Assembly (NCBI GenBank): GCA_026545225.1
Contig: CM048845.1
Location: 76,549,033-76,613,032, forward strand
Direction of reading: 5' to 3'
Source of the DNA: Cornus controversa
Taxonomy: Eukaryota > Streptophyta > Magnoliopsida > Cornales > Cornaceae
Length of the DNA: 64,000 bases
The notes under the pieces were generated by a model. The model was given only the letters and a program-made list of their open reading frames with translations, had not been told where the DNA came from and did no database searches. Within the stretch, counting starts at the first letter, position 1; every line of letters begins with the position of its first letter. Shown in pieces: positions 1-64,000 of this stretch. The position numbers and the translations under genes are program-made.

Positions 1-688
1 ATAGATTGTGTAATTTAGAGGATTCTTATTATTGAATTGAGCAATAAAAGTCTTATAAATTCAGTTTCAATGATTTCTTATCTTGTCTTAGATACTTGAT
101 TGTTGTTATTGAACTCGTCCCTCTTATTTTCTGTGATCATGAGAGTGATTATTACACAATGGTTTTCATTGAATATATCATTAAAGCTTTGATGGATTAT
201 GCCTAGAGAAGATGAACCATACTGCACCTTAGATTAGAGTAGTTAGGCAGATGGCCCATGCCAATCGAAGATAGTCCATGACTTAGCCTTAATCATATGT
301 TATCTTCTTGACGGATGAAGGTGAGCTTGTAGCCACCGACACCACTTATGCATGATATGATGCCCCATAGTTAGTTCAATTGACCATTGATTGTGAAGTT
401 AGTGGTGAAATCAATTACCCTAGACTTATCTTATATTCTCTATACTCCTTAGTTTTTCTTGCTTTTGTTCAATTGCTTCATTAGTTAATTTAGAATTAAA
501 AAATCAGAATTTATTTCTTTTAAATTTAATTAGAATTGATCCTAACAATTCAACTCAATCAGACCACAGTCCCTGAGGTACGATACCCATTCCTTTCGAT
601 AGCCCTATTCTGCAAAGAATTCGTTCTATTGCGAAGTGTGGAAAATTTTAATTGGTATACTTTTTGAGTCACACTCACACACGAATCA
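1..688 (+). mobile_element. Partial Athila-like LTR, plus orientation
   Basis: This stretch is the reverse complement of about 1925-2606 and so is the 3' portion of the same LTR family in the opposite orientation. It ends at 688 with the same terminal bases (CACACACGAATCA) that end the LTR at 1925. The rest of the LTR lies left of the window. Beyond 688 the sequence switches at once to minus-strand gag. An exact stop at an LTR end suggests that a second family member inserted into the gag of the first one, in the opposite direction. Fossil element. Confidence 0.75.
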
Positions 689-1692
689 GCAAGCATCATC
701 TTATCTTCAAGAGCCGAACTCTTTGGTGGCATAGGAACTTGTGCTTCATATGGTTGTGGAGGCACATAGTTTTGAGGCTGAAAAGTGGGCTGAATTACTG
801 AAAATGGATTAGAAACTTGACCAGTTGCCATGAGTTGCACCATTCTTTGTGCCACAGTATCCACAATGGTAGACATAGCATCTGTAGAATCAATATCAAA
901 AATATCAGCTATCCTCCTTGTATTGGATGGCCTGCTCGAACAAGATGAAGACACACGTTGTAAAGAATTGTCACTAAGGTTCTCAAACAAAGTCCATGCT
1001 TCATCTTCGCTTTTTAACATGAAAGTACCCCCACATGATGCATCCACCATCTGTTTGTTACTCTCTGTTAGCCCCTCATAGAAACACTGCACTAACTGCC
1101 ACTTTAGAACTTGGTGATGAGGACACTTCCTAAGAAGGTCCTTGAATCTCTCCCATGTCTCATAAAATTGTTTCCCCTCAAATTGAGAGAAACCAGTGAT
1201 AGCACGTCTGAATTGATTGGTCCTCCCTATCGAAAAATATTTCTTTAAGAACTCACTTTGCATTTGAGTCCATGTAGTGATAGAGCATGCCGGTAGAGAT
1301 CTGAACCAATACTTGGCTTTCTCCTTTAGAGAGAATGGAAAGAGTCGCATCCTGAAAGCATCTTCTGAGAAGTTTTGAATTTTTGTTGTTGAGCAAACTT
1401 CTATAAAATCATCTAAGTGCTTGTATGGATCTTCATCAGTCAGCCCAAAGTAGGATGACAACATCTGAATGATACTGGGCTTGATCTCATAGCTCTGTGC
1501 TGTGACATTAGGCAGTTGAAATTCAGCTGGCGAATTATATGTCTCTGGGACATAGTAATCTCTGAGTAATCTTGCTCTTTCCACAACAGCATTAGACACA
1601 GTATTGTTGTCCTCATTATTATCACGCACACCAGCCATGACATTAATAATCTCTTCCTCTTGCTCAATGGTATGGCAATTGAAGTCCCTCAA
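689..1692 (-). pseudogene. gag remnant of an Athila-like Ty3/gypsy element
   Basis: The minus-strand reading frame carries a retrotransposon gag domain: DEDPYKHLDDFIEVC, then the FPFSLKEKAKYWFRSLP block, W..M..EFLKKYF and F..KQFYETWERFKDLLRKCPHH. This is the capsid-like domain of plant Ty3/gypsy elements. It lies directly downstream (minus strand) of a PBS and an LTR, as expected for gag. Pol is not present in the window and the gag is cut short by the LTR at 1-688. It is a fossil fragment, not a host gene. A Pro/Gln-rich tail follows the capsid part. Confidence 0.85.
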
Positions 1693-1902
1693 AAGAAAAC
1701 AAAAATAAAATAATACAAATTAATAGCAAAATAAAAAAATAAAAAAATCTAAAAAAAATAAAAAATAAAAAAAAATAAAACAAATTAGTATCTGAAATAA
1801 AAAAAAACAAAATTAAAAGCAAAATAAAAATAAAAAAAATTTCCTAAACTAAAAATTCAATTAAAATTAATTCTGTACAATCCAATCAATCAAATAGATA
1901 AT

Positions 1903-1919
1903 CCCCGGCAACGGCGCCA
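1903..1919 (-). other. Primer binding site, tRNA-Asp type
   Basis: Read on the minus strand this is TGGCGCCGTTGCCGGGG, complementary to the 3' end of plant tRNA-Asp. It lies five bases beyond the LTR end at 1925 and before gag, which fixes the orientation. tRNA-Asp priming is known for Athila-lineage elements. Confidence 0.85.
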
Positions 1920-1924
1920 AAAAT

Positions 1925-3441
1925 TGATTCGTGTGTGAGTGTGACTCAAAAATATATCAATTAAAAATTTTCACACTTCGCAATAGAATGAATTTCTTGC
2001 AGAATAGGGCTATCGAAAGGGGTATCATACCTCAGGGATTATGGTCTGATGAGTTGGAATACTGAATTAATTCTAATTAAATTTATAAAGAATTCTGATC
2101 TTTAAACTAAAATAATTAAAAAGTAAAATAAAATAAATCAAAGTAAATAAGATAGAAAGTAAGGATAATATGAGAGAAATCTAGGGTGTTTGACTTCACC
2201 ACTAACTCCACAATCAATGGTCAATTGAATCAATTATGGGGAATTACATCATGCATAAGTGGTGTCGGTGGCTACAAGCTCACCTTCATCCGTCAAGAAG
2301 ATAACATATGATTAAGGCTAAGCCATGGACTATCTTCGATTGGCATGGGCCATCTGCCTAACTACTCTAATCTAGGGTGCAGTATGGTTCATCTTCTCTA
2401 GGCATAATCCATCAAAGCTCCTAACAATATATTCAGTGATTACCACTGTGTAATAATCTCTCTCATGATCACAGAAAACAAGAGAGATTGAGTTCAATAA
2501 CAACAACAAAATATCTAAGACAAGATAAGAAATCATTGAAACAAAATTTACAAGACTTTTATTGCTCAATTCTATAATAAGAATCCTCTCAATTACACAA
2601 TCTATGCATGTATATAAAGGTCCCCAATAATTAAAACAATCAAACCATTGATGCTTTGTTAGGCTACATCAAAACCCTAGTGGATGAACTAGCCGCTCAT
2701 GGTAGAAGAAGAAGCTTCAACTGTTGAGGAAAAGACATCATCTTTCTGAATTATGCGTCTGACTTTGTTCTCCAATGGCTCTGCAAATATGTTTCTGTTC
2801 TCTTCTCAGTCCTCTCAGACTCTCCAAGCTCTGTCCACTCTGTCTAATCTCTTCCTATTCAGCCTCCAAGTCTTCACTTTATTCCCCCAAGAGAATACAC
2901 CAAAGTCCTAATCCAATTAGGAATAAATTAGGATTTCCTGCAGCACTAATCAGGTGGGTTTTTCCTGCTGACTTCGGCCCAACTTTTGACCCACTAGAAG
3001 TCCGATTTACGGAATTTTCGTGAAATACAAAAGTGTGCAGAATCAAATTTCGTTTAATCTTATATGAAAATAATGTCGATTTGAGGCTCGAAAATAATAC
3101 TTCTGGTCCGTTTTTTAAAACGGGATTAAGACTGTATTATGCGCAGATTTGGGCTTCAGGCCCGAAACCTTCTTAAGCAGCTGTAATTCTCTTGGACCTC
3201 TTCCTTGGGCTAATTTGAGTTAAAATATATATTTGAATGGATCCCTTTGATGTAGGCTTCATCTAACCATCTTGCATGTCATCTTTAAAAACCCAAAATC
3301 ACGATTTTAACTGAAATAATCATTAAGACCCTGAAAATACAGAAAATACTAAAACAAAGTAAAATAACAAAATAATCTATCACTAAGAGAATAAAATACT
3401 TAAGTTAAGAGACTAGAATGCGTAACATTCAACGCCTATCA
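1925..3441 (-). mobile_element. Complete Athila-like LTR (1517 bp)
   Basis: The boundaries rest on TG..CA ends, the PBS next to one side, and alignment to a second LTR at 20780-22848 that ends at the same bases and is flanked by a 5-bp target duplication. On the minus strand it begins TGATAGGCGTTGAATG and ends CACACACGAATCA. A polypurine-like TAAGTTTAGGGTG precedes it, and a PBS plus gag follows it. So this LTR is both the 3' LTR of one copy and the 5' LTR of another. Fossil. Confidence 0.85.
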
Positions 3442-4125
3442 CACCCTAAACTTACATATTGCTAGTCCCTTAGCAATAGAATAAAACAAAACTAAAACAA
3501 AAGAAACTAACAAATACTAACTAAACTACCCAACTCCACTTTCGTAGGAGAAACGATTGCATTTAGCATATGCAACAAGCCTTTAAACCCCTAGGTTCCC
3601 CCTAGTGGACGAGTATAGTCTCGTGAGGGTTTCCAGAAATGTTATCCACAAACATTCAAAATTCTGTTTCAACATTAATTTAAGAAGAAGATTACAATAT
3701 ATAGTTACAAACTTGCATTCAAGAATAATTCCAAACTTTCAAATTCCACAATTCAAATCAATGGTCCCCATGCATAATTCACATCAACATATCTCAAAAT
3801 AATCAACTCTAGTCTCCTCGTGTAAAGTGAATTAGCAATCATCTCATGTGGCATAACCAAGCTCTGAATATATTAAGGCACATACCCCTTCACTTACTAG
3901 CTCCCCTTATTGAACTCATACTTCCCAACATGCATACATGACTTTTTCATTTTTTTTTCATCATTCTTTTTTTTTTTTCATTGCTTTATTGGTTGTGCAA
4001 TGTCTTGATCTATTAAGCTTTCTGAAAGATCCATGTAGCAAGCTTTCAGTCAGTGGCTCCCAAACCAGATGGCTTTAGGGCACTAGGTTTTAAGATACCC
4101 CGAAGACCTAATTACTCGAATCAGT
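3442..4125 (-). mobile_element. 3' non-coding part of an Athila-like element with polypurine tract
   Basis: On the minus strand this stretch ends in a purine-rich tract (TAAGTTTAGGGTG, 3442-3454) directly before the LTR start, which is where the tract lies in LTR elements. The bases before it (CTAAGGGACTAGCAATATG) resemble the segment preceding the tract in many plant Ty3/gypsy elements. No coding region is recognised. A T-rich run lies at 3948-3980. The stretch stops where a TAT-type LTR begins. Confidence 0.6.
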
Positions 4126-4477
4126 CAGGCTACAAATCCCCACCAATAGAAGAACAACACGTGGAAATTCCAATAAGGTAGTGATCTGTCAGCCACGTCA
4201 CCAAGTTGAGTCCACATGGTCTCCACCGAATTGTAAAGTCAGTAACCAAACTCCTAAAATAGGAATAGCTTGACTCATGCACCGAAAATCAATGTAAACA
4301 AGGATAAAATCGTGTTTTTTCCAAATCAAGGAATACATACAGGCTGATTACATATAAAAAAATAGTATAAAAAAATAAGCAAAGGCACCAAAAAGGATAT
4401 ACAATTTTTAAGATTCCTTTTCTTTGAGTGTTATTTGCATTAATATATTTCTCAGTTAAGGTGGTAGATTTTTTGCA
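4126..4477 (+). repeat. 5' LTR of the short TAT element
   Basis: This matches the LTR at 8398-8660 base for base over long stretches, beginning at the segment ATCCCCACCAATAGAAG. It ends in TTTTGCA, followed after nine bases by the PBS-like sequence. The first few bases are blurred, so the left edge is approximate. Confidence 0.7.
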
Positions 4478-4502
4478 TCTATACTTTGGCGTCGTCTGTG
4501 GG

Positions 4503-5002
4503 AACGTACTTTGAATTCCTTAGGAATTTATGCCAATGCAATTATATTCCAGAACCGTAGTAGGACAACGATCACCCGTTCATAACCACACAATAGAGCA
4601 GAACCCAACGAAAGAGCAAATTTTGCAGCAGCTACGAGAATAGCTAGAAGAGTCCAACAGGCGTAATGAATTGCTTCAGGAGTGGCTGGCTTGGCTTACC
4701 GGAAAGCAGATCGAAGAAGATCCCCTACCGGAGCAAGAAGGTTCAGGGGAACATGACTCAACTCATGAGAAATCCCAATAACTAACCCGATCGGAGCATC
4801 ACGGCCCCAGACCATATGCCTCCTTCAAAGCCATAGCCGAACGACTAGAGAAAGTCAATGCCCGGATTAAATATTTGAAAAGCCAGACCCTTGGGGACTT
4901 AGAAACACAGGTAACCAGCAAAGTGGTCCAATCGCCATTCACAGAGGAGATATGAAAATCCTCGAATTTGAGAAAATTCGTTCTCCCGAGCTTCACAATC
5001 CT
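4503..5002 (+). pseudogene. gag remnant of the short TAT element
   Basis: It follows the PBS-like site directly. Short stretches recall the N-terminal gag region of TAT elements: a charged, Gln/Glu-rich start, then a segment ending SPFTEEI near 4935-4955, comparable with the conserved SPF..EI block that opens the gag core. The frame is badly broken. The remainder of gag and all of pol are missing where the TRIM now lies. Confidence 0.5.
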
Positions 5003-5296
5003 TGTAATACCCCGCTCCAACACATGGTATGATATTGTCCGCTTTGGGCCTGAGCCCGCACAATTTTGCTCTTGGGTTTTACCCCAAAAGGCCTCATGCC
5101 ATGTGAAGAGAACATACTACATATAAGCACATCCCCTTTTCACACCCAGGCGATGTGGAAAAGGGGATGTGCTTATATGTAGTATGTTCTCTTCACATGG
5201 TATGAGGCTTTTTGGGGTAAAACCCAAGAACAAAACCGTGCGGGCTCAGGCCCAAAGCGGATAATATCATACCATGTGTTGGAGCGGGGTATTACA
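5003..5296. repeat. Large palindrome made of inverted TRIM LTR pieces
   Basis: The arms 5003-5141 and 5158-5296 are inverted copies of each other, 139 bp each, with only a few differences and a 16-bp spacer. The spacer itself is LTR sequence belonging to the left arm. Such a structure would fold into a near-perfect hairpin. Confidence 0.9.
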
Positions 5297-5616
5297 GTTG
5301 GTATCAGAGCTTGAACCTAGCCGGAAGTGTGCCGACGAGGACGTCGAGCCTCGTAGGGGGGTGGATTGTAGTAACCCTTGTGGACGGGTGTGAGTGGGCG
5401 GGTGCAAAGATAAACACTGGGCTGAGCTACCACACTGACAAGGTACAGGGTGCTCAATCCCACATCGCCTAGGTGTGGAAAAGGGGATGTGCTTATATGT
5501 AGTAGATTCTCTTCAAATGGTATGAGGCCTTTTGAGATAAAACCCAAGAGCAAAACCGTGCGGGCTCAGGCCCAAAGCGGACAATATCATACCATGTGTT
5601 GGAGCGGGGTATTACA
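5003..5616 (+). mobile_element. TRIM retroelement with a palindromic 5' end
   Basis: The 3' LTR is 5367-5616 (250 bp, TGTAGTAACC...GGGTATTACA). The internal part is only 70 bp: a tRNA-iMet type PBS TGGTATCAGAGC at 5299-5310 and a polypurine tract TAGGGGGGTGGAT before the LTR. No protein is encoded, which defines a terminal-repeat retrotransposon in miniature. At the 5' end, instead of a full LTR, the last 139 bp of the LTR (5158-5296) face an inverted copy (5003-5157). The layout otherwise equals the clean copy at 21393-21962. Confidence 0.85.
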
Positions 5617-5870
5617 GGCGTGGCCAGTCAAACACCAAAAATGAATGAAATTCGCTCTAGCATGACCAGCCGAAAGCCAAAAATAAACGAAATTGGCTTA
5701 GGCATGACCAGCCGAGCATAAATAAAATTGACTAAGCCATGGCCAACCAAAAATCAATGAAAATAAGTAGCCAAAAATGAATGAAAAATGCCAGAAAGTG
5801 AGTAACATCTGAGTCATGGCCAGTCAAGATTTCACAAGAAAGTCATATATTACGAATAGAATACCAAGTT
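5617..5870. repeat. Remnant of TAT tandem repeats
   Basis: Degenerate units of about 40 bp share the words GGCATGACCAGCCGA, CCAAAAATGAATGAAAT and TTGGCT. They are relatives of the 42/83-bp units at 22850-23770 in the longer TAT element, in the same position before the antisense reading frames. Confidence 0.7.
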
Positions 5871-5989
5871 AAAATAAAGTTCTTTCTTATTGAATAAACT
5901 TTTTCTTATTACAAAGAGCTCTCTTGAAGAGAGTTAAGCCTAGTTACAAAAAAAAAAAAAAAAGTTCAAAGTGCAACTTCCTGCTGCAC

Positions 5990-8164
5990 TACGTCAAAAG
6001 GGGCAATCAGCACACTAGCAGACTCAACGATCCCTCAGTTGTAATAGAATTCAGAAGGTCCAGGACCTCCTTTTCCTCAACACCCACTTTTGGATCCTAG
6101 TAAGAGGGGTGCTCAATGCCCATCTCTTGATCATACTCGTTGGGCCCACTAGGGGTAGGTGTGCTCTTTTGTAGAAGTAGTTGCATCACCAAAACCAGCT
6201 CGGTAAGCTTCGACATTTCGGATCTGATCCATCCTAGATAACCTATTGAACATGGCTTTAGCTCCTAACTCCATTTTTAGAATCCTTTCCTGAAGGGACT
6301 TGACGTTCAGCTCAGATTCAGTGGCCTTTGACTCAGTAACAGCCCGTTGCAGATCAACCTCCTCTTTCTCATTTACAAGCGCCTCACTCTGTGCTTTGCA
6401 CTTATCAATTTCAGCTCAGAGAATTTTTTACTTTGATTTCTCACTTAGGGCCTCCTTTATGGCAGCTTGAAAATCAGCCTCAGCTTTTCTCTTCTGCGCA
6501 TCAACTCTTTTCACTTTGACTACCGTTTGTTCGACCAAACGACACCTGGTCATTACCCCGAACATGTTCAGCAAATGTACAAAGAAAATTTATAACATTT
6601 TTTTTCGATAGAAGTACGAAAAATACAAAAGAGAAAACAAAGCCAATTACCCTCAGGGCTAATCAAGGTAGGAGTCTAACAATGTCCCGATGGACACCTC
6701 CTTTATCTTTTGGTCCTCCTTGGGAGTCCATATCTCCTTCAGAAAGGCTTTTATAACCTCCTTATATTTCATAATAGAGTTCTCAGCAGAAAGTGGGGTG
6801 CCACTGGCATTCACCATACGGTGAACCCATGGCTCAACCTCAGAAGAACTAGGGACATCAACCCCTTCTCCAAAAGAAGTGACAGAGATGACCCCACTAG
6901 AAGGAGAATGTTTCGCTGGTCTGCAGGTAGAGGGAGAAGTTAGAACAGATGTCTTAGGAGATTTAGGTGGAGGAGCAACCATCTCGGTCTGAATAGCTTC
7001 AAACAAAAGTTTCTTCTTTGCGGCTTCATCTTGAACAAACTTCTTTCGCAGCGAAGCCGCAACCTTTTTCTCTTGCTTGATTGGATGACCACCAATCTCG
7101 GTCTGCTTTTTACCCTTAGAATGCGTGGCCTTTGGTAAACTTATTTTTTGTGCTCTGGAAGCATTTCTGTAGATATCCTTCAACGTTTGAGAATCGAGTA
7201 GAAGGGATGAAGTGGGAAGATCATTTCACACATTGTCCTTCAACGTCTACAGACGAGCCTTAACTTTTGTACGAGGAAGAAAATCCCTAACTACGCCATG
7301 GTAAATACTGATATGTTTAAAAAGCAGAACTTCACAAATATCACAATTGCAGTGATGGTCAAGAAGGGAATCAAACAAGGGTATACCTAATTTGCTGAAT
7401 TTCTGAGGGATTGGATACTTATCAGAAGAGGGAATTTTCCATTTTCCCCTAATGACCACGAGTTGTTATTTCTAGCCTTTGTTCAAGGTCAGATGACCAG
7501 AGCACTGTGATCTACGCGGTCGGGGATAGAAGTGGTAACGATTCTTCTAATTATTTGTGGCACACACTTGGTAATAGGTGAGAAGATTGTCAAGTCCAAA
7601 CTCAATCCTTCTAGTATGGTTCAGAGCAAGAACGCTAGAGATAACCCTGAAGAAGTTAGGGTTAACCTGAAGAAGGGCCAGATTCATCTGACAAAGGACC
7701 ATTTGATAGAAAGGATGAAGGGGAAAATGGAACGCCGAAAAGTGTTTTGCCGATAACAACATATCACCATCGCCCAACCCTTCCCAAGAAAAGAAATTCA
7801 AGCTCGAACGGTAGTTCCTAAGGGTAATATCAGTAGGGATCTCAAAATCTAACCTAAGCTTCCCTAAATTGACTGGAACCCTAGCCAAATCAGTGGGGTC
7901 AAGTTCCTCAAAACCAAATTTAGAGGGTGTTCCACCCTCTAAGGCCACAGGCTCAGGAGGAGGGACATCGACAGGGTTGGCCAAGGTAAAAAGGCCCTTA
8001 GATGAAGACGAATTGTCCTTATTTTCATTTAGGAAGTTGTCGACAGATTGGTAGACCTCCATGTTCTCAAAGTTGATAACGATCTCCACTCTCTTTGTTT
8101 TACTAATGTTCATAAATGAATATATAAAAACTAGAAGGAAAAGAGGCACTGACCTTGAAATCAA
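5990..8164 (-). pseudogene. Antisense gene of the short TAT element (broken)
   Basis: Minus-strand coding remnants occupy 7547-8164 (start MISRSVPLF; core LRNYRSSLNFFSWEGLGDGDMLL, HPFYQMVLCQMNLALLQVNPNFFRVISSVL), 6659-7183 (Lys-rich, then SSSEVEPWVHRMVNASGTPLSAENSIMKYKEVIKAFLKEIW) and a coiled-coil part at about 6230-6560. The first part resembles the Pfam family called putative gypsy type transposon (Transposase_28). The same three parts recur in the same order at 24030-26170. Function unknown. The gene lies antisense to the retroelement between pol and the 3' LTR, as in Grande. It has several breaks. Confidence 0.6.
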
Positions 8165-8397
8165 GGAAGGATGAAGACCACGGAGGAACTAAAATCACCG
8201 GAGTAAAATAGCACCACAAAGCTAGGGTGGAACCAAAGAAAAAAAGATTTTAAAATTTTAAAGAGAACTAGCATTTCGACGGCTGCAGGGGGCACAAACC
8301 CCAAAAATTAGGGATCATGCTAACGCAACCGTCACTCATTTAAAAAATTCCTTTCAACTTCTAAACCCAGAAGATGACAGAAATTTTTGGGGCAAAG

Positions 8398-8660
8398 TGT
8401 GGAAGGAAAAATCCCCACCAATAGAAGAACAACATGTGAAAATTCCAATAAGGTAGTGATCTGGCAGCCACGTCACCAAGTCGAGTCCACATGGTCTCCA
8501 CTGAAGCGCAAAGTCAGTAACCAAACTCCTGAAATAAGAATAACTTGACTCATACACGAGAAGTATGTAAACAAGGAGAAAATCATGTTTTTCCCAAATC
8601 AAGGATAGATACAGACTGATTACATGTAAAAAAATAGTATAAAGGAAGAAGCAATATAAA
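8398..8660 (+). repeat. 3' LTR of the short TAT element (right end missing)
   Basis: It begins TGTGGAAGG just after a tract TTTTTGGGGCAAAG and aligns with 4126-4380. Similarity stops near 8660, short of the LTR's TGCA end, so the right end is lost. Confidence 0.7.
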
Positions 8661-9955
8661 AAACAGTCATTATCTATACTATTTTTAAAAAAACAAAGGT
8701 ATTTTTTAGTTTTAGTACACTATTTTTTTATTTTTAAATTAAAAAAATAGAATTACCTAAGAAAACCCTTTTTTTATTTCTAAATTTATAACTCGCAAAA
8801 CCGTAAACACCTAAAAACACTCTTCCTCTATGGCTCTCCATTCTTCCTCTCCTCTCTCATCTTCCTCTCGACTCTCGTCAACACGGCTCTCAGTTTCCTC
8901 TCGGATCTCATCGGCTTACATGTGAGTTCTTTTCTTTTTATTATCTTAATGGTCGTCTGATGAGTATGCACTAATTTTCAAAGTTGTTAAATTTGTGTTA
9001 ATGCAACTGTTAGAAGTTTTTGTTTTATATATATGCACGTACACAAAGTCCTTCTAACTGGTCTGGAGTTGAGGGATCTGTCTATATTTTACACAAAGTT
9101 TAGATTTGGTTTTTTTTTTTGTTTTTGTTTTGTTTTTGTTTTTGTTTTTTTTTCTTAATACATGAATGCTTACTATCTTCAATTTTGTCTCCTGTAATTT
9201 TCATTGCACAAGCAGATTGTAATCCTCTATTTTAATGAATGAAATCCTTTTGTTTACCAGAAAAAATAATCATTCCAAGTCCTTTCTTTTAGATTGTCAA
9301 ATTGACCATAATTCTGCAAATCAAAGGCCTTTGTGCAAAAAGGTCATGTATAGCATTAATTGGATTGAATTGTTTAGTAACTCATCATATGCTACTCATA
9401 TGATCCAAATCAATATGAACTGAATTTAGTATATGCAATTCGGATATTACATAATATAATAAGTTTTACTTATTCAAAAAACTGCTAAAGAAAACGTTTA
9501 GAATTTACAATTAACACTGAAAAATTAGTTCTTGAAAATTTTAATACTTTATCTTCAATTTATCAAATAACATGTAAATGAGTGAAATTTTAGTTGGATT
9601 AGATCTCAACCGCTATTTCCATCCGTTTCACTGTATCCTTATATCATATATTCATATAGGTAAAAATTGCAAGCCTTATTAATCTTTTGGGTTTTTTTTT
9701 AAGGGTTATCTTTTGGGTGTCTATTTTTTTGTTTGAAAGTATCAGTTGGTTGTTGCAATTAAGAATTCGTAGAGGAAATATTTAAGAATACTAAAATGAC
9801 AAAGGACGAGAAAGTATGTTAAAAGTAATTCTAATGGATGATGATGTAAGTATATCATATGTTATTTCTATTATTTTGTTAAATGCATCTATACTTATAT
9901 TTTTCTATGCAAGCCTTTAAATATTTTAAGGGATATAAATCCAGGCTATCTTATT
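8661..9955. other. No gene recognised
   Basis: AT-rich unique-looking sequence. A pyrimidine-rich stretch at 8820-8915 (repeated TCTCCTCTC words) is followed by GTGAGT at 8920, which looks like a 5' exon end, but no coding sequence can be shown. A T/G low-complexity run lies at 9108-9152. Confidence 0.4.
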
Positions 9956-9959
9956 CAAT

Positions 9960-11720
9960 GAAAGCATCACCAAATTCAGTGATTCACTCTCGCTTCACAA
10001 AACTTACATAATTTCTAATAGAAATACGAGTAGAGTGAATCATAGATATAACGGTATGAACAAGGAGTATGAACTAAAGTTTAACAGTGATACCACAATT
10101 AAAGTTGAGGAGCTTGAAGTTGTAAGTTTAGAAAAAATAAAATATAATTTTGTGGACTTCAAGGACTTGAAAGAGTAAATTGATGGGAAAAAGAACTATA
10201 GGTTTGTTTTCTTAACTCTTTACTCTCCTTATATATACTCTCTTAGATATAAATTTATAAGTTTAATTGTTACTCTTGCTAGATGCTTTAGAAATTATTA
10301 TTGAAGCATATCCTGCATTCAACATAGCTAAGATGAATAATGGAGGGACATTAAAATTGCGAGACATCATTTTATTGGATATGAGATACATCATTACAAC
10401 ACTACATAAATGCTCATAATTACCTTTATAAATTATTGAACTAATTATTTTTTTTATAATAGCTCAAGAACAATTACGTTGACATTGTGGGGGCGATCTT
10501 GTTGAGAATGAAGAAATTTTGATAATGAAGCTAATAAACGAAAGACTTATTATCACAGTTACACATTTGTCAATCAATACATTCAAAGGTAACTTATCAC
10601 ACAACATTGAGATTATTCACTTTATATTTTTTAATATATCTAAATGAACATAAAATAAAAAATAATATTATATTTCAGGTTTGGCTCTTCAAACATAACC
10701 ATGATCTACATTACAAATTAACATCGAAATTGAACTAGTCAAAACATTATGATATTGGTTGGTTATTTATTTTTCTTACTTACATTACCTTTTAATTAAT
10801 TTTTTTACTTAAAGAATATCATGACTGGTAGGACATGGTTGGTGGAAGCTAATCCACTATCAATAGTTAAAAAATCAAACAGAAAATAAAAAAATTATAA
10901 CTTTCTTTGTTCATAAAACCCATAATAAGTTCTAATTAATGATTGTGCGCGTGTATGTGTTTGTACATATCAATAACATATTGTTTCAACAATTTATTAT
11001 GCTTTGACAAGTTTGAAGAAAACGTAAATGACAAAAACACAGATGCTCTCATTTGAAATTCAAAATATCAATTATTCGAAGAGCCTAAAAAACTTCCACT
11101 TGAAGATATAATTGAAAAATCCAGAATAACATTCAAAGTATTAGATTTTTTTATATATATATATTCATTTAAGTTTTCTTTATTACATCACATGATTATA
11201 ATTAATTTCTTTAAAAAAAATATATTTTGTCACTTAACTCGAAGAAAACAGATTACTTTGCATCCGAACCATGGTACAATGCATGTAAGTAATGTAAGAA
11301 GAAAGTTGAAGTACGAAAGGATGGACTCAGTTGTATTAATTGCAATACAAAAGACGCTAAATGCTTTCAAAGTATTATTATATCTTTAAACATTCTATTT
11401 TTTTTATAAATAAAATTACAATATGACAAATATGTCATTCTTTATTATTATGTATCAATGAAGTATTCTCATTTATGCAGATTTATGATACAAATTCGAG
11501 TCAAAGATATAACAAATAATACATATCTAATAATATTTGATGATTTTCAATCATTAATAAATTGTTCACCAGATGAGCTAATATAGTTAAAAAGTCAACT
11601 AATACTTTTTTCTCACTCATAAAATTTATGAATAAAATAATTCATTTGAAATGTATCAATATTAATAAAATAAATTTGTTCTTTTTGTAGGACGAGGAGA
11701 TCAATGAATTTTACCACAAA
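9960..11720 (+). pseudogene. RPA70-like (replication protein A large subunit) pseudogene
   Basis: Plus-strand pieces follow the order of plant RPA1/DUF223-type proteins. 10058-10178 reads NKEYELKFNSDTTIKVEELEVV..KIKYNFVDFKDL. 10282-10384 reads DALEIIIEAYPAFNIAKMNNGGTLKLRDIILLDM. 10470-10590 reads ITLTLWG then DLVENEEILIMKLINERLIITVTHLSINTFKG after a one-base shift. 10678-10745 reads GLALQT..TLQINIEIELVKTL with stops. 11266-11370 gives the C-terminal zinc-ribbon block EPWYNACK.CKKKVEVRKDGLSCINCNTKDAKCFQ with an in-frame stop. 11481-11585 gives RFMIQIRVKDITNNTYLIIFDDFQSLINCSPDEL. Introns seem to separate the pieces. Stops and shifts mark it as dead. RPA binds single-stranded DNA; plant genomes also carry many such genes in or near Helitrons, but no Helitron ends were found. 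The retroelement at 11734 cuts its 3' side. Confidence 0.7.
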
Positions 11721-11721
11721 A

Positions 11722-11806
11722 CATCGGTATAAATCACAAAACCATCACTGGAATAGTTACCAGGCCTTGGTGTGAAGCATCGGTATAAATCACAAAACCA
11801 TCACTG
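11722..11806. repeat. 29-bp direct repeat at the cut end of the chromovirus
   Basis: 11722-11750 is identical to 11778-11806 (starting CATCGGTATAAATC). The outer copy sits between the retroelement's cut end and the RPA70-like pseudogene. This looks like template-copied filler DNA at a repaired break. Confidence 0.75.
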
Positions 11807-14451
11807 CCACATGGAATAGTTAACACAGGAGCTGATGTTAACTTGTTCTTCAATTCCTCAAAACTTCTTTGACATTCCTCATTCCATACAAATTTTTCTT
11901 CCTTCCGAGTCAACTTCGTTAAGGGTAATGCAATACTAGAAAACCCTTTAATGAATCTTCTGTAATAACCTGCCAAACCAAGAAAACTCCTGACCTCTGT
12001 TACATTAGTTGGTCTTTCCCATTCCACTACTGCTTCTACCTTTGATGGATCAACATAAATACCATCTCCAGATACCACATGCCCCAAGAATACAACTTTA
12101 TCAAGCCAAAATTCACATTTACTGAATTTAGCATAAAGTTGTTTTTCTCGTAAAATCTGTAACACAATCCTCAAATGCTTTTCATGTTCATCCATACTCC
12201 GAGAATATATCAAAATATCATCAATGAAAACAATAACAAATGAATCAACATATGGATGAAATACTCGATTCATTAAATCCATAAACACAGCTGGAGCATT
12301 GGTTAGCCCAAAAGGCATCACCAAAAACTCATAATGGCCATAACGAGTTCGAAAAGCAGTTTTAGAAATATCACTATCTTTTACCTTCAACTGGTGATAT
12401 CCTGACCTCAAGTCAATTTTGGAAAACACTTTTGCTCCTTGCAACTGATCAAATAAATCATCAATTCGTGGTAATGGATACTTGTTTCTAATGGTTACTT
12501 TGTTCAACTGTCGATAATCAATACATAACCGCATAGTACCATCCTTCTTCTTAACAAATAACACTGGCGCCCCCCATGGTGAAATGCTAGGTCGAATGAA
12601 ACCCTTGTCCATTAAATCTTGCAACTGTATTTTCAATTCTTTCAACTCTGTCGGTGCCATTCGGTATGGAGCCATAGAAATTGGAGTTGTTCCCGGTACC
12701 AGCTCAATAGTGAAATCTACCTCTCTGTCCACTGGCAACCCCGGCAATTCTTCTGGAAATACATCTGTGAATTCCCTTACAACTGATACATCTTCTGGTT
12801 TCACATCCTTATATTTAGTACCAATAACATAAGCCAAATAACCCTGGCAACCTTTCTTCAACAACTTCCTAGTTTGTATAGCTGAGATGAGGCAGTTTGA
12901 AATAATATTTCTTTCTCCTACAAATTTAAATTCTGGTTCACCTGGTATTTGAAATACAACTTCTTTCCGAAAACAATCTATGGAAGCATGATACACAGAT
13001 AACCAGTTCATACCCAAAATGATATCAAAGTCTTGCATATTCAACGGTATCAAATTCACCTTTATATTTCCATCTTCCAATTGCAATACACAATCCCGAT
13101 ACTCAACTTCAACCACTACTACCTCACCCATTGGTGTAGAGATAAACAATTTACAATCTAATAATGAAGGTGGTCTACCCAAGTGTATAGCAAATGATGA
13201 TGCAACAAATGAATGCGTTGATCCAGGATCAATAAGAACACCAGCAATTCTACCCAAAATAGAAAGTTTACCTGTCACAACGTCTGGTGTAGCTTGAGCA
13301 TCCTGAAGTGTCATAGCAAACACTCTTCCTTGGGTTCGCAGACCACTAGGAGCACCCCTACCTCCTCTTGATACACCTCCCTGTGGTGATCCTCTGCCCG
13401 GACCACTAACACTTCCCACCGATGTTGTTCCTGTCAACATAGGACACTCCCTTCTTCGATGACCCGGTTGTTGGCAATGATAGCACATTTCTGCTTTCAA
13501 TACAGGACAATCTTTCTTTTGATGACCTTCCTTCTTACAATGAAAACACCCTCTGATATTGCCACTTTCCCCAAAGCTACTTTGTTGAACAAATTGTTGG
13601 CCAGAAAAACCTTGACCTTTTCCAATGCTAGGAGTTCGTCCTTGGAATGCACTGCCTTGTCCTCTACCGTATTGTGATATTTGCCCTCCCTGCCTTGAAG
13701 ATCCTACTTCACTTCCCCTTGACTGTGTTGGATCAAACCTACTTTTCTTGTATCGCTCCCTTCTTCCCTCCAATTCTTTTACATTCTGTTCCGCAATCAT
13801 AGCTTTGTTCACAAGTTCATTATAATTTTTCTCATCAAAAATGGACACTCTTGATTTAATAGCCAGCGCTAAACCATCCTGAAACATCGTACATTTGTCT
13901 TCCTCATTTTGTACAAACTTAGATCCAAACCTTGATAAAGCTGTGAACTTAGCTTCATATTCAGCTACCGTCAGCTTATCTTGTTCTTGATTTAAAAGGA
14001 TGAACTCTCGCTCCTTTCGCTTCCTATAAACTGGAGGAAAATACTTTTCATAAAAAGCTTTAACAAATGGATCCCATAGTATTACCGCTTCTCCTCCTGG
14101 GGCAACCACCAAATGCTTCGTTGAATCCCACCAGTAGCTTGCTTCATCCTTTAGCATAAACGTAGCCAAATTCACTTTCTGGTCCTCTGGTACACTCATT
14201 ACTGCAAAGATAGATTCCATCTTTCTAATCCACCCCTCTGCTTCTGATGGTTGAGTAGTACCTGAGAATACTGGAGGTGATAACTTCATAAACTTTTCAT
14301 GTACTAAACCCATTTTCCTTTCTTGTTGTACCACTTGCCTTGTCTGTGCTATAGTCTGACTTTCATAAAACTTTGTTTGTTGCTCTGCCAACTGTGCTAT
14401 AGCTTGTTGCATTCTCTGCATATCAGTTACTTGTATTGATTCTCTCCCCAC
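11734..14451 (-). pseudogene. gag-protease-reverse transcriptase region of the chromovirus
   Basis: The N-terminal part is a gag domain ([44 protein letters not shown]). Two CCHC zinc knuckles follow ([14 protein letters not shown] and [14 protein letters not shown]). Then comes an aspartic protease with [11 protein letters not shown] and a reverse transcriptase with [28 protein letters not shown] and the catalytic FIDDILIYS. RNase H starts at [11 protein letters not shown] and the element ends there. In an intact relative the polyprotein would go on to RNase H and integrase. It lies antisense to the neighbouring TAT element. It is incomplete. Confidence 0.85.
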
Positions 14452-14722
14452 GTTATCATGAATGTGTTGTTGGACTTCAGTCTCAACTGGAGTATGAGAA
14501 GCTTATGTCTCAACTCTAGGATGTTCATTTCCTCCTTCCATTACTCAATATCTGCGATGAATCTCAGATATAACAACATACATATATGATGTACATTTAC
14601 TACATACTTGTCAGTATCACTCAAGTCAAATAAAGAACTCACTACACACTTCCTACTACCACTGCCAGTCTAGACGCTTACCAACTCCAGAACCTAGAAA
14701 ACCTAGGCTCTGATACCAAAAG

Positions 14723-16720
14723 CTGACACACCCCAACCCAATTTACATCATAATATAAATTAGTGAACAATTGAAGTGTATCTAACCATCTTCATTAATA
14801 TCAAACAAAATTTACATTAATCCACATTAGTATGCATATTTAATAATCTACAAATACAAACAAACCACAAGCTTATATTACAAGTAGTCACCATCACAAC
14901 ACATCTCATTATAAGTTTACCATAAAACTCCTCTACAATAATTACATGTTAAACAAAACACTTCATCTTCCTCATTTCCCAATCCAATCCCCAAGACTCT
15001 AGACTCGGCAGTGGCTACAAAACCTTGAACCTGAAAAACATATATATAACAAAAGTGAGCCTAAAGCCCAGTGAATGTAACACTACTACATCAGGATAAT
15101 AATCGTGGATATCATCTAATAACTTCAAGTTATATAGATATTATAACTTTCTACTCTCCTTCTTGGCCAGAGTATGGACCTTATATAACTTCATGCCTTA
15201 TAGGCATCTTCATGCTTTATAAGCATCTTCATACTATATAGGTATCTTCACATCATATAGACATGTTCCATACTTCAATGTATACATTCAAATAATACAC
15301 TTCTAGTGGAAGCACTCACCTTGGGTATCTTCCAACTTGCTACTTATCCCTTTGTTGTTGAGGGTGTAGTTTTTCCTCCTTGCCTATAGGACATTATACT
15401 CACATCATATAGATTTCTAAATATAAGAAGACAACAATCATCACAAACTTCATTCATATAAATTTCAAGGATCAATCATGATAATCATAAACTATAAGGT
15501 CATTGGAACATTTTGTCAAACACATTGTAAGCAAGAATATCAAGCTCATCCTTTACCTTACCTTACAAGTATACATTGTTGCACCCCTTCCAAATCAATA
15601 CTAATATGATTAAGTACACTAATTACACCACACACTCCAAGTATTCAATCTAACACCTTCACAATTGTAATTTCAAGTATATATTTCCTTCCCTACATGC
15701 TGTCCACATTTTCACTCCAAATGAAGGACTTCCCGACATCCGGTTGGCCTACAAATTTTATAGTAGATAAGAAACATATGCAAGAACATCATACTAAAAT
15801 TAGAGCATGATTCAATGGTTAGTTTTTCATAAATAAGCAAAACAATAGACTGTTTTCAATTTTATCTCTCCCACAGTCCCTGTTTTTTACCAAACTTTAA
15901 TAATTAAACTGTTTCGATTCAGAAAGAACTAGGTGCTCTACCATACATTTCTGGAAAGCTCTACCAGTCTACTTTCCAACCCAACAAACGGAACTCAAAT
16001 CCGAATTTTCTACAGTGTTTTATAGCCATTCTTGTAAGGTGACTTCAGGCTGTCTGCAGAGCACGTTTTTCATCTTTTTCACTTCTTTTTCATGCAAACT
16101 TCATATATAGTACTTCTAACTCCTGCTAATCATCATAGAACATATTTATCACATGATTCCTTTCATTTTATACCAACAAAATGCAATCAAAACCATAAAA
16201 ATCAACTCTACCATTCACATAGTATTACACTTTTCCTCTACACACACATATTCAAGCATACATGATGATTTCATGCCTTCCTTCAATGATTTACTATACA
16301 AAATCATATATATAAATTACAATCAACATAAAACATGAAAGCTAATGAATCATAGAACTCACAAGTATTTAACTTGAATTTTTCTTCTTTTCCTTCCTCC
16401 TCTTTGCTTAGTCTCCTCTCTCCTAGCTTCTCTACAACTCTAAGACTCTAAAACTTGTTTTGCCAAACAAGGCACAAGAGTTGTAGAGATAAGCTCCTCT
16501 CCCAATCTGATCTATATTGCATACTCATGTCTTTGACACCAAATTTTGACACCTAGCCCCATTTTAGATCATTTGCACTTCACCTCCTTCAACACTTTAA
16601 ATTTGTACATCACCCCCTCAAGTTATTTGCCCTCTAACCCTTCTAAACCACTTCATTTCTCACAAGTACCTCACTAACTCTAAATTAATATTTAGATATA
16701 CTAAAACATAACTTCTATCA
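14723..16720 (-). repeat. LTR of the chromovirus (about 2.0 kb)
   Basis: The plus-strand edge TGACACACCCC at 14723 lies six bases from the PBS. The other edge is set at CTATCA (16720), where TAT protease sequence resumes. Inside, 15165-15285 has imperfect 24-bp units around CTTCATGCTTTATA. The far edge is less certain because no partner LTR is in the window. Confidence 0.6.
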
Positions 16721-19700
16721 TAAGGATCCGTTAATGATCAGCTTGCTGGTAGCAAACTGCAGAATAAAGAGAGTAATCATCAATGTAGGATCAAGTGCTA
16801 ATATAATGACACTTGAGGTTTACAAGCAAGTAGAGATTGGAAATAATCAAATCAAACTAGCCGAGGGCCCGCTCATAGGGTTCGATGAAAATAAAGTCAC
16901 CCCGATCGGAACGATATCATTGTTTGTAACTGCGACGCAAAGAACATTTAGAGAACAATTCATGAAAGTCGGCGTTCACTCATCGTACAACCTTATTATG
17001 GGAAGGGGATGCATCCACATGATGCACGGAATGTCATCGACCCTGCACTAGGTGATGAGGTGTTTAACCCCTAACGGGAAAGGGACAGTGGAGCTCCTCG
17101 ATGACTAAGTAGCAGCAAAAGAGTGCTACTCACTCACAATCAAGCACACGCCAAAGAAGGGAGAGGGCAATACAGAGAAAAATGCCCAATAGCAATCACA
17201 AAAGAGGACACCGAAAGCAAAGCTCAGCCCATAGAACCACTCCAAGTGGTCCAACTTGGAAATCCAGGAGAAAATAAAAGTACGCAAATCGGGACGCTTC
17301 TACAAGAGAAGGAGAGACACGAACTAATCGACGTACTAAGAAGAAACAACGACGGATTTGCTTAGAGCCATCTTGACATGCCTGGCATAGACCCTGACCT
17401 GGCATAACATTTTCTGAACGTGAACCCCACCAGTATCCCTGTTAAGCAAAAATAGAGGAGGTTCACCCCGGAAAGAAATAGGATAATCACCGAAGAAGTC
17501 GCTCGTTTATTTCAGGCAGGTTTTATCAGAGAAATAAAGTACCCAGAATGGCTCTCAAATATAGTAGTGGAAAAGAAAAATAATAGGAAATGGAAGGTGT
17601 GTATCAACTTCACTAACTTAAGTAAAACATGTCTGAAAGATAGCTACCCTCTTCCAAAATTTGATCAGATGGTAGACGCCACCGCCGAGTACGAACGACT
17701 GACCTTCTTGGACGCCTACTCGGGCTATAATCCGATCCGGATGAACCCGAAAGATGAAGAGAAGACATCATTCATCACCGAATGGGGCATTTACTGTTAC
17801 AAGGTGCCCTTGAATTGAAAAATGCAGGGGCAACGTACCAGCGGATGATCAACCAGTCTTCAAGAACCAGATCGGAGAAACTCTGGAAGCCTATATTGAT
17901 GATATGGTGGTCAAAAGAAAAAGGAGGCAGGATCACCTATAACATCTGCAAGAAATATTTGAAACCCTCAAAAAACACCGAGTAAAGTTAAATCCGATGA
18001 ATTGCTCGTTTGGAGTTTCGTCAGGACAGTTCCTTAGCCATATGGTCAGTCAAACTGGAATAGAGATGAGTCCATCACAGGCGTCAGCACTGACCCAAAT
18101 TTTAGAACCAAAACACATCGGGAAGTGCAAGTCCTAACAGGCCGAATTGCTACTCTTAGTCGATTCATATCCCGCCTCTTGGATAGATGCAAACCCTTCT
18201 TCAATGTCATCAGAAAGAAAAAAAAGATATATAGGGAACAAATTAGACAGAAGAGTTAAGAAGGTTAAAGGAATATATGACCTCAGCACCAATCCTTTCG
18301 ATTGCGAAGCTCGGTGAGATGTTGTATCTTTACCTAGCAATGTCAAAGGTATCTACAAGGGCTGCAATGGTCCGAGAAGAGGATTAGAGGCAACAACCAG
18401 TGTATTATTCTAGCAAGACGATGACGGATGAAAAAAAGCTTATCTTGGCCTTCGTACATGCAAAGAAGAAATTGAAACACTACTTCGAGTCCCACCCGAT
18501 AATCATTCCGACAAACTTGCCACTTAAGACAATCCTCAGCAAACTAGACATGACTAGGAGATTGATGAAGTGGGCCATGGACCTTAGCGCTTACGACATT
18601 CGTTTTGAGCACCGAACGGCCAGAAAAGGTCAAGTGTTGGCTAAATTTCTGTTGGAATATGACAAACCAGAAAACGAAGAGGAGAATCACCCTACATGGG
18701 AGATATATGTTGATGGATCGTCAAATCAAATAGGATCGGGGGCTGGGATTGAGTTAGGACCCCAGATGGGACTGTCCTGCATCATGCAGTAAGATTTAAT
18801 TTCGAAGCCTCTAACAATGTGGCAAAGTATGAGGCTCTCCTTGTAGGGCTCTGGCTAGTAAAATCATAGAAATAAGGAAATTGTCCGTCTTTAGTGATTC
18901 CCAACTAGTTGTGAATCAAGTCAACGGTGAATACCAAGTGAAAGAAGATAAAATGAATGCCTACCGAGAAGCGGTGTCCAAGAGTTTGAAAGAATTTGAT
19001 CAAGTAAGGCTTAACCACATTCCGGGTGAGAGGAATGAAGTGGATGACTAGTTAGCCTGTTTGGCCTTCTATGCAGACGTATCCTTGATCAGGGTATTTT
19101 CCATAGAAGAATTAAAGAAACCAAGCATTACCAAACCATTGGAGGTGTTCATCATCCCAAAAGAGCCGAGCTGGATGGACTCGATCGAGGCATATCTAAG
19201 AACGGGATCCTTTCCAAACAAAAAGGAGAGTCAAAAAAGCAAAAGATGAAAACAGGCAACCATAGTTAATGATCGCCTCTACAGGAGATCGTATTCAGGA
19301 CCGTTGCTACGATGCCTGACACCGTCAGAAATAACCAGAGTCCTAAAGGAAATCTACGAAGAGGTTGGCGAGAACCATCGAGAGGGAGGTCATTAGCTCA
19401 CAAAGCTCTGATGCTGGGGTACTTCTGGCCATACATGGCACATAACGTAGCAGAATATTCCAAAAATTATCATAAGTGCCAAAAGCACGCTCAACTGCTA
19501 CACCAACTGCCAGGAAACCTATATCCAATAACTAGCCCATGGCCTTTTGCCCAATGGGGAATGGACATGGTGGGCCTTTTGCTGACCGCGGCATAGAAAA
19601 AGAAACATGTCCTCCTAGCTACGGACTATTTCACCAAATGGGTGGAAGCAAATGCATACGCCATAGTAACTCATTCGCAAGTTAAAAAGTTCATCTGGAA

Positions 19701-20400
19701 TAACATCATATTCCGTTTTGGCATCCTTACATCGATAATTATGGACAACAGGAAAAATCTGGACAACCATTTCATTTAGAGGTTCTTCACGAAGTATGGG
19801 ATAAACCAAAAAATTTCCTCAAGATCATACCCACAAGGGAACGGGCAGGCTGAGATCACAAGCAGGACAATCTTTGAGAACATTAAGGAAAAGTTGAAAG
19901 AAAGAAAAGGTCGCATGCTAGAAGAGTTGTCGAACGTACTTTGGGCCTACTGAACCACTCCTCGCCAACTGATCAGAAACAGTCCTTTTAGCATGACGTA
20001 TAGAATAGAGATTGTGGTTCTAGTCGAGCTTGGAGTTCCCACCTTAAAGATCGAATCGTTCGAAGAGCAGGAAAATAAGTTTTAGATTGAGCACAATCTG
20101 GACCTACTTGAAGAAAAGAGAGAAGCTGTGCAGATTTGGATGGCAGCCTACCAGCAGAACCTTTGCAGGGCTTATAACAAAAAAGTCAAACCCCAATCAT
20201 TCGAACGGGGAGATTGGGTCTTACGCAAAGTGACCGACAACATCAAAGAGTTAAATATGGGCAAATTAGTAGCAAAATGGGAAGGCCCATTTGAGATAAT
20301 TGAAGTCATTGGAAAAGAAGCTTATAGATTACAGAGGATTCATGGTGATAGAGCCATAGTTGAAAAGCCTTAGAACGCAATGCACCTGAAAATGTATTAT
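16721..20400 (+). pseudogene. Broken protease-RT-RNase H-integrase region of the long TAT element
   Basis: Protease-like sequence lies at 16730-17050 (ISLLVANCRIKRV..., YNLIMGRG). The RT part is at about 17270-18380 (WRKWKVCINFTNL-like block, KDSYPLPKFDQMVD, LDAYSGYN, EEKTSFIT). RNase H follows at 18400-19060 (YYSSKTM, IYVDGSSNQIGSGAGI). The integrase H2C2 zinc-finger and core are at 19310-19960 (GYFWPYMAHN..., CHKCQKHAQ-like, WPFAQWGMDMVG). The integrase C-terminal part ends near 20373 (FERGDWVLRKV, KWEGPFEIIEVIGKEAYRL). It is an old fossil with many breaks spread along its length. Confidence 0.8.
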
Positions 20401-20599
20401 GTATGAGCTCCTGTAAGGCATTTTTTGTCAAAATTTAACAAATTCAATGTAAATCCCACATAAAATTATTGGGAGCCTTCCCCTGAATTGATATAATGAA
20501 TTCCGCCTGCCAGTCACAAGGGCAGTTGGATTGTGTAGTGAAGCGAAATTCGCTGCGCAGTCCCACTATCTTGCTATTTTTAGGATTTTCACAAAAAGC

Positions 20600-20779
20600 T
20601 TAGCATGACTAGCAGAGTGTCTCAAATGAATGAAATTGGTTAAGGCGGGACTAGTCGAACACCAAATATGAATAAAAAGACCACGGCATGGCTAGACGAG
20701 CGTCACAAATGAAATTGGTTAAGGCATGGCTAGCCGAACGCCAAATATGAATAAAAAGACCTCGACATGCATGGCTAGC
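20600..20779. repeat. Left part of the TAT tandem-repeat array
   Basis: About two 83-bp units with the words GGCATGGCTAGCCGA, GTCTCAAATGAATGAAATTGG and CCAAATATGAATGAAAAGACC, continuing at 22849 after the inserted LTR. Confidence 0.85.
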
Positions 20780-22848
20780 TAATACGTGTGTTGTGAGTGT
20801 CTCAATTAAAATTACCATACTTCGCAATAGAACGAATTCCTTGCAGAATGGGGCTATCAAAAGGGGTGTCAAACCTCTGGGATTATAATCTGAATTAGTT
20901 GGTATACGAAATTAATTCTTATTAAATTTCAAAAGAAAATAATTCTGATTTTTATATTTAAACTAATAAAAAATCAATTAAAACAAAACAAAGGTAATAG
21001 AGAGTGTAGAAAATATGAGATAAATTTAGGGTAATTGACTTCACCACTAACTTCACAATCAATGGTCAATTGAATTAACTATGGGAAATTATATCATGCA
21101 TAAGTGGTGTCGGTGGCTACAAGCTCACCTCCATCCGTCAAGAAGATAACATATGATTAAGGCTAAGTCATGGACTATCTTCGATTGGCATGGACCATCT
21201 GCCTAACTACACTACTCTACTCTAGGGTGCAGTATGGTCCATCTTCTCTAGATATAATCCATCAAAGCTTTTAATGATACATTCAATAATTACCATTGTG
21301 TAATAATCATTCCCATAATCATAGAAAATAAGAGGGATTGAGTTCAACAACGACAACTATATATCTAAGACAAGATAAGAAATTATTGAAACTGTAATAC
21401 CCCGTTCCAACACATAGTATGATATTGTCCACTTTGGGCCTGAGCCCGCACGATTTTGCTTTTGGGTTTTACCCCAAAAGGCCTTATATCATTTGAAGAG
21501 AACACACTATATATAAGTACATCCCCTTTTCCACACCCAGGCGATGTGGGATTGAGCACCCTGTACCCTGTCAATGTGGTAGCTCAGCTCAGTCTCTGTC
21601 TTCGCACCTGCCCATTCACACCCGCCCACAAGGGTTACTACAATCCACCCCCTTAGGAGGCCCGACGTCCTCGTCGGCACACTTCCGGTTGGGTTCAGGC
21701 TCTGATACCAACTGTAATACCCCGCTCCAACACATGGTATGATATTGTCCACTTTGGGCCTAAGCCCGCACGATTTTGTTCTTGGGTTTTACCCCAAAAG
21801 ACTTCATACCATTTGAAGAGAACATACTACTTATAAGCACATCCATTTTTTCACACCCAGACAATGTGGGATTGAACACCCTGTACCCTGTCAGTGTGGT
21901 AGCTCAGCCCAGTGTCTGTCTTCGCACCCGCCCACTCACACCCGCCAACAAGGGTTACTACAATGAATTTATAAGACTTTTATAGTTCAATTCTATAATA
22001 AAAATCCTCTAAATTACACAATCTATGCATAAATATAAAAGGCAACAATAATTAAAATAATCAAACCATTGATACTTAGTTAGGGCTACATCAAAACCCT
22101 AGTGGATGAATTAGCCACTCGTGGTAGAAGAAGAAGCTTCAACGGTTGAGGAAGAAAGCATCATCTTCATGAATTACGCGCAAGACTTCGTTCTCCAGTG
22201 GTTTTCCACTCGAAAGCTCTGCAAAGTATGTCTTCCAAAATGTTCAAAGGCTCTTCAGGCTCTCTCAAAATAGCCTTCAATTCACCACTTTATGCACCAA
22301 GAGAATACACCAAAGTCCTAATCCAATTAGGAATTAATTAGGTTTTCCGCAGCACTAAACAAGTGGGTTTTTCTACTGATATTCAGCCCAACTTTTGACC
22401 CAATAGAAGTCCGATTCACGGACTTTTGTGAAATACAAAAGTGTCTAGAATCCAATTTCGTTCAACCTTTGTGAAATTTAAGTCGATTTGAGGCTCAGAA
22501 ATAACACTTCTGGTACATTTTCTAAAACAGGATTAAAACTGTATTAAGCGCAGAATCAGGCTTTAGGCCCGTAACCTTCCTAAGCAGCTGTAATTCTCTT
22601 GGACCTCTTCATTGGGCTGATTTGAGTTAAAATACAGAGTTGAATGAATCCCTTTGATGTACGCTTCATCAAACCCTCTTGGATGTCATCTTTAAAAGCC
22701 CAAAATCATGGTTTTAACTGAAATAATCATTAAGGCCCTGAAAATACAGAAAATACTAAAACGAAGTAAAATCACAAAATAATCTATCACTAAGAGAATA
22801 AAATACGCAAGTTAAAAGGCTAGAATGCGTAACATTCAACGCCGATCA
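20780..22848 (-). mobile_element. Solo Athila-like LTR with 5-bp target duplication, carrying a TRIM
   Basis: It aligns end to end with the LTR at 1925-3441. CTAGC flanks both sides (20775-20779 and 22849-22853), which proves insertion into the tandem array. Without the 570-bp TRIM the LTR is about 1.5 kb. No internal element sequence is present, so it is a solo LTR left by recombination between two LTRs. Confidence 0.85.
21393..21962 (-). mobile_element. Complete TRIM (570 bp)
   Basis: Two 250-bp LTRs (21393-21642 and 21713-21962) flank a 70-bp interior. On the minus strand the interior has TGGTATCAGAGCC (tRNA-iMet type PBS, 21699-21711) and ends in a purine tract CCTAAGGGGGTGGAT. The LTRs begin TGTAGTAACCC and end GTATTACA. 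No coding capacity. It is the same family as 5003-5616. The flanks (GAAAC / ATGAA) are not a clean duplication; the empty site is seen in the LTR copy near 2530. Confidence 0.85.
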
Positions 22849-23770
22849 CTAGCCGAGTGTCTCAAATGAATGAAATTGGCTAAGGCATGGCTAGCCGAAC
22901 ACCAGATATAAAAAAACCTCAGCATAGCTAGCTGAGCGTCTCAAATGAATAAAATTGGCTAAGGCATGGTCAGTCGAATGCCAAATATGAATGAAAAGAC
23001 CTCGACATGGCTAGCTAAACGTCTCAAATGAATGAAATTGGGTAAAACATGGCTAGCCGAACGCCAGATATAAAAAGACCGCGGCATGGCTAGCCGAGCG
23101 TCTCAAATGAATGAAATTGGCTAAGGCATGGCAAGCCAAACGCCATATATGAATGAAAAGATCTCGGCATGATTAGTCGAGCGTCTCAAATGAATGAAAT
23201 TGGCTAAAGTATGGTTAGCCGAACGCCAGATATATAAAGACCTCGGCATGGCTAGCCGAGCATCTCAAATGAATGAAATTGGCTAAGGCATGGCAAGCCG
23301 AACTCCAGATATAAATGAAAAGACCTCGGTATGGCTAGCCGAGCGTCTCAAATACATGAAATTGGCTAAGGCATGGCCAACCAAATGCCAGATATGAATG
23401 AAAAGACCTCGGTATGGCTAACCGAATGTCTCAAGTACATGAAATTGGCTAAGGCATGGCCAGCTGAATGCCAAATATGAATGAAAAAACCTCGGCGTGG
23501 CTAGCTAAGCGTCTTAAATTAATAAAATTGGCTAAGGTATGGCCAGCCGAACGCTAAATATGAATGAAAAAACCTCAGTATGGCTAGCCGAGCATCTCAA
23601 ATGAAGAAAGTTGTCTAAGGTATGGCCAGCAGAACACCAGATATGAATGAAAAGACCTCAACATGGCTAGTCAAACGTCTCAAATAAATCAAATCGACTA
23701 AGGTAGGATCAGTCGAACGCAAGATGTAAATGAAAGGATCTCGACATTGCTAGCCGAGGCATGACAAGCC
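22849..23770. repeat. Tandem array of 83-bp units in the TAT 3' region
   Basis: About eleven units, each made of two diverged 41-42-bp halves. One half reads GCTAGCCGAGCGTCTCAAATG, the other GCTAGCCGAACGCCAAATATG, and alternation is regular. Units differ by about 5-15 per cent by eye. Such arrays in the 3' untranslated region of TAT-lineage elements are known sources of plant satellite DNA. Confidence 0.9.
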
Positions 23771-24029
23771 GAGCGGTAGACAGGAATAAAAATACCCTGA
23801 CTTGGTTGGTTAGGCAATCACTTAAGATTCGACCAACTAAATGTTATCAATTGTGTTTGTCAAGAGTATTGAGGCGATAGTTAAATAATCTAATTGTCAA
23901 ATAAATAAACTCAATTTTTGGTAAACTTAAGAGATAACAGAAATACTCAATCATGAAGAAAATAAGCATCTTTCATTAAAATTTATTTTTGAATTACAAA
24001 AATGCCCTTATAAAGAAAACGAAGACAGG

Positions 24030-26170
24030 GAAGTAAACATCATGAGTCGCCCATCGAAGGAACAGAATCAGCAGAAGCAGCAGAGGGGCCCTTACATTCT
24101 AGTGCCTCAACTTTAATAGGCCCAGCAACTTTAAATATATTAGCTATCTCTTTTTCCTCATCCAGTTTGGATAGGATCGATTGCTTTCGGACGTCATTGC
24201 ATCTTCAAACCCCTAATGATAGGCCTCGGTGTTCTTAATCTAAATAGTATGGGACAGCCTGAGGAACAATGCCTTAGCCCCTCTTTCCAACTTCAGCGAT
24301 CTGTCCTGTATGGATTAGATGTTCCGCTTAGACTCTGAAACTTTGGATTCGGCCAAGGCTCTCTGCAACTCACTTTCTTCCTTCTCTTTGGCAAGCTCCT
24401 CCAGCTGGGACTTAAGCTGCTCGTTCTCAATCAACAGGGCTTTAGACTTTGACTTCTCATTATTTGCTTCATGCATGGTAGCTTGAAAATCAGCCTCAGC
24501 CCGCCTTATTTGGACATCAACTTTCTTTAATTTGATGGTTGCCTTCTCAACCAGCTTGCATATTGTCATTACGCCGAATATGTTCTGCACAAACATAAGG
24601 AAAGGTAAAAAAAAAAATTCTGACTCTCAGAGCCAAGTATAGGCAGGTCTCCAGCAGGCCCTCTATAGAGATGTCCATCATAATTTTCTCATCTTTGGGA
24701 GGCCACATCTCCTTCAAAAATGCCTTCATGGCCTCATTTTCTTCAAGAATGGAATCCTCGACAGAAAGAGGCATTCCATTGGCCTTCATCATCCGATGTG
24801 TCCTGGGCTCGACCACAGAAGAACTGGGTATATTAGAATCAGAAGTGTTGGTCCCAGCAACTGGAGTCCCCACCGGTTTTGGGGTAGAGGGGGTAGCTGA
24901 AATAGTAGTCTTCTAGGGCTTGGGGGGAGGAGCAGTTTGTGCAGTCTCCTCAACATCAATCACTTCGATTGGTTGTGACCTATTCACAGCCTCCTCCTCA
25001 ACATGCCTTTTCCGCAGAGCGGCAACTATTTCCTTTTCCCGTTCGATCGGCGAGGCACTAAGCTCGTTCTATTTCTCAGACTGCTTCTTGGCCTTCGTAC
25101 AGGTAGTTTTTGGGAGCTTTATATTTGCACTAGAAGCTTTTTTCGAGATAGCTTTAAGTATCTCTGTATCAAGCAAGATAGGAGACTTGGGAGTATTGCT
25201 CCACACCTTATCCTTAAGCGTCTTCAGATGAGCCACCAACTCATAATAGGGAAGAAGATCCCTAACTGCACCAACAAAAGATCGAATTTGGTTAAAAAAT
25301 AGAACATCGTATATAACACAATTACAGTGAGGGTCAAAAGGAGAATCAAATGAAGGGATACCTAATCCACCGAGGGATGGGAAATTTATCAGAGGAAGAG
25401 ACTTTCCACTTTCGAAGAGGGATGGTCGGTGCAGATCGACTTGCCCGATCGGGGGAAGAAATGGTAGCGATTACTCTCGTTCTTTGTAACACAAACTTGA
25501 TAGCAAAGAAGGAGGTCATCGAATCCTAATTTGAGCCATTGGGTATGGTTGAGAGGAAGGACACTAGAAATAACCCTAAAGAAATTATGGTTTACTTGCG
25601 GATGGGCCAAGTTCATTTGATTAAGGACGAGATGGTAAAAAGGGTGAAGATAAAACCGAAATGCAGGAAAATGTCTAGCCAAGAAGAGCATGTCATCCTC
25701 ACTCAGACCCCGCCCCAAATCGAAAGTCAAGATCGAGGGGATAGTTCCTGAGGGTAACATCAGCTGAGACTTCACAGTCTATCCTGAGTTTTCCTAAACT
25801 CACTGGAGTCCTAACTAGGTCGCGATCAACGTCTTCTAAGTCAGAATATGAAGAACCCTAATATTCTGGAACTGATTGCCCTAACGGAAGAGTGGCGATT
25901 GGGTTTGACAGAGCTGAAAGGTCCCCAGGAGGAGTCGAATCACCTTCGCCCTCATTTAGAAATTCGTCGATGGATTGGTAGGTTTACAGTGGTCCAAACT
26001 CATCAACAATCTCTACTCCCTTTATCCTATCCATACCTAAGAAATTGGAAAAGAACACTGACCTTAAGAAGTAAGTAACGAGGAAAGCCACAGAAGGATC
26101 AGAATTGCCCGGAATTGATAATACCTTGAAACAATCAGAAACATTTAAAAAGAAAAAAAAGGGCATTTAT
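24030..26170 (-). pseudogene. Antisense gene of the long TAT element (broken)
   Basis: On the minus strand the parts are: 25389-25775 (FDLGRGLSEDDMLFLARHFPAFRFYLHPFYHLVLNQMNLAHPQVNHNFFRVISSVL), a Lys-rich middle at 24950-25220, then 24547-24873 (SSSVVEPRTHRMMKANGMPLSVEDSILEENEAMKAFLKEMWPP), then a coiled coil at 24315-24590 (heptad-like, Glu/Lys/Leu-rich). It parallels 5990-8164 part for part, and the first part resembles the Transposase_28 family. No known activity. It lies antisense to pol, between the satellite array and the 3' LTR. It has several breaks. Confidence 0.65.
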
Positions 26171-26301
26171 GGAGAGGTGACGTTTCAGCGGCCACCATGG
26201 GCACGAACCCCAAACATCATCAGGTGAATTAGACGAAGCGTCATCCATGATAAAAACCCTTTCAAATTCAACTAAAATTGAAAGGGACTTTAAGGGCAAA
26301 G

Positions 26302-26668
26302 TGTGACGGATGAAAAATACCCGGCTAAGGATGACAAGTGAAAATAATAGCTCAGAGTACACATGGCAGCCACGTCATAAAGGATAGGCCATCTTCCAGG
26401 TCATCCATCACTAGGCGACAAAGGCACAAGGGAAGATCAAAATTTTCCATTTAGTTACGGAACCAAACACTGAATTCTTGCAAATCAAAGTAGAATTTCA
26501 TGGGTGCAATCAAATCCCCCAAAAAGGTGGAATAATTATAGGCACAGTTAATGTACTCACAAAAATTATATAAGGAGGGGAAGGTAAATGAGAAAAGGAT
26601 CGTTTCTTGAATAAAAGAAATCAAGAGAAATTTCTTCTAAGTGTGGTAACAATTTTTCTGTACCTACA
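26302..26668 (+). repeat. 3' LTR of the long TAT element
   Basis: It begins TGTGACGGATG after a purine-rich tract AGGGACTTTAAGGGCAAAG and ends near CTGTACCTACA. Its length (367 bp) fits the other TAT LTR (about 350 bp), although sequence similarity is limited to scattered blocks such as GGCAGCCACGTCA. Confidence 0.6.
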
Positions 26669-27150
26669 ATATCCAATTTGTTATTAATCGGATATCCGAT
26701 CCAAAAATAATATATTTTTTTGTTAAAGAATTTAATATTAAGAGAGATTAGCAAACAATGATTAGAAATACAAGTAAGGAGCTGGAGAAGAAAAATAAAA
26801 TATAAATAAAAAATAGTATAAAAGTAGGTATTTGACTTTTTATTAAAGAAAAAAATTTAGAGAGACAAAATAGAGAGAGTGAAGAAGAAAAAGAAAATAA
26901 TGATAAAAAATATTTTAATAATATATAAATATTATATATTGTACCGTTAGATGATATATTTATAGTATAATATTATATCGGATCGGATTTTTATCGAACC
27001 GGGTAGACGATAATTCATATCCAGTTTATTTAGCTAACAAATTATCAAATTTAGATCGCTAACGAGTTATCAGAATCAATGGTACAATCCATATCCTAAT
27101 TATTTATTCGGATTCCGATCAAAATCTGATCCATTGAGATATCTAGTCGC
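26669..27150. repeat. Dispersed AT-rich repeat, copy 1
   Basis: This shares its order of words with the reverse complement of 46840-47190: ATTAATCGGATA, a purine-rich GAGAGAGTGAAGAAGAAAAAG block, AATGATAAAAAATATTTTA, then ATCGGATCGG-type and TTATC-rich sequence. No coding potential. Family not recognised. Confidence 0.55.
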
Positions 27151-27830
27151 TTAACATCTCAATCTTACTAATGCGACTTCGCGTTGTTGTACACTCTAGT
27201 CTTACTCATATTTTGCAAACAGATTGTTAGAAGAAGACAATCGGTTCACAAACAACCTGTTCCATTCCTAGTGATTGATTCCTTTTCCTTCCACTCACAA
27301 ATGCAAAGATGTAAGAAAACCTGCTGTGATGATCGAACTGAATAATCCGTACATAGATCAGAATACTGCACGTCGACCATAAGTATAACATCATCCTAAA
27401 ACACACAGGTGTATATATGTGTGCTCTAAAAAATAAATAAAAACACTCAGAATAATCAAGACTGATTTTTCTCTAAAATAAACTGACTCTAAGCTTCTTC
27501 AATGGTGTATATATCTTTGTGTTAAAGTGCTGGACAAGAAAAGAGATTTATTGTCAAGAGAGTCCAAATAAAAGTTGAAAAGTATTTCTAAAAATATATT
27601 GGATGTCTCAAGAAATTTGGTTTAAGGAGTTAAAAAGCTAATCAGAAAGTTAGGATTATAAAGCCATCAGGACCTCTCCAACTGGTTGGGCATTTGTGGT
27701 GAAAATCCCCAATCGATTGGGGATCATATTAGACGAAACCTAGTAGCCTGTCCAATCAATTAGGAAAATTCCAACTGGATGGGGGAGCATTTTGGAAAAT
27801 ATTATTTTTACTCCAGAATGACCTCTAAGG
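27151..27830. other. No gene recognised
   Basis: Low-information sequence. A short near-palindrome CCCCAATCGATTGGGG lies at 27707-27722. I see no frame, RNA gene or repeat family that can be supported. Confidence 0.4.
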
Positions 27831-27831
27831 C

Positions 27832-28295
27832 TATGTTTGGTAAAATGGAAAAAAAAAAAAATTATAACATTACTAATGAGAGAAAAGAAATGAAATGAAA
27901 TGAAAGGATAGTGTTAAATTTTTATCGTGTTTGGTTGATTAGTAAAAGAAAAGAAAAGATAATTAACATGTTTGGGGAAAGAAAAGAAAGGAAACAATTT
28001 AATTTTTTTATCATTATGCCCTTTTATATTTAAAAGAATAAATTTTAGCTTTTATCAAAATAAGGGCAAAGTTGGTATTAACAAAGTTTTATTAAAAAAT
28101 GTAATATTTCCTTCCATTTCTTTTCATTTTTGAAAAGATAACAAAAGTTAGTATTCATCCTTAATTTATCCTTCCAAATTCTTCCATTTCCTTTCATTTT
28201 TCATGAAAAATTTCATACCAAACACACAAAACCACATCCTCCATCACCTTTCTTTTCTTTCCTTCTATTTCTTTTCTACCAAAATAACCCTTCCC
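27832..28295. mobile_element. Possible MITE (degenerate inverted-repeat element)
   Basis: The left edge has CTATGTTTGGTAAAATGGAAA and purine-rich sequence with inner GTGTTTGGTTG. The right part is pyrimidine-rich with ATACCAAACACAC and TTTTCTACCAAAATAA. The halves are roughly complementary. Exact ends and a target duplication could not be fixed. Confidence 0.35.
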
Positions 28296-28504
28296 AACTT
28301 AGCTGGGAAGTGTTCTTTAACGGGAGGTATGTCTGGGCTAATGCTTTGTTTAAAAGCATTTGCAATTTCAGTATCTCTTCCGGTTTTAATTTAGTCCTTT
28401 TAAAGCCTATTTTACCCAACTCAATGCAACAAGTGTACTCACTTAATTAACTATTCTTTGTGCTGTCTAATCTGATCTAATGGTAACAAGGCACATGTTG
28501 TTCA

Positions 28505-28635
28505 GCTTCTGAAATCAAGACTCAAAAATTACAAAATTTGTCACCTTCTGAAATCAAGACTCGAGAATAAAGAAAAATTACAAAATTTGTCACCTTCTGA
28601 AATCAAGACTCAAGAATAAGCAAAAATTACAATTT
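28505..28635. repeat. Short tandem repeat, 39-49-bp units, 2.7 copies
   Basis: The word CTTCTGAAATCAAGACTC recurs at 28505, 28544 and 28593, each followed by an AAAATTACAAAATTTGTCAC-like segment. Confidence 0.85.
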
Positions 28636-28980
28636 GATTTATCAAATTTTCACATCAAAATTTGCCCAACACTTGAAACTTATTTTTCTCACACTTTGTA
28701 AAAGATTTTGACATATAAACACATTATTTTAATCTTTCTTTTTTTTTTTAATATTTTGTCTTCTATTTTTTTTTTCCGGGCAAAATAAAATATATTCATT
28801 AAGAAGAAAGTGAGGTACAATCATATTCAACCTCCGACTTCACAACCGAGAGGAGATTTATAATGTCCTTATTCATAAGAGTGTGAGAGAAAACTTGTGT
28901 GGCCAATACATGGGCAGGTATGTTAGTTTCACATGAAGAAAAAACAAGGGACCAGTACCTATTTTGAGCTAACATGTACC

Positions 28981-30046
28981 TAGGGGTGCACACGGTTCGA
29001 TTCCCTACGGTTCCTGGCAGAACCGGAACCGGAACCGTTCCCAACGGTTCCTGATTTTTAGAACCGGAACCGGAACCGTTGGAAAGAGGAACCGAACCGT
29101 GGGATACGGTTCGGTTCGGTTCCGAACCACGGTTCTGTTTTATTTTTATTTTTTAAAAATTTAAATTTGGCTATTTAAATTTTCATATTCACTATATATA
29201 ACAAAGTTTAATTGGAAAGTAAGTCATTACCTACAAAAGTAATTTTCCGAAAATCGCAGTCAGATTCACGAGATACAACAATAGTTGGTACACACTCTTA
29301 AATGGCAACAATAGATTCAGCCCCAAATTTACAAAGAAACTCACTTTAACAATAATCGCAGTCAGATTCAGGAGATACAAATTAGAGATTGAGTTCAGAA
29401 CTTATCTTGACAGACGAAGAAGATGAAGTTTGTGAATCCGTGATGAAGCTTGATAGCCACGCCGGAGAATCGCAAATCCAACAACGAGATCGAGTTGTAG
29501 TCTTGTAGAGAGAGAGATTCAGTGAGAATCGCAACAGTTTAGTCTTGGACTCTTGATGATATGTAAGTAATAGTATGTAACCAGAGAGAGAGAGAGGGAG
29601 AAAGAGATGTAGAGCAGTAGAGGTGAGGTGAGGAGAGGCCGTGATTGTGAGAGACGAAGCTCTCTGGTTCCGCCGCTGCGAGCGTGAGAAGTGAGAAGAG
29701 AAGAGAAGTGAGAACTGAGGCAACTTAGGGTTTGGTTGACTTAAGTAAACTATTAGTCTATTACGGTAAATACTAAATAGTAAATACAGACTATACAGAT
29801 AATACAGTATAAATATAATTTTGTGTTATATTATATTTTGTAAATACTAAATACATTATATATATAATATATCTCACGGTTCCGGTCCGGTTCGGTTCCG
29901 CTGGACCTGGAACCGGAACCGGAACCGTAGTCAACGGTTCTTGAAAAATGGAACCGAAACCGGAACCGTAGCGATGGTTCGGTTCGGTTCAGGTACGGTT
30001 CCCAACGGTTCCGGTTCCGGTTCCGACGGTTCTTTGTGCACCCCTA
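28981..30046. mobile_element. Non-autonomous hAT element (1066 bp) with 8-bp target duplication
   Basis: The terminal inverted repeats are TAGGGGTGCACA at the left and TGTGCACCCCTA at the right. The 8-bp duplication CATGTACC lies at 28973-28980 and 30047-30054. Both subterminal regions are packed with GGTTCCGGTTCC-type motifs in both orientations, which hAT transposases bind in related elements. The interior (29270-29740) contains a Ser/Leu-rich minus-strand frame and a GA-rich stretch, but no transposase. It lies inside the RNase H part of the LINE. The terminal motif spacing and 8-bp duplication make the hAT call firm. Confidence 0.92.
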
Positions 30047-30061
30047 CATGTACCCAATGTT

Positions 30062-30281
30062 AGGGCGGATGTAAGAAGACATCAGTGGGTACTAATGTAC
30101 CCACTTAATTTTTAACTTTTTTTTTTTTTTACATATAGTAAATACAATTTTTGGAAATTTAAAACTGTGAGTACTTATTAAATTTCGAGTGATGTACCTA
30201 CTTAGTTTTATAAAAAATAAATTATGATTCAAGCTCTTGCATTGGTACCCACTTAGTACAAATTTCTGGATACGCCCCTCT
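30062..30281. mobile_element. Small MITE (220 bp) with 7-8-bp target duplication
   Basis: The ends are AGGGCGGATG and ATACGCCCCTCT. CCAATGT flanks both sides (30054-30060 and 30282-30288). Removing this and the hAT element makes the LINE frame run on from NIVDDIG to YMLAQNRYWSLVFSS, which confirms the edges. It includes an inner inverted pair, AGTGGGTACTAATGTACCCACTT. Confidence 0.75.
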
Positions 30282-31049
30282 CCAATGTCATCCACAATAT
30301 TTAGCGCAGTCAAAGGAGACAAAACTAATCCATTTCCGCCTAGCACAATGGTCTTAGCATCAGACTCAAAAATGATGGGCAAGGTAGTCCCAATGACAGA
30401 GTATTCAAGGCCCATCTCACTGCTGCCGCCTCCGCCACTGTTGCCTCACTAAAATTACCGAAACAAACTGTAATTGCTCGCAAGTGAGTTTAAAACATTG
30501 CATTGCATAGGTGGGAAGAGGTGCCAATACTGATTTAATAAGAAATTCCTTCCCCGCTTGCGATAAATAATTGTGTTTTCAACTTTTTAATCTGCTTAGC
30601 ATTTTTTTTTCTTTCTATAAACTGAAACACACTTTGCTTTGAACGGCCAATGAAAGCAGGCAAATCGAGATATTTTTCTTGCAAGCCTTCGCGCGAAATG
30701 CCTACAAGAGAACTCATGTCAGCACGGATATATGGTTTTGCATTTTTATTAAAGAAAATGGTTGATTTATCGAAGTTGATTTGTTGTCCGAACACCTCTG
30801 CATAGCACTTTTTAAGCACATTCTTTAAACTCGAACTTCATAGTAATTGCAAAACATAATGGAGTCATCGGCAAAAAAATAGATGGGCTAATGAGCGGTT
30901 TCAAACGTCTAAACTCAATGCTTAAGACAACACAGGTTTAATAGAAAAAAGGTGACATGAAACACCAAACTGTTTTATTGATCTCTTCTCCTTTTCACAA
31001 ACAGAAATAGGTCTCCTTACAATTTGGATTTTCTCTCCCTTTATACTAT

Positions 31050-31260
31050 GGCCCTGTTTGGATTAGCTTTTGAAAAGCGACTTTTGGCTTTTCAAGCTCA
31101 AAAGCCATTTTGGAGACTGTTTGGATTGGTAAGGCGGAAGAGATTCGGAGTCCAAAAATAGCGTTTAAAGGAAGCTGGGGGTACCAGCTTCCTGATTTAG
31201 CTTTTGCTTCTCTTTTTCTTTTGCGTAAAAGCCGAAGCAAAAGTTATGCCAAATAGGGCC
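31050..31260. mobile_element. MITE (211 bp) with TAT target duplication
   Basis: The ends are GGCCCTGTTTGG and CCAAATAGGGCC. TAT lies on both sides (31047-31049 and 31261-31263). The 3-bp duplication and terminal motif fit the PIF/Harbinger (Tourist) type. The interior has paired AGCTTTTGAAAAGC-like and GCTTTTGC.TC stretches. No protein. Confidence 0.8.
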
Positions 31261-31290
31261 TATGTCTTTCTGCTTCGACTTATCTGTTGG

Positions 31291-31540
31291 AGCATGAGAT
31301 GGGTTGGTGATGATGGGCTTGCTCTTAGTCTTATCTATTTCTGTGTCCGATTGTGCCCACTTGTGGAAAGTTTTATCTGTCGAAGCATGAGATGGGTTGG
31401 TGATGATGGGCTTACTCTTAGTCTTATCTATTTATGTGTCGGATTGTGCCCACTTGTGGAAGGTTTTATCGGTTGGAGCATGAGGTGGGTTGGTGATGAT
31501 AGGCTTCGCTTGGTGTGCTGGGCCTATGCGATGATTGATT
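31291..31540. repeat. 93-bp tandem repeat, 2.7 copies
   Basis: Units begin AGCATGAGATGGGTTGGTGA at 31291, 31384 and 31477. The period is exactly 93 bp, and units differ by a few bases. Because 93 is a multiple of three, a plus-strand frame stays open across the array; this is a by-product and not evidence of a gene. Confidence 0.9.
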
Positions 31541-32479
31541 GGGCTCGTGTTTTGGGCTTATATACTTGGGCCTACAGTTAGATTCTTGAACCTACAGTCA
31601 CCCTAGGCGATTGCCTACTAAGTTTTAATGCAAGAAAAACATCATTACCTTTTCTTTTATTTTTCATGTAATTAAGTCAGTCATGGACAACAAGAATGGT
31701 ATCAGTAATTTGGCAGCCAGACACAAAAGCAGTACTTTGATTTTCTGAAATAATCTCATTCAAAATTGGTTTCAAACGATTAGTTAAAACCTTTGAAATG
31801 ATTTTGTACACAACATTGCATAAGAAAATAGGCCAATATTGCTCTACAGAAGTTGGATTTTTTTACCTTGGGTATAAGCATAATATTTGTATGGTTGACA
31901 CTCTTTAGAAGATGACCTGAATGAAAAAAAAAGCTCTAGTTGCAGCTACATTTGAATAAAAGTAGGATCCTTATTCATCCTCAAGACGCATAATTCCATT
32001 TCGCCTCCTCCTTCGAATCGTTTTTCCATGAAATATTTTTGTGTTTGGATCACCATTACATAACCAATTCGACCTAGCCTTTTGTCGCCAATAAAACTCC
32101 TCCTCCTCCTCCTCCTGGTTTAGAACTCGCAATTGTTCCTCGTAGTGCTTGACCGCAGTCGCATTAAAAGTCCCATTAAAAGTCTCATCAGTTTCATGCA
32201 ACTCTTTTAACTTTGATTCCACGCTCTCCAATTTCTGTTTGGTATTCCAACCATGATCACGAGCCCAATTTTTTAGACCTATTTTACAAAACTTGATTTT
32301 CTTTTCATTCATTTTGAACAAATTAGATCCATTTACAATAGACTTTCATAAACTTTTCTTTTATTGAGATTATCATGTTTTATGTATATATAATCTCACA
32401 CCAACACTACTGCCACCGACGATAATTTTGGCATTTTGATTTTTTTGTTATTAATTGACTTTAACGGAGCTGAAGATTA

Positions 32480-32481
32480 AA

Positions 32482-32530
<49 letters not shown>

Positions 32531-32548
32531 GAGAGAGAGAGAGAGGGG
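32480..32548. repeat. Compound microsatellite (AT)n(GT)n(GA)n
   Basis: Runs of AT, then TG, then GA follow one another directly. Confidence 0.95.
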
Positions 32549-33335
32549 GCGGAATGACTCTAACGAGGGAGAGAGAAGGTTCTTCTAAAGGTTAATTAGG
32601 TTTGTCGATCAATTCTAGATAGTATTAGTATTAACAGGATGGAGGGCTTACAACTACCGGGGAAGCCACATCATCAATACCCCTATGATATTGTACACTT
32701 TTTCGTAACACAGACCTTACTTTTTAACGTTTAGATACTAAACAACAGAAATTGCTTATGGCATGTACTTAATATTACTAAAATGCCGATATTACCCTTA
32801 TTAGAATGAAAGGACTATTTCAACTATAATAAGAGGTGCAATTACAAAAATGCCATCGTCTCTTCAAATATAACCACCGTGCCGGTACCAGTCTCCACAC
32901 CCTTTCTTTATTATTCATTTTCAGATTAGTATGCCCTAAGTTTGAAAATGGCAGGTGTGTTACCCATTATTTGATGTAGTCCTATATATGATGTATAGAT
33001 ATGCCCAATTTTAAAGATGAAGTCAGTACTCTAGTGTGTACGAAGATGGGTTCATTTGAGGAAATGAAATTCGTCCCCATAGATGAAATCCGTACAATCT
33101 CTCTCTAAATCAACGAATCTCACCCTCTCTATAATGGATTAACAATTGTTTCTCTCTCTAAATCTACTCCGACTCTCTCCCTCTCTGTAATGGATTAACA
33201 ATTGGTTTGTTTTTTTGAAACTGAATTGCTACAAGGTTTCGTTTTTAAAGAAGAGTCGTGTCATTTTGAAAATTATAAAGGAGGTTCGTGTAATTAAACG
33301 TATTTCAGGTTAGTGTAATTTATGCAAGGCAATTA
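32549..33335. other. No gene recognised
   Basis: AT-rich sequence. CTCTCTAAAT/CCCTCTCTGTAATGG words repeat at 33100-33195. Nothing codes recognisably. Confidence 0.4.
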
Positions 33336-33339
33336 TAGT

Positions 33340-33575
33340 TAACTTTTAGGCCCATCACACATGTTAGTTTTAGGCCCATTTTTTTTAAGTTAAAAGTTTT
33401 GACCCATTTCATTTTTAATTTCGCCCCAATTCCCAAACATCTAATGAACCCTAGCCGCAACATTCTCTTGGAAGCAACGAGCAACCATCGGCAATGGCTC
33501 TCTGTGTCATATTTCTTTCAAAATCTCGCACCTTTTCTATATCTCACTCCCAATACTTGACATTGATGATCTGAA
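33340..33575 (+). promoter_or_regulatory. Possible orphan promoter and first exon of a housekeeping-type gene
   Basis: Two GGCCCA motifs (33348 and 33373) precede an AACCCTAG telo-box (33447-33454), as in plant ribosomal-protein and other growth genes. An ATG follows at 33494 and opens 26 codons (MALCVIFLSKSRTFSISHSQYLTLMI). No downstream exon is found. It may be a displaced gene start or chance. Confidence 0.25.
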
Positions 33576-34030
33576 TTTGGGTGGAGAGTGGTGATTTTTT
33601 TTTGTATCAGGTACGAAAACATACTCACTCATATATATATATACACACACACCCACACAAACACATATAAGTAGACAGATTTTCCAAAACACTGAAAATT
33701 TTGAATATCTTGGCAAAACACTGAAAAAATTTCCTCAATACTCTATGAGACTGTTTATAATTTTGACTAACCTGAGCTGAAATTTGAATATGAAAAATTA
33801 AATACATATATAATCTGAAGCAAATGGTCCAAATTCAAAATGAAAAATCACCAAGTGCGACTGTTAGCTCTATATCTACCATTTGAATTTGATCGTTATT
33901 CATTACAAGTATGTCTATAACGGGTTTATTGAGCTACGATTCTATACTTTTCACATGTGTTAGTCTTTGATCATCTTAGTCTACCAAAAGAAAATCTAGA
34001 TTAATCATATCAAATATATGAGTTCACAAT

Positions 34031-34418
34031 TTCTTATTTATCTCTATAAATTTAAAAATAAAAATAAAAATAAAAAGAAAATGCATGAGTCTTGCTGGAA
34101 TTCCTTCTAACTTGGGTTGATAGTAATTGAAGTGAAAGTCTTTACTGAAAAAAAATAATCTAAATGGATGTATTAACAATTTTTAATAAAAATATCAATT
34201 AATGTTAAATGTCTTTTTGTTTATTATCTATTTATCTCTATAAATTTAAAAATAAAAATAAAAAGAAAATGCATGAGTCTTGCTGGAATTCCTTCTAACT
34301 TGGTTTGATAGTAATTGAAGTGAAAGTATTTACTGAAAAAAAATAATCTAAATGGATGTATTAACAATTTTTAATAAAAATATCAATTAATGTTAAACGT
34401 ATTTTTGTTTATTATCAC
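34031..34418. repeat. Recent 194-bp tandem duplication
   Basis: 34031-34224 and 34225-34418 are nearly identical, including the word GCATGAGTCTTGCTGGAATT in both copies. Only a few substitutions and one short indel in the A-rich part are seen. Confidence 0.9.
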
Positions 34419-34649
34419 CCTGTTCGATAGTATTTTTGTTTTGACTTTTATGCCAAAAAAAAAAAAAAAAGTAGAAGTTAAATGAGAAAGTATGTAACTA
34501 TCAACTTCTTTTAAAGGTTGTTTTTGAATTTCAAAATTCTTCAACTTTACTCATCTAAAGACTTTCTAAAACAATTTTTAAGCTTAAAAAGTCACGCACT
34601 GCCCTTAAAATGTCAATCCAAACAAGACATGTATATATATATATATATA

Positions 34650-34705
34650 TTACCAAAAATGAAACAGCGGAGAGCTAGATTTGTGAGTACTTGTGCAGCT
34701 TAATC

Positions 34706-34751
<46 letters not shown>

Positions 34752-34864
34752 CTGATTAAGTTGCACAAGTACTCACAAATCTAACTCTCTGCTGTTTCAT
34801 TTTTGGTAATATCTATATATGTGAAACAGCAGATAGCTAGATTTGTGAGTACTTATGCAACTTA
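34650..34864. repeat. Hairpin with 60-bp arms around an AT microsatellite, plus a third partial copy
   Basis: The arm 34650-34709 (from ATTACCAAAAATGAAACAGC) is the inverse of 34750-34810 with about three mismatches. The loop is a pure (AT)n run. A third, direct partial copy lies at 34821-34864. It could be a foldback or MITE relic, or a small-RNA source if transcribed. Confidence 0.85.
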
Positions 34865-34890
34865 AATAAATAAATAAAATAAAATAAAAT

Positions 34891-35021
34891 TATACTTGTG
34901 ATGGAGCTAGTTTTCACATCTTTGTCTTCTTTTATTTTTTTAACCATTTCCAGAAAGTATACTTATGATGAAGGTAGTTTTCACATCTGTCTTCTTTTGT
35001 TTTTTTAACCATTTCCAGAAA
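34891..35021. repeat. 67-bp tandem duplication
   Basis: Copies begin TATACTTGTGATG at 34891 and TATACTTATGATG at 34958, and both contain TTTTTTAACCATTTCCAGAA. Confidence 0.9.
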
Positions 35022-35259
35022 GGTGTTTGTACGTTGATTTATACAGGGCACAGAGTGGTTCGCTTTTGTTATATATATATATATATATATGGCACCAAAG
35101 TGTGGTCAACACTTAAAGTACAAATTAGAAGTCTGAAAGACGACATCACTAACCCTTTACACTTTTAAGTACGTGTGCACCTTAATTTTCAATTAATTTT
35201 CTTTCATGCAGCATATTGTACAAGAATGACCCATTCTTCTTTCCATCTTTTCCTTAGTG

Positions 35260-36045
35260 CTATGTTTGGTTGGAATGTTTGATCGCAAGGAAGGGAGGGC
35301 TGAGGAGAGATGGATGAGAGGGAGATAGATGATATTTTTCATGTTTAATTGGAGGGAAAGGAAGAGGAGGAAGCAAGAAGGAATGGTGTATTCTTTCTTA
35401 TTTTTTGTTGTGTTTGGTTGGAAGAAAGGGTTAAGGAAGAATGGAAGAGAAGGATATAGAAGAATCTTCTTGTGTTTTGTTGGAATGGTTGAAGGAGAGG
35501 GATAAAGCATCATTCCTTCTTTTGGATTTTTTTATCCGTTCAAAATTGAGCGGAAGTGAGGAAAAAAAGATAAAATAATTACATACAAATATATGATTTC
35601 AAATTTATTCTTTCCCCAAAAAAAAATTACCATCTTTCATAATTGGGCATAAGATAGAATACAAATATATAATTTTAATTTTTTACTTTTTTAATTATGT
35701 ATAATAAGCGTATATCAGTAAAAATATAAAAAAACTCTTGTTTGCTTCCTTCAAACCAAATAAAAGAAATGTGTCATTCCATGCATCCTTTATAATATCC
35801 TTCCATTCAATCAAATAAAAAAAAAAATAAGGGAGATACTTTTTCTTCTCTCATCCATCCCTCTCCTTCTCCTTCTCCTTCTCCTTCTCCCTTTTCCTTC
35901 CATTAATTTTTCCATCACTTCAATCAAATAGAGTTGATAATTCTATACAAAAAGTGAGGAAGATACATTTCCTTCCTTAGAGATGCCTCATACATCTATT
36001 TTCCTCTTCCTTTCCTCCATTTTTTCATTCCTCCAACCAAACGAA
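35260..36045. mobile_element. Possible MITE-like element, purine-rich half then pyrimidine-rich half
   Basis: The left edge CTATGTTTGGTTGGAATG matches the inverse of the right edge CATTCCTCCAACCAAACG. The left half is rich in GGAAGG and has an inner GTGTTTGGTTGGAA; the right half is rich in CCTTCC, with a (CCTTCT)n stretch at 35860-35890. A target duplication was not found. Confidence 0.45.
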
Positions 36046-36367
36046 AGTAAATCATTCTTCTTGATGACATAAGCAATGAATATTTATTTCTAAAAATATT
36101 TTAATTTAGGAATCTAATTTTATTATAAAAATTACTTTTAATAATTTATAAACATATAAATTATGATCTAATAATATTATAATTCGATTCATAAAGTCAA
36201 AAACCATATATGTATAGTTGTGAAGTAGATATGGAGATATAATAAAAAAATATTTTCCACAATCACGACAACGTGATTGTCAAATCACGGAACGTGGGAA
36301 ACTTTGACAGCAGTGTGATACCAACGACCTAATGTTGGGAAATCTACCCACTATATTACTAAAAGAA

Positions 36368-37533
36368 GAGTCGGGATCCTCTGCCCTAGTGGGTCTCTGC
36401 CCTACCCGTGCCCTACCCGTTCACCAACTTTAATCTACATTTCACCACCCATAAAACATATATTCACCACCCTTAAATTCAGATTTCACCACCCTTATAT
36501 CTTGAAATATTTCTTAACAGTTTTTTGTCAACACTCTTAATCATGTTTCACCACCTTTAAAACATACATTCACCACCCTTAAATCTATATTTCACCAACC
36601 TTAAATCTTGAAAAACTTGAAATATTTTTTTATTAATTTTTTTTATTAACACTGTTAATCCATGTTTCACCACCCTTAAAACATACATTCACCACTCTTA
36701 AATCAACATTTCACCACCCTTAAATCTTGAAAAACTTATAATATTTTTTGTTAATTTTTTACCACAACTCATAAAACATATATTTATTATCCTTAAATTC
36801 ACATTTCACCACCCTTTACCCATAAGAAATAATATTAAGTTAAGATTAAATTATTCAACAAATTTAATATGAATTTTCACAAATTTAATAATTTTACTAA
36901 AAATTTTCAAGTTAATTTTTTTTTCAACAAACTTAACCTTGAATTCAACTTCCTTAAATATTGAAACATTTGAAAATTTTCAAGTTAATATTTTTGTCAA
37001 CACTTTCAATTTATGTTTCACCACAATATGAGTAAAAAAATATTATTAAAAAAAAGCCATAAGAATTTTGAATCAAAATTTAAAGGTGTTGAAATATGGA
37101 TTTAAGAATGGTGATTGTAGGTTTAAGGGTGGTGAAACATAGATTAATAGTGTTGACAAAAAATATTTTCAAAATTTCAAGATTTAAGAGTGGTGAAATG
37201 TGGATTTAAGAGTGGTGAATGTATGTTTTAAGGGTGGTGAAACATGGATTAACAGTGTTAATAAAAAAAATTAATAAAAAAATATTTCAAGTTTTTCAAG
37301 ATTTAAGGTTGGTGAAATGTAGATTTAAGGGTGGTGAATGTATGTTTTAAAGGTGGTGAAACATGATTAAGAGTGTTGACAAAAAACTGTTAAGAAATAT
37401 TTCAAGATATAAGGGTGGTGGGATTTAAGGGTGGTGAATATATGTTTTATGGGTGGTTAAATGTAGATTAAAGTTGGTGAACGGGTAGGACACGGGTAGG
37501 GCAGAGACCCACTAGGGCAGAGGATCCCAGCTC
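36368..37533. mobile_element. Long-inverted-repeat (foldback) element, Mutator-like, 9-bp target duplication
   Basis: The ends are GAGTCGGGATCCTCTGCCC at the left and, inverted, GAGCTGGGATCCTCTGCCC at the right. CTAAAAGAA lies on both sides (36359-36367 and 37534-37542). The inverted arms run about 450-500 bp each and meet across a loosely paired centre near 36850-37080. The arms are themselves built of modules of about 35-45 bp around CACCACCCTTAAAACATACA. No transposase frame is present. A 9-bp duplication with long inverted repeats fits a non-autonomous Mutator-like element. Arm identity is high enough to suggest a fairly recent or conversion-maintained copy. Confidence 0.85.
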
Positions 37534-37542
37534 CTAAAAGAA

Positions 37543-39240
37543 AAGAATAAATGCTGTCCTGTGTGTGATCGTTAGGAATGTATTAGTCGGTGTATAATAT
37601 ATATTAAATTATATTACTGTATGTATGTGACGTGTGGAAAAAGAAAAGGAAATGAAAATATTTGTGGAATGAATATGTGGTACATGAATGAATAAAAAAA
37701 AAAGAAAATCGGTGTGCCGTGTTATTTAAGACGTGTAGTGTGTTTGAATAAAATAAGTTTTGTTTGACTGTTGACCTGTTGCGGTACCGCACGGAAAATG
37801 GATGCGCTCTAGCAGCCGAAATCACAGTAGCGGGGCCCACAAATGAATGTGAACATCATGGATTCGGAGTACGGGTGATTTTGGACCGAAAATATACAAA
37901 AGAATTTATTACACATGTTGGGGGTGAATTTGGACCCAACATATACAATATAATTTATTACATGTATTGTGCACATATGACTCAAATGCACTCGGTGTAT
38001 TTTCACTGAGTGCATCGTAGACATACTCACTGATTTGCCTATAAAGATGCAATAAGGAATGAGTGAAAAAAATGGATGGAAAAGATTTAAGAGACATAGA
38101 GTGTTGTGTGAAAGTCGGGTGGGGGTAGAAGTAGGAGCGGAACCAGAAATTTTAGGGAATGAATTTGAAAAAAAAAATTAGTTAGTCCAGTGCAGTGCAC
38201 GAGACTTTCTATATTATAGAATTGGATGCCAAACTAGTATTATGTAATTAAAAATTAAAAAATATATAAATCTATCGTAATATAATTTTCTTATAATATT
38301 ATTCTTATTAGTATATGTATTGAGGAAAATATAATCCAAAAAATGACCTTAAATAAGTAGTTATGAAAACTTATATGAAAAAAAAAAAAATAGAGAAGAG
38401 GAAACGATAAGTTACATGAAAAAGAAGTTGTAAAGAAAAACATTGTTCAAGAATTAACTTTTATTCAACAATTGTTTCTATTTTTGAAAAATAAAAAATT
38501 GATTAGTTTGATTCCACTATGAGAAATATATATATATATATATCATTATTACTTTGATTTAATATTAATAGAAATATATAACATTTAAACTAAACAAAAT
38601 TTAACAAAACACAATTAGCAGGAACAAAATAAAGAAGTGCCTTAACAATTTATACAAGTAGCTATAGAAATCGTCATCCTATTTATGACAACCAAAAACA
38701 TTAACATATATGATTTGTTGACATTCTTGTTATTTTGGTTTCACAATATTTTAGTTTTTACTATTTCTCACAAAACTGACAATAAAGAAGGTTTATGTAT
38801 TTTTATTAAATATATACGAGGAGACACTAGAGTAATTTTTCTTCTTCTTGAATTCATATAATAGATATTATACTTGTATATATGTAAATGTAAATAAAAC
38901 AATGATATATTGCACTAAAATCTACCAACAATGAACTTATATTTTTATTTTACAAGATTTGAGCTTTCCAAAGTAGGCTAAAAAGATTCAAATTTAAATT
39001 TCATATTAGTTTTGAGATGACACAAGTTATAATTTTTTTCCAAATTCACAAGTTATATATTTACCTATATATGTATAAGTCAACAAATTTTCTTTTATGT
39101 TAACATCTTGAAATCAAGACAAGTAAATTGGATTTCTTTATTTTAAGGGAGTGAAACACCAACTTGGAAGTTGGAACCATCGAAGCTCGAAACATACGTG
39201 TTCATGGAAATATCATTGTTACAAAAAAAAAAAGAAAAAA
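37543..39240. other. No gene recognised
   Basis: AT-rich sequence downstream of the P450 stop. Near 38130 lies GGAGCGGAACCAGAAATTTT, which recalls the inverted right end of the MITE at 30062-30281 (GGGGCGTATCCAGAAATTT) and may mark a decayed relative. A short AT run lies at 38527-38542. Short frames at 37604-38097 on both strands overlap each other and show no family signs. Confidence 0.4.
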
Positions 39241-39284
39241 AAAGAAAAGAAAAGGAAATTGTCACAAAACTATAAGGACTTAAA

Positions 39285-40264
39285 TCATGGACTCCTCATC
39301 ATAGGAATGGCACTAAGTGGGATGGCTTTCTTCAATGTAATCCCGAATTGCTCCTCCATGTCCAAATTCTCCGGCGTAATTCCTCCGGGGAGTTTCCAAT
39401 TGAATTCATGGACAAGAGAAGCTAACATAAGATGAACCATTCGGAATCCCAGAGGCAAACCGGGACAGATACGCCGGCCAGCGCCAAACGGTATGTACTG
39501 AAAATCTTGGCCTTTAAAGTCCATGTTAGAGCCTAAGAACCTCTCTGGTTTATATAACAATGGGTTGTCCCAATACAATTCATCTCTACCAATAGACCAT
39601 GCATTCACTACGACTTGGTTGTTCTTATAAATTGTGAAGTTGCCTATTTCTATGTCATTCCCGGCTTTGTAAGGTAGCAGAAGGGGCGCGGCGGGGTGGA
39701 GTCTCATGGTCTCCTTCACCACAGCTCGGAGGTATGGAAGTTGATCAATGTCCGATTCTTTGACTGACTGGTTTTCACCAATCTTTTCGATGAGTTCATT
39801 CTGTAATTTCTTCATTGTGTCCGGGTTGCGAAGAAGTTCTGCCATTGCCCATTCTGTTGTTATTGAAGATGTATCACTCCCAGCAATAAACAAGTCCTGT
39901 CAATGTATATTGTGACTTCATATAATTAAATTCTTGTCTACATGTATTGTTGAGGTTGATACAATAATATGATCAACAAGAACAAAGAACAATAATATGT
40001 AGTTTGAGAACCTACCAACCAATCACATGTTGACGCAAAATCAAATGTGTCAATTTTATTATGATTGTCGGTATCAATTATTCTCAAAGCGTTACTTTTC
40101 CACGCAAATAATTTTTGTAAATTTTACCGATTAATATACTTGGCTTAATTTTCCGGAAAAAGAAAAAAAAAGGTTCATTTTTGTGTGCTATATTTTCTAT
40201 ACCAAGTGTTAATTAAAGACAAAATGCATGACATCAAGTTATATATATATATATATATATATAG

Positions 40265-40296
<32 letters not shown>

Positions 40297-41231
40297 TACC
40301 GGGAAAAAAAAAAGTTACATAGCAAAAAGAAGTTCATGGTTCTTACCAGGATAAGAGGCTTGATAGTTAGGCTGCTGAAATCTGATTCATCTTTTTCACA
40401 ATGATCAAGAAGAACTTCCAAGAAATCACCACCCACCAAACCCAAAGCCCTCGATTTCAAACGCCGAGCGATGATTTCATCAAAGATCTCATGAAGCCTC
40501 TTATAGGAAGGCTTTATGTGATGCCTAATTCCCTGCAAATCAAACCATTTTAGTACAGGAAAATAGTCGGAAAGATTAGGCTTACCACCATCTTCCATAA
40601 TCCTCCAAACCAAGTCCTTGAACTCCTGAGCTGACTCGAAGTCCGGGTCGATCACATCAACCGAGAGGATGCTGTTCGATATCAAGTTGAGGGTGGTAGC
40701 GAAAGCCACTTGGCCGATATCCACCGGCTTACCGGAATCACAGTGCTTCCGGACATGACCGAGGAGGTCTTCAACTTTCTTGTGGCGGAGGTGTTGCATG
40801 GTGTCTAGTCTCTGGTTGGTGAACAGCTGGGTGGTGCAGACTCTTCGGCGGTTGCGCCACTTGTGGTCGCCGGGGACCCATGCAAGCGTTCCTTCCGGGT
40901 AGGGTTGCGCCGCGATGACATCCGGCACAGGGCGGTCGGAGAAGGTTTTGTCATGTGTTTGGAGGATTTCTTTGGCCAGTTCGGCGGAGGAAGCGACAAT
41001 GGTGGTGACGAAGCCGAAGCGGAGAGTCATGAGAGGGCCGTAGTGTTTGGCCCAGTTGGTGAGTGTCTGGTGTGGTTTCGTCCCGAGTTGGAGGAGGTTA
41101 CCGACGATGGGAAGTCCGATGGGACCGGGTGGTTGTTTGGCGGCAGGAGCTCGCCGGAGCAACCACATTTGGAGGCAGAATAATAATATTACTACTGCGG
41201 TAGTACTGAAGAAGTTGATTTGGAACTCCAT
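39285..41231 (-). CDS. Cytochrome P450, CYP76-like (two exons)
   Basis: The exons are 40347-41231 (295 codons) and 39285-39896 (203 codons plus TGA), joined in phase 0. The donor is CCTG/GTAAGA at 40346 and the acceptor TTGACAG/GACTTG at 39897, giving a 498-residue protein, the normal size for plant A-type P450s. Seen: an N-terminal membrane anchor (residues 10-25), Pro-rich hinge PPGPIGLPIVGN (34-45), helix C WRNRRR (125-130), I-helix AGSDTS (300-305), ExxR ETMR (357-360), PERF (412-415) and heme loop FGAGRRICPG with Cys439. GLPLGFRMVHLMLASLVH after the loop is typical of CYP76. The enzyme would sit on the endoplasmic reticulum and use NADPH-P450 reductase. CYP76 members hydroxylate monoterpenols such as geraniol, diterpenes or other small substrates; the substrate here is unknown. 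The gene looks intact, with one intron at the usual site before the I-helix. Confidence 0.93.
39897..40346 (-). other. P450 intron (450 bp)
   Basis: GT/AG borders as given for the gene. An AT microsatellite occupies about 40240-40292, interrupted by AG at 40261-40264. It splits the coding region just before the oxygen-binding I-helix motif, the common single intron of this P450 clan. Confidence 0.9.
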
Positions 41232-41290
41232 TTGGGTGTTCTCTCGAACAATTCTCCAACTTAATTTGTGAGTTGATAATTACGTAGTGC

Positions 41291-41344
<54 letters not shown>

Positions 41345-41350
41345 GAATTA
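41232..41350 (-). promoter_or_regulatory. Proximal promoter of the P450 with TATA and CT microsatellite
   Basis: On the minus strand a (CT)n run (41322-41344) is followed by TATATATATATA (41305-41321), 75-90 bases before the ATG, and then ACACACACAC. The TATA run is well placed as a core promoter with a leader of about 50 bases. No other element could be assigned. Confidence 0.5.
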
Positions 41351-43030
41351 TTGCTGAGTTGAAGATGCAGGGTGTTATGAATGATCAAACCAAAAGTCAT
41401 TGGTCTAGCCGTCTAGGTGTCTCTTCTTTCCAAATGAGGAAAAAGATGTGGAACCGTGCTATTTGGAGCTGACCATGGTGGGATCCACAATCCACCCAAC
41501 AAATGCATCATATTCGTTATAATGCCAATTTTATAAAACAACTTTACATGCTTACACAATAACTACTTTAGATCACTTTCACACAACGTAAATGATGCAT
41601 GATGTTAGATAAGCGGTACAAGAGGCATGATGCAAATTTAGAGGAATTTAGAGGATCCTAGCATAACATGAGAACCTATTCTATGCAAAGATGAAAATCT
41701 CTGGGGAGAGTTGGAGCCCCTATCATTCTTCTAATTCTCGGATATTTATAAAATCTTATGAATTACATTGCAATGCTGCAAATCAAATTCCGAAGCGTGC
41801 AGAAGAAATAGAACTTTATTAAATAAACGTCATTTGACTATATTGTTCAAGAATGTAGGCGGGGTTACTATAAAATAATCGTCGCTTCTTGACAATATTG
41901 TTTTAAGAATTCAAGGTAGCTACTTATGACTTCGAGGAGGAGAAATTAAACTAGCTCTTCTACGGTCACGGCATTAATGAAACATATTATATATATATAT
42001 ATATTGGTATCATATAGAACCAAAGGAAAATAAACTATACGAGTACACAGAATGGGAAAAAATGAACCTTCACATGCTCATAAGCCAGTGTTAATCACCA
42101 AATCTTCCGATGCATATTAAATGTCACAAGTGTTCTAGAGAAAAATACTCTTTTCAATACTTTTATCGTCTTTTTTTTTTTTTTTTTTTTTTTTAAAGAT
42201 TCAGTTGCATTGTTGTGAATATATACCCTTCAACTAATATTAGATAGGACTAATATGGACTCCAAGAAAAAAAAAAAAAAAAAGAGTTTGGTCACTTCTC
42301 ATCTTTCTCTTTTACCTTCAACCAATTGTTGTCAAAACATATTTAACGTCACTCATTTGTATTATTTTTGAATTAGCTTTGTTGTTGGCATTGTTTATAT
42401 ATTCAAAATTTCAAATTAAAAACATTCAAATAAGTTGTTGGTGGTGTTGTGTTCAGATCTGAATTTTCTAACAACTATTTAAATATATTCTAAAAATTTG
42501 TTAATGAATGTGAGAATTGTTCTGAAGATGAATTTGGATAGAAAAAAAAAATATGATCAATGATAGAAAAAGTAAAAATACTTATTGGTTAAGAAAAGAA
42601 AGACAACATATCCTAAAATTTTAAAAATAATTTAATTTAAATTTTTATATATTTTTAATGTACTGCAAAACTAAGTCACGTTAATCCTACACCAGTGATG
42701 CATTACTCATAAAATAAAAGGTAACTTACATTGACCTTCCTTGAGGTTTGACTTAATTTAACCCAGTATCAAACTAATGAATTTTGTTACAATGACCTCC
42801 CCTATAACAGAAATGGACTAACAGATGTTAATTTTTGAGTGAAATGTTTATTATACCCTTAATATTATATTGATATATTCTATTAATATCACAGCACCTT
42901 GGATGCTAAATCTGACCAATCGAAACTGAATTTTGAAAAACATACTTCACAGTTGTGTTCGGAATAGTCCATTTAGCTAGGAATCAGTTTGACTTGGTCA
43001 AAAATGACCAAAATTGACTTACCAGAAAGT
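41351..43030. other. No gene recognised
   Basis: Upstream of the P450: AT-rich sequence with homopolymer runs (T run at 42172-42194, A run at 42266-42283) and a short AT run at 41989-42004. No repeat family or frame that I can support. Confidence 0.4.
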
Positions 43031-43031
43031 T

Positions 43032-43215
43032 TGCCAAAAAGTGCATGGCGTCGAAATTTTATCGGAGAAGATGATTGGAACAGTGCATGTCGTCGGAATT
43101 CGCCGAAAAAGATGACCGGAACCGTGCAAGTCGCCGACAATTCATCAAAAAAGATGACCGAAATAGTGCACGTAGCCGAAAAATTATCGGAGAAGATGAC
43201 CGGAACAATACATAT
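43032..43215. repeat. Degenerate tandem repeat, about 42-bp units, 4.5 copies
   Basis: Units share GAAGATGACCGGAACAGTGCA and GTCGCCGAAAATTC-like words. An AT microsatellite follows at 43256-43283. Frames open on both strands only because the unit length is near a multiple of three. Confidence 0.75.
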
Positions 43216-43250
43216 AAGTATATATATATTATAATCTGAAATATATATAC

Positions 43251-43289
<39 letters not shown>

Positions 43290-43309
43290 CATATAAGTTG
43301 ATGGACATT

Positions 43310-44560
43310 TTAGTATTTTTGATTAAATTTTTTTGATAAAACTAACAAAATTTTGGACAAAAGGATTTTATGTCATAACGGAGCAACCTCAGAAAAAGTC
43401 ATTGTAATAAAATTTATTAAAATTTTAATAAATTAATTTATCCTAAAATAAACTATACAGACGGTCTCTATAAAAAAAATAAAAAAAATCTCTGCAGTAG
43501 CCGACAACAAAATCAAAAGCTGAATCAACAGTGATATGTCTACGAAATAATTGAAAAAGACTGCATACTCTATCAGACAATTAATTCTCCACAGTTATCT
43601 TTTTTTCTCTTTATAATGACCAGAAGAAGGGCATCTCTTTTTTCTCTTTTCTCGGTCCAATTAAAAAGAAAGAAAAATAATATATAAGAAATGCATGCAA
43701 AGACCTAAAAGAAAAAAAATATATAAGAAATGCATGCAAAGAGCTAAAATTATTATGTAAAGTACTGATATACCCACCCTTTTGAACTGCACATGTAAAA
43801 TACTATCTTTGCGTTTGTTAAATTACTTTACTCTTAGTTGTCGGTGAAATTACAGAAAGCTAATATATATCCACCGTAAAAAAGAAAAAATAAAAGCAAA
43901 AAGAAGAAAAGTTACTGAAAGCCTTGAAGGGGAGCTCAAATCCATCCTAATTCCTAATCAGCCACGTGCTAAATTCTCGATTTATTAAAGAAATAACTCA
44001 AAATCTAAGTAATGTATTTTTTTTTTAAATGAGTGTCACATCTATGTTCTACATGTCCTCTTATTTTGTCATTCTTTTTATATGAAATAGCTTTCATATT
44101 TTTACTCTTGCACTCTTTCTATTTCTGCTCCACTTGACTAGCTCAAAATAATAGGATACTGAATTTTATGCTAAAATTTTAACTATAATTAATGTGATCG
44201 AATTACTCGGTGATGTACCAACAAATTAATAAAGCTACAATGGAATGAATGTTTGTCACATGTATTACACACACATCAGCTACAGTGCCTCAACAGAAGC
44301 AGGATTTTATTACTTTCATTTTTCTATTTTTTTGGAAGTGTGACCATTTATCAACTTTTTTTTTTCAGTCATTTTTTTTACCAAAAAAAACTACAAACTT
44401 TTGTTCCATATGCATCTATATATCTATATTACATTTAAGCTTGAATCTGACGGTTCAAAATGTCTGTCTTTCGCTATCAACGACTCACAATCACTTCATC
44501 TAACGATTACGGTGACAAGTGCACGATAGTGCAGTAGGCCGGACATACACTAGTATGTAT
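43310..44560. other. No gene recognised
   Basis: AT-rich. A 37-bp direct duplication around ATATAAGAAATGCATGCAAAG lies at 43680-43745. No coding evidence. Confidence 0.4.
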
Positions 44561-44567
44561 ATATATA

Positions 44568-44645
44568 ACAAAAGTAGTGCAACATGTTCTAGAACACAAA
44601 GTCAGAAGGCCTGTAGAGTTCTAGAACATGTTGCGCGACTTTTGT
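44568..44645. repeat. Near-perfect 30-bp stem hairpin
   Basis: 44568-44597 (ACAAAAGTAGTGCAACATGT...) is the inverse of 44616-44645 with about three mismatches and an 18-base loop. The stem length fits a microRNA-like precursor or a very small foldback element. Flanks give no promoter or terminator that decides this. Confidence 0.8.
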
Positions 44646-44649
44646 GTAC

Positions 44650-45222
44650 GCGGTGTAACAGTGGGGGAAGGTAAGAAAAATTGGAAAAGTATGAAGAGAT
44701 TCGATGGGTCTGCTTTTAGTTCACACTAGCGACCATACGAAGAGGCAAAGTACAAAAGAAGACTCGTATTCAACGAACAACAAGCCTTTCTTTCCGTCGC
44801 CATGTTGGCAGAAATATTTATTTTTAAAGCATGTGGTCAGAAAAGAAACATGCAAAATTTCTAACTTTTATGGGTTTTAAAGTCATTATTTCTATTCAGA
44901 GATAAATATTTTTAATTGGATAATCCTTATTTTTTTTAAAAAATATTTTACACTTTTCAATTCTTTGTGAACTTTTAAGTTTTATCTTTGACAAGAGATA
45001 AGAAAGATTCTCACACTTGGGGGGTAAGACTAGTCCATTGGGACGCACACAACACTCCTAAGCCAGGTACCCAGCCAAATACGTTTATATTAGTAGTTAA
45101 ATTTAATTAACTCCTTCGATGAAAAGACCTCGATAACAAAATGTTATTTTATAAAAAATAAACAAAATGATTTAGAATTGAATTTTCAGCTTAAACTTGA
45201 AGGTGTTGTTATGATGGAGATT

Positions 45223-45269
<47 letters not shown>

Positions 45270-46838
45270 AATGATTTGAATTGAGATTTGAAGTTATTCT
45301 TGCCGGGACAGTAAAAACAAATCATGCAAATATTTGGTTTTATAATGGTATTGAAATTTTTTCTCATTGACCCCTTCATAGGGCTTCACCTTCTTCTCTA
45401 CCGGAGAGAGTGATTTGGCTTCACCCGACGAATATAACTGTTGGAATAAGGGTCTTTTGTATGCCAGTGGGTTGTCCTACCGGGCTTGCTTTCATTCATA
45501 TACTTGTAACCCTTGTTTTGACTTTTGGGCCTTTATATGGCCCAGCCCAGATTTTTACATATATTATATGCTTGCTTAACCTTTTGTAAAAAAAATAAAA
45601 ATAAAATCACTTTTTTTGTTGCAAAAAGAAAAATTTTATTTTTCATACAATATGGATAGAAAATAAATAAAATTGCAATCATGTACACTGAAGAAATAAT
45701 TCAGTTATTAAGAGACAGAAGAATCATGATATACGTTTTCGTGTACTAGCTAAAACGTTACATTTGTCTGGTGGATACCATACTCTGGTACTGCCTTCTC
45801 GTACGAGAAAGAGACAGAGGATAACAATGGTTAGGCCTTCTCTGTCAAACAATTGTAACTAACTATTGAAAGAAGCGGATCGATCGAACCTATAGTTAGT
45901 CCTCTTTCGATTGACTTCTTTCTCTTGATCATTGAGGATCTTGACCGGCTAGGTAGGCTTTTGCAACAACACAGTAACGCGGAATCATTGGTCTTGAATT
46001 CTTTTCTTTCTCCTTTAGATCAATCTCAGGAGTTATGAGTTTCTTTTTGAATTAAAATTGACCCGTAAAATTATCGCTTATTTGAAGGAGAATAATTATC
46101 AAAGGGTGTAGTCTGTGTAGACAGCATTTAATCATAAAATAAAATTAAAAAAAAATTATAAGGGAAAAATTTTCGGATTATCATTATGGAACATTAAGAA
46201 ACATAATTAAGCTTCCACATGCACAGTGCCCATAAATTTGGACATTCCACCAAGCCATTTTACAGAAATTTATGTTCACATTCAAACTACTCTTCTACAT
46301 GCATATATTTACTCAATAATGGTATTACAAAACACTGTTACTGCTTATTCAATTAATATATATGGAACCTGAAGAACTTTGTGCACCATTTAGGGTTGCG
46401 TTTGGTTAGCGGGAACTAGCAAGAAAGGACAAGAAAAGGAATAAAATTAAAATTTTTACGAGTTTAGTTAGCTTGAAGCAACAGAAAAGAGAAATTGAGA
46501 AAAATAGTTGAAATTTTATAAACTTGTTTCATTTCAATGTAGCTTGTCGGTGCATAATATCACTTAGTTGTCATTTGTTATGCTATAGCCACAATCCTGA
46601 CTTATCAGTTAATGGAAATACAATCTTCATTAGTTATTGTTAATATCGTCATATCACATAATGTAATAGGTTTCATTTTCAACATACAATCCATGGAATT
46701 TTTATATGCCCTGATGTTGTCAAAAACATGTGAATCATAGTTAGCTTCCATGCTACGTAGATCTGTCATTTGAATTTGATTCAATAATTCAGATATGGAT
46801 TGAAACATTCAACCCGATGTCTCAATGATAATTTGAAT
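44650..46838. other. No gene recognised
   Basis: AT-rich. An AT microsatellite lies at 45227-45268. A stretch at 45410-45600, rich in GGGCC and ending in an A-rich run, could be the tail of a retroposon but was not identified. Confidence 0.4.
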
Positions 46839-46839
46839 A

Positions 46840-47190
46840 TCATAATTCGTTAGATAAACAAACCAATTATGAATTATAGTTGATCCAATTCAATAATAAT
46901 CGATATAATATAATATGAAATATGTTATCTATCTATACTATAAAATATTTACATATTGCTAAAATATTTTTTTATCATTATTATTTTTTTCTTCTTCTCT
47001 CCCCTTATTTCATCTCTCTTTTTTGTTTTTTTCTTTGATAAGAAGTCATTTACTTATTTTTTAACTCTTTATTTATTTATATTATATTTTTCTGCTCCAT
47101 TTTTCTTTCTTTCTTAATCATTGTGTGCTATTTTTTTACATTAACTTTTTTAATAAAAATTTATATACATTTTGGATCAAGTATCTATTA
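46840..47190. repeat. Dispersed AT-rich repeat, copy 2 (inverted)
   Basis: Its reverse complement follows 26669-27100 in the order of its words (ATTAAT.GATA, purine block, AATGATAAAAAAATATTTTA, then TTATC-rich sequence). Both copies have an LTR-like boundary at the same side. Confidence 0.55.
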
Positions 47191-47199
47191 ATCGCATAC

Positions 47200-47382
47200 C
47201 TGAATCGTCTCTGTATTTATAAAAGTCAGATGAGACTATATCCGAGTAAGAGACTAACCCTTCAGTTCCAAGCTTATCCGGAGATAGGAGAGTCGTGGTG
47301 AATGTTCACCTCTTATCCAAGTCATGCAAATCATGATCGTCCATGTCACATGAAATACAATTGGAGTCAAACACCCCATCCA
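47200..47382 (-). mobile_element. LTR-like fragment, inverted partner of 47670-48030
   Basis: Its reverse complement aligns with 47672-47855: both begin GATGGGGTGTTTGACTCCAAT and share a TATAAATACAGAG promoter-like site. About 75 per cent identity by eye. No coding part is seen between the two. Confidence 0.6.
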
Positions 47383-47669
47383 ATGACCCCTGTTTATGAG
47401 GTTGTTGTCGAACTTTAGGAACACTTTGAACAACTCGTTAGGCTGTGACCCATACTCCTGTGTAAGAGAAAATGGATCGCAGCTAGCCGTCCGGTCTAGG
47501 GTCAGATCTACCGGACTTGGTCATTGGCTGGCCCTTGGCCTACCCAATAAGAAATTGGATATAGATTCAATCATAACTAATTCATCAAGTTATCGGATCG
47601 TATCATATATAACTTTTATCGAATTTGAATTAGGATTAAGTTATCGGATATAGATGGTGTTAGTATATA

Positions 47670-48030
47670 GTGATGGGGTGTTTGACTCCAATTATAAAGT
47701 CAGGTGACGTGGGCAATAGTGATTTGTATGACGTGAATGAGAGATATACTTTGTCCAGAACTTTTTTATCTTCAGATAAGTCTCGGAACTGAGGAGTCAG
47801 TTTCTTACTAGGACACGTTTTCATCTGACTGCTATAAATACAGAGTTTTTTACAGCTTTCAAAGCCTTTTCGATAACTGACTTAAAGGTCTCGAATTGGA
47901 TTCTTTCGATTTCTATATCGAAGATATACTTATGAAGTTGTTCCAATTTATTGATTGACATTAACCCTAAATCCCTGCCCCGAGAAATGAATCAATACTT
48001 TCTACTCGAGCTCCATCATGTATTATTTAC
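47670..48030 (+). mobile_element. Probable solo or partial LTR
   Basis: It starts TGATGGGGTGTTTGAC and has TATAAATACAGAG at 47832 followed by CTGACTTAAAGGTCTCGAATTGG. That resembles the start of the transcribed part of many plant Ty3/gypsy LTRs. The right end is not clear, and no PBS was recognised after it. Confidence 0.5.
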
Positions 48031-49120
48031 ATTACACGCAACAAAAAAGAGGGGTTCTAGTGGAACAGAACAAACGATGTCGAGCCAAGAGCACCTTCAT
48101 TCCTATATAAAATGGTGGATGTAATAATTCACAACGGATCGTGTCCTTCAAGTCGCACCCCGTGTCTTTTCGACTACCTTTTATTTTATTTGTCTTTTAT
48201 AGATCGGCATTTCACGATATCAAGAGTGAATCACTTTGGATTTCTAATATTCTATACTGATATTGGTACAATGGAAGTTCTATGGTGGCTGGTTTGACTG
48301 CAAACTATTATTACCGCATGTTAGTTGTACAGCATAGATATATAAATAATAGCTGTCTTTATAGAAGTCTTATGTGAGCTACAAGTAAGGGCCCGTTTGG
48401 CATGTGTTTTGTTTTAGATGTTATGTTTTTAGATAAAACAAAAACAATGTTTTTGTTGTATGGTATTTTGAATTGAAAGCGAAAGTATGTTTGGTGATAA
48501 AATTTCGTTGTAGGAAATACGGAAGTAGAAACATACAAAACACGTTTGGTAATGACAAATATTTTGAAAACAAAATACTTAAAACATGTTTGGTAACTCC
48601 AACTGTTGCCAAAAATATAAGAAGCAAAAACAAAAAACACGTTTGGTACTGAATGTTTCTAATTTGATATTTCATTTTTAAAATTTATTTATATAATTAA
48701 TTATTCATATAATAGACATAAATTTTAGTAGTTGATTGGGAAAATTTGTACACATAATATTTTAGTTTATATAAGTTAAAAAATTTTATATAGATAGAAA
48801 AATAGATAGTACAAGGCGTGATTTTTTTTTTAAAAAAATCCGTAATGTGTTATAATTTATGGCAATTTTTTAATTAATTTTAAATATATGAAAAGCTCAT
48901 AATTTTGTAATGACTTTTAAACATACTCTACACATAATTTTTTTTCATCTTAATCAAACAAAATTTGGTCCTATTTAAGACCAATTTTTAGAATTTTAAA
49001 AATCTCTTGTTTGAATTGTATCAGCTAACTTTGGTAATTTGACAATCATGAAAGTTTGCAACATATGACTCTTGTTGAATTTGTTTAACATGTCTTTAGC
49101 AAAAGTCGATTATGACAACT

Positions 49121-49236
49121 AAAGTAATTGCAGCAATGGAGTATGATCAAACATGGCTATCCACATAGCAATTTGCCTAAAGTAATTGCAGCAATGGAGT
49201 ATGATCAAACATGGCTATCCACATAGCAATTTGCCT
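49121..49236. repeat. Perfect 58-bp tandem duplication
   Basis: 49121-49178 and 49179-49236 are identical (starting AAAGTAATTGCAGCAATGG). The identity implies a very recent origin. Confidence 0.95.
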
Positions 49237-49985
49237 TTCGCTGGCCTTTCAATTAAAGTAGGTGAAATCCATTGCAACAATACTTTTGTTTTGAGAAACA
49301 GAATTGAATGCACTAGGAAAAACCTGCTCTGAGTACAAGGCTTCAAAGCACTACAATTATCCACTATTTCCAAAGGGTTTTTCATGGCTCTAGCAAACTG
49401 CATATAAAAATAGCCACCTTTTTACCTTAAAGTCATCTCTGATTGAAAACTTCTCATAAAACTGCCATCTCTGTTACCCCAACATATGCTGTTAGGAAGG
49501 TAGTATAATTCTTTCAATTTTCTTTTCAGGCAATAAATTTAAGGAAATAAAACCATATAATTTGTTTGTAAATAGCTATAAGATTATCATCAATGCTCTC
49601 CTCGAAGTCAACAAATTAGCTAGCATGCAGTCATACACATTAGAAACTCTACTCAATTGTTAGGAGGAATGCATTTCTGTTATACTATGAATATATGTAC
49701 TCATTGAATTTGGTTGAGTCCAGTAGGAAAGAGAAACATATAAACCATGATCTTTTATACATATCTGCTCAATTTGCTTTATCAATGTGAACCATGTTAG
49801 TTACAACATTTTTTCAAATGCTGGAACTTAGCTTGAGTTGATATATCAAGCACATATAAATAAATAAAGCACCTCTACTGCCTGTTGCTCTACTTTAGAT
49901 ACATATAAATAAACACGTGGGATCTCTCAAACCAAAACAATTTATCATAGAAAAAAGAACGGATATCATAGTTTTTTCTTGTACT

Positions 49986-50147
49986 TTAGAACATAAAGGA
50001 AGCAAGTTCAGACACTTCAGATACAACTTGGGTATAATCTGCCTTTAGTTTTTCTTGTTCCTCTTGGCCTAGTTCCCCCTTGGTTGTCTTGGTTAGCACT
50101 AGAACACAGCACGTCGGCCTCTTGGTTGATCCTACATTTGCAAGATC
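49986..50147 (-). pseudogene. NHP2: Terminal exon of an NHP2-like gene (captured fragment)
   Basis: The minus-strand exon starts after a good acceptor (TTTTCTTCAG/GAT) and reads 53 codons to TAA: DLANVGSTKRPTCCVLVLTKTTKG, then GELGQEEQEKLKADYTQVVSEVSELASFMF. This is the C-terminal part of plant NHP2, the L7Ae-family subunit of H/ACA snoRNPs that guide pseudouridylation of rRNA. The conserved STKRPTCCVLV segment is plain. Earlier exons (L7Ae core with GVPYIYVPSK) were not found in the 4.3 kb upstream. The exon itself has no stop or shift. It lies inside the 6.1-kb element, so a captured copy is more likely than a host gene, unless very long introns hide other exons. Confidence 0.75.
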
Positions 50148-51359
50148 CTGAAGAAAACAGTCCATTATGTTCTCAGCATTAAGATTTATGAGAAATGCAC
50201 CAATACATATATTGTACATATACTATCATTAGTGAGTACGTATTGACTACTAATGCTGGTCACCAATGCATGATTGACTATATAATGAAGCAGATTACTA
50301 TGAAGAACACTTTAACAAAAAAAAAAAACTACAATGTAAATTAAAGAAAATTATAATTATTTTGCTTGAAAAGTCAACCACTTACAAGCATATAGGTTCT
50401 TCAATATTTTTTAAAAATAAGATGCGGCGATGCCCATACAAATGTCACAATCACATTTAAAAAAACAAAAAAAAACCTGATCTAAGTAGGACCAGTTTAC
50501 CACTTTACCTATATCGAAAACTCATAACTTTGAGAAATTTCAAGTATGGGCATAATAAGTAGGCATAATTCCTTTGTACCCAACCTGATCTATTTAATTT
50601 AGTAGCCCTGTGAATATATTTATGTGCATATCCAGTACGCACACTGATGCATACAAAATGATGAGTTAGCTCTTGGCAAAGTTTCACAAGAAATTACATT
50701 GTAATAAATTTTTAGAATCGTTATAATATAAGCGTGACAGATCAATTTAATCCACTAGACCAAAGGAAGGAAAGGCCATGGGTTCTCCATGTCCAGTCCC
50801 CTTGAAAATGCTCAAGTAAATATGCCTCATGAAACCCAATTCAATAAGGGTTCATTAGCTACACCTCATGCAACCAAATCACATGGAACTAGCTGAACAT
50901 GCTAATGAAAACTTTTCAATCCTAATTCCACCCATAAAGATTTCAAATGAAAATTAAAACTATTTCAGTTTGTGCCATGTCGCGTAATCTATTCTATTCT
51001 TCTCTCTGGTTCCTTCCTGTTCGTTATATTCAGATTGCACATGCCTTGTTGCAAGTGGACTGCAGATTGCACCCTCATCTCATGTTCTTTAAATTTTAGG
51101 ATTATGCATGTTTGATTTGAATAAAAAACAATGAAGGATGGTGTAGCAGTAGTTAATGTGCTTCTAGTTTTTGACTTTCAGCAAGGTAAACAAGGTCAGC
51201 AGTTAACAGAGAAGTAATATAACTTCAAATAGATCTAGTTCAGTTGCATATAACAATAACTAAAGAACAATCAAGCAATTACCACATGTTCTGCCAATGT
51301 CAGGATCTCAAATAGATTGAACAATCTTATCAATAATAAGCTTTAGGTGATCAGCTTGA

Positions 51360-51910
51360 GGTGCAACATTAACATTCCAGCAATCTAATAGTTCAAGCAG
51401 CATTAACATTCCAACAAACTAATAGTTCAAGCAGCATTAACAATTCAGCAAACTAATAGTTCAATGAGCAATAACAATTTAGCAAAATAATAGGTTAAGG
51501 AGCAATAACAATCCAAAATTTCAGCATTATAAAATTATGGCAGCAAGCAACATCATAATTTCAGCAATAAGGAATTCAAGGCAGCAATACAGAAATATCA
51601 GCAATTCAATTTTCAGTACAACATGAATTTAAAGGCAGCAACTTTTTGATTTCAGCAAAACAAAATTTCAAGGCAGCAATGCTTATAAACTCAGCAAATC
51701 AACTTCAGCAAAATAGAGTTTAGACAAGGATAATTTCAGCAGTTTAACTTCAGCAACATATAAATTCTGACAGCAATGTTAAATTTCAGCAACATATATA
51801 AAACTGGCAGCAATTTAATGTTTCAGCAACATGAAAATTCTGGCAGCAATGTTAAATTTCAGCAACATATAAATTCTGACAGCAATTTAATGTTTTAGCA
51901 ACATGAAAAT
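51360..51910. repeat. CAGCAA-rich degenerate tandem repeat
   Basis: Units of about 40-60 bp share CAGCAA, TTTCAGCAACAT and AAATTCTGGCAGCAATGTT. The last 200 bases are the most regular. It lies in the 6.1-kb element. Confidence 0.75.
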
Positions 51911-53538
51911 TCTGGCAACAAGATGTATTAGATTTGAGGTATTGGAACTTAAAATGAGAAGCATGCCAGACCTTTACTAAATGCAGCTATAACATGACTT
52001 AACATGTATAATGATATATGCTCAATCCATTAAAACATTATATAGATAACTGCATAATTGACAGGAACATGAGTATATATGACAGCAACAATAACAACTC
52101 TAAATCAGAATTTTAGTACATCAATTTTGGGAAAATTGCTTGCATTCACAGAAGTAACACAAATTTGAGTTGATTAAACTTAAAATGATATGCTCAAACA
52201 CAATGGAGCTCTATTAATTAACCAAAGAATCATTTTATGTTAGCTTTAAGGGTCAGATTCACATAAACCCTTGAATATAACTTGTATTGTCAAAACACAG
52301 CTTGCAAAAGAAAAAAACATAAATTGGGTCCAAGAGGTAGATTATTATATACTAGTATAGTTAAGGAACACATAATTTTTTTTTTCCATGGGCACAGGTT
52401 AATCGTGACCTTTATCTTTTTAAAAACTAAAAAGTAATTTAGACCAAAAGTTCCTGTCACATGAAGTAGCAGTTTTCAGTTTCTAATTCTTACTTTTTTT
52501 TCATGCTTTTCTTCCAAATAGCTTTGCCCTAAACCTTTTCCTGGTACTCATTTCCATGTTTATGGTGCCCTTGTGTCAGCACATTCTAGACAAACTATAT
52601 TTTTTTCAGCCTTCTGTTAAGTGTGAAACAACTAGTCACTTGTAAAAGTTGTGAGAAAAGCATCCAAACACTTAATTAGGTCTATTTGACCAATAAGGTA
52701 CTGCTAGACTACACTTTTTTACTCTGAAATTTTTTAGATACATTTAATTTAGTACTGTAAGAACTAAGAATGATTCTTGTTTACATATAACCAAAAAAAA
52801 AAAAAGGAAGAGAAATTCAAAATATTATTTGGGTAATAGTTTTTTGAAAATTGTTATAAAAAATTCTGTCATTTCAAATCACATTTTTTTTATTGGTTTA
52901 TTTATTTTTGAGAAAATTTAAAAACATATATAATAATTTGAAAATTCTTTTAAAAATTCCTAAAACAGAGTGTTAAAAAAAATATTCAATTTGAGAAAAT
53001 ACTGTTTTAAGAGAATGGAACCAAATGACTCTTATTAGTACATGAACACAAGTTTGTTCAATTCCTTTTAACAAATCAAGATCAGCTTATCATTAGAAAC
53101 CGTTTCTTCACTAATAAACCACCAACAACCAATATTCTCTCCAAGTCCAAGTAGGGGACACCAATAGGTAGGCAAACAATTATTAATGTAAAGGTTAAAT
53201 ACTTGAATTAATTTCTTTGTATGGACTATGGGCTACTGGTTTCATCACCACATGAAGCCTAAAAGGCTATAAATATGATTCAACATGCTCAAATGATGCA
53301 CTTTATATGCTATGGACTCTCAAGTATGTTAATATTTTATTGGTAAATAATTTTTAGTATGTTATTTCCAAATCAACGACAATAAAAGAAGACAAATAAA
53401 TTTCAATTAAATTTTTTGATCATGAAAAAAAATTGTTCTACCTTACATAGCCTGTCCAAAATTAAATTGGAGCACATTAGAGAATAAATAACATAAGTTC
53501 AGTAATCAAATATACCATTCAAGAAATCAACAAGTATC

Positions 53539-53795
53539 AATGTTTCAACAAATCATCATTGAGCAAGTAATATTGAACGACATCCATATATATATAGACA
53601 AATACATATATATACACACACATATATGTAAACAAACGCTGGAGCAAGAGAAAGGAGAGAGAAGAAAACTAAGTTTCAACAAATCATCATTGAGCATGAA
53701 ATATTGAACAAACCCATATATACACAGAAAAATATATATACATCTATGTACATATACATAAACAAACACTAGAGCAAGAGAAAGGAGAGATAACA
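53539..53795. repeat. Tandem duplication of about 133 bp
   Basis: Both copies hold TTTCAACAAATCATCATTGA, a TATA/CATA-rich part and AGAGCAAGAGAAAGGAGAGA. Confidence 0.85.
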
Positions 53796-53805
53796 GAGCG
53801 TATGC

Positions 53806-54175
53806 TTACAGTCGAGCCTGGTCTACTTCAAAGATTTGAGTCTGAAATACCTCGATTTGTCCTCCTTCAACACAAAAATTTCATTTTCAGAATGAAATTA
53901 TAGATAGTCGAACACGAAGAAGTGAAATCGAATAGTGATGAGAGAGAAAGGAGAGAGAACATAACATTTTTCCAAGATTTGCGTCTGAAACGCCTCGATT
54001 GGTCGTCCTTCAACACAAAACTACAGAACCGCCTTCAAAATTAGTTTCAAAGAGAATCGAACATAGAAGTGAAGTCGAATAGAGATGAGCAACACTCAAA
54101 AACATAACGTATTTTCAAGATTTGCGTCTCAAAAATGCCTCCATCAGTCGTTTTCTAACACAAAACTTGGATTTT
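53806..54175. repeat. Three tandem units of about 125-150 bp
   Basis: Each unit has AAGATTTG(C/A)GTCT, CCTCGATT.GTC.TCCTTC (weaker in the third) and AACACAAAA. They lie in the right subterminal part of the 6.1-kb element. Confidence 0.75.
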
Positions 54176-54666
54176 CTAGAGTCTCCGAACAGCAGCAAAA
54201 CCCTAAAAAATGGATATATACCTGTGTTGCGATTGGGCCATTTGCTTCCTCCGCTACAGTGGTTTGGGCCAATTTGATTTCGGTTGATTCTAGCGCTACA
54301 GTAATGAAACACCCAAAAACACCAATTAGTTGTTTTGGGTTTGTGCTTCTTTTATCAAAATGTTATAGTACTGTGCAAAACGTAACAAGCCTCTACCAAA
54401 CATGCTTTGGGCCTCAAACTGAGTACTGTAACGGACCTGCAACAGAAACACCCAAAACAAAACATATACCAAACAGGCCCTAAGTGTTAGATAGCATATA
54501 TTTATAGTTGTTAATGGTCTTAGCAAGATACGTGGGAACTCTTATGCTATCAAAATTTCGTATCTAAAAATGGTGAAAACCGTGGATTCCTCAATTTTAT
54601 ACTAAAGTACTAATTATACAACTTAAAATTTATGTGGCATGACTGAAATGGGAAAGGTTATGCCTT

Positions 54667-54934
54667 ATATGAATGCTAGGAAAATGGGCTTGACATTGCT
54701 TTGGCCAGAACTCGGTTGCTTGCTTGCTTCCAAGAGAGACTCCGGCAAGGAATTGGGATAGATATGGGCTGAGAAAGTGAAGTTTATGATTTATAAATTT
54801 ATATGAATGCTATGAAAATGGGTTTGACATTGCTCTGGCCAGAAAGCCACTGCTTGCTTCCAAGAGAGACTACGGCAAGAGTTGGGGATGGATATTTGCT
54901 GAGAAAGTGAAGTTTATGATTTATAATTGTATAT
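54667..54934. repeat. 134-bp tandem duplication
   Basis: Copies begin ATATGAATGCTAGGAAAATG at 54667 and ATATGAATGCTATGAAAATG at 54801. Both contain CTTGCTTCCAAGAGAGACT and end GTGAAGTTTATGATTTATAA. Confidence 0.9.
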
Positions 54935-55179
54935 GAATGAGAGGAATATGGGCTTGGGTTGTTTTATTTTTGGAACGACTGATCCTTACATTTATATGAA
55001 TTTTATTGGGTTGAGCTAAAATGACCTTTTTATCCTTAAGTTAATATAAAGAAGAATGAGCTTATTATATACACACGTGTTTGTAAATTATATAAATATA
55101 GCCATCATACGGAGTTGAGAGTGCAACAATATGCCGGTGAATGTTGATATTATGATCACACGTCATTATAACATTAGTC

Positions 55180-55765
55180 TTTACTCAAATTAGGAGTGAC
55201 AATATTTGACATGACACGTTAATATGATTTGAACACGACACGAAATAAGTGAATTTAAATTTAACTTAATTGTGTTTAATTGACATGGTAATTAAACGTG
55301 TCATGTTTATCTCCACTCACAAGACACATAATAAGTGAGTCTGAGTTTGGTTTAATTGTATCCGTGTCGACTAAATTGACACAGTAAAACTAAACCTATT
55401 TCGTTAGATTTTGACCTATTTATTAAATTAATTATACGTGTCTTATCAACCATGTAATAATGATGTGATGTTAAGCATGTAATAATAATGTCATCTTCAT
55501 GTCAATAACGTTGGCATAAAATTTGCGTCGATCCATAAAATACAATATTCGCATCATTACAAGACACGTCAAAACAAATATACACAAGACATGCTAACAT
55601 CAACGCACTCTAAATCATTCTCCTAAGAATTTAAATCAAACAATTTTGTTATGACACGTCAACATGAACTTACACAAAATGACACCCCAACACAATGTAG
55701 TCTAAATCATTTTCCTAGGAATTTAAATCAAACCATTTAACGAAATTGTTCACAAATAAGCCCTT
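55180..55765. repeat. Degenerate dispersed repeat rich in GACACG words
   Basis: Words such as GACACGTTAATATGA, AACACGACACG, AATTGACA and GACACGTCAA recur. Two direct copies around AATCATT(C/T)TCCTA(A/G)GAATTTA lie about 100 bp apart (55612 and 55706). This looks like an old multicopy repeat. No coding part. Confidence 0.5.
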
Positions 55766-55903
55766 AGCAAATCCAACCCGAAATATTCGTAAACTGGTCG
55801 GATCTACTTCGAGTTAAGACTTGAGTCTTGAGAGATACCTTTGAGATGCCATATATGTAATTTACTTTCCATAAAGGGGTAATTTTGCAACTTAGAGAAG
55901 CTT

Positions 55904-55912
55904 AAACCCTAG
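55904..55912 (+). promoter_or_regulatory. Telo-box (AAACCCTAG) upstream of the helicase gene
   Basis: It lies 71 bases before the ATG, followed by a TTCTCTCCCTCTCTACC pyrimidine leader typical of plant transcription starts. Telo-boxes are common in promoters of plant ribosome-biogenesis genes, which fits the product. Confidence 0.65.
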
Positions 55913-55982
55913 AAATATGTTCTCTCCCTCTCTACCGTCTTGAAACTTGGGGGTGTTTGGGTTTGCTTTTGGTTCAGCTGTG

Positions 55983-56874
55983 ATGGGTAAAAAACACAAG
56001 GTAACTGCTCTTCCCAGCGAACCGCAAACCCTAGACATCACAGTCAGCCATGAAATCAATGCTCAGAAAAAGAACAAGAACAAAGCTGAAGCTAAGCATA
56101 AAAGGAAGCTTCAAGAGACTGAGTCTGAGGTTGGTATAGAGACCAAGAAGGAAACTCTAAATGGATCAGATGAGATATGTGAAAAGAAGAAGAAGAAGAA
56201 GCATAAGAGAGAGAAAGAACAGGACTCTTTGAATAATGGGTTGATGGTTGATTGTGGTAAGAGAATTGAAACAACTAACGGGTCGGATGAGATTGGCAAG
56301 AAAAAGAAGAAACATAAGGGAGATAGAGAAGAAGAGAGTTTGAACAATGGGTTGGTGCTTGGTGATGCCCAAAAAACAGAAATCTCTGATAAATCAGTAC
56401 CGAAACCTGGTGAAAACAAGAAAAATGATGTCTTTGTTGATGGGGAGGAGAGAGAGAGTGATGAGGGTGTGGTGGTGTCTGGGAAGGATATTAATGATTC
56501 GAAATACGGGGCATTAAGATCGTTTACTGAGTCGGGGCTTCCCAAGGATGTGCTTGAATGCTGCAAAAATTTCGAAAAGCCGTCACCAATTCAGTCCCAT
56601 TCTTGGCCTTTCCTCTTGCAGGGTCGTGATTTTATTGGGATTGCAGCTACCGGGTCAGGTACTGTCATGGTGTCTTTTTAGATTTCTGTATTGCTGCAAG
56701 TATAATTTTGCTGTTTAGGGGTATTGTGTATTTACGTTTTTCTAATCAGGTAAGACATTGGCCTTTGGTGTTCCGGCTCTTGTGCATATTTTGGAGAAGC
56801 GGAAGCATAGAACATCGAAGAGAGTGAATCCACTTTGCCTTGTGCTTTCACCTACAAGGGAGCTAGCTCAACAA
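55983..56874 (+). CDS. RH5: DEAD-box ATP-dependent RNA helicase, RH5-like (first two exons)
   Basis: The exons are 55983-56658 and 56750-56874, joined by a 91-bp intron (TCAG/GTACTG ... AATCAG/GTAAGA) that splits the Gly codon of motif I. The next donor is CAACAA/GTATGA at 56875. The ATG at 55983 (MGKKHKV) is chosen; the in-frame TTG upstream is not a start. Residues 1-160 are Lys-rich and disordered, with nuclear-localisation-like runs and a duplicated block (NGSDEI.KKKKKHK...SLNNGL). Then come the Q motif (F197...PSPIQ), motif I ATGSGKT (222-228) and motif Ia PTRELAQQ (260-267). The sequence matches plant RH5, related to yeast Dbp3, a nucleolar helicase for pre-rRNA processing. The DEAD box and C-terminal domain are not in the window: the second intron extends at least 7.1 kb and contains a LINE and an LTR element. 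Whether the gene is whole beyond the window is unknown. Confidence 0.85.
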
Positions 56875-57439
56875 GTATGAAATTCTCTTTTTCTGTTTTT
56901 AAATTAAATTTTTGTGTAATTAACTTGATAATATATTCATGTTTTTTTTTCTTTTCTGTTTTGAATTTATTCTAAACGTTTCTGCTCACATGTCCTGTTT
57001 TTCTTTTGACTTCTTTTCTTTTTCTAGCTAAAATTTTCTTATTAGGGGAGGCTTTAAATCAACTGTAGTTCTTGATTCTAATTGCAAAATTTTAAAGAAG
57101 AATGGAACTTGTACAGAGGATGATGATGGTTAGCATAGTTGGTAGGCTGTGGAAGGAATTATTTCTAATGTGAATTCAAGTTTTCTCTTAAGGGGTGAGC
57201 ACCCTTTTCACCTCCTTGGCGATCTGAAAAAGATAAATTATATTAAATTATAGTAAAGGGGTTCATTACTTCATCATAGCTGAGTTCATCATAATGTGTC
57301 CTAAAAAGTACTTCACAACTCAAACACGAGAAAAAAATAAATTACTTTTCAATCGAAACATTCTTGTTTCATTGTGTTTAATGTTGGGTGATGCACTATA
57401 TAGTGCATATATATTAATGGTTTGTGAAGATCTTCTGCA
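56875..57439 (+). other. Start of the long second intron of the RH5-like gene
   Basis: It opens with GTATGA and a T-rich stretch. No further helicase exon (motif Ib, DEAD) is seen here, nor at 59700-60715, which is ordinary AT-rich intron sequence. Confidence 0.6.
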
Positions 57440-58388
57440 TTTTTTTTATTTTGATAAGTAAAATTTTATAAAAGGCATTCAAAAAGGGAGAGCCTCCCAA
57501 GAGAATACACAAAGCCAATAATGGCCACCTATAACATTAGACTATCAACAAAATTCACAGATTTTCCCCCAATTTACAATTACGCCCACTGACCCAAAAA
57601 AATAACTAACTCATAATGATGTATTTGAGAGACCAAATAGTAGACTCCTCTCCATCAAAGGATCTTCTAGTTCTCTCCTGCCACGACCCCACCACAAGCA
57701 GAGGGGCGTGATCCTCTAGGCATCCCTGACTTGACCCACCACTGAACACCCTCTTCAAGCCTCAATCACCTTAATCGTGGATTTGGGGCACACCCAAATC
57801 ATGCCAAAAGCTGTCAAAAACATAGCTCAGATGTCCCTCGCCACTGGACAGTGAAGAAGAAGATGATCCACTAACTCCTCTGCCTTCTTACACATGCAAC
57901 ACCAGTTCACTATCACTTGCAGCCTTCTTATGAGATTATCCAGCGTTAGAATCCTCCCAAGAACTGCTGTCCAGGAAAAAAAGGCTACCTTAAGGGGGGC
58001 TCTCGATCTCCAAACCGCCTTCCATGGAAAAAGGCCACCCGGAGTCCCTACAAGACTTTGATAGAAAGAACGCACCTCAAAAGCTCCTCTCGGAGAGTCC
58101 TTCCAAACCAGCTCATCCATCCCCTCCCCCTCCACATTCTGGCTATAGAGCAAAGCAAGCAACTCTTTTGCCTCCTCAATCTCCCAATCATGAAGTTGCC
58201 TCCAAAACTGAACATCTCATGTTGTTCTCCCGCTATCAAGTCGATAACAGTCGGCCAATAAGGCATGCTTATACGAGCCAGAGACGGCTCCCTGCATCAA
58301 TGATCCTCCCAAAATCTAACATGTCTCCCATTCCTCACTCTACATCGGATAAATTTTGAGAACTCATCCCACTCCTTCCGGATAGTCT

Positions 58389-58422
<34 letters not shown>

Positions 58423-59700
58423 CACCACTAGGAAGTCTCACCTCTCTAGAAAACCAATTCCCCTCCCCTTCCCCCGCATGACAAACAATAATCCTCCTCC
58501 ACAATCTAGACCACTTCTTTCAAAACCTCCACAACCATTTACCCAACAAAGCTTTGTTGAACACATAAAGCCTCCTAATTCCCAACCCTCCTATCTGAAT
58601 GGGGGAACACACCTTCTCCTAATTCACTAAATGGTACTTGAATTTGTCTCCCATGCCACCCCAAAGAAGGTTGCTTTGAGTTTTCTCCAACCTCCTAACC
58701 ATTGCCATAGGCATCGGGAAAAGAGGCATAAAATAAGTTGGGAGATTGGAAAGGGTACTCTTGATTAGAGTTAGGCGTAATATTGCTTTTTCCATCCAAC
58801 AAGTCTCCTCTCGAAACGCTCCACAACTGGGTCCCAAATAGGCGTGCTTCTTGCAACAGCCCCGAGAGGAAGGTCCAAATAAGAGATTGGGAAGGAAACA
58901 ACCACACATCCAAGAATATCAGTGAAATCTTGGATATCCCCCACCTCCCCAATCGGCACAATCACACTCTTACCTATGTTGACTTCAAGCCTGAGACTGC
59001 TTGGAAACAAACCAAAACACACCCCAAATGTCTCAACTAATCCTCCTTTGCATCACAAAACACAATAGTGTCATCTGCAAAAAGCAAGTGAGACATAACC
59101 AATTGACTAGGCTACTTTTTGCCCAACCTGAAACGTCTAATGTAACCCAACCCTTCTGCTCTCCTCATCAATCTACTAAACGCCTCCATGATGATAAACA
59201 GGAACGACGACAATGGATCACCTGCCTGATGCCTCAGGAACTAGGAAAAAACCTTGCAGGTGAACCATTCACCAGAACTGAGAATTGGACCGTAGAAATG
59301 TAAAAGCGAATCCAACTCCTCCATCTGTGTCCAAATCTCATCCTCCCCAACATGTGAATAAGAAAATCCCAGTTCACAGGATTCTACGCCTTCTCAATAT
59401 CCAATTTATAGACTATTTCCGGCACGCCACTCCTGAATCTGGACTCCACACACTCACTAGCAATCAGCAAAGACTCCAGAATCTGTTGTCCTCCCACAAA
59501 AGCATTCTGAGTGTCCTAGATCACCACATCCATTACCCTCTTCAACCGATTAGCCAAGACTTTAGCAATTAGCTTATAAATGCCACCCACCAAACAAATT
59601 TGATTAGCCAAGATTTGTTCAAATTTGATGGGATGCTTCGATAAAAGTTCCATAGGAATTGAATCTGATAGTGCTCTAATTCTTTTGCTCTGATTCACTT
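57440..59700 (-). mobile_element. 5'-truncated L1-type LINE inside the helicase intron
   Basis: Read on the minus strand the element begins in the RT (59500-59600: LVGGIYKLIAKVLANRLKRVMDVVI). It continues with LLFADDTIVFC near 59060-59095, FGLFPSSLRLEVNIGKSVIVPIGEV (58925-59020), LDLPLGA...[17 protein letters not shown] (58780-58900) and [24 protein letters not shown] (58690-58800). The zinc-binding RT C-terminal domain lies at 57830-58160 (FFSWTAVLGRILTLDNLIRR, CMCKKAEELVDHLLLHCP). It ends in TTTTATAAAATTTTACTTATCAAAAT plus an A-rich tail at 57440. Frameshifts are present. Its orientation is opposite to the host gene. It has no 5' ORF1 or endonuclease. Confidence 0.85.
58390..58420. repeat. 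Homopolymer of about 31 C
   Basis: An uninterrupted C run (G run on the LINE sense strand) inside the LINE. Long C/G runs are rare in plant DNA; the length may be uncertain because sequencing is unreliable there. Confidence 0.9.
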
Positions 59701-60715
59701 CTCCTTTGCAAATTTAGAGTACGTGCCTTTATAAGATGATACTCTTGATTTGATTTTTGAGAAGTATTAAGTTAGATGTTGTCTATAATTACATCTAATT
59801 AATTGACCAAAGCTTCTTTCTCTTGTAGTTTTAATCCCTATATTTATTGTTTAGGTGAAGGAAGCCTTGAGATATCATGTTCTTGTGATATTTCTTTTTT
59901 CATACCACAGTCTTTCTTATTTTTATGTCTTTTGGTTTTTAAAAAGTGTAACTTGTCCTGGAAAAAGGATGAAGTAAGAAAAGAAGAACGGCTGTTCTTT
60001 CTGTACGGAAGAAAAACTAATAGTTTATAGTAGAGAACTATGAAAGTGAGTGATGAGCACTAAGGGGGAAACAAAAGGATGAAGTTAGAATTGTCATGCA
60101 AATTGGATCAGGAGTGGAAGTGATTACTTTAGTTAAGTTTAATGGTCTGGAAAATATTGGGGTATTGATGGACTCATCCATCCACGCATCTTATATGAGA
60201 GTTTCTTTATATATATTGCAAAAATATTTCTAGAATAAATAGTTATAGTATAAATTCATTGGGCTTGGGGATATGGCATTAGGGCCTAGGAGTTCTTCCA
60301 TTTTTTATAATTCCATACTTAGGGTTCTCTTTTACGTGGTAGATGAGGTTTATGACTGAAAATGAAGGTAACAGTGCAATGAATTTTTTATAAAGAAGTC
60401 TGGAGCTTCCTCGTGAATAGTTGACTCTAATTTGTTTATCAGATTCATGGAAAAATAAGGGGGTCTTAGAGTTTCCAACGGTGCAAGATAAATAGTTTGT
60501 TTGAGTTTGCTGTTTACATGATAGGCAATTAGGCATTCTGATTATCTTGTTTGAGGAAACCATATTGAGTTCCATGTGAAAAGATCAGCTGGAAAGTTTG
60601 TTTGATGACACTGACAAGTGAGTTTTTCTTCGTCCAACAGGCTGTTTCTGAAACCTTTGTCATTATGAGAAATAATGCTGTGGAAAGCCTTTTAGGCCTA
60701 TGATGGAGAACAAAT

Positions 60716-61133
60716 TGTGACCCGAAAGTATGAGCCCATGTGATTTGCCTCAACTTTTGGAGAATGGGCAGGAAAAGATAAAATTAGGAATTTTGATAAA
60801 ATTAAATTAATTAATGTTAGAATTTATTTTTATTTTGGACTATTCAATTTAGGGGTTATTTTAGTTATTTCTTATTTTAGGGTTTATTCGGTAGTAGAGT
60901 TTGATTAGGGTTTATTTCACCGCCTATATATATAGGGTTGATACATTGAGTTGGATAGTTTTCTATGATAATTGAATATGAAATTGAGTTGATTACGGAG
61001 ATTTGACCCCTACATATCTTCTTCTTCTCTCTTATTCTCCCTCCTCCTCTCTTCTCTCTCACTCGTCTTTTTTTCTTTCTCACTCTCTTCTACATCAAAT
61101 TAGTACCAAAACAACCCTACCCGTCTTGAATCA
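60716..61133 (+). repeat. 5' LTR of the intronic element
   Basis: It begins TGTGACCCG, has a TATATATATAGGG promoter-like site at 60926, a TCTTCTTCTCTC-rich stretch after it, and ends near CTTGAATCA just before the PBS. Similarity to 63929-64000 supports the start. Confidence 0.75.
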
Positions 61134-63928
61134 AGTGGTATCAGAACGAAGGATCCAAGTTTGTTCTGAGCGCAAGGTCCAAGCACTCTTTCACTGTTCA
61201 CACTCCAAACCCATATGTTACTGTTCATTAACCGAAACCAATACCCCATTATCACAAATCCTCACTCAGCCCCTTCCTTCGACCTTTGTACCCGAACTCT
61301 AAATCAATTTGCTCAATTTACCGTCTCATGACCCCTAGCCTTCCTTATCATCTACACAACCAAACCCTAATAGCTGCCACCCATCGAAACCACCCATCAG
61401 CCACAAACTAATCAAACTGATCCAAGTCCTAAACCCTCCATCACCTATCACTAATGACAACCACAACCCACCATCGATGCAACACATCTCCCAAAACACT
61501 AACCCTACCTTTGCCACATCTTGTTGACAGAAACCATCAATAGTAGGCAACCCGAGCCAAAGCCCTCATCGCTCCATTGCGTCATCATTAGTTAACCACC
61601 CTAAGCCGAAACTATTGTTTGTTCTTGGTACCCATCTCCATCGAAATTGCTCATTGACTTTGGAAATGACATCTTTTCACTGGAATTGCAAAGCCATCTT
61701 GCCGTCGGATGTCATTCCTACCGCTCTCTTCGTCCGATTCTCTCGTCACTATCGTCGTTGAGTTTCATTGTCAGAGTTTCTTTTGGCTGTCTCTATCTTC
61801 GGAAGGAGAAAGTTTACAATACCCCTGGGGTATTTTGACACGTGGTACCCCCTCGCTGCCTTGTGCCGTCCATCATCTCCAAAGAGCCCTAAGGCCCTAG
61901 TCTCTGCTGCGATCAATTTTGGGGAAGACAAGAGTTGGTTTGTTTTGTAATACAGATTTGAACCGGAACCTGAAACCGCGACCAGAGTCAACCTGGATCC
62001 AAAACCCAGTTTTTAATTTAGCCCCTATTTGGACACCAGTTTAGGACCAGCCCCGTTTCAGAACTAGACCTAACTTGGCCCGTTTCTACAGTCAGCAAGT
62101 TCAACAGTAACAGAATAACAAAGAAAAAGAAAAGTAAAGCAGAAAAAAGTTTCAAAATTCAGATTGTGGAATTATTTGGAACCATCATTATTCGGGTAGC
62201 TACTTTGGACTTTGGTGAAGGTACATGCACTTCACTCAAAAATTATAATTAATGCTTTTATTTGTTCTTATAAATCTACAAAATCTGCAAAAGTCCTAAT
62301 TGACATCACTTATGCACGGACCCATTTATTTGCTTCAGTTGATTGTTTGTTCTTTCCATTACCCATCATATTTTGTCTTGCTATCACCATACCAACTAAA
62401 CACCTGCAAGTCTGCAACCAATGCATGAATTTTAGCAGTCATTTTCATTGCATTCTAAATCATTGCTTTTCATTGTGGTAAGTCACAATTTTGTTTACTT
62501 CATTCAATTTTAGTCAGATATTGGTATGCTGTTCTTAACCATTTTCAACCCACCCATTCCATTAGGCCATCATAACTATTTGAGACATGTCCAAGACCAA
62601 ATTTTCAATGGAACTGAAAACCAAACAGTAGAACATGTCATGAGCGCCATAAATGATTCAATATCCCAACTTTGTGAGAAGTTTGCACACATATCGACAT
62701 ATATGGGAAAACATCCTGTTGACAGTGATAATTATCATCGTCCTTTGGACCCAATAGACTCCCATCGCAGTCTTCTTTCCAAACCCATAAATCTCATCAG
62801 ATGCAAGACACCAACCTCTTAGGAAAAGTCTAGGTCAAAATCCTACTAAGAGACTTCTAGTTGTCCAACTGCATCAAGTCATAAACTGTAGGTATCCATT
62901 TGAGTACTTGGATGCGCTGTTTGAGTTTGGACCGTTCTCTGACTGTATGAAAAATTAGATGAAAGACGAGACTTGCAATAATGACGCAATGTGCACGATA
63001 TCTACCCTTGTGGGAAAAGATAACTAAATGTGCACCAACATATTTTGCACATTTATTAAATGTGGAGAAAGGGTCTATAAAATCAGTATTGACTGAGGAA
63101 GTTCAATAAACGTAGTTTCAAAATTAGGTGTTGCTAGAATGAAATTTCAATATGAACCTTGTCTACGACCATGTAGAATGACTCGGGTTGATGAAACTTG
63201 TTTTTGCCTATAATGGAGTATGCTTATACTAGTTTGATCAATTAGTCTACTGGTAACTGTTCTTTCAAGACTGACCCTTGCCAGTGCATTGGTTATATTC
63301 CTTCACCTCCATATTTTTTTTTTTGTTTCAGTTTTTCGATTCTTTTGTTCAACTTGTTCATGATTTTCATGTCGATATGCAATGACATATTGTTTTGAGT
63401 AATTAAAGTTATGAACTTGCTGCATATGTCCATAATTGGAATTGTGAATTTAATGAAGGAGAATATGCTATAATTTGTGTCCCACAACCTTATATTAAGA
63501 GCTCCTTCCAGATCTTGCATGTTGAAACTATTGGACGTTTCCACATCATTCATAAATCAGGACCTAATGCATATTTATTTGAATTGTCATTGGATATGAG
63601 TGCTAATTCAGTTTTTGGTGTGGAGTATTTGTTATTTGACTGAGGCACCTTTGAGTTTCCTATTTTGTTAGCTTGTATTCCTACATGTGGTGTTACATTT
63701 TCCTCAGCACCAGCAATTGTTCTTCCACCATTTCAGTCATTCTATCTTGAATGGATTGTGGATGTTCTTGACCAGCAGAGTGATTTTCAACCGGACTTTT
63801 TTTAGCTCAGATATCACATGGAGTACATGTGAGTTTTACTGTGTTGGTGCAGATATTTTTGGAGTTAGCACTACTAGCTTTACTCTTCAGAGTATTTCTC
63901 AGCCGGAGAGAATTGATGGAGAATGAGA

Positions 63929-64000
63929 TGTGACCCGAAAAATGAGCTGCATGTGATTCGCCTCTACTTTTGGAGAAGGAGAAAGATAAAATTATGAATT
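63929..64000 (+). repeat. 3' LTR start of the intronic element (cut by the window end)
   Basis: It matches 60716-60795: TGTGACCCGAAA, ATGTGATT(T/C)GCCTC, ACTTTTGGAGAA and AAGATAAAATTA. A few differences show the element is not brand new. Confidence 0.85.

What the first reader, a model, noticed from the sequence alone, without database searches (positions are those of the whole stretch)
48389..54480. 6.1-kb PIF-like element holding an intact NHP2 terminal exon
Matching inverted ends about 28 bp long, with TAA on both sides, enclose 6.1 kb that has no visible transposase. The interior contains a clean minus-strand last exon of a conserved snoRNP gene with its splice acceptor. Gene capture is well known for Mutator-like and Helitron elements and less described for PIF-type ends at this size. 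If real, it is an exon-shuffling vehicle, since the exon is complete with acceptor and stop.
Basis: partly seen in the sequence, partly recalled or inferred. Interest (0 to 1): 0.72.

Follow-up and report, generated by a model that had tools for sequence, protein, structure and literature searches.

The report
Jumping gene carrying a copied exon
A plant DNA transposon of the PIF/Harbinger kind has copied the last exon of a housekeeping gene and carried it to a new place; this kind of gene capture is already known, and the copied exon shows no sign of being used.

Summary
Window 48389-54480 is one 6,092-bp element with imperfect 28-bp inverted ends (24 of 28 match) between TAA flanks. Two capped lists of 41 end matches give 15 facing pairs, 3-23 kb apart. 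Of 14 elements read, 13 have identical TAA, TTA or ATA flanks. Eight of 14 hold DDE_Tnp_4 and Myb/SANT stretches, so the family is PIF/Harbinger; the window copy has neither. Paralogous sites lacking the 6.1 kb exist, 4 bp short of a clean one-TAA site.

The NHP2 exon comes from a normal NHP2 gene 25 Mb away on the same contig. It differs from its parent as much as its flanks do (93.2% against 93.2-93.6%), and the sister copy's exon has two in-frame stops: drifting passenger DNA, though 162 bases give little power.

Other members hold carboxylesterase, cullin and choline-kinase fragments. Gene capture by PIF elements is in print for grapevine (2008) and for maize and rice (2022). Verdict: a well-documented new member of a known kind.

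The parts
48386..48388 (.). left target-site duplication TAA
   Evidence: 13 of 14 elements read have identical TAA/TTA/ATA flanks (by eye)
48389..48416 (+). left terminal inverted repeat, 28 bp, 24 of 28 matching the right one
48389..48830 (+). left end region: about the first 320 bp or more shared with all 13 fetched elements, up to 48830 with E7 and E9
   Evidence: 41 listed genome hits to the first 212 bp at 75-100%, own copy included
49119..49234 (.). exact 58-bp tandem duplication at the left edge of the captured region; sister E1 aligns as a single copy
49199..50475 (-). captured NHP2 stretch: 3' flank, terminal exon and intron. Parent C1:101726070-101727067. Window 49404-49669 (266 bp) has no match in the parent
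   Evidence: (88-92% identity)
49986..50147 (-). intact NHP2 terminal exon, 53 codons plus stop; acceptor CTTCAG just upstream (50148-50153)
50489..50651 (+). 163-bp fragment 96% identical to C8:58765519-58765681, about 370 bp from an EST1_DNA_bind (SMG7/EST1-like) ORF, probably intron
50649..51123 (+). fragment 91-95% identical to two blocks of C6:49253592-49254534, lacking the 454 bp between them; no GT-AG at that junction
51124..52345 (+). repetitive stretch (CAGCAA-rich in part), parts of it shared with many genome places
52346..54480 (+). right end region: shared from 52346 with E1 and six others (E3, E4, E6-E9); the last 270 bp or so with all 13 fetched elements
54453..54480 (-). right terminal inverted repeat, 28 bp
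54481..54483 (.). right target-site duplication TAA

Best explanation
The 6.1 kb is a non-autonomous gene-carrying ('Pack'-type) member of a PIF/Harbinger family whose read members are 3-13 kb long. An ancestor copied genomic DNA from the 3' end of the genome's one full NHP2 gene: terminal exon, part of the last intron and 3' flank. The copy then spread by transposition. A derivative without transposase genes also contains short fragments from two other loci, and it was moved to this place by a relative's transposase. Shown: unit boundaries and TSD, family membership, parent gene, sister copy, paralogous sites without the insert, absence of transposase, equal divergence of exon and flanks. Inferred: that NHP2 was captured once; that the fragments came in by template switching during gap repair (they come from three contigs and overlap by 2-3 bp at two junctions); mobilisation in trans; absence of function.
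For: Paired ends: 15 facing pairs from 41 and 41 listed hits. TSD identical in 13 of 14. DDE_Tnp_4 and Myb_DNA-bind_3 in E6 ORFs, homologous stretches in 8 of 14 elements. Parent gene with its other exons at C1:101.726-101.729 Mb, the only place among 16 matches of its 3.1-kb locus that is full length. Sister E1, 94-96% identical over most of its length, 85% over the last 0.8 kb. Site pattern over 708 ungapped columns of the NHP2 stretch: 21 where W, E1 and C9 agree against the parent, 14 where W and E1 agree against C9 and parent, 7 conflicting; an 8-bp block and much of the 266 bp are present in W, E1 and C9 and absent from the parent. Sites without the insert at C3:47.704, C3:47.728 and C7:14.753 Mb. 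Mosaic fragments from C8 and C6.
Against: The sites without the insert are paralogous and short (73, 73 and 265 aligned bases), and each lacks 4 bp at the junction, so no exact one-TAA site was seen. The site-pattern support for one capture is modest, and changes in the parent after capture would look the same; a first count of 101 was inflated by misaligned columns and is withdrawn. The C9 copy's own ends were not found. The C6 and C8 loci are taken as donors because a 163-bp or 475-bp piece without TIRs is hard to explain the other way round; this is inference.
Confidence: 0.94

Rival explanations
1. Two separate short MITE-like elements flank an ordinary NHP2 gene fragment, and the apparent 6.1-kb element is coincidence.
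For: 26 of the 41 listed left-end matches have no facing right-end match within 25 kb in the other list, so short or solo ends may exist; both lists are capped.
Against: 15 facing pairs, matching TSDs in 13 of 14, a 94-96% identical sister with the same interior at another locus, and sites lacking this unit.
Confidence: 0.02
2. The captured exon has a function: it is spliced into host or transposase transcripts, supplying a new C-terminus or a 3' end (exon shuffling).
For: Acceptor, frame and stop are intact in the window copy, and the exon has the same strand as the family's transposase stretches.
Against: Exon, intron and 3' flank diverge equally from the parent (151/162 = 93.2%, 305/326 = 93.6%, 287/308 = 93.2%); the sister E1 exon has two in-frame stops; no transposase gene is left in the window element. 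No expression data.
Confidence: 0.04
3. The NHP2 piece came in as an ordinary duplication or retrocopy, and a transposon later inserted around or next to it.
For: NHP2 3'-end sequence exists at eight places besides the parent, the window included.
Against: Intron sequence is retained, so it is not a retrocopy. Five of the eight places were read: four are elements with both ends (W, E1, E7, E9) and one (C9) lies beside family-like sequence. Two of the three unread C7 places lie 4-5 kb from a left-end hit on the same strand.
Confidence: 0.02

Closest known systems
Pifvine-3 PIF elements of grapevine (Benjak et al. 2008, author name recalled; PMC2528002; passages read)
   Same: PIF elements with TAA/TTA TSDs, transposase plus second ORF, and a long extra region holding transduplicated host introns and exons, in some cases shared by several copies.
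   Different: This window copy has lost its transposase; the host here is unnamed, and no sequence comparison with Pifvine-3 was made.
Pack-PIF elements of maize and rice (Gisby and Catoni 2022, PMC8903248; passages read)
   Same: Non-autonomous PIF elements with captured coding DNA; the paper reports one maize element supplying an exon to a gene.
   Different: In the maize cluster shown, the gene-carrying group averages 535 bp with a 163-bp capture; here 6.1 kb with about 1.3 kb of NHP2-derived DNA plus pieces from two other loci, in a family with transposase-bearing members.
Pack-MULEs, Pack-CACTA, Helitrons (recalled, and named in the papers above)
   Same: Capture and spread of host gene fragments.
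   Different: Other superfamilies: different TSD length, ends and enzymes (recalled).

Membership tests
PIF/Harbinger superfamily | 3-bp TWA-type target-site duplication | tested here: met
   TAA in the window; 13 of 14 identical trinucleotides: TAA 4, TTA 7, ATA 2; the misfit E12 is TAA/TAG. Read by eye; one search's script misplaced the right anchor of E3 and E4 and the left anchor of E4
PIF/Harbinger superfamily | terminal inverted repeats of the GGG...GTTTGG type (type recalled), shared across the family | tested here: met
   24 of 28 in the window copy
PIF/Harbinger superfamily | family encodes a DDE transposase (DDE_Tnp_4) and a Myb/SANT protein | tested here: met
   Pfam E 3.1e-8 and 8.7e-14 (DDE_Tnp_4, two pieces) and 1e-16 (Myb_DNA-bind_3), ORFs of E6; homologous stretches in 8 of 14 elements, not in the window copy. 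Intactness not tested
Pack-TYPE elements | captured host coding DNA between TIRs, with an identifiable parent | tested here: met
Pack-TYPE elements | no transposase in the element | tested here: met
   no DDE or Myb match in the window copy at E 1e-3
Pack-TYPE elements | mobilised as a unit | tested here: met
   sister E1 on C5; paralogous sites lacking the unit
expressed exon-shuffling element | exon under selection or spliced into transcripts | tested here: inconclusive
   equal divergence of exon and flanks and a sister with two stops speak against selection; transcripts not testable here

The most novel reading that the evidence does not exclude
This PIF family has a standing cargo region downstream of its transposase gene, where host gene fragments are loaded repeatedly and in the transposase's own sense. 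NHP2, carboxylesterase, cullin, choline kinase and, weakly, glutathione peroxidase are 5 of 5 on the transposase's strand; the C8 piece in the window, antisense to its gene's strand there, makes it 5 of 6. Captured exons and gene 3' ends might then be spliced to transposase transcripts or end them.
Probability: 0.1. Interest if true: 0.6.

Novelty: new member of a known kind. Interest (0 to 1): 0.3.

Why it matters
It is a fully worked case of PIF/Harbinger gene capture: parent gene, sister copy, paralogous sites without the insert, transposase-bearing relatives, and a sign that the cargo is drifting. The family also offers a way to test how PIF elements acquire cargo, because several different gene fragments sit in comparable places within elements that still carry transposase stretches.

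Tried and rejected
Chance inverted repeat: rejected. Normal NHP2 gene in the window: rejected, only one exon found. Retrocopy: rejected for NHP2, since intron is retained; for the C6 piece, the missing 454 bp has no GT-AG borders. A base-precise cargo boundary shared by the members: looked for and not found; a short motif next to the cargo is shared by W, E1, E7 and E9, while the other boundaries printed differ. Ends of the C9 NHP2-bearing copy: not found in the 6 kb read. LTRs of the 4.6-kb insertion in E1: not found by self-BLAST; the insertion is called Copia-like by eye from its ORFs, without a Pfam run. Parents of the carboxylesterase, cullin and choline-kinase fragments: not found, because (carboxylesterase) did not complete and the other two were not searched. 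A first site-pattern count (101 against 16) and the downstream identity (361/472) ran into misaligned columns beside the 266-bp block; both are replaced, limited to window 49670-50475. The W-C9 intron figure there (192/240) is also lowered by a C9 deletion.

Full report
What was checked. Reading 47800-55200 directly gives TAA at 48386-48388, GGGCCCGTTTGG... from 48389...CCAAACAGGCCC up to 54480, and TAA at 54481-54483. The two 28-bp ends match at 24 positions. Among 196,882 random pairs of 31-mers from the window, one matched as well as the two ends with flanks.

The family. The left 212 bp has 41 listed matches in the window's own genome and the right 251 bp also 41, own copies included. Both lists are capped, so they are lower bounds. 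Computing on the two lists gives 15 left/right pairs in facing order within 25 kb, the window included, and one non-facing neighbour; 26 of the 41 left ends have no such partner in the list. I fetched 13 of the other 14 pairs; the 22.8-kb pair on C1:18.4 Mb was left out. Of the 14 elements read, 13 have identical trinucleotide flanks: TAA in 4, TTA in 7, ATA in 2. E12 has TAA/TAG (read by eye; the script placed anchors wrongly for E3 and E4).

Transposase. ORFs of member E6 match DDE_Tnp_4 (3.1e-8 and 8.7e-14, two pieces) and Myb_DNA-bind_3 (1e-16). Homologous stretches are present in 8 of 14 elements (E2, E4, E6, E7, E8, E9, E12, E13), on the minus strand in each, and were not found in 6, including the window copy and its sister E1. 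I did not test whether any member has intact, active transposase genes.

The NHP2 piece. The minus-strand exon 49986-50147 encodes DLANVGSTKRPTCCVLVLTKTTKGELGQEEQEKLKADYTQVVSEVSELASFMF and a stop, with CTTCAG before it. tblastn of NHP2 finds only this exon in the window. The parent lies at C1:101.726-101.729 Mb; three tblastn blocks there cover the 157-aa protein that I joined by hand from its ORFs, and that protein matches Ribosomal_L7Ae at 5.6e-25. Window 49199-50475 corresponds to parent 101726070-101727067. Window 49404-49669 (266 bp) has no match in the parent. A search with the parent's 3.1-kb locus lists 16 matches: itself; eight places with NHP2 3'-end sequence (window, C5, C9 in three rows, two on C2, three on C7); and five short matches of 30-73 bp to other parts of the query, which I set aside.

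Descent. The sister element E1 on C5 is 94-96% identical over most of the window element, dropping to 85% over the last 0.8 kb, and holds an extra 4.6 kb with retrotransposon-like ORFs. Over 708 ungapped columns of window 49670-50475, 21 separate W, E1 and C9 from the parent, 14 unite W and E1 against C9 and the parent, and 7 conflict. W, E1 and C9 also share an 8-bp block and much of the 266-bp block that the parent lacks. This fits one capture followed by spread, but modestly, since changes in the parent would leave the same pattern. E7 and E9, which carry transposase stretches, keep a 142-bp NHP2 remnant 96% identical to the window copy.

Mosaic. Between the NHP2 piece and the right end region lie 163 bp matching C8, about 370 bp from an EST1_DNA_bind ORF, and 475 bp matching C6 in two blocks. 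The pieces come from different contigs and overlap by 2-3 bp at two junctions (BLAST ends, so approximate). I take this as a sign of template switching during gap repair rather than of fusion of neighbouring elements, which would take in one contiguous stretch. This is inference.

Site without the insert. The left flank has 19 listed matches and the right flank 6, own copies included. At C3:47.704, C3:47.728 and C7:14.753 Mb the two flanks are continuous without the 6.1 kb, over 265, 73 and 73 aligned bases. These are paralogues, and each lacks 4 bp at the junction compared with the one-TAA form, so the exact pre-insertion sequence is not shown. A fourth locus, C3:21.679 Mb, matches the left flank up to the base before TAA and then differs. 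A further right-flank match at C7:14.710 Mb was not fetched.

Is the exon used? Window against parent: exon 151/162 (93.2%), intron 305/326 (93.6%), 3' flank 287/308 (93.2%). The sister's exon has two in-frame stops. With 162 bases the power is low, but nothing points to selection. Expression cannot be tested here.

Other cargo in the family. E7 and E9 share carboxylesterase-like (Abhydrolase_3, 5.7e-10 and 3.5e-10) and cullin (7e-11; 6.7e-7, below cut-off) fragments. E6 has three choline-kinase stretches in order (1.6e-13, 7.4e-11; 3.3e-5, below cut-off). E13 has a weak glutathione-peroxidase match (4.3e-4, below cut-off). Three of the ten peptides had no match, and the cargo regions of E4, E10, E11 and E12 were not scanned. 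The matched cargo lies on the minus strand, like the transposase stretches. Five of five in sense is suggestive at most, since candidates were picked by eye; the C8 piece in the window is a counter-example if counted.

What is known. In grapevine, PIF elements of family Pifvine-3 often hold long regions with high identity to host introns and exons (PMC2528002, passages). Pack-PIF elements are described in maize and rice (PMC8903248, passages). A 2026 review of gene capture (PMC13317346, passages) discusses Pack-type elements. One search found no paper with at least three of the terms PIF-like, transposon, NHP2 and captured exon; another found only PMC8903248 for Pack-PIF, Pack-Harbinger or Pack-PHIS. 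The library holds open-licence papers only.

Verdict. The feature is real and well supported: a non-autonomous, gene-carrying PIF/Harbinger element. It is a new member of a known kind. That the host is a plant is inferred from the gene and repeat content; no call names it.

Noticed in passing
family members E2, E3, E6, E7/E9, E12, E13 (L051, L052, L056/L057, L058/L059, L062/L063, L066/L067, L068), left third of each element: A 2-3 kb stretch between the left end and the transposase region is shared with no or one other of the 14 elements compared: a variable cargo region. E3, E10, E12 and E13 have further unshared stretches, and part of E13's recurs beside the C9 NHP2 copy.
   Followed up: partly
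element coordinates: E7/E9 (L058, L062) 1454-3095; E6 (L056/L057, reversed) 2218-4111; E13 (L068) 2127-2333: Carboxylesterase, cullin, choline-kinase and weak glutathione-peroxidase fragments, on the same strand as the transposase stretches.
   Followed up: partly
L049 2292-6917: Sister element E1 holds a 4.6-kb insertion with retrotransposon-like ORFs interrupted by stops; no LTRs found by self-BLAST.
   Followed up: partly
C3:47704478-47704584, C3:47728349-47728417, C7:14753295-14753363 (L075-L077): The insertion lies in a sequence that recurs a few times in the genome; what that sequence is was not worked out.
   Followed up: no
window 39285-41279, minus: Cytochrome P450 gene in two ORF pieces; the 39285-39899 piece matches Pfam p450 at 6.1e-64, the other was not scanned.
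   Followed up: no
window 11734-14502, minus: 922-aa ORF that looks like a retrotransposon gag-pol (named by eye).
   Followed up: no
window 54665-54956: Tandem duplication with about 130-bp spacing just right of the element.
   Followed up: no
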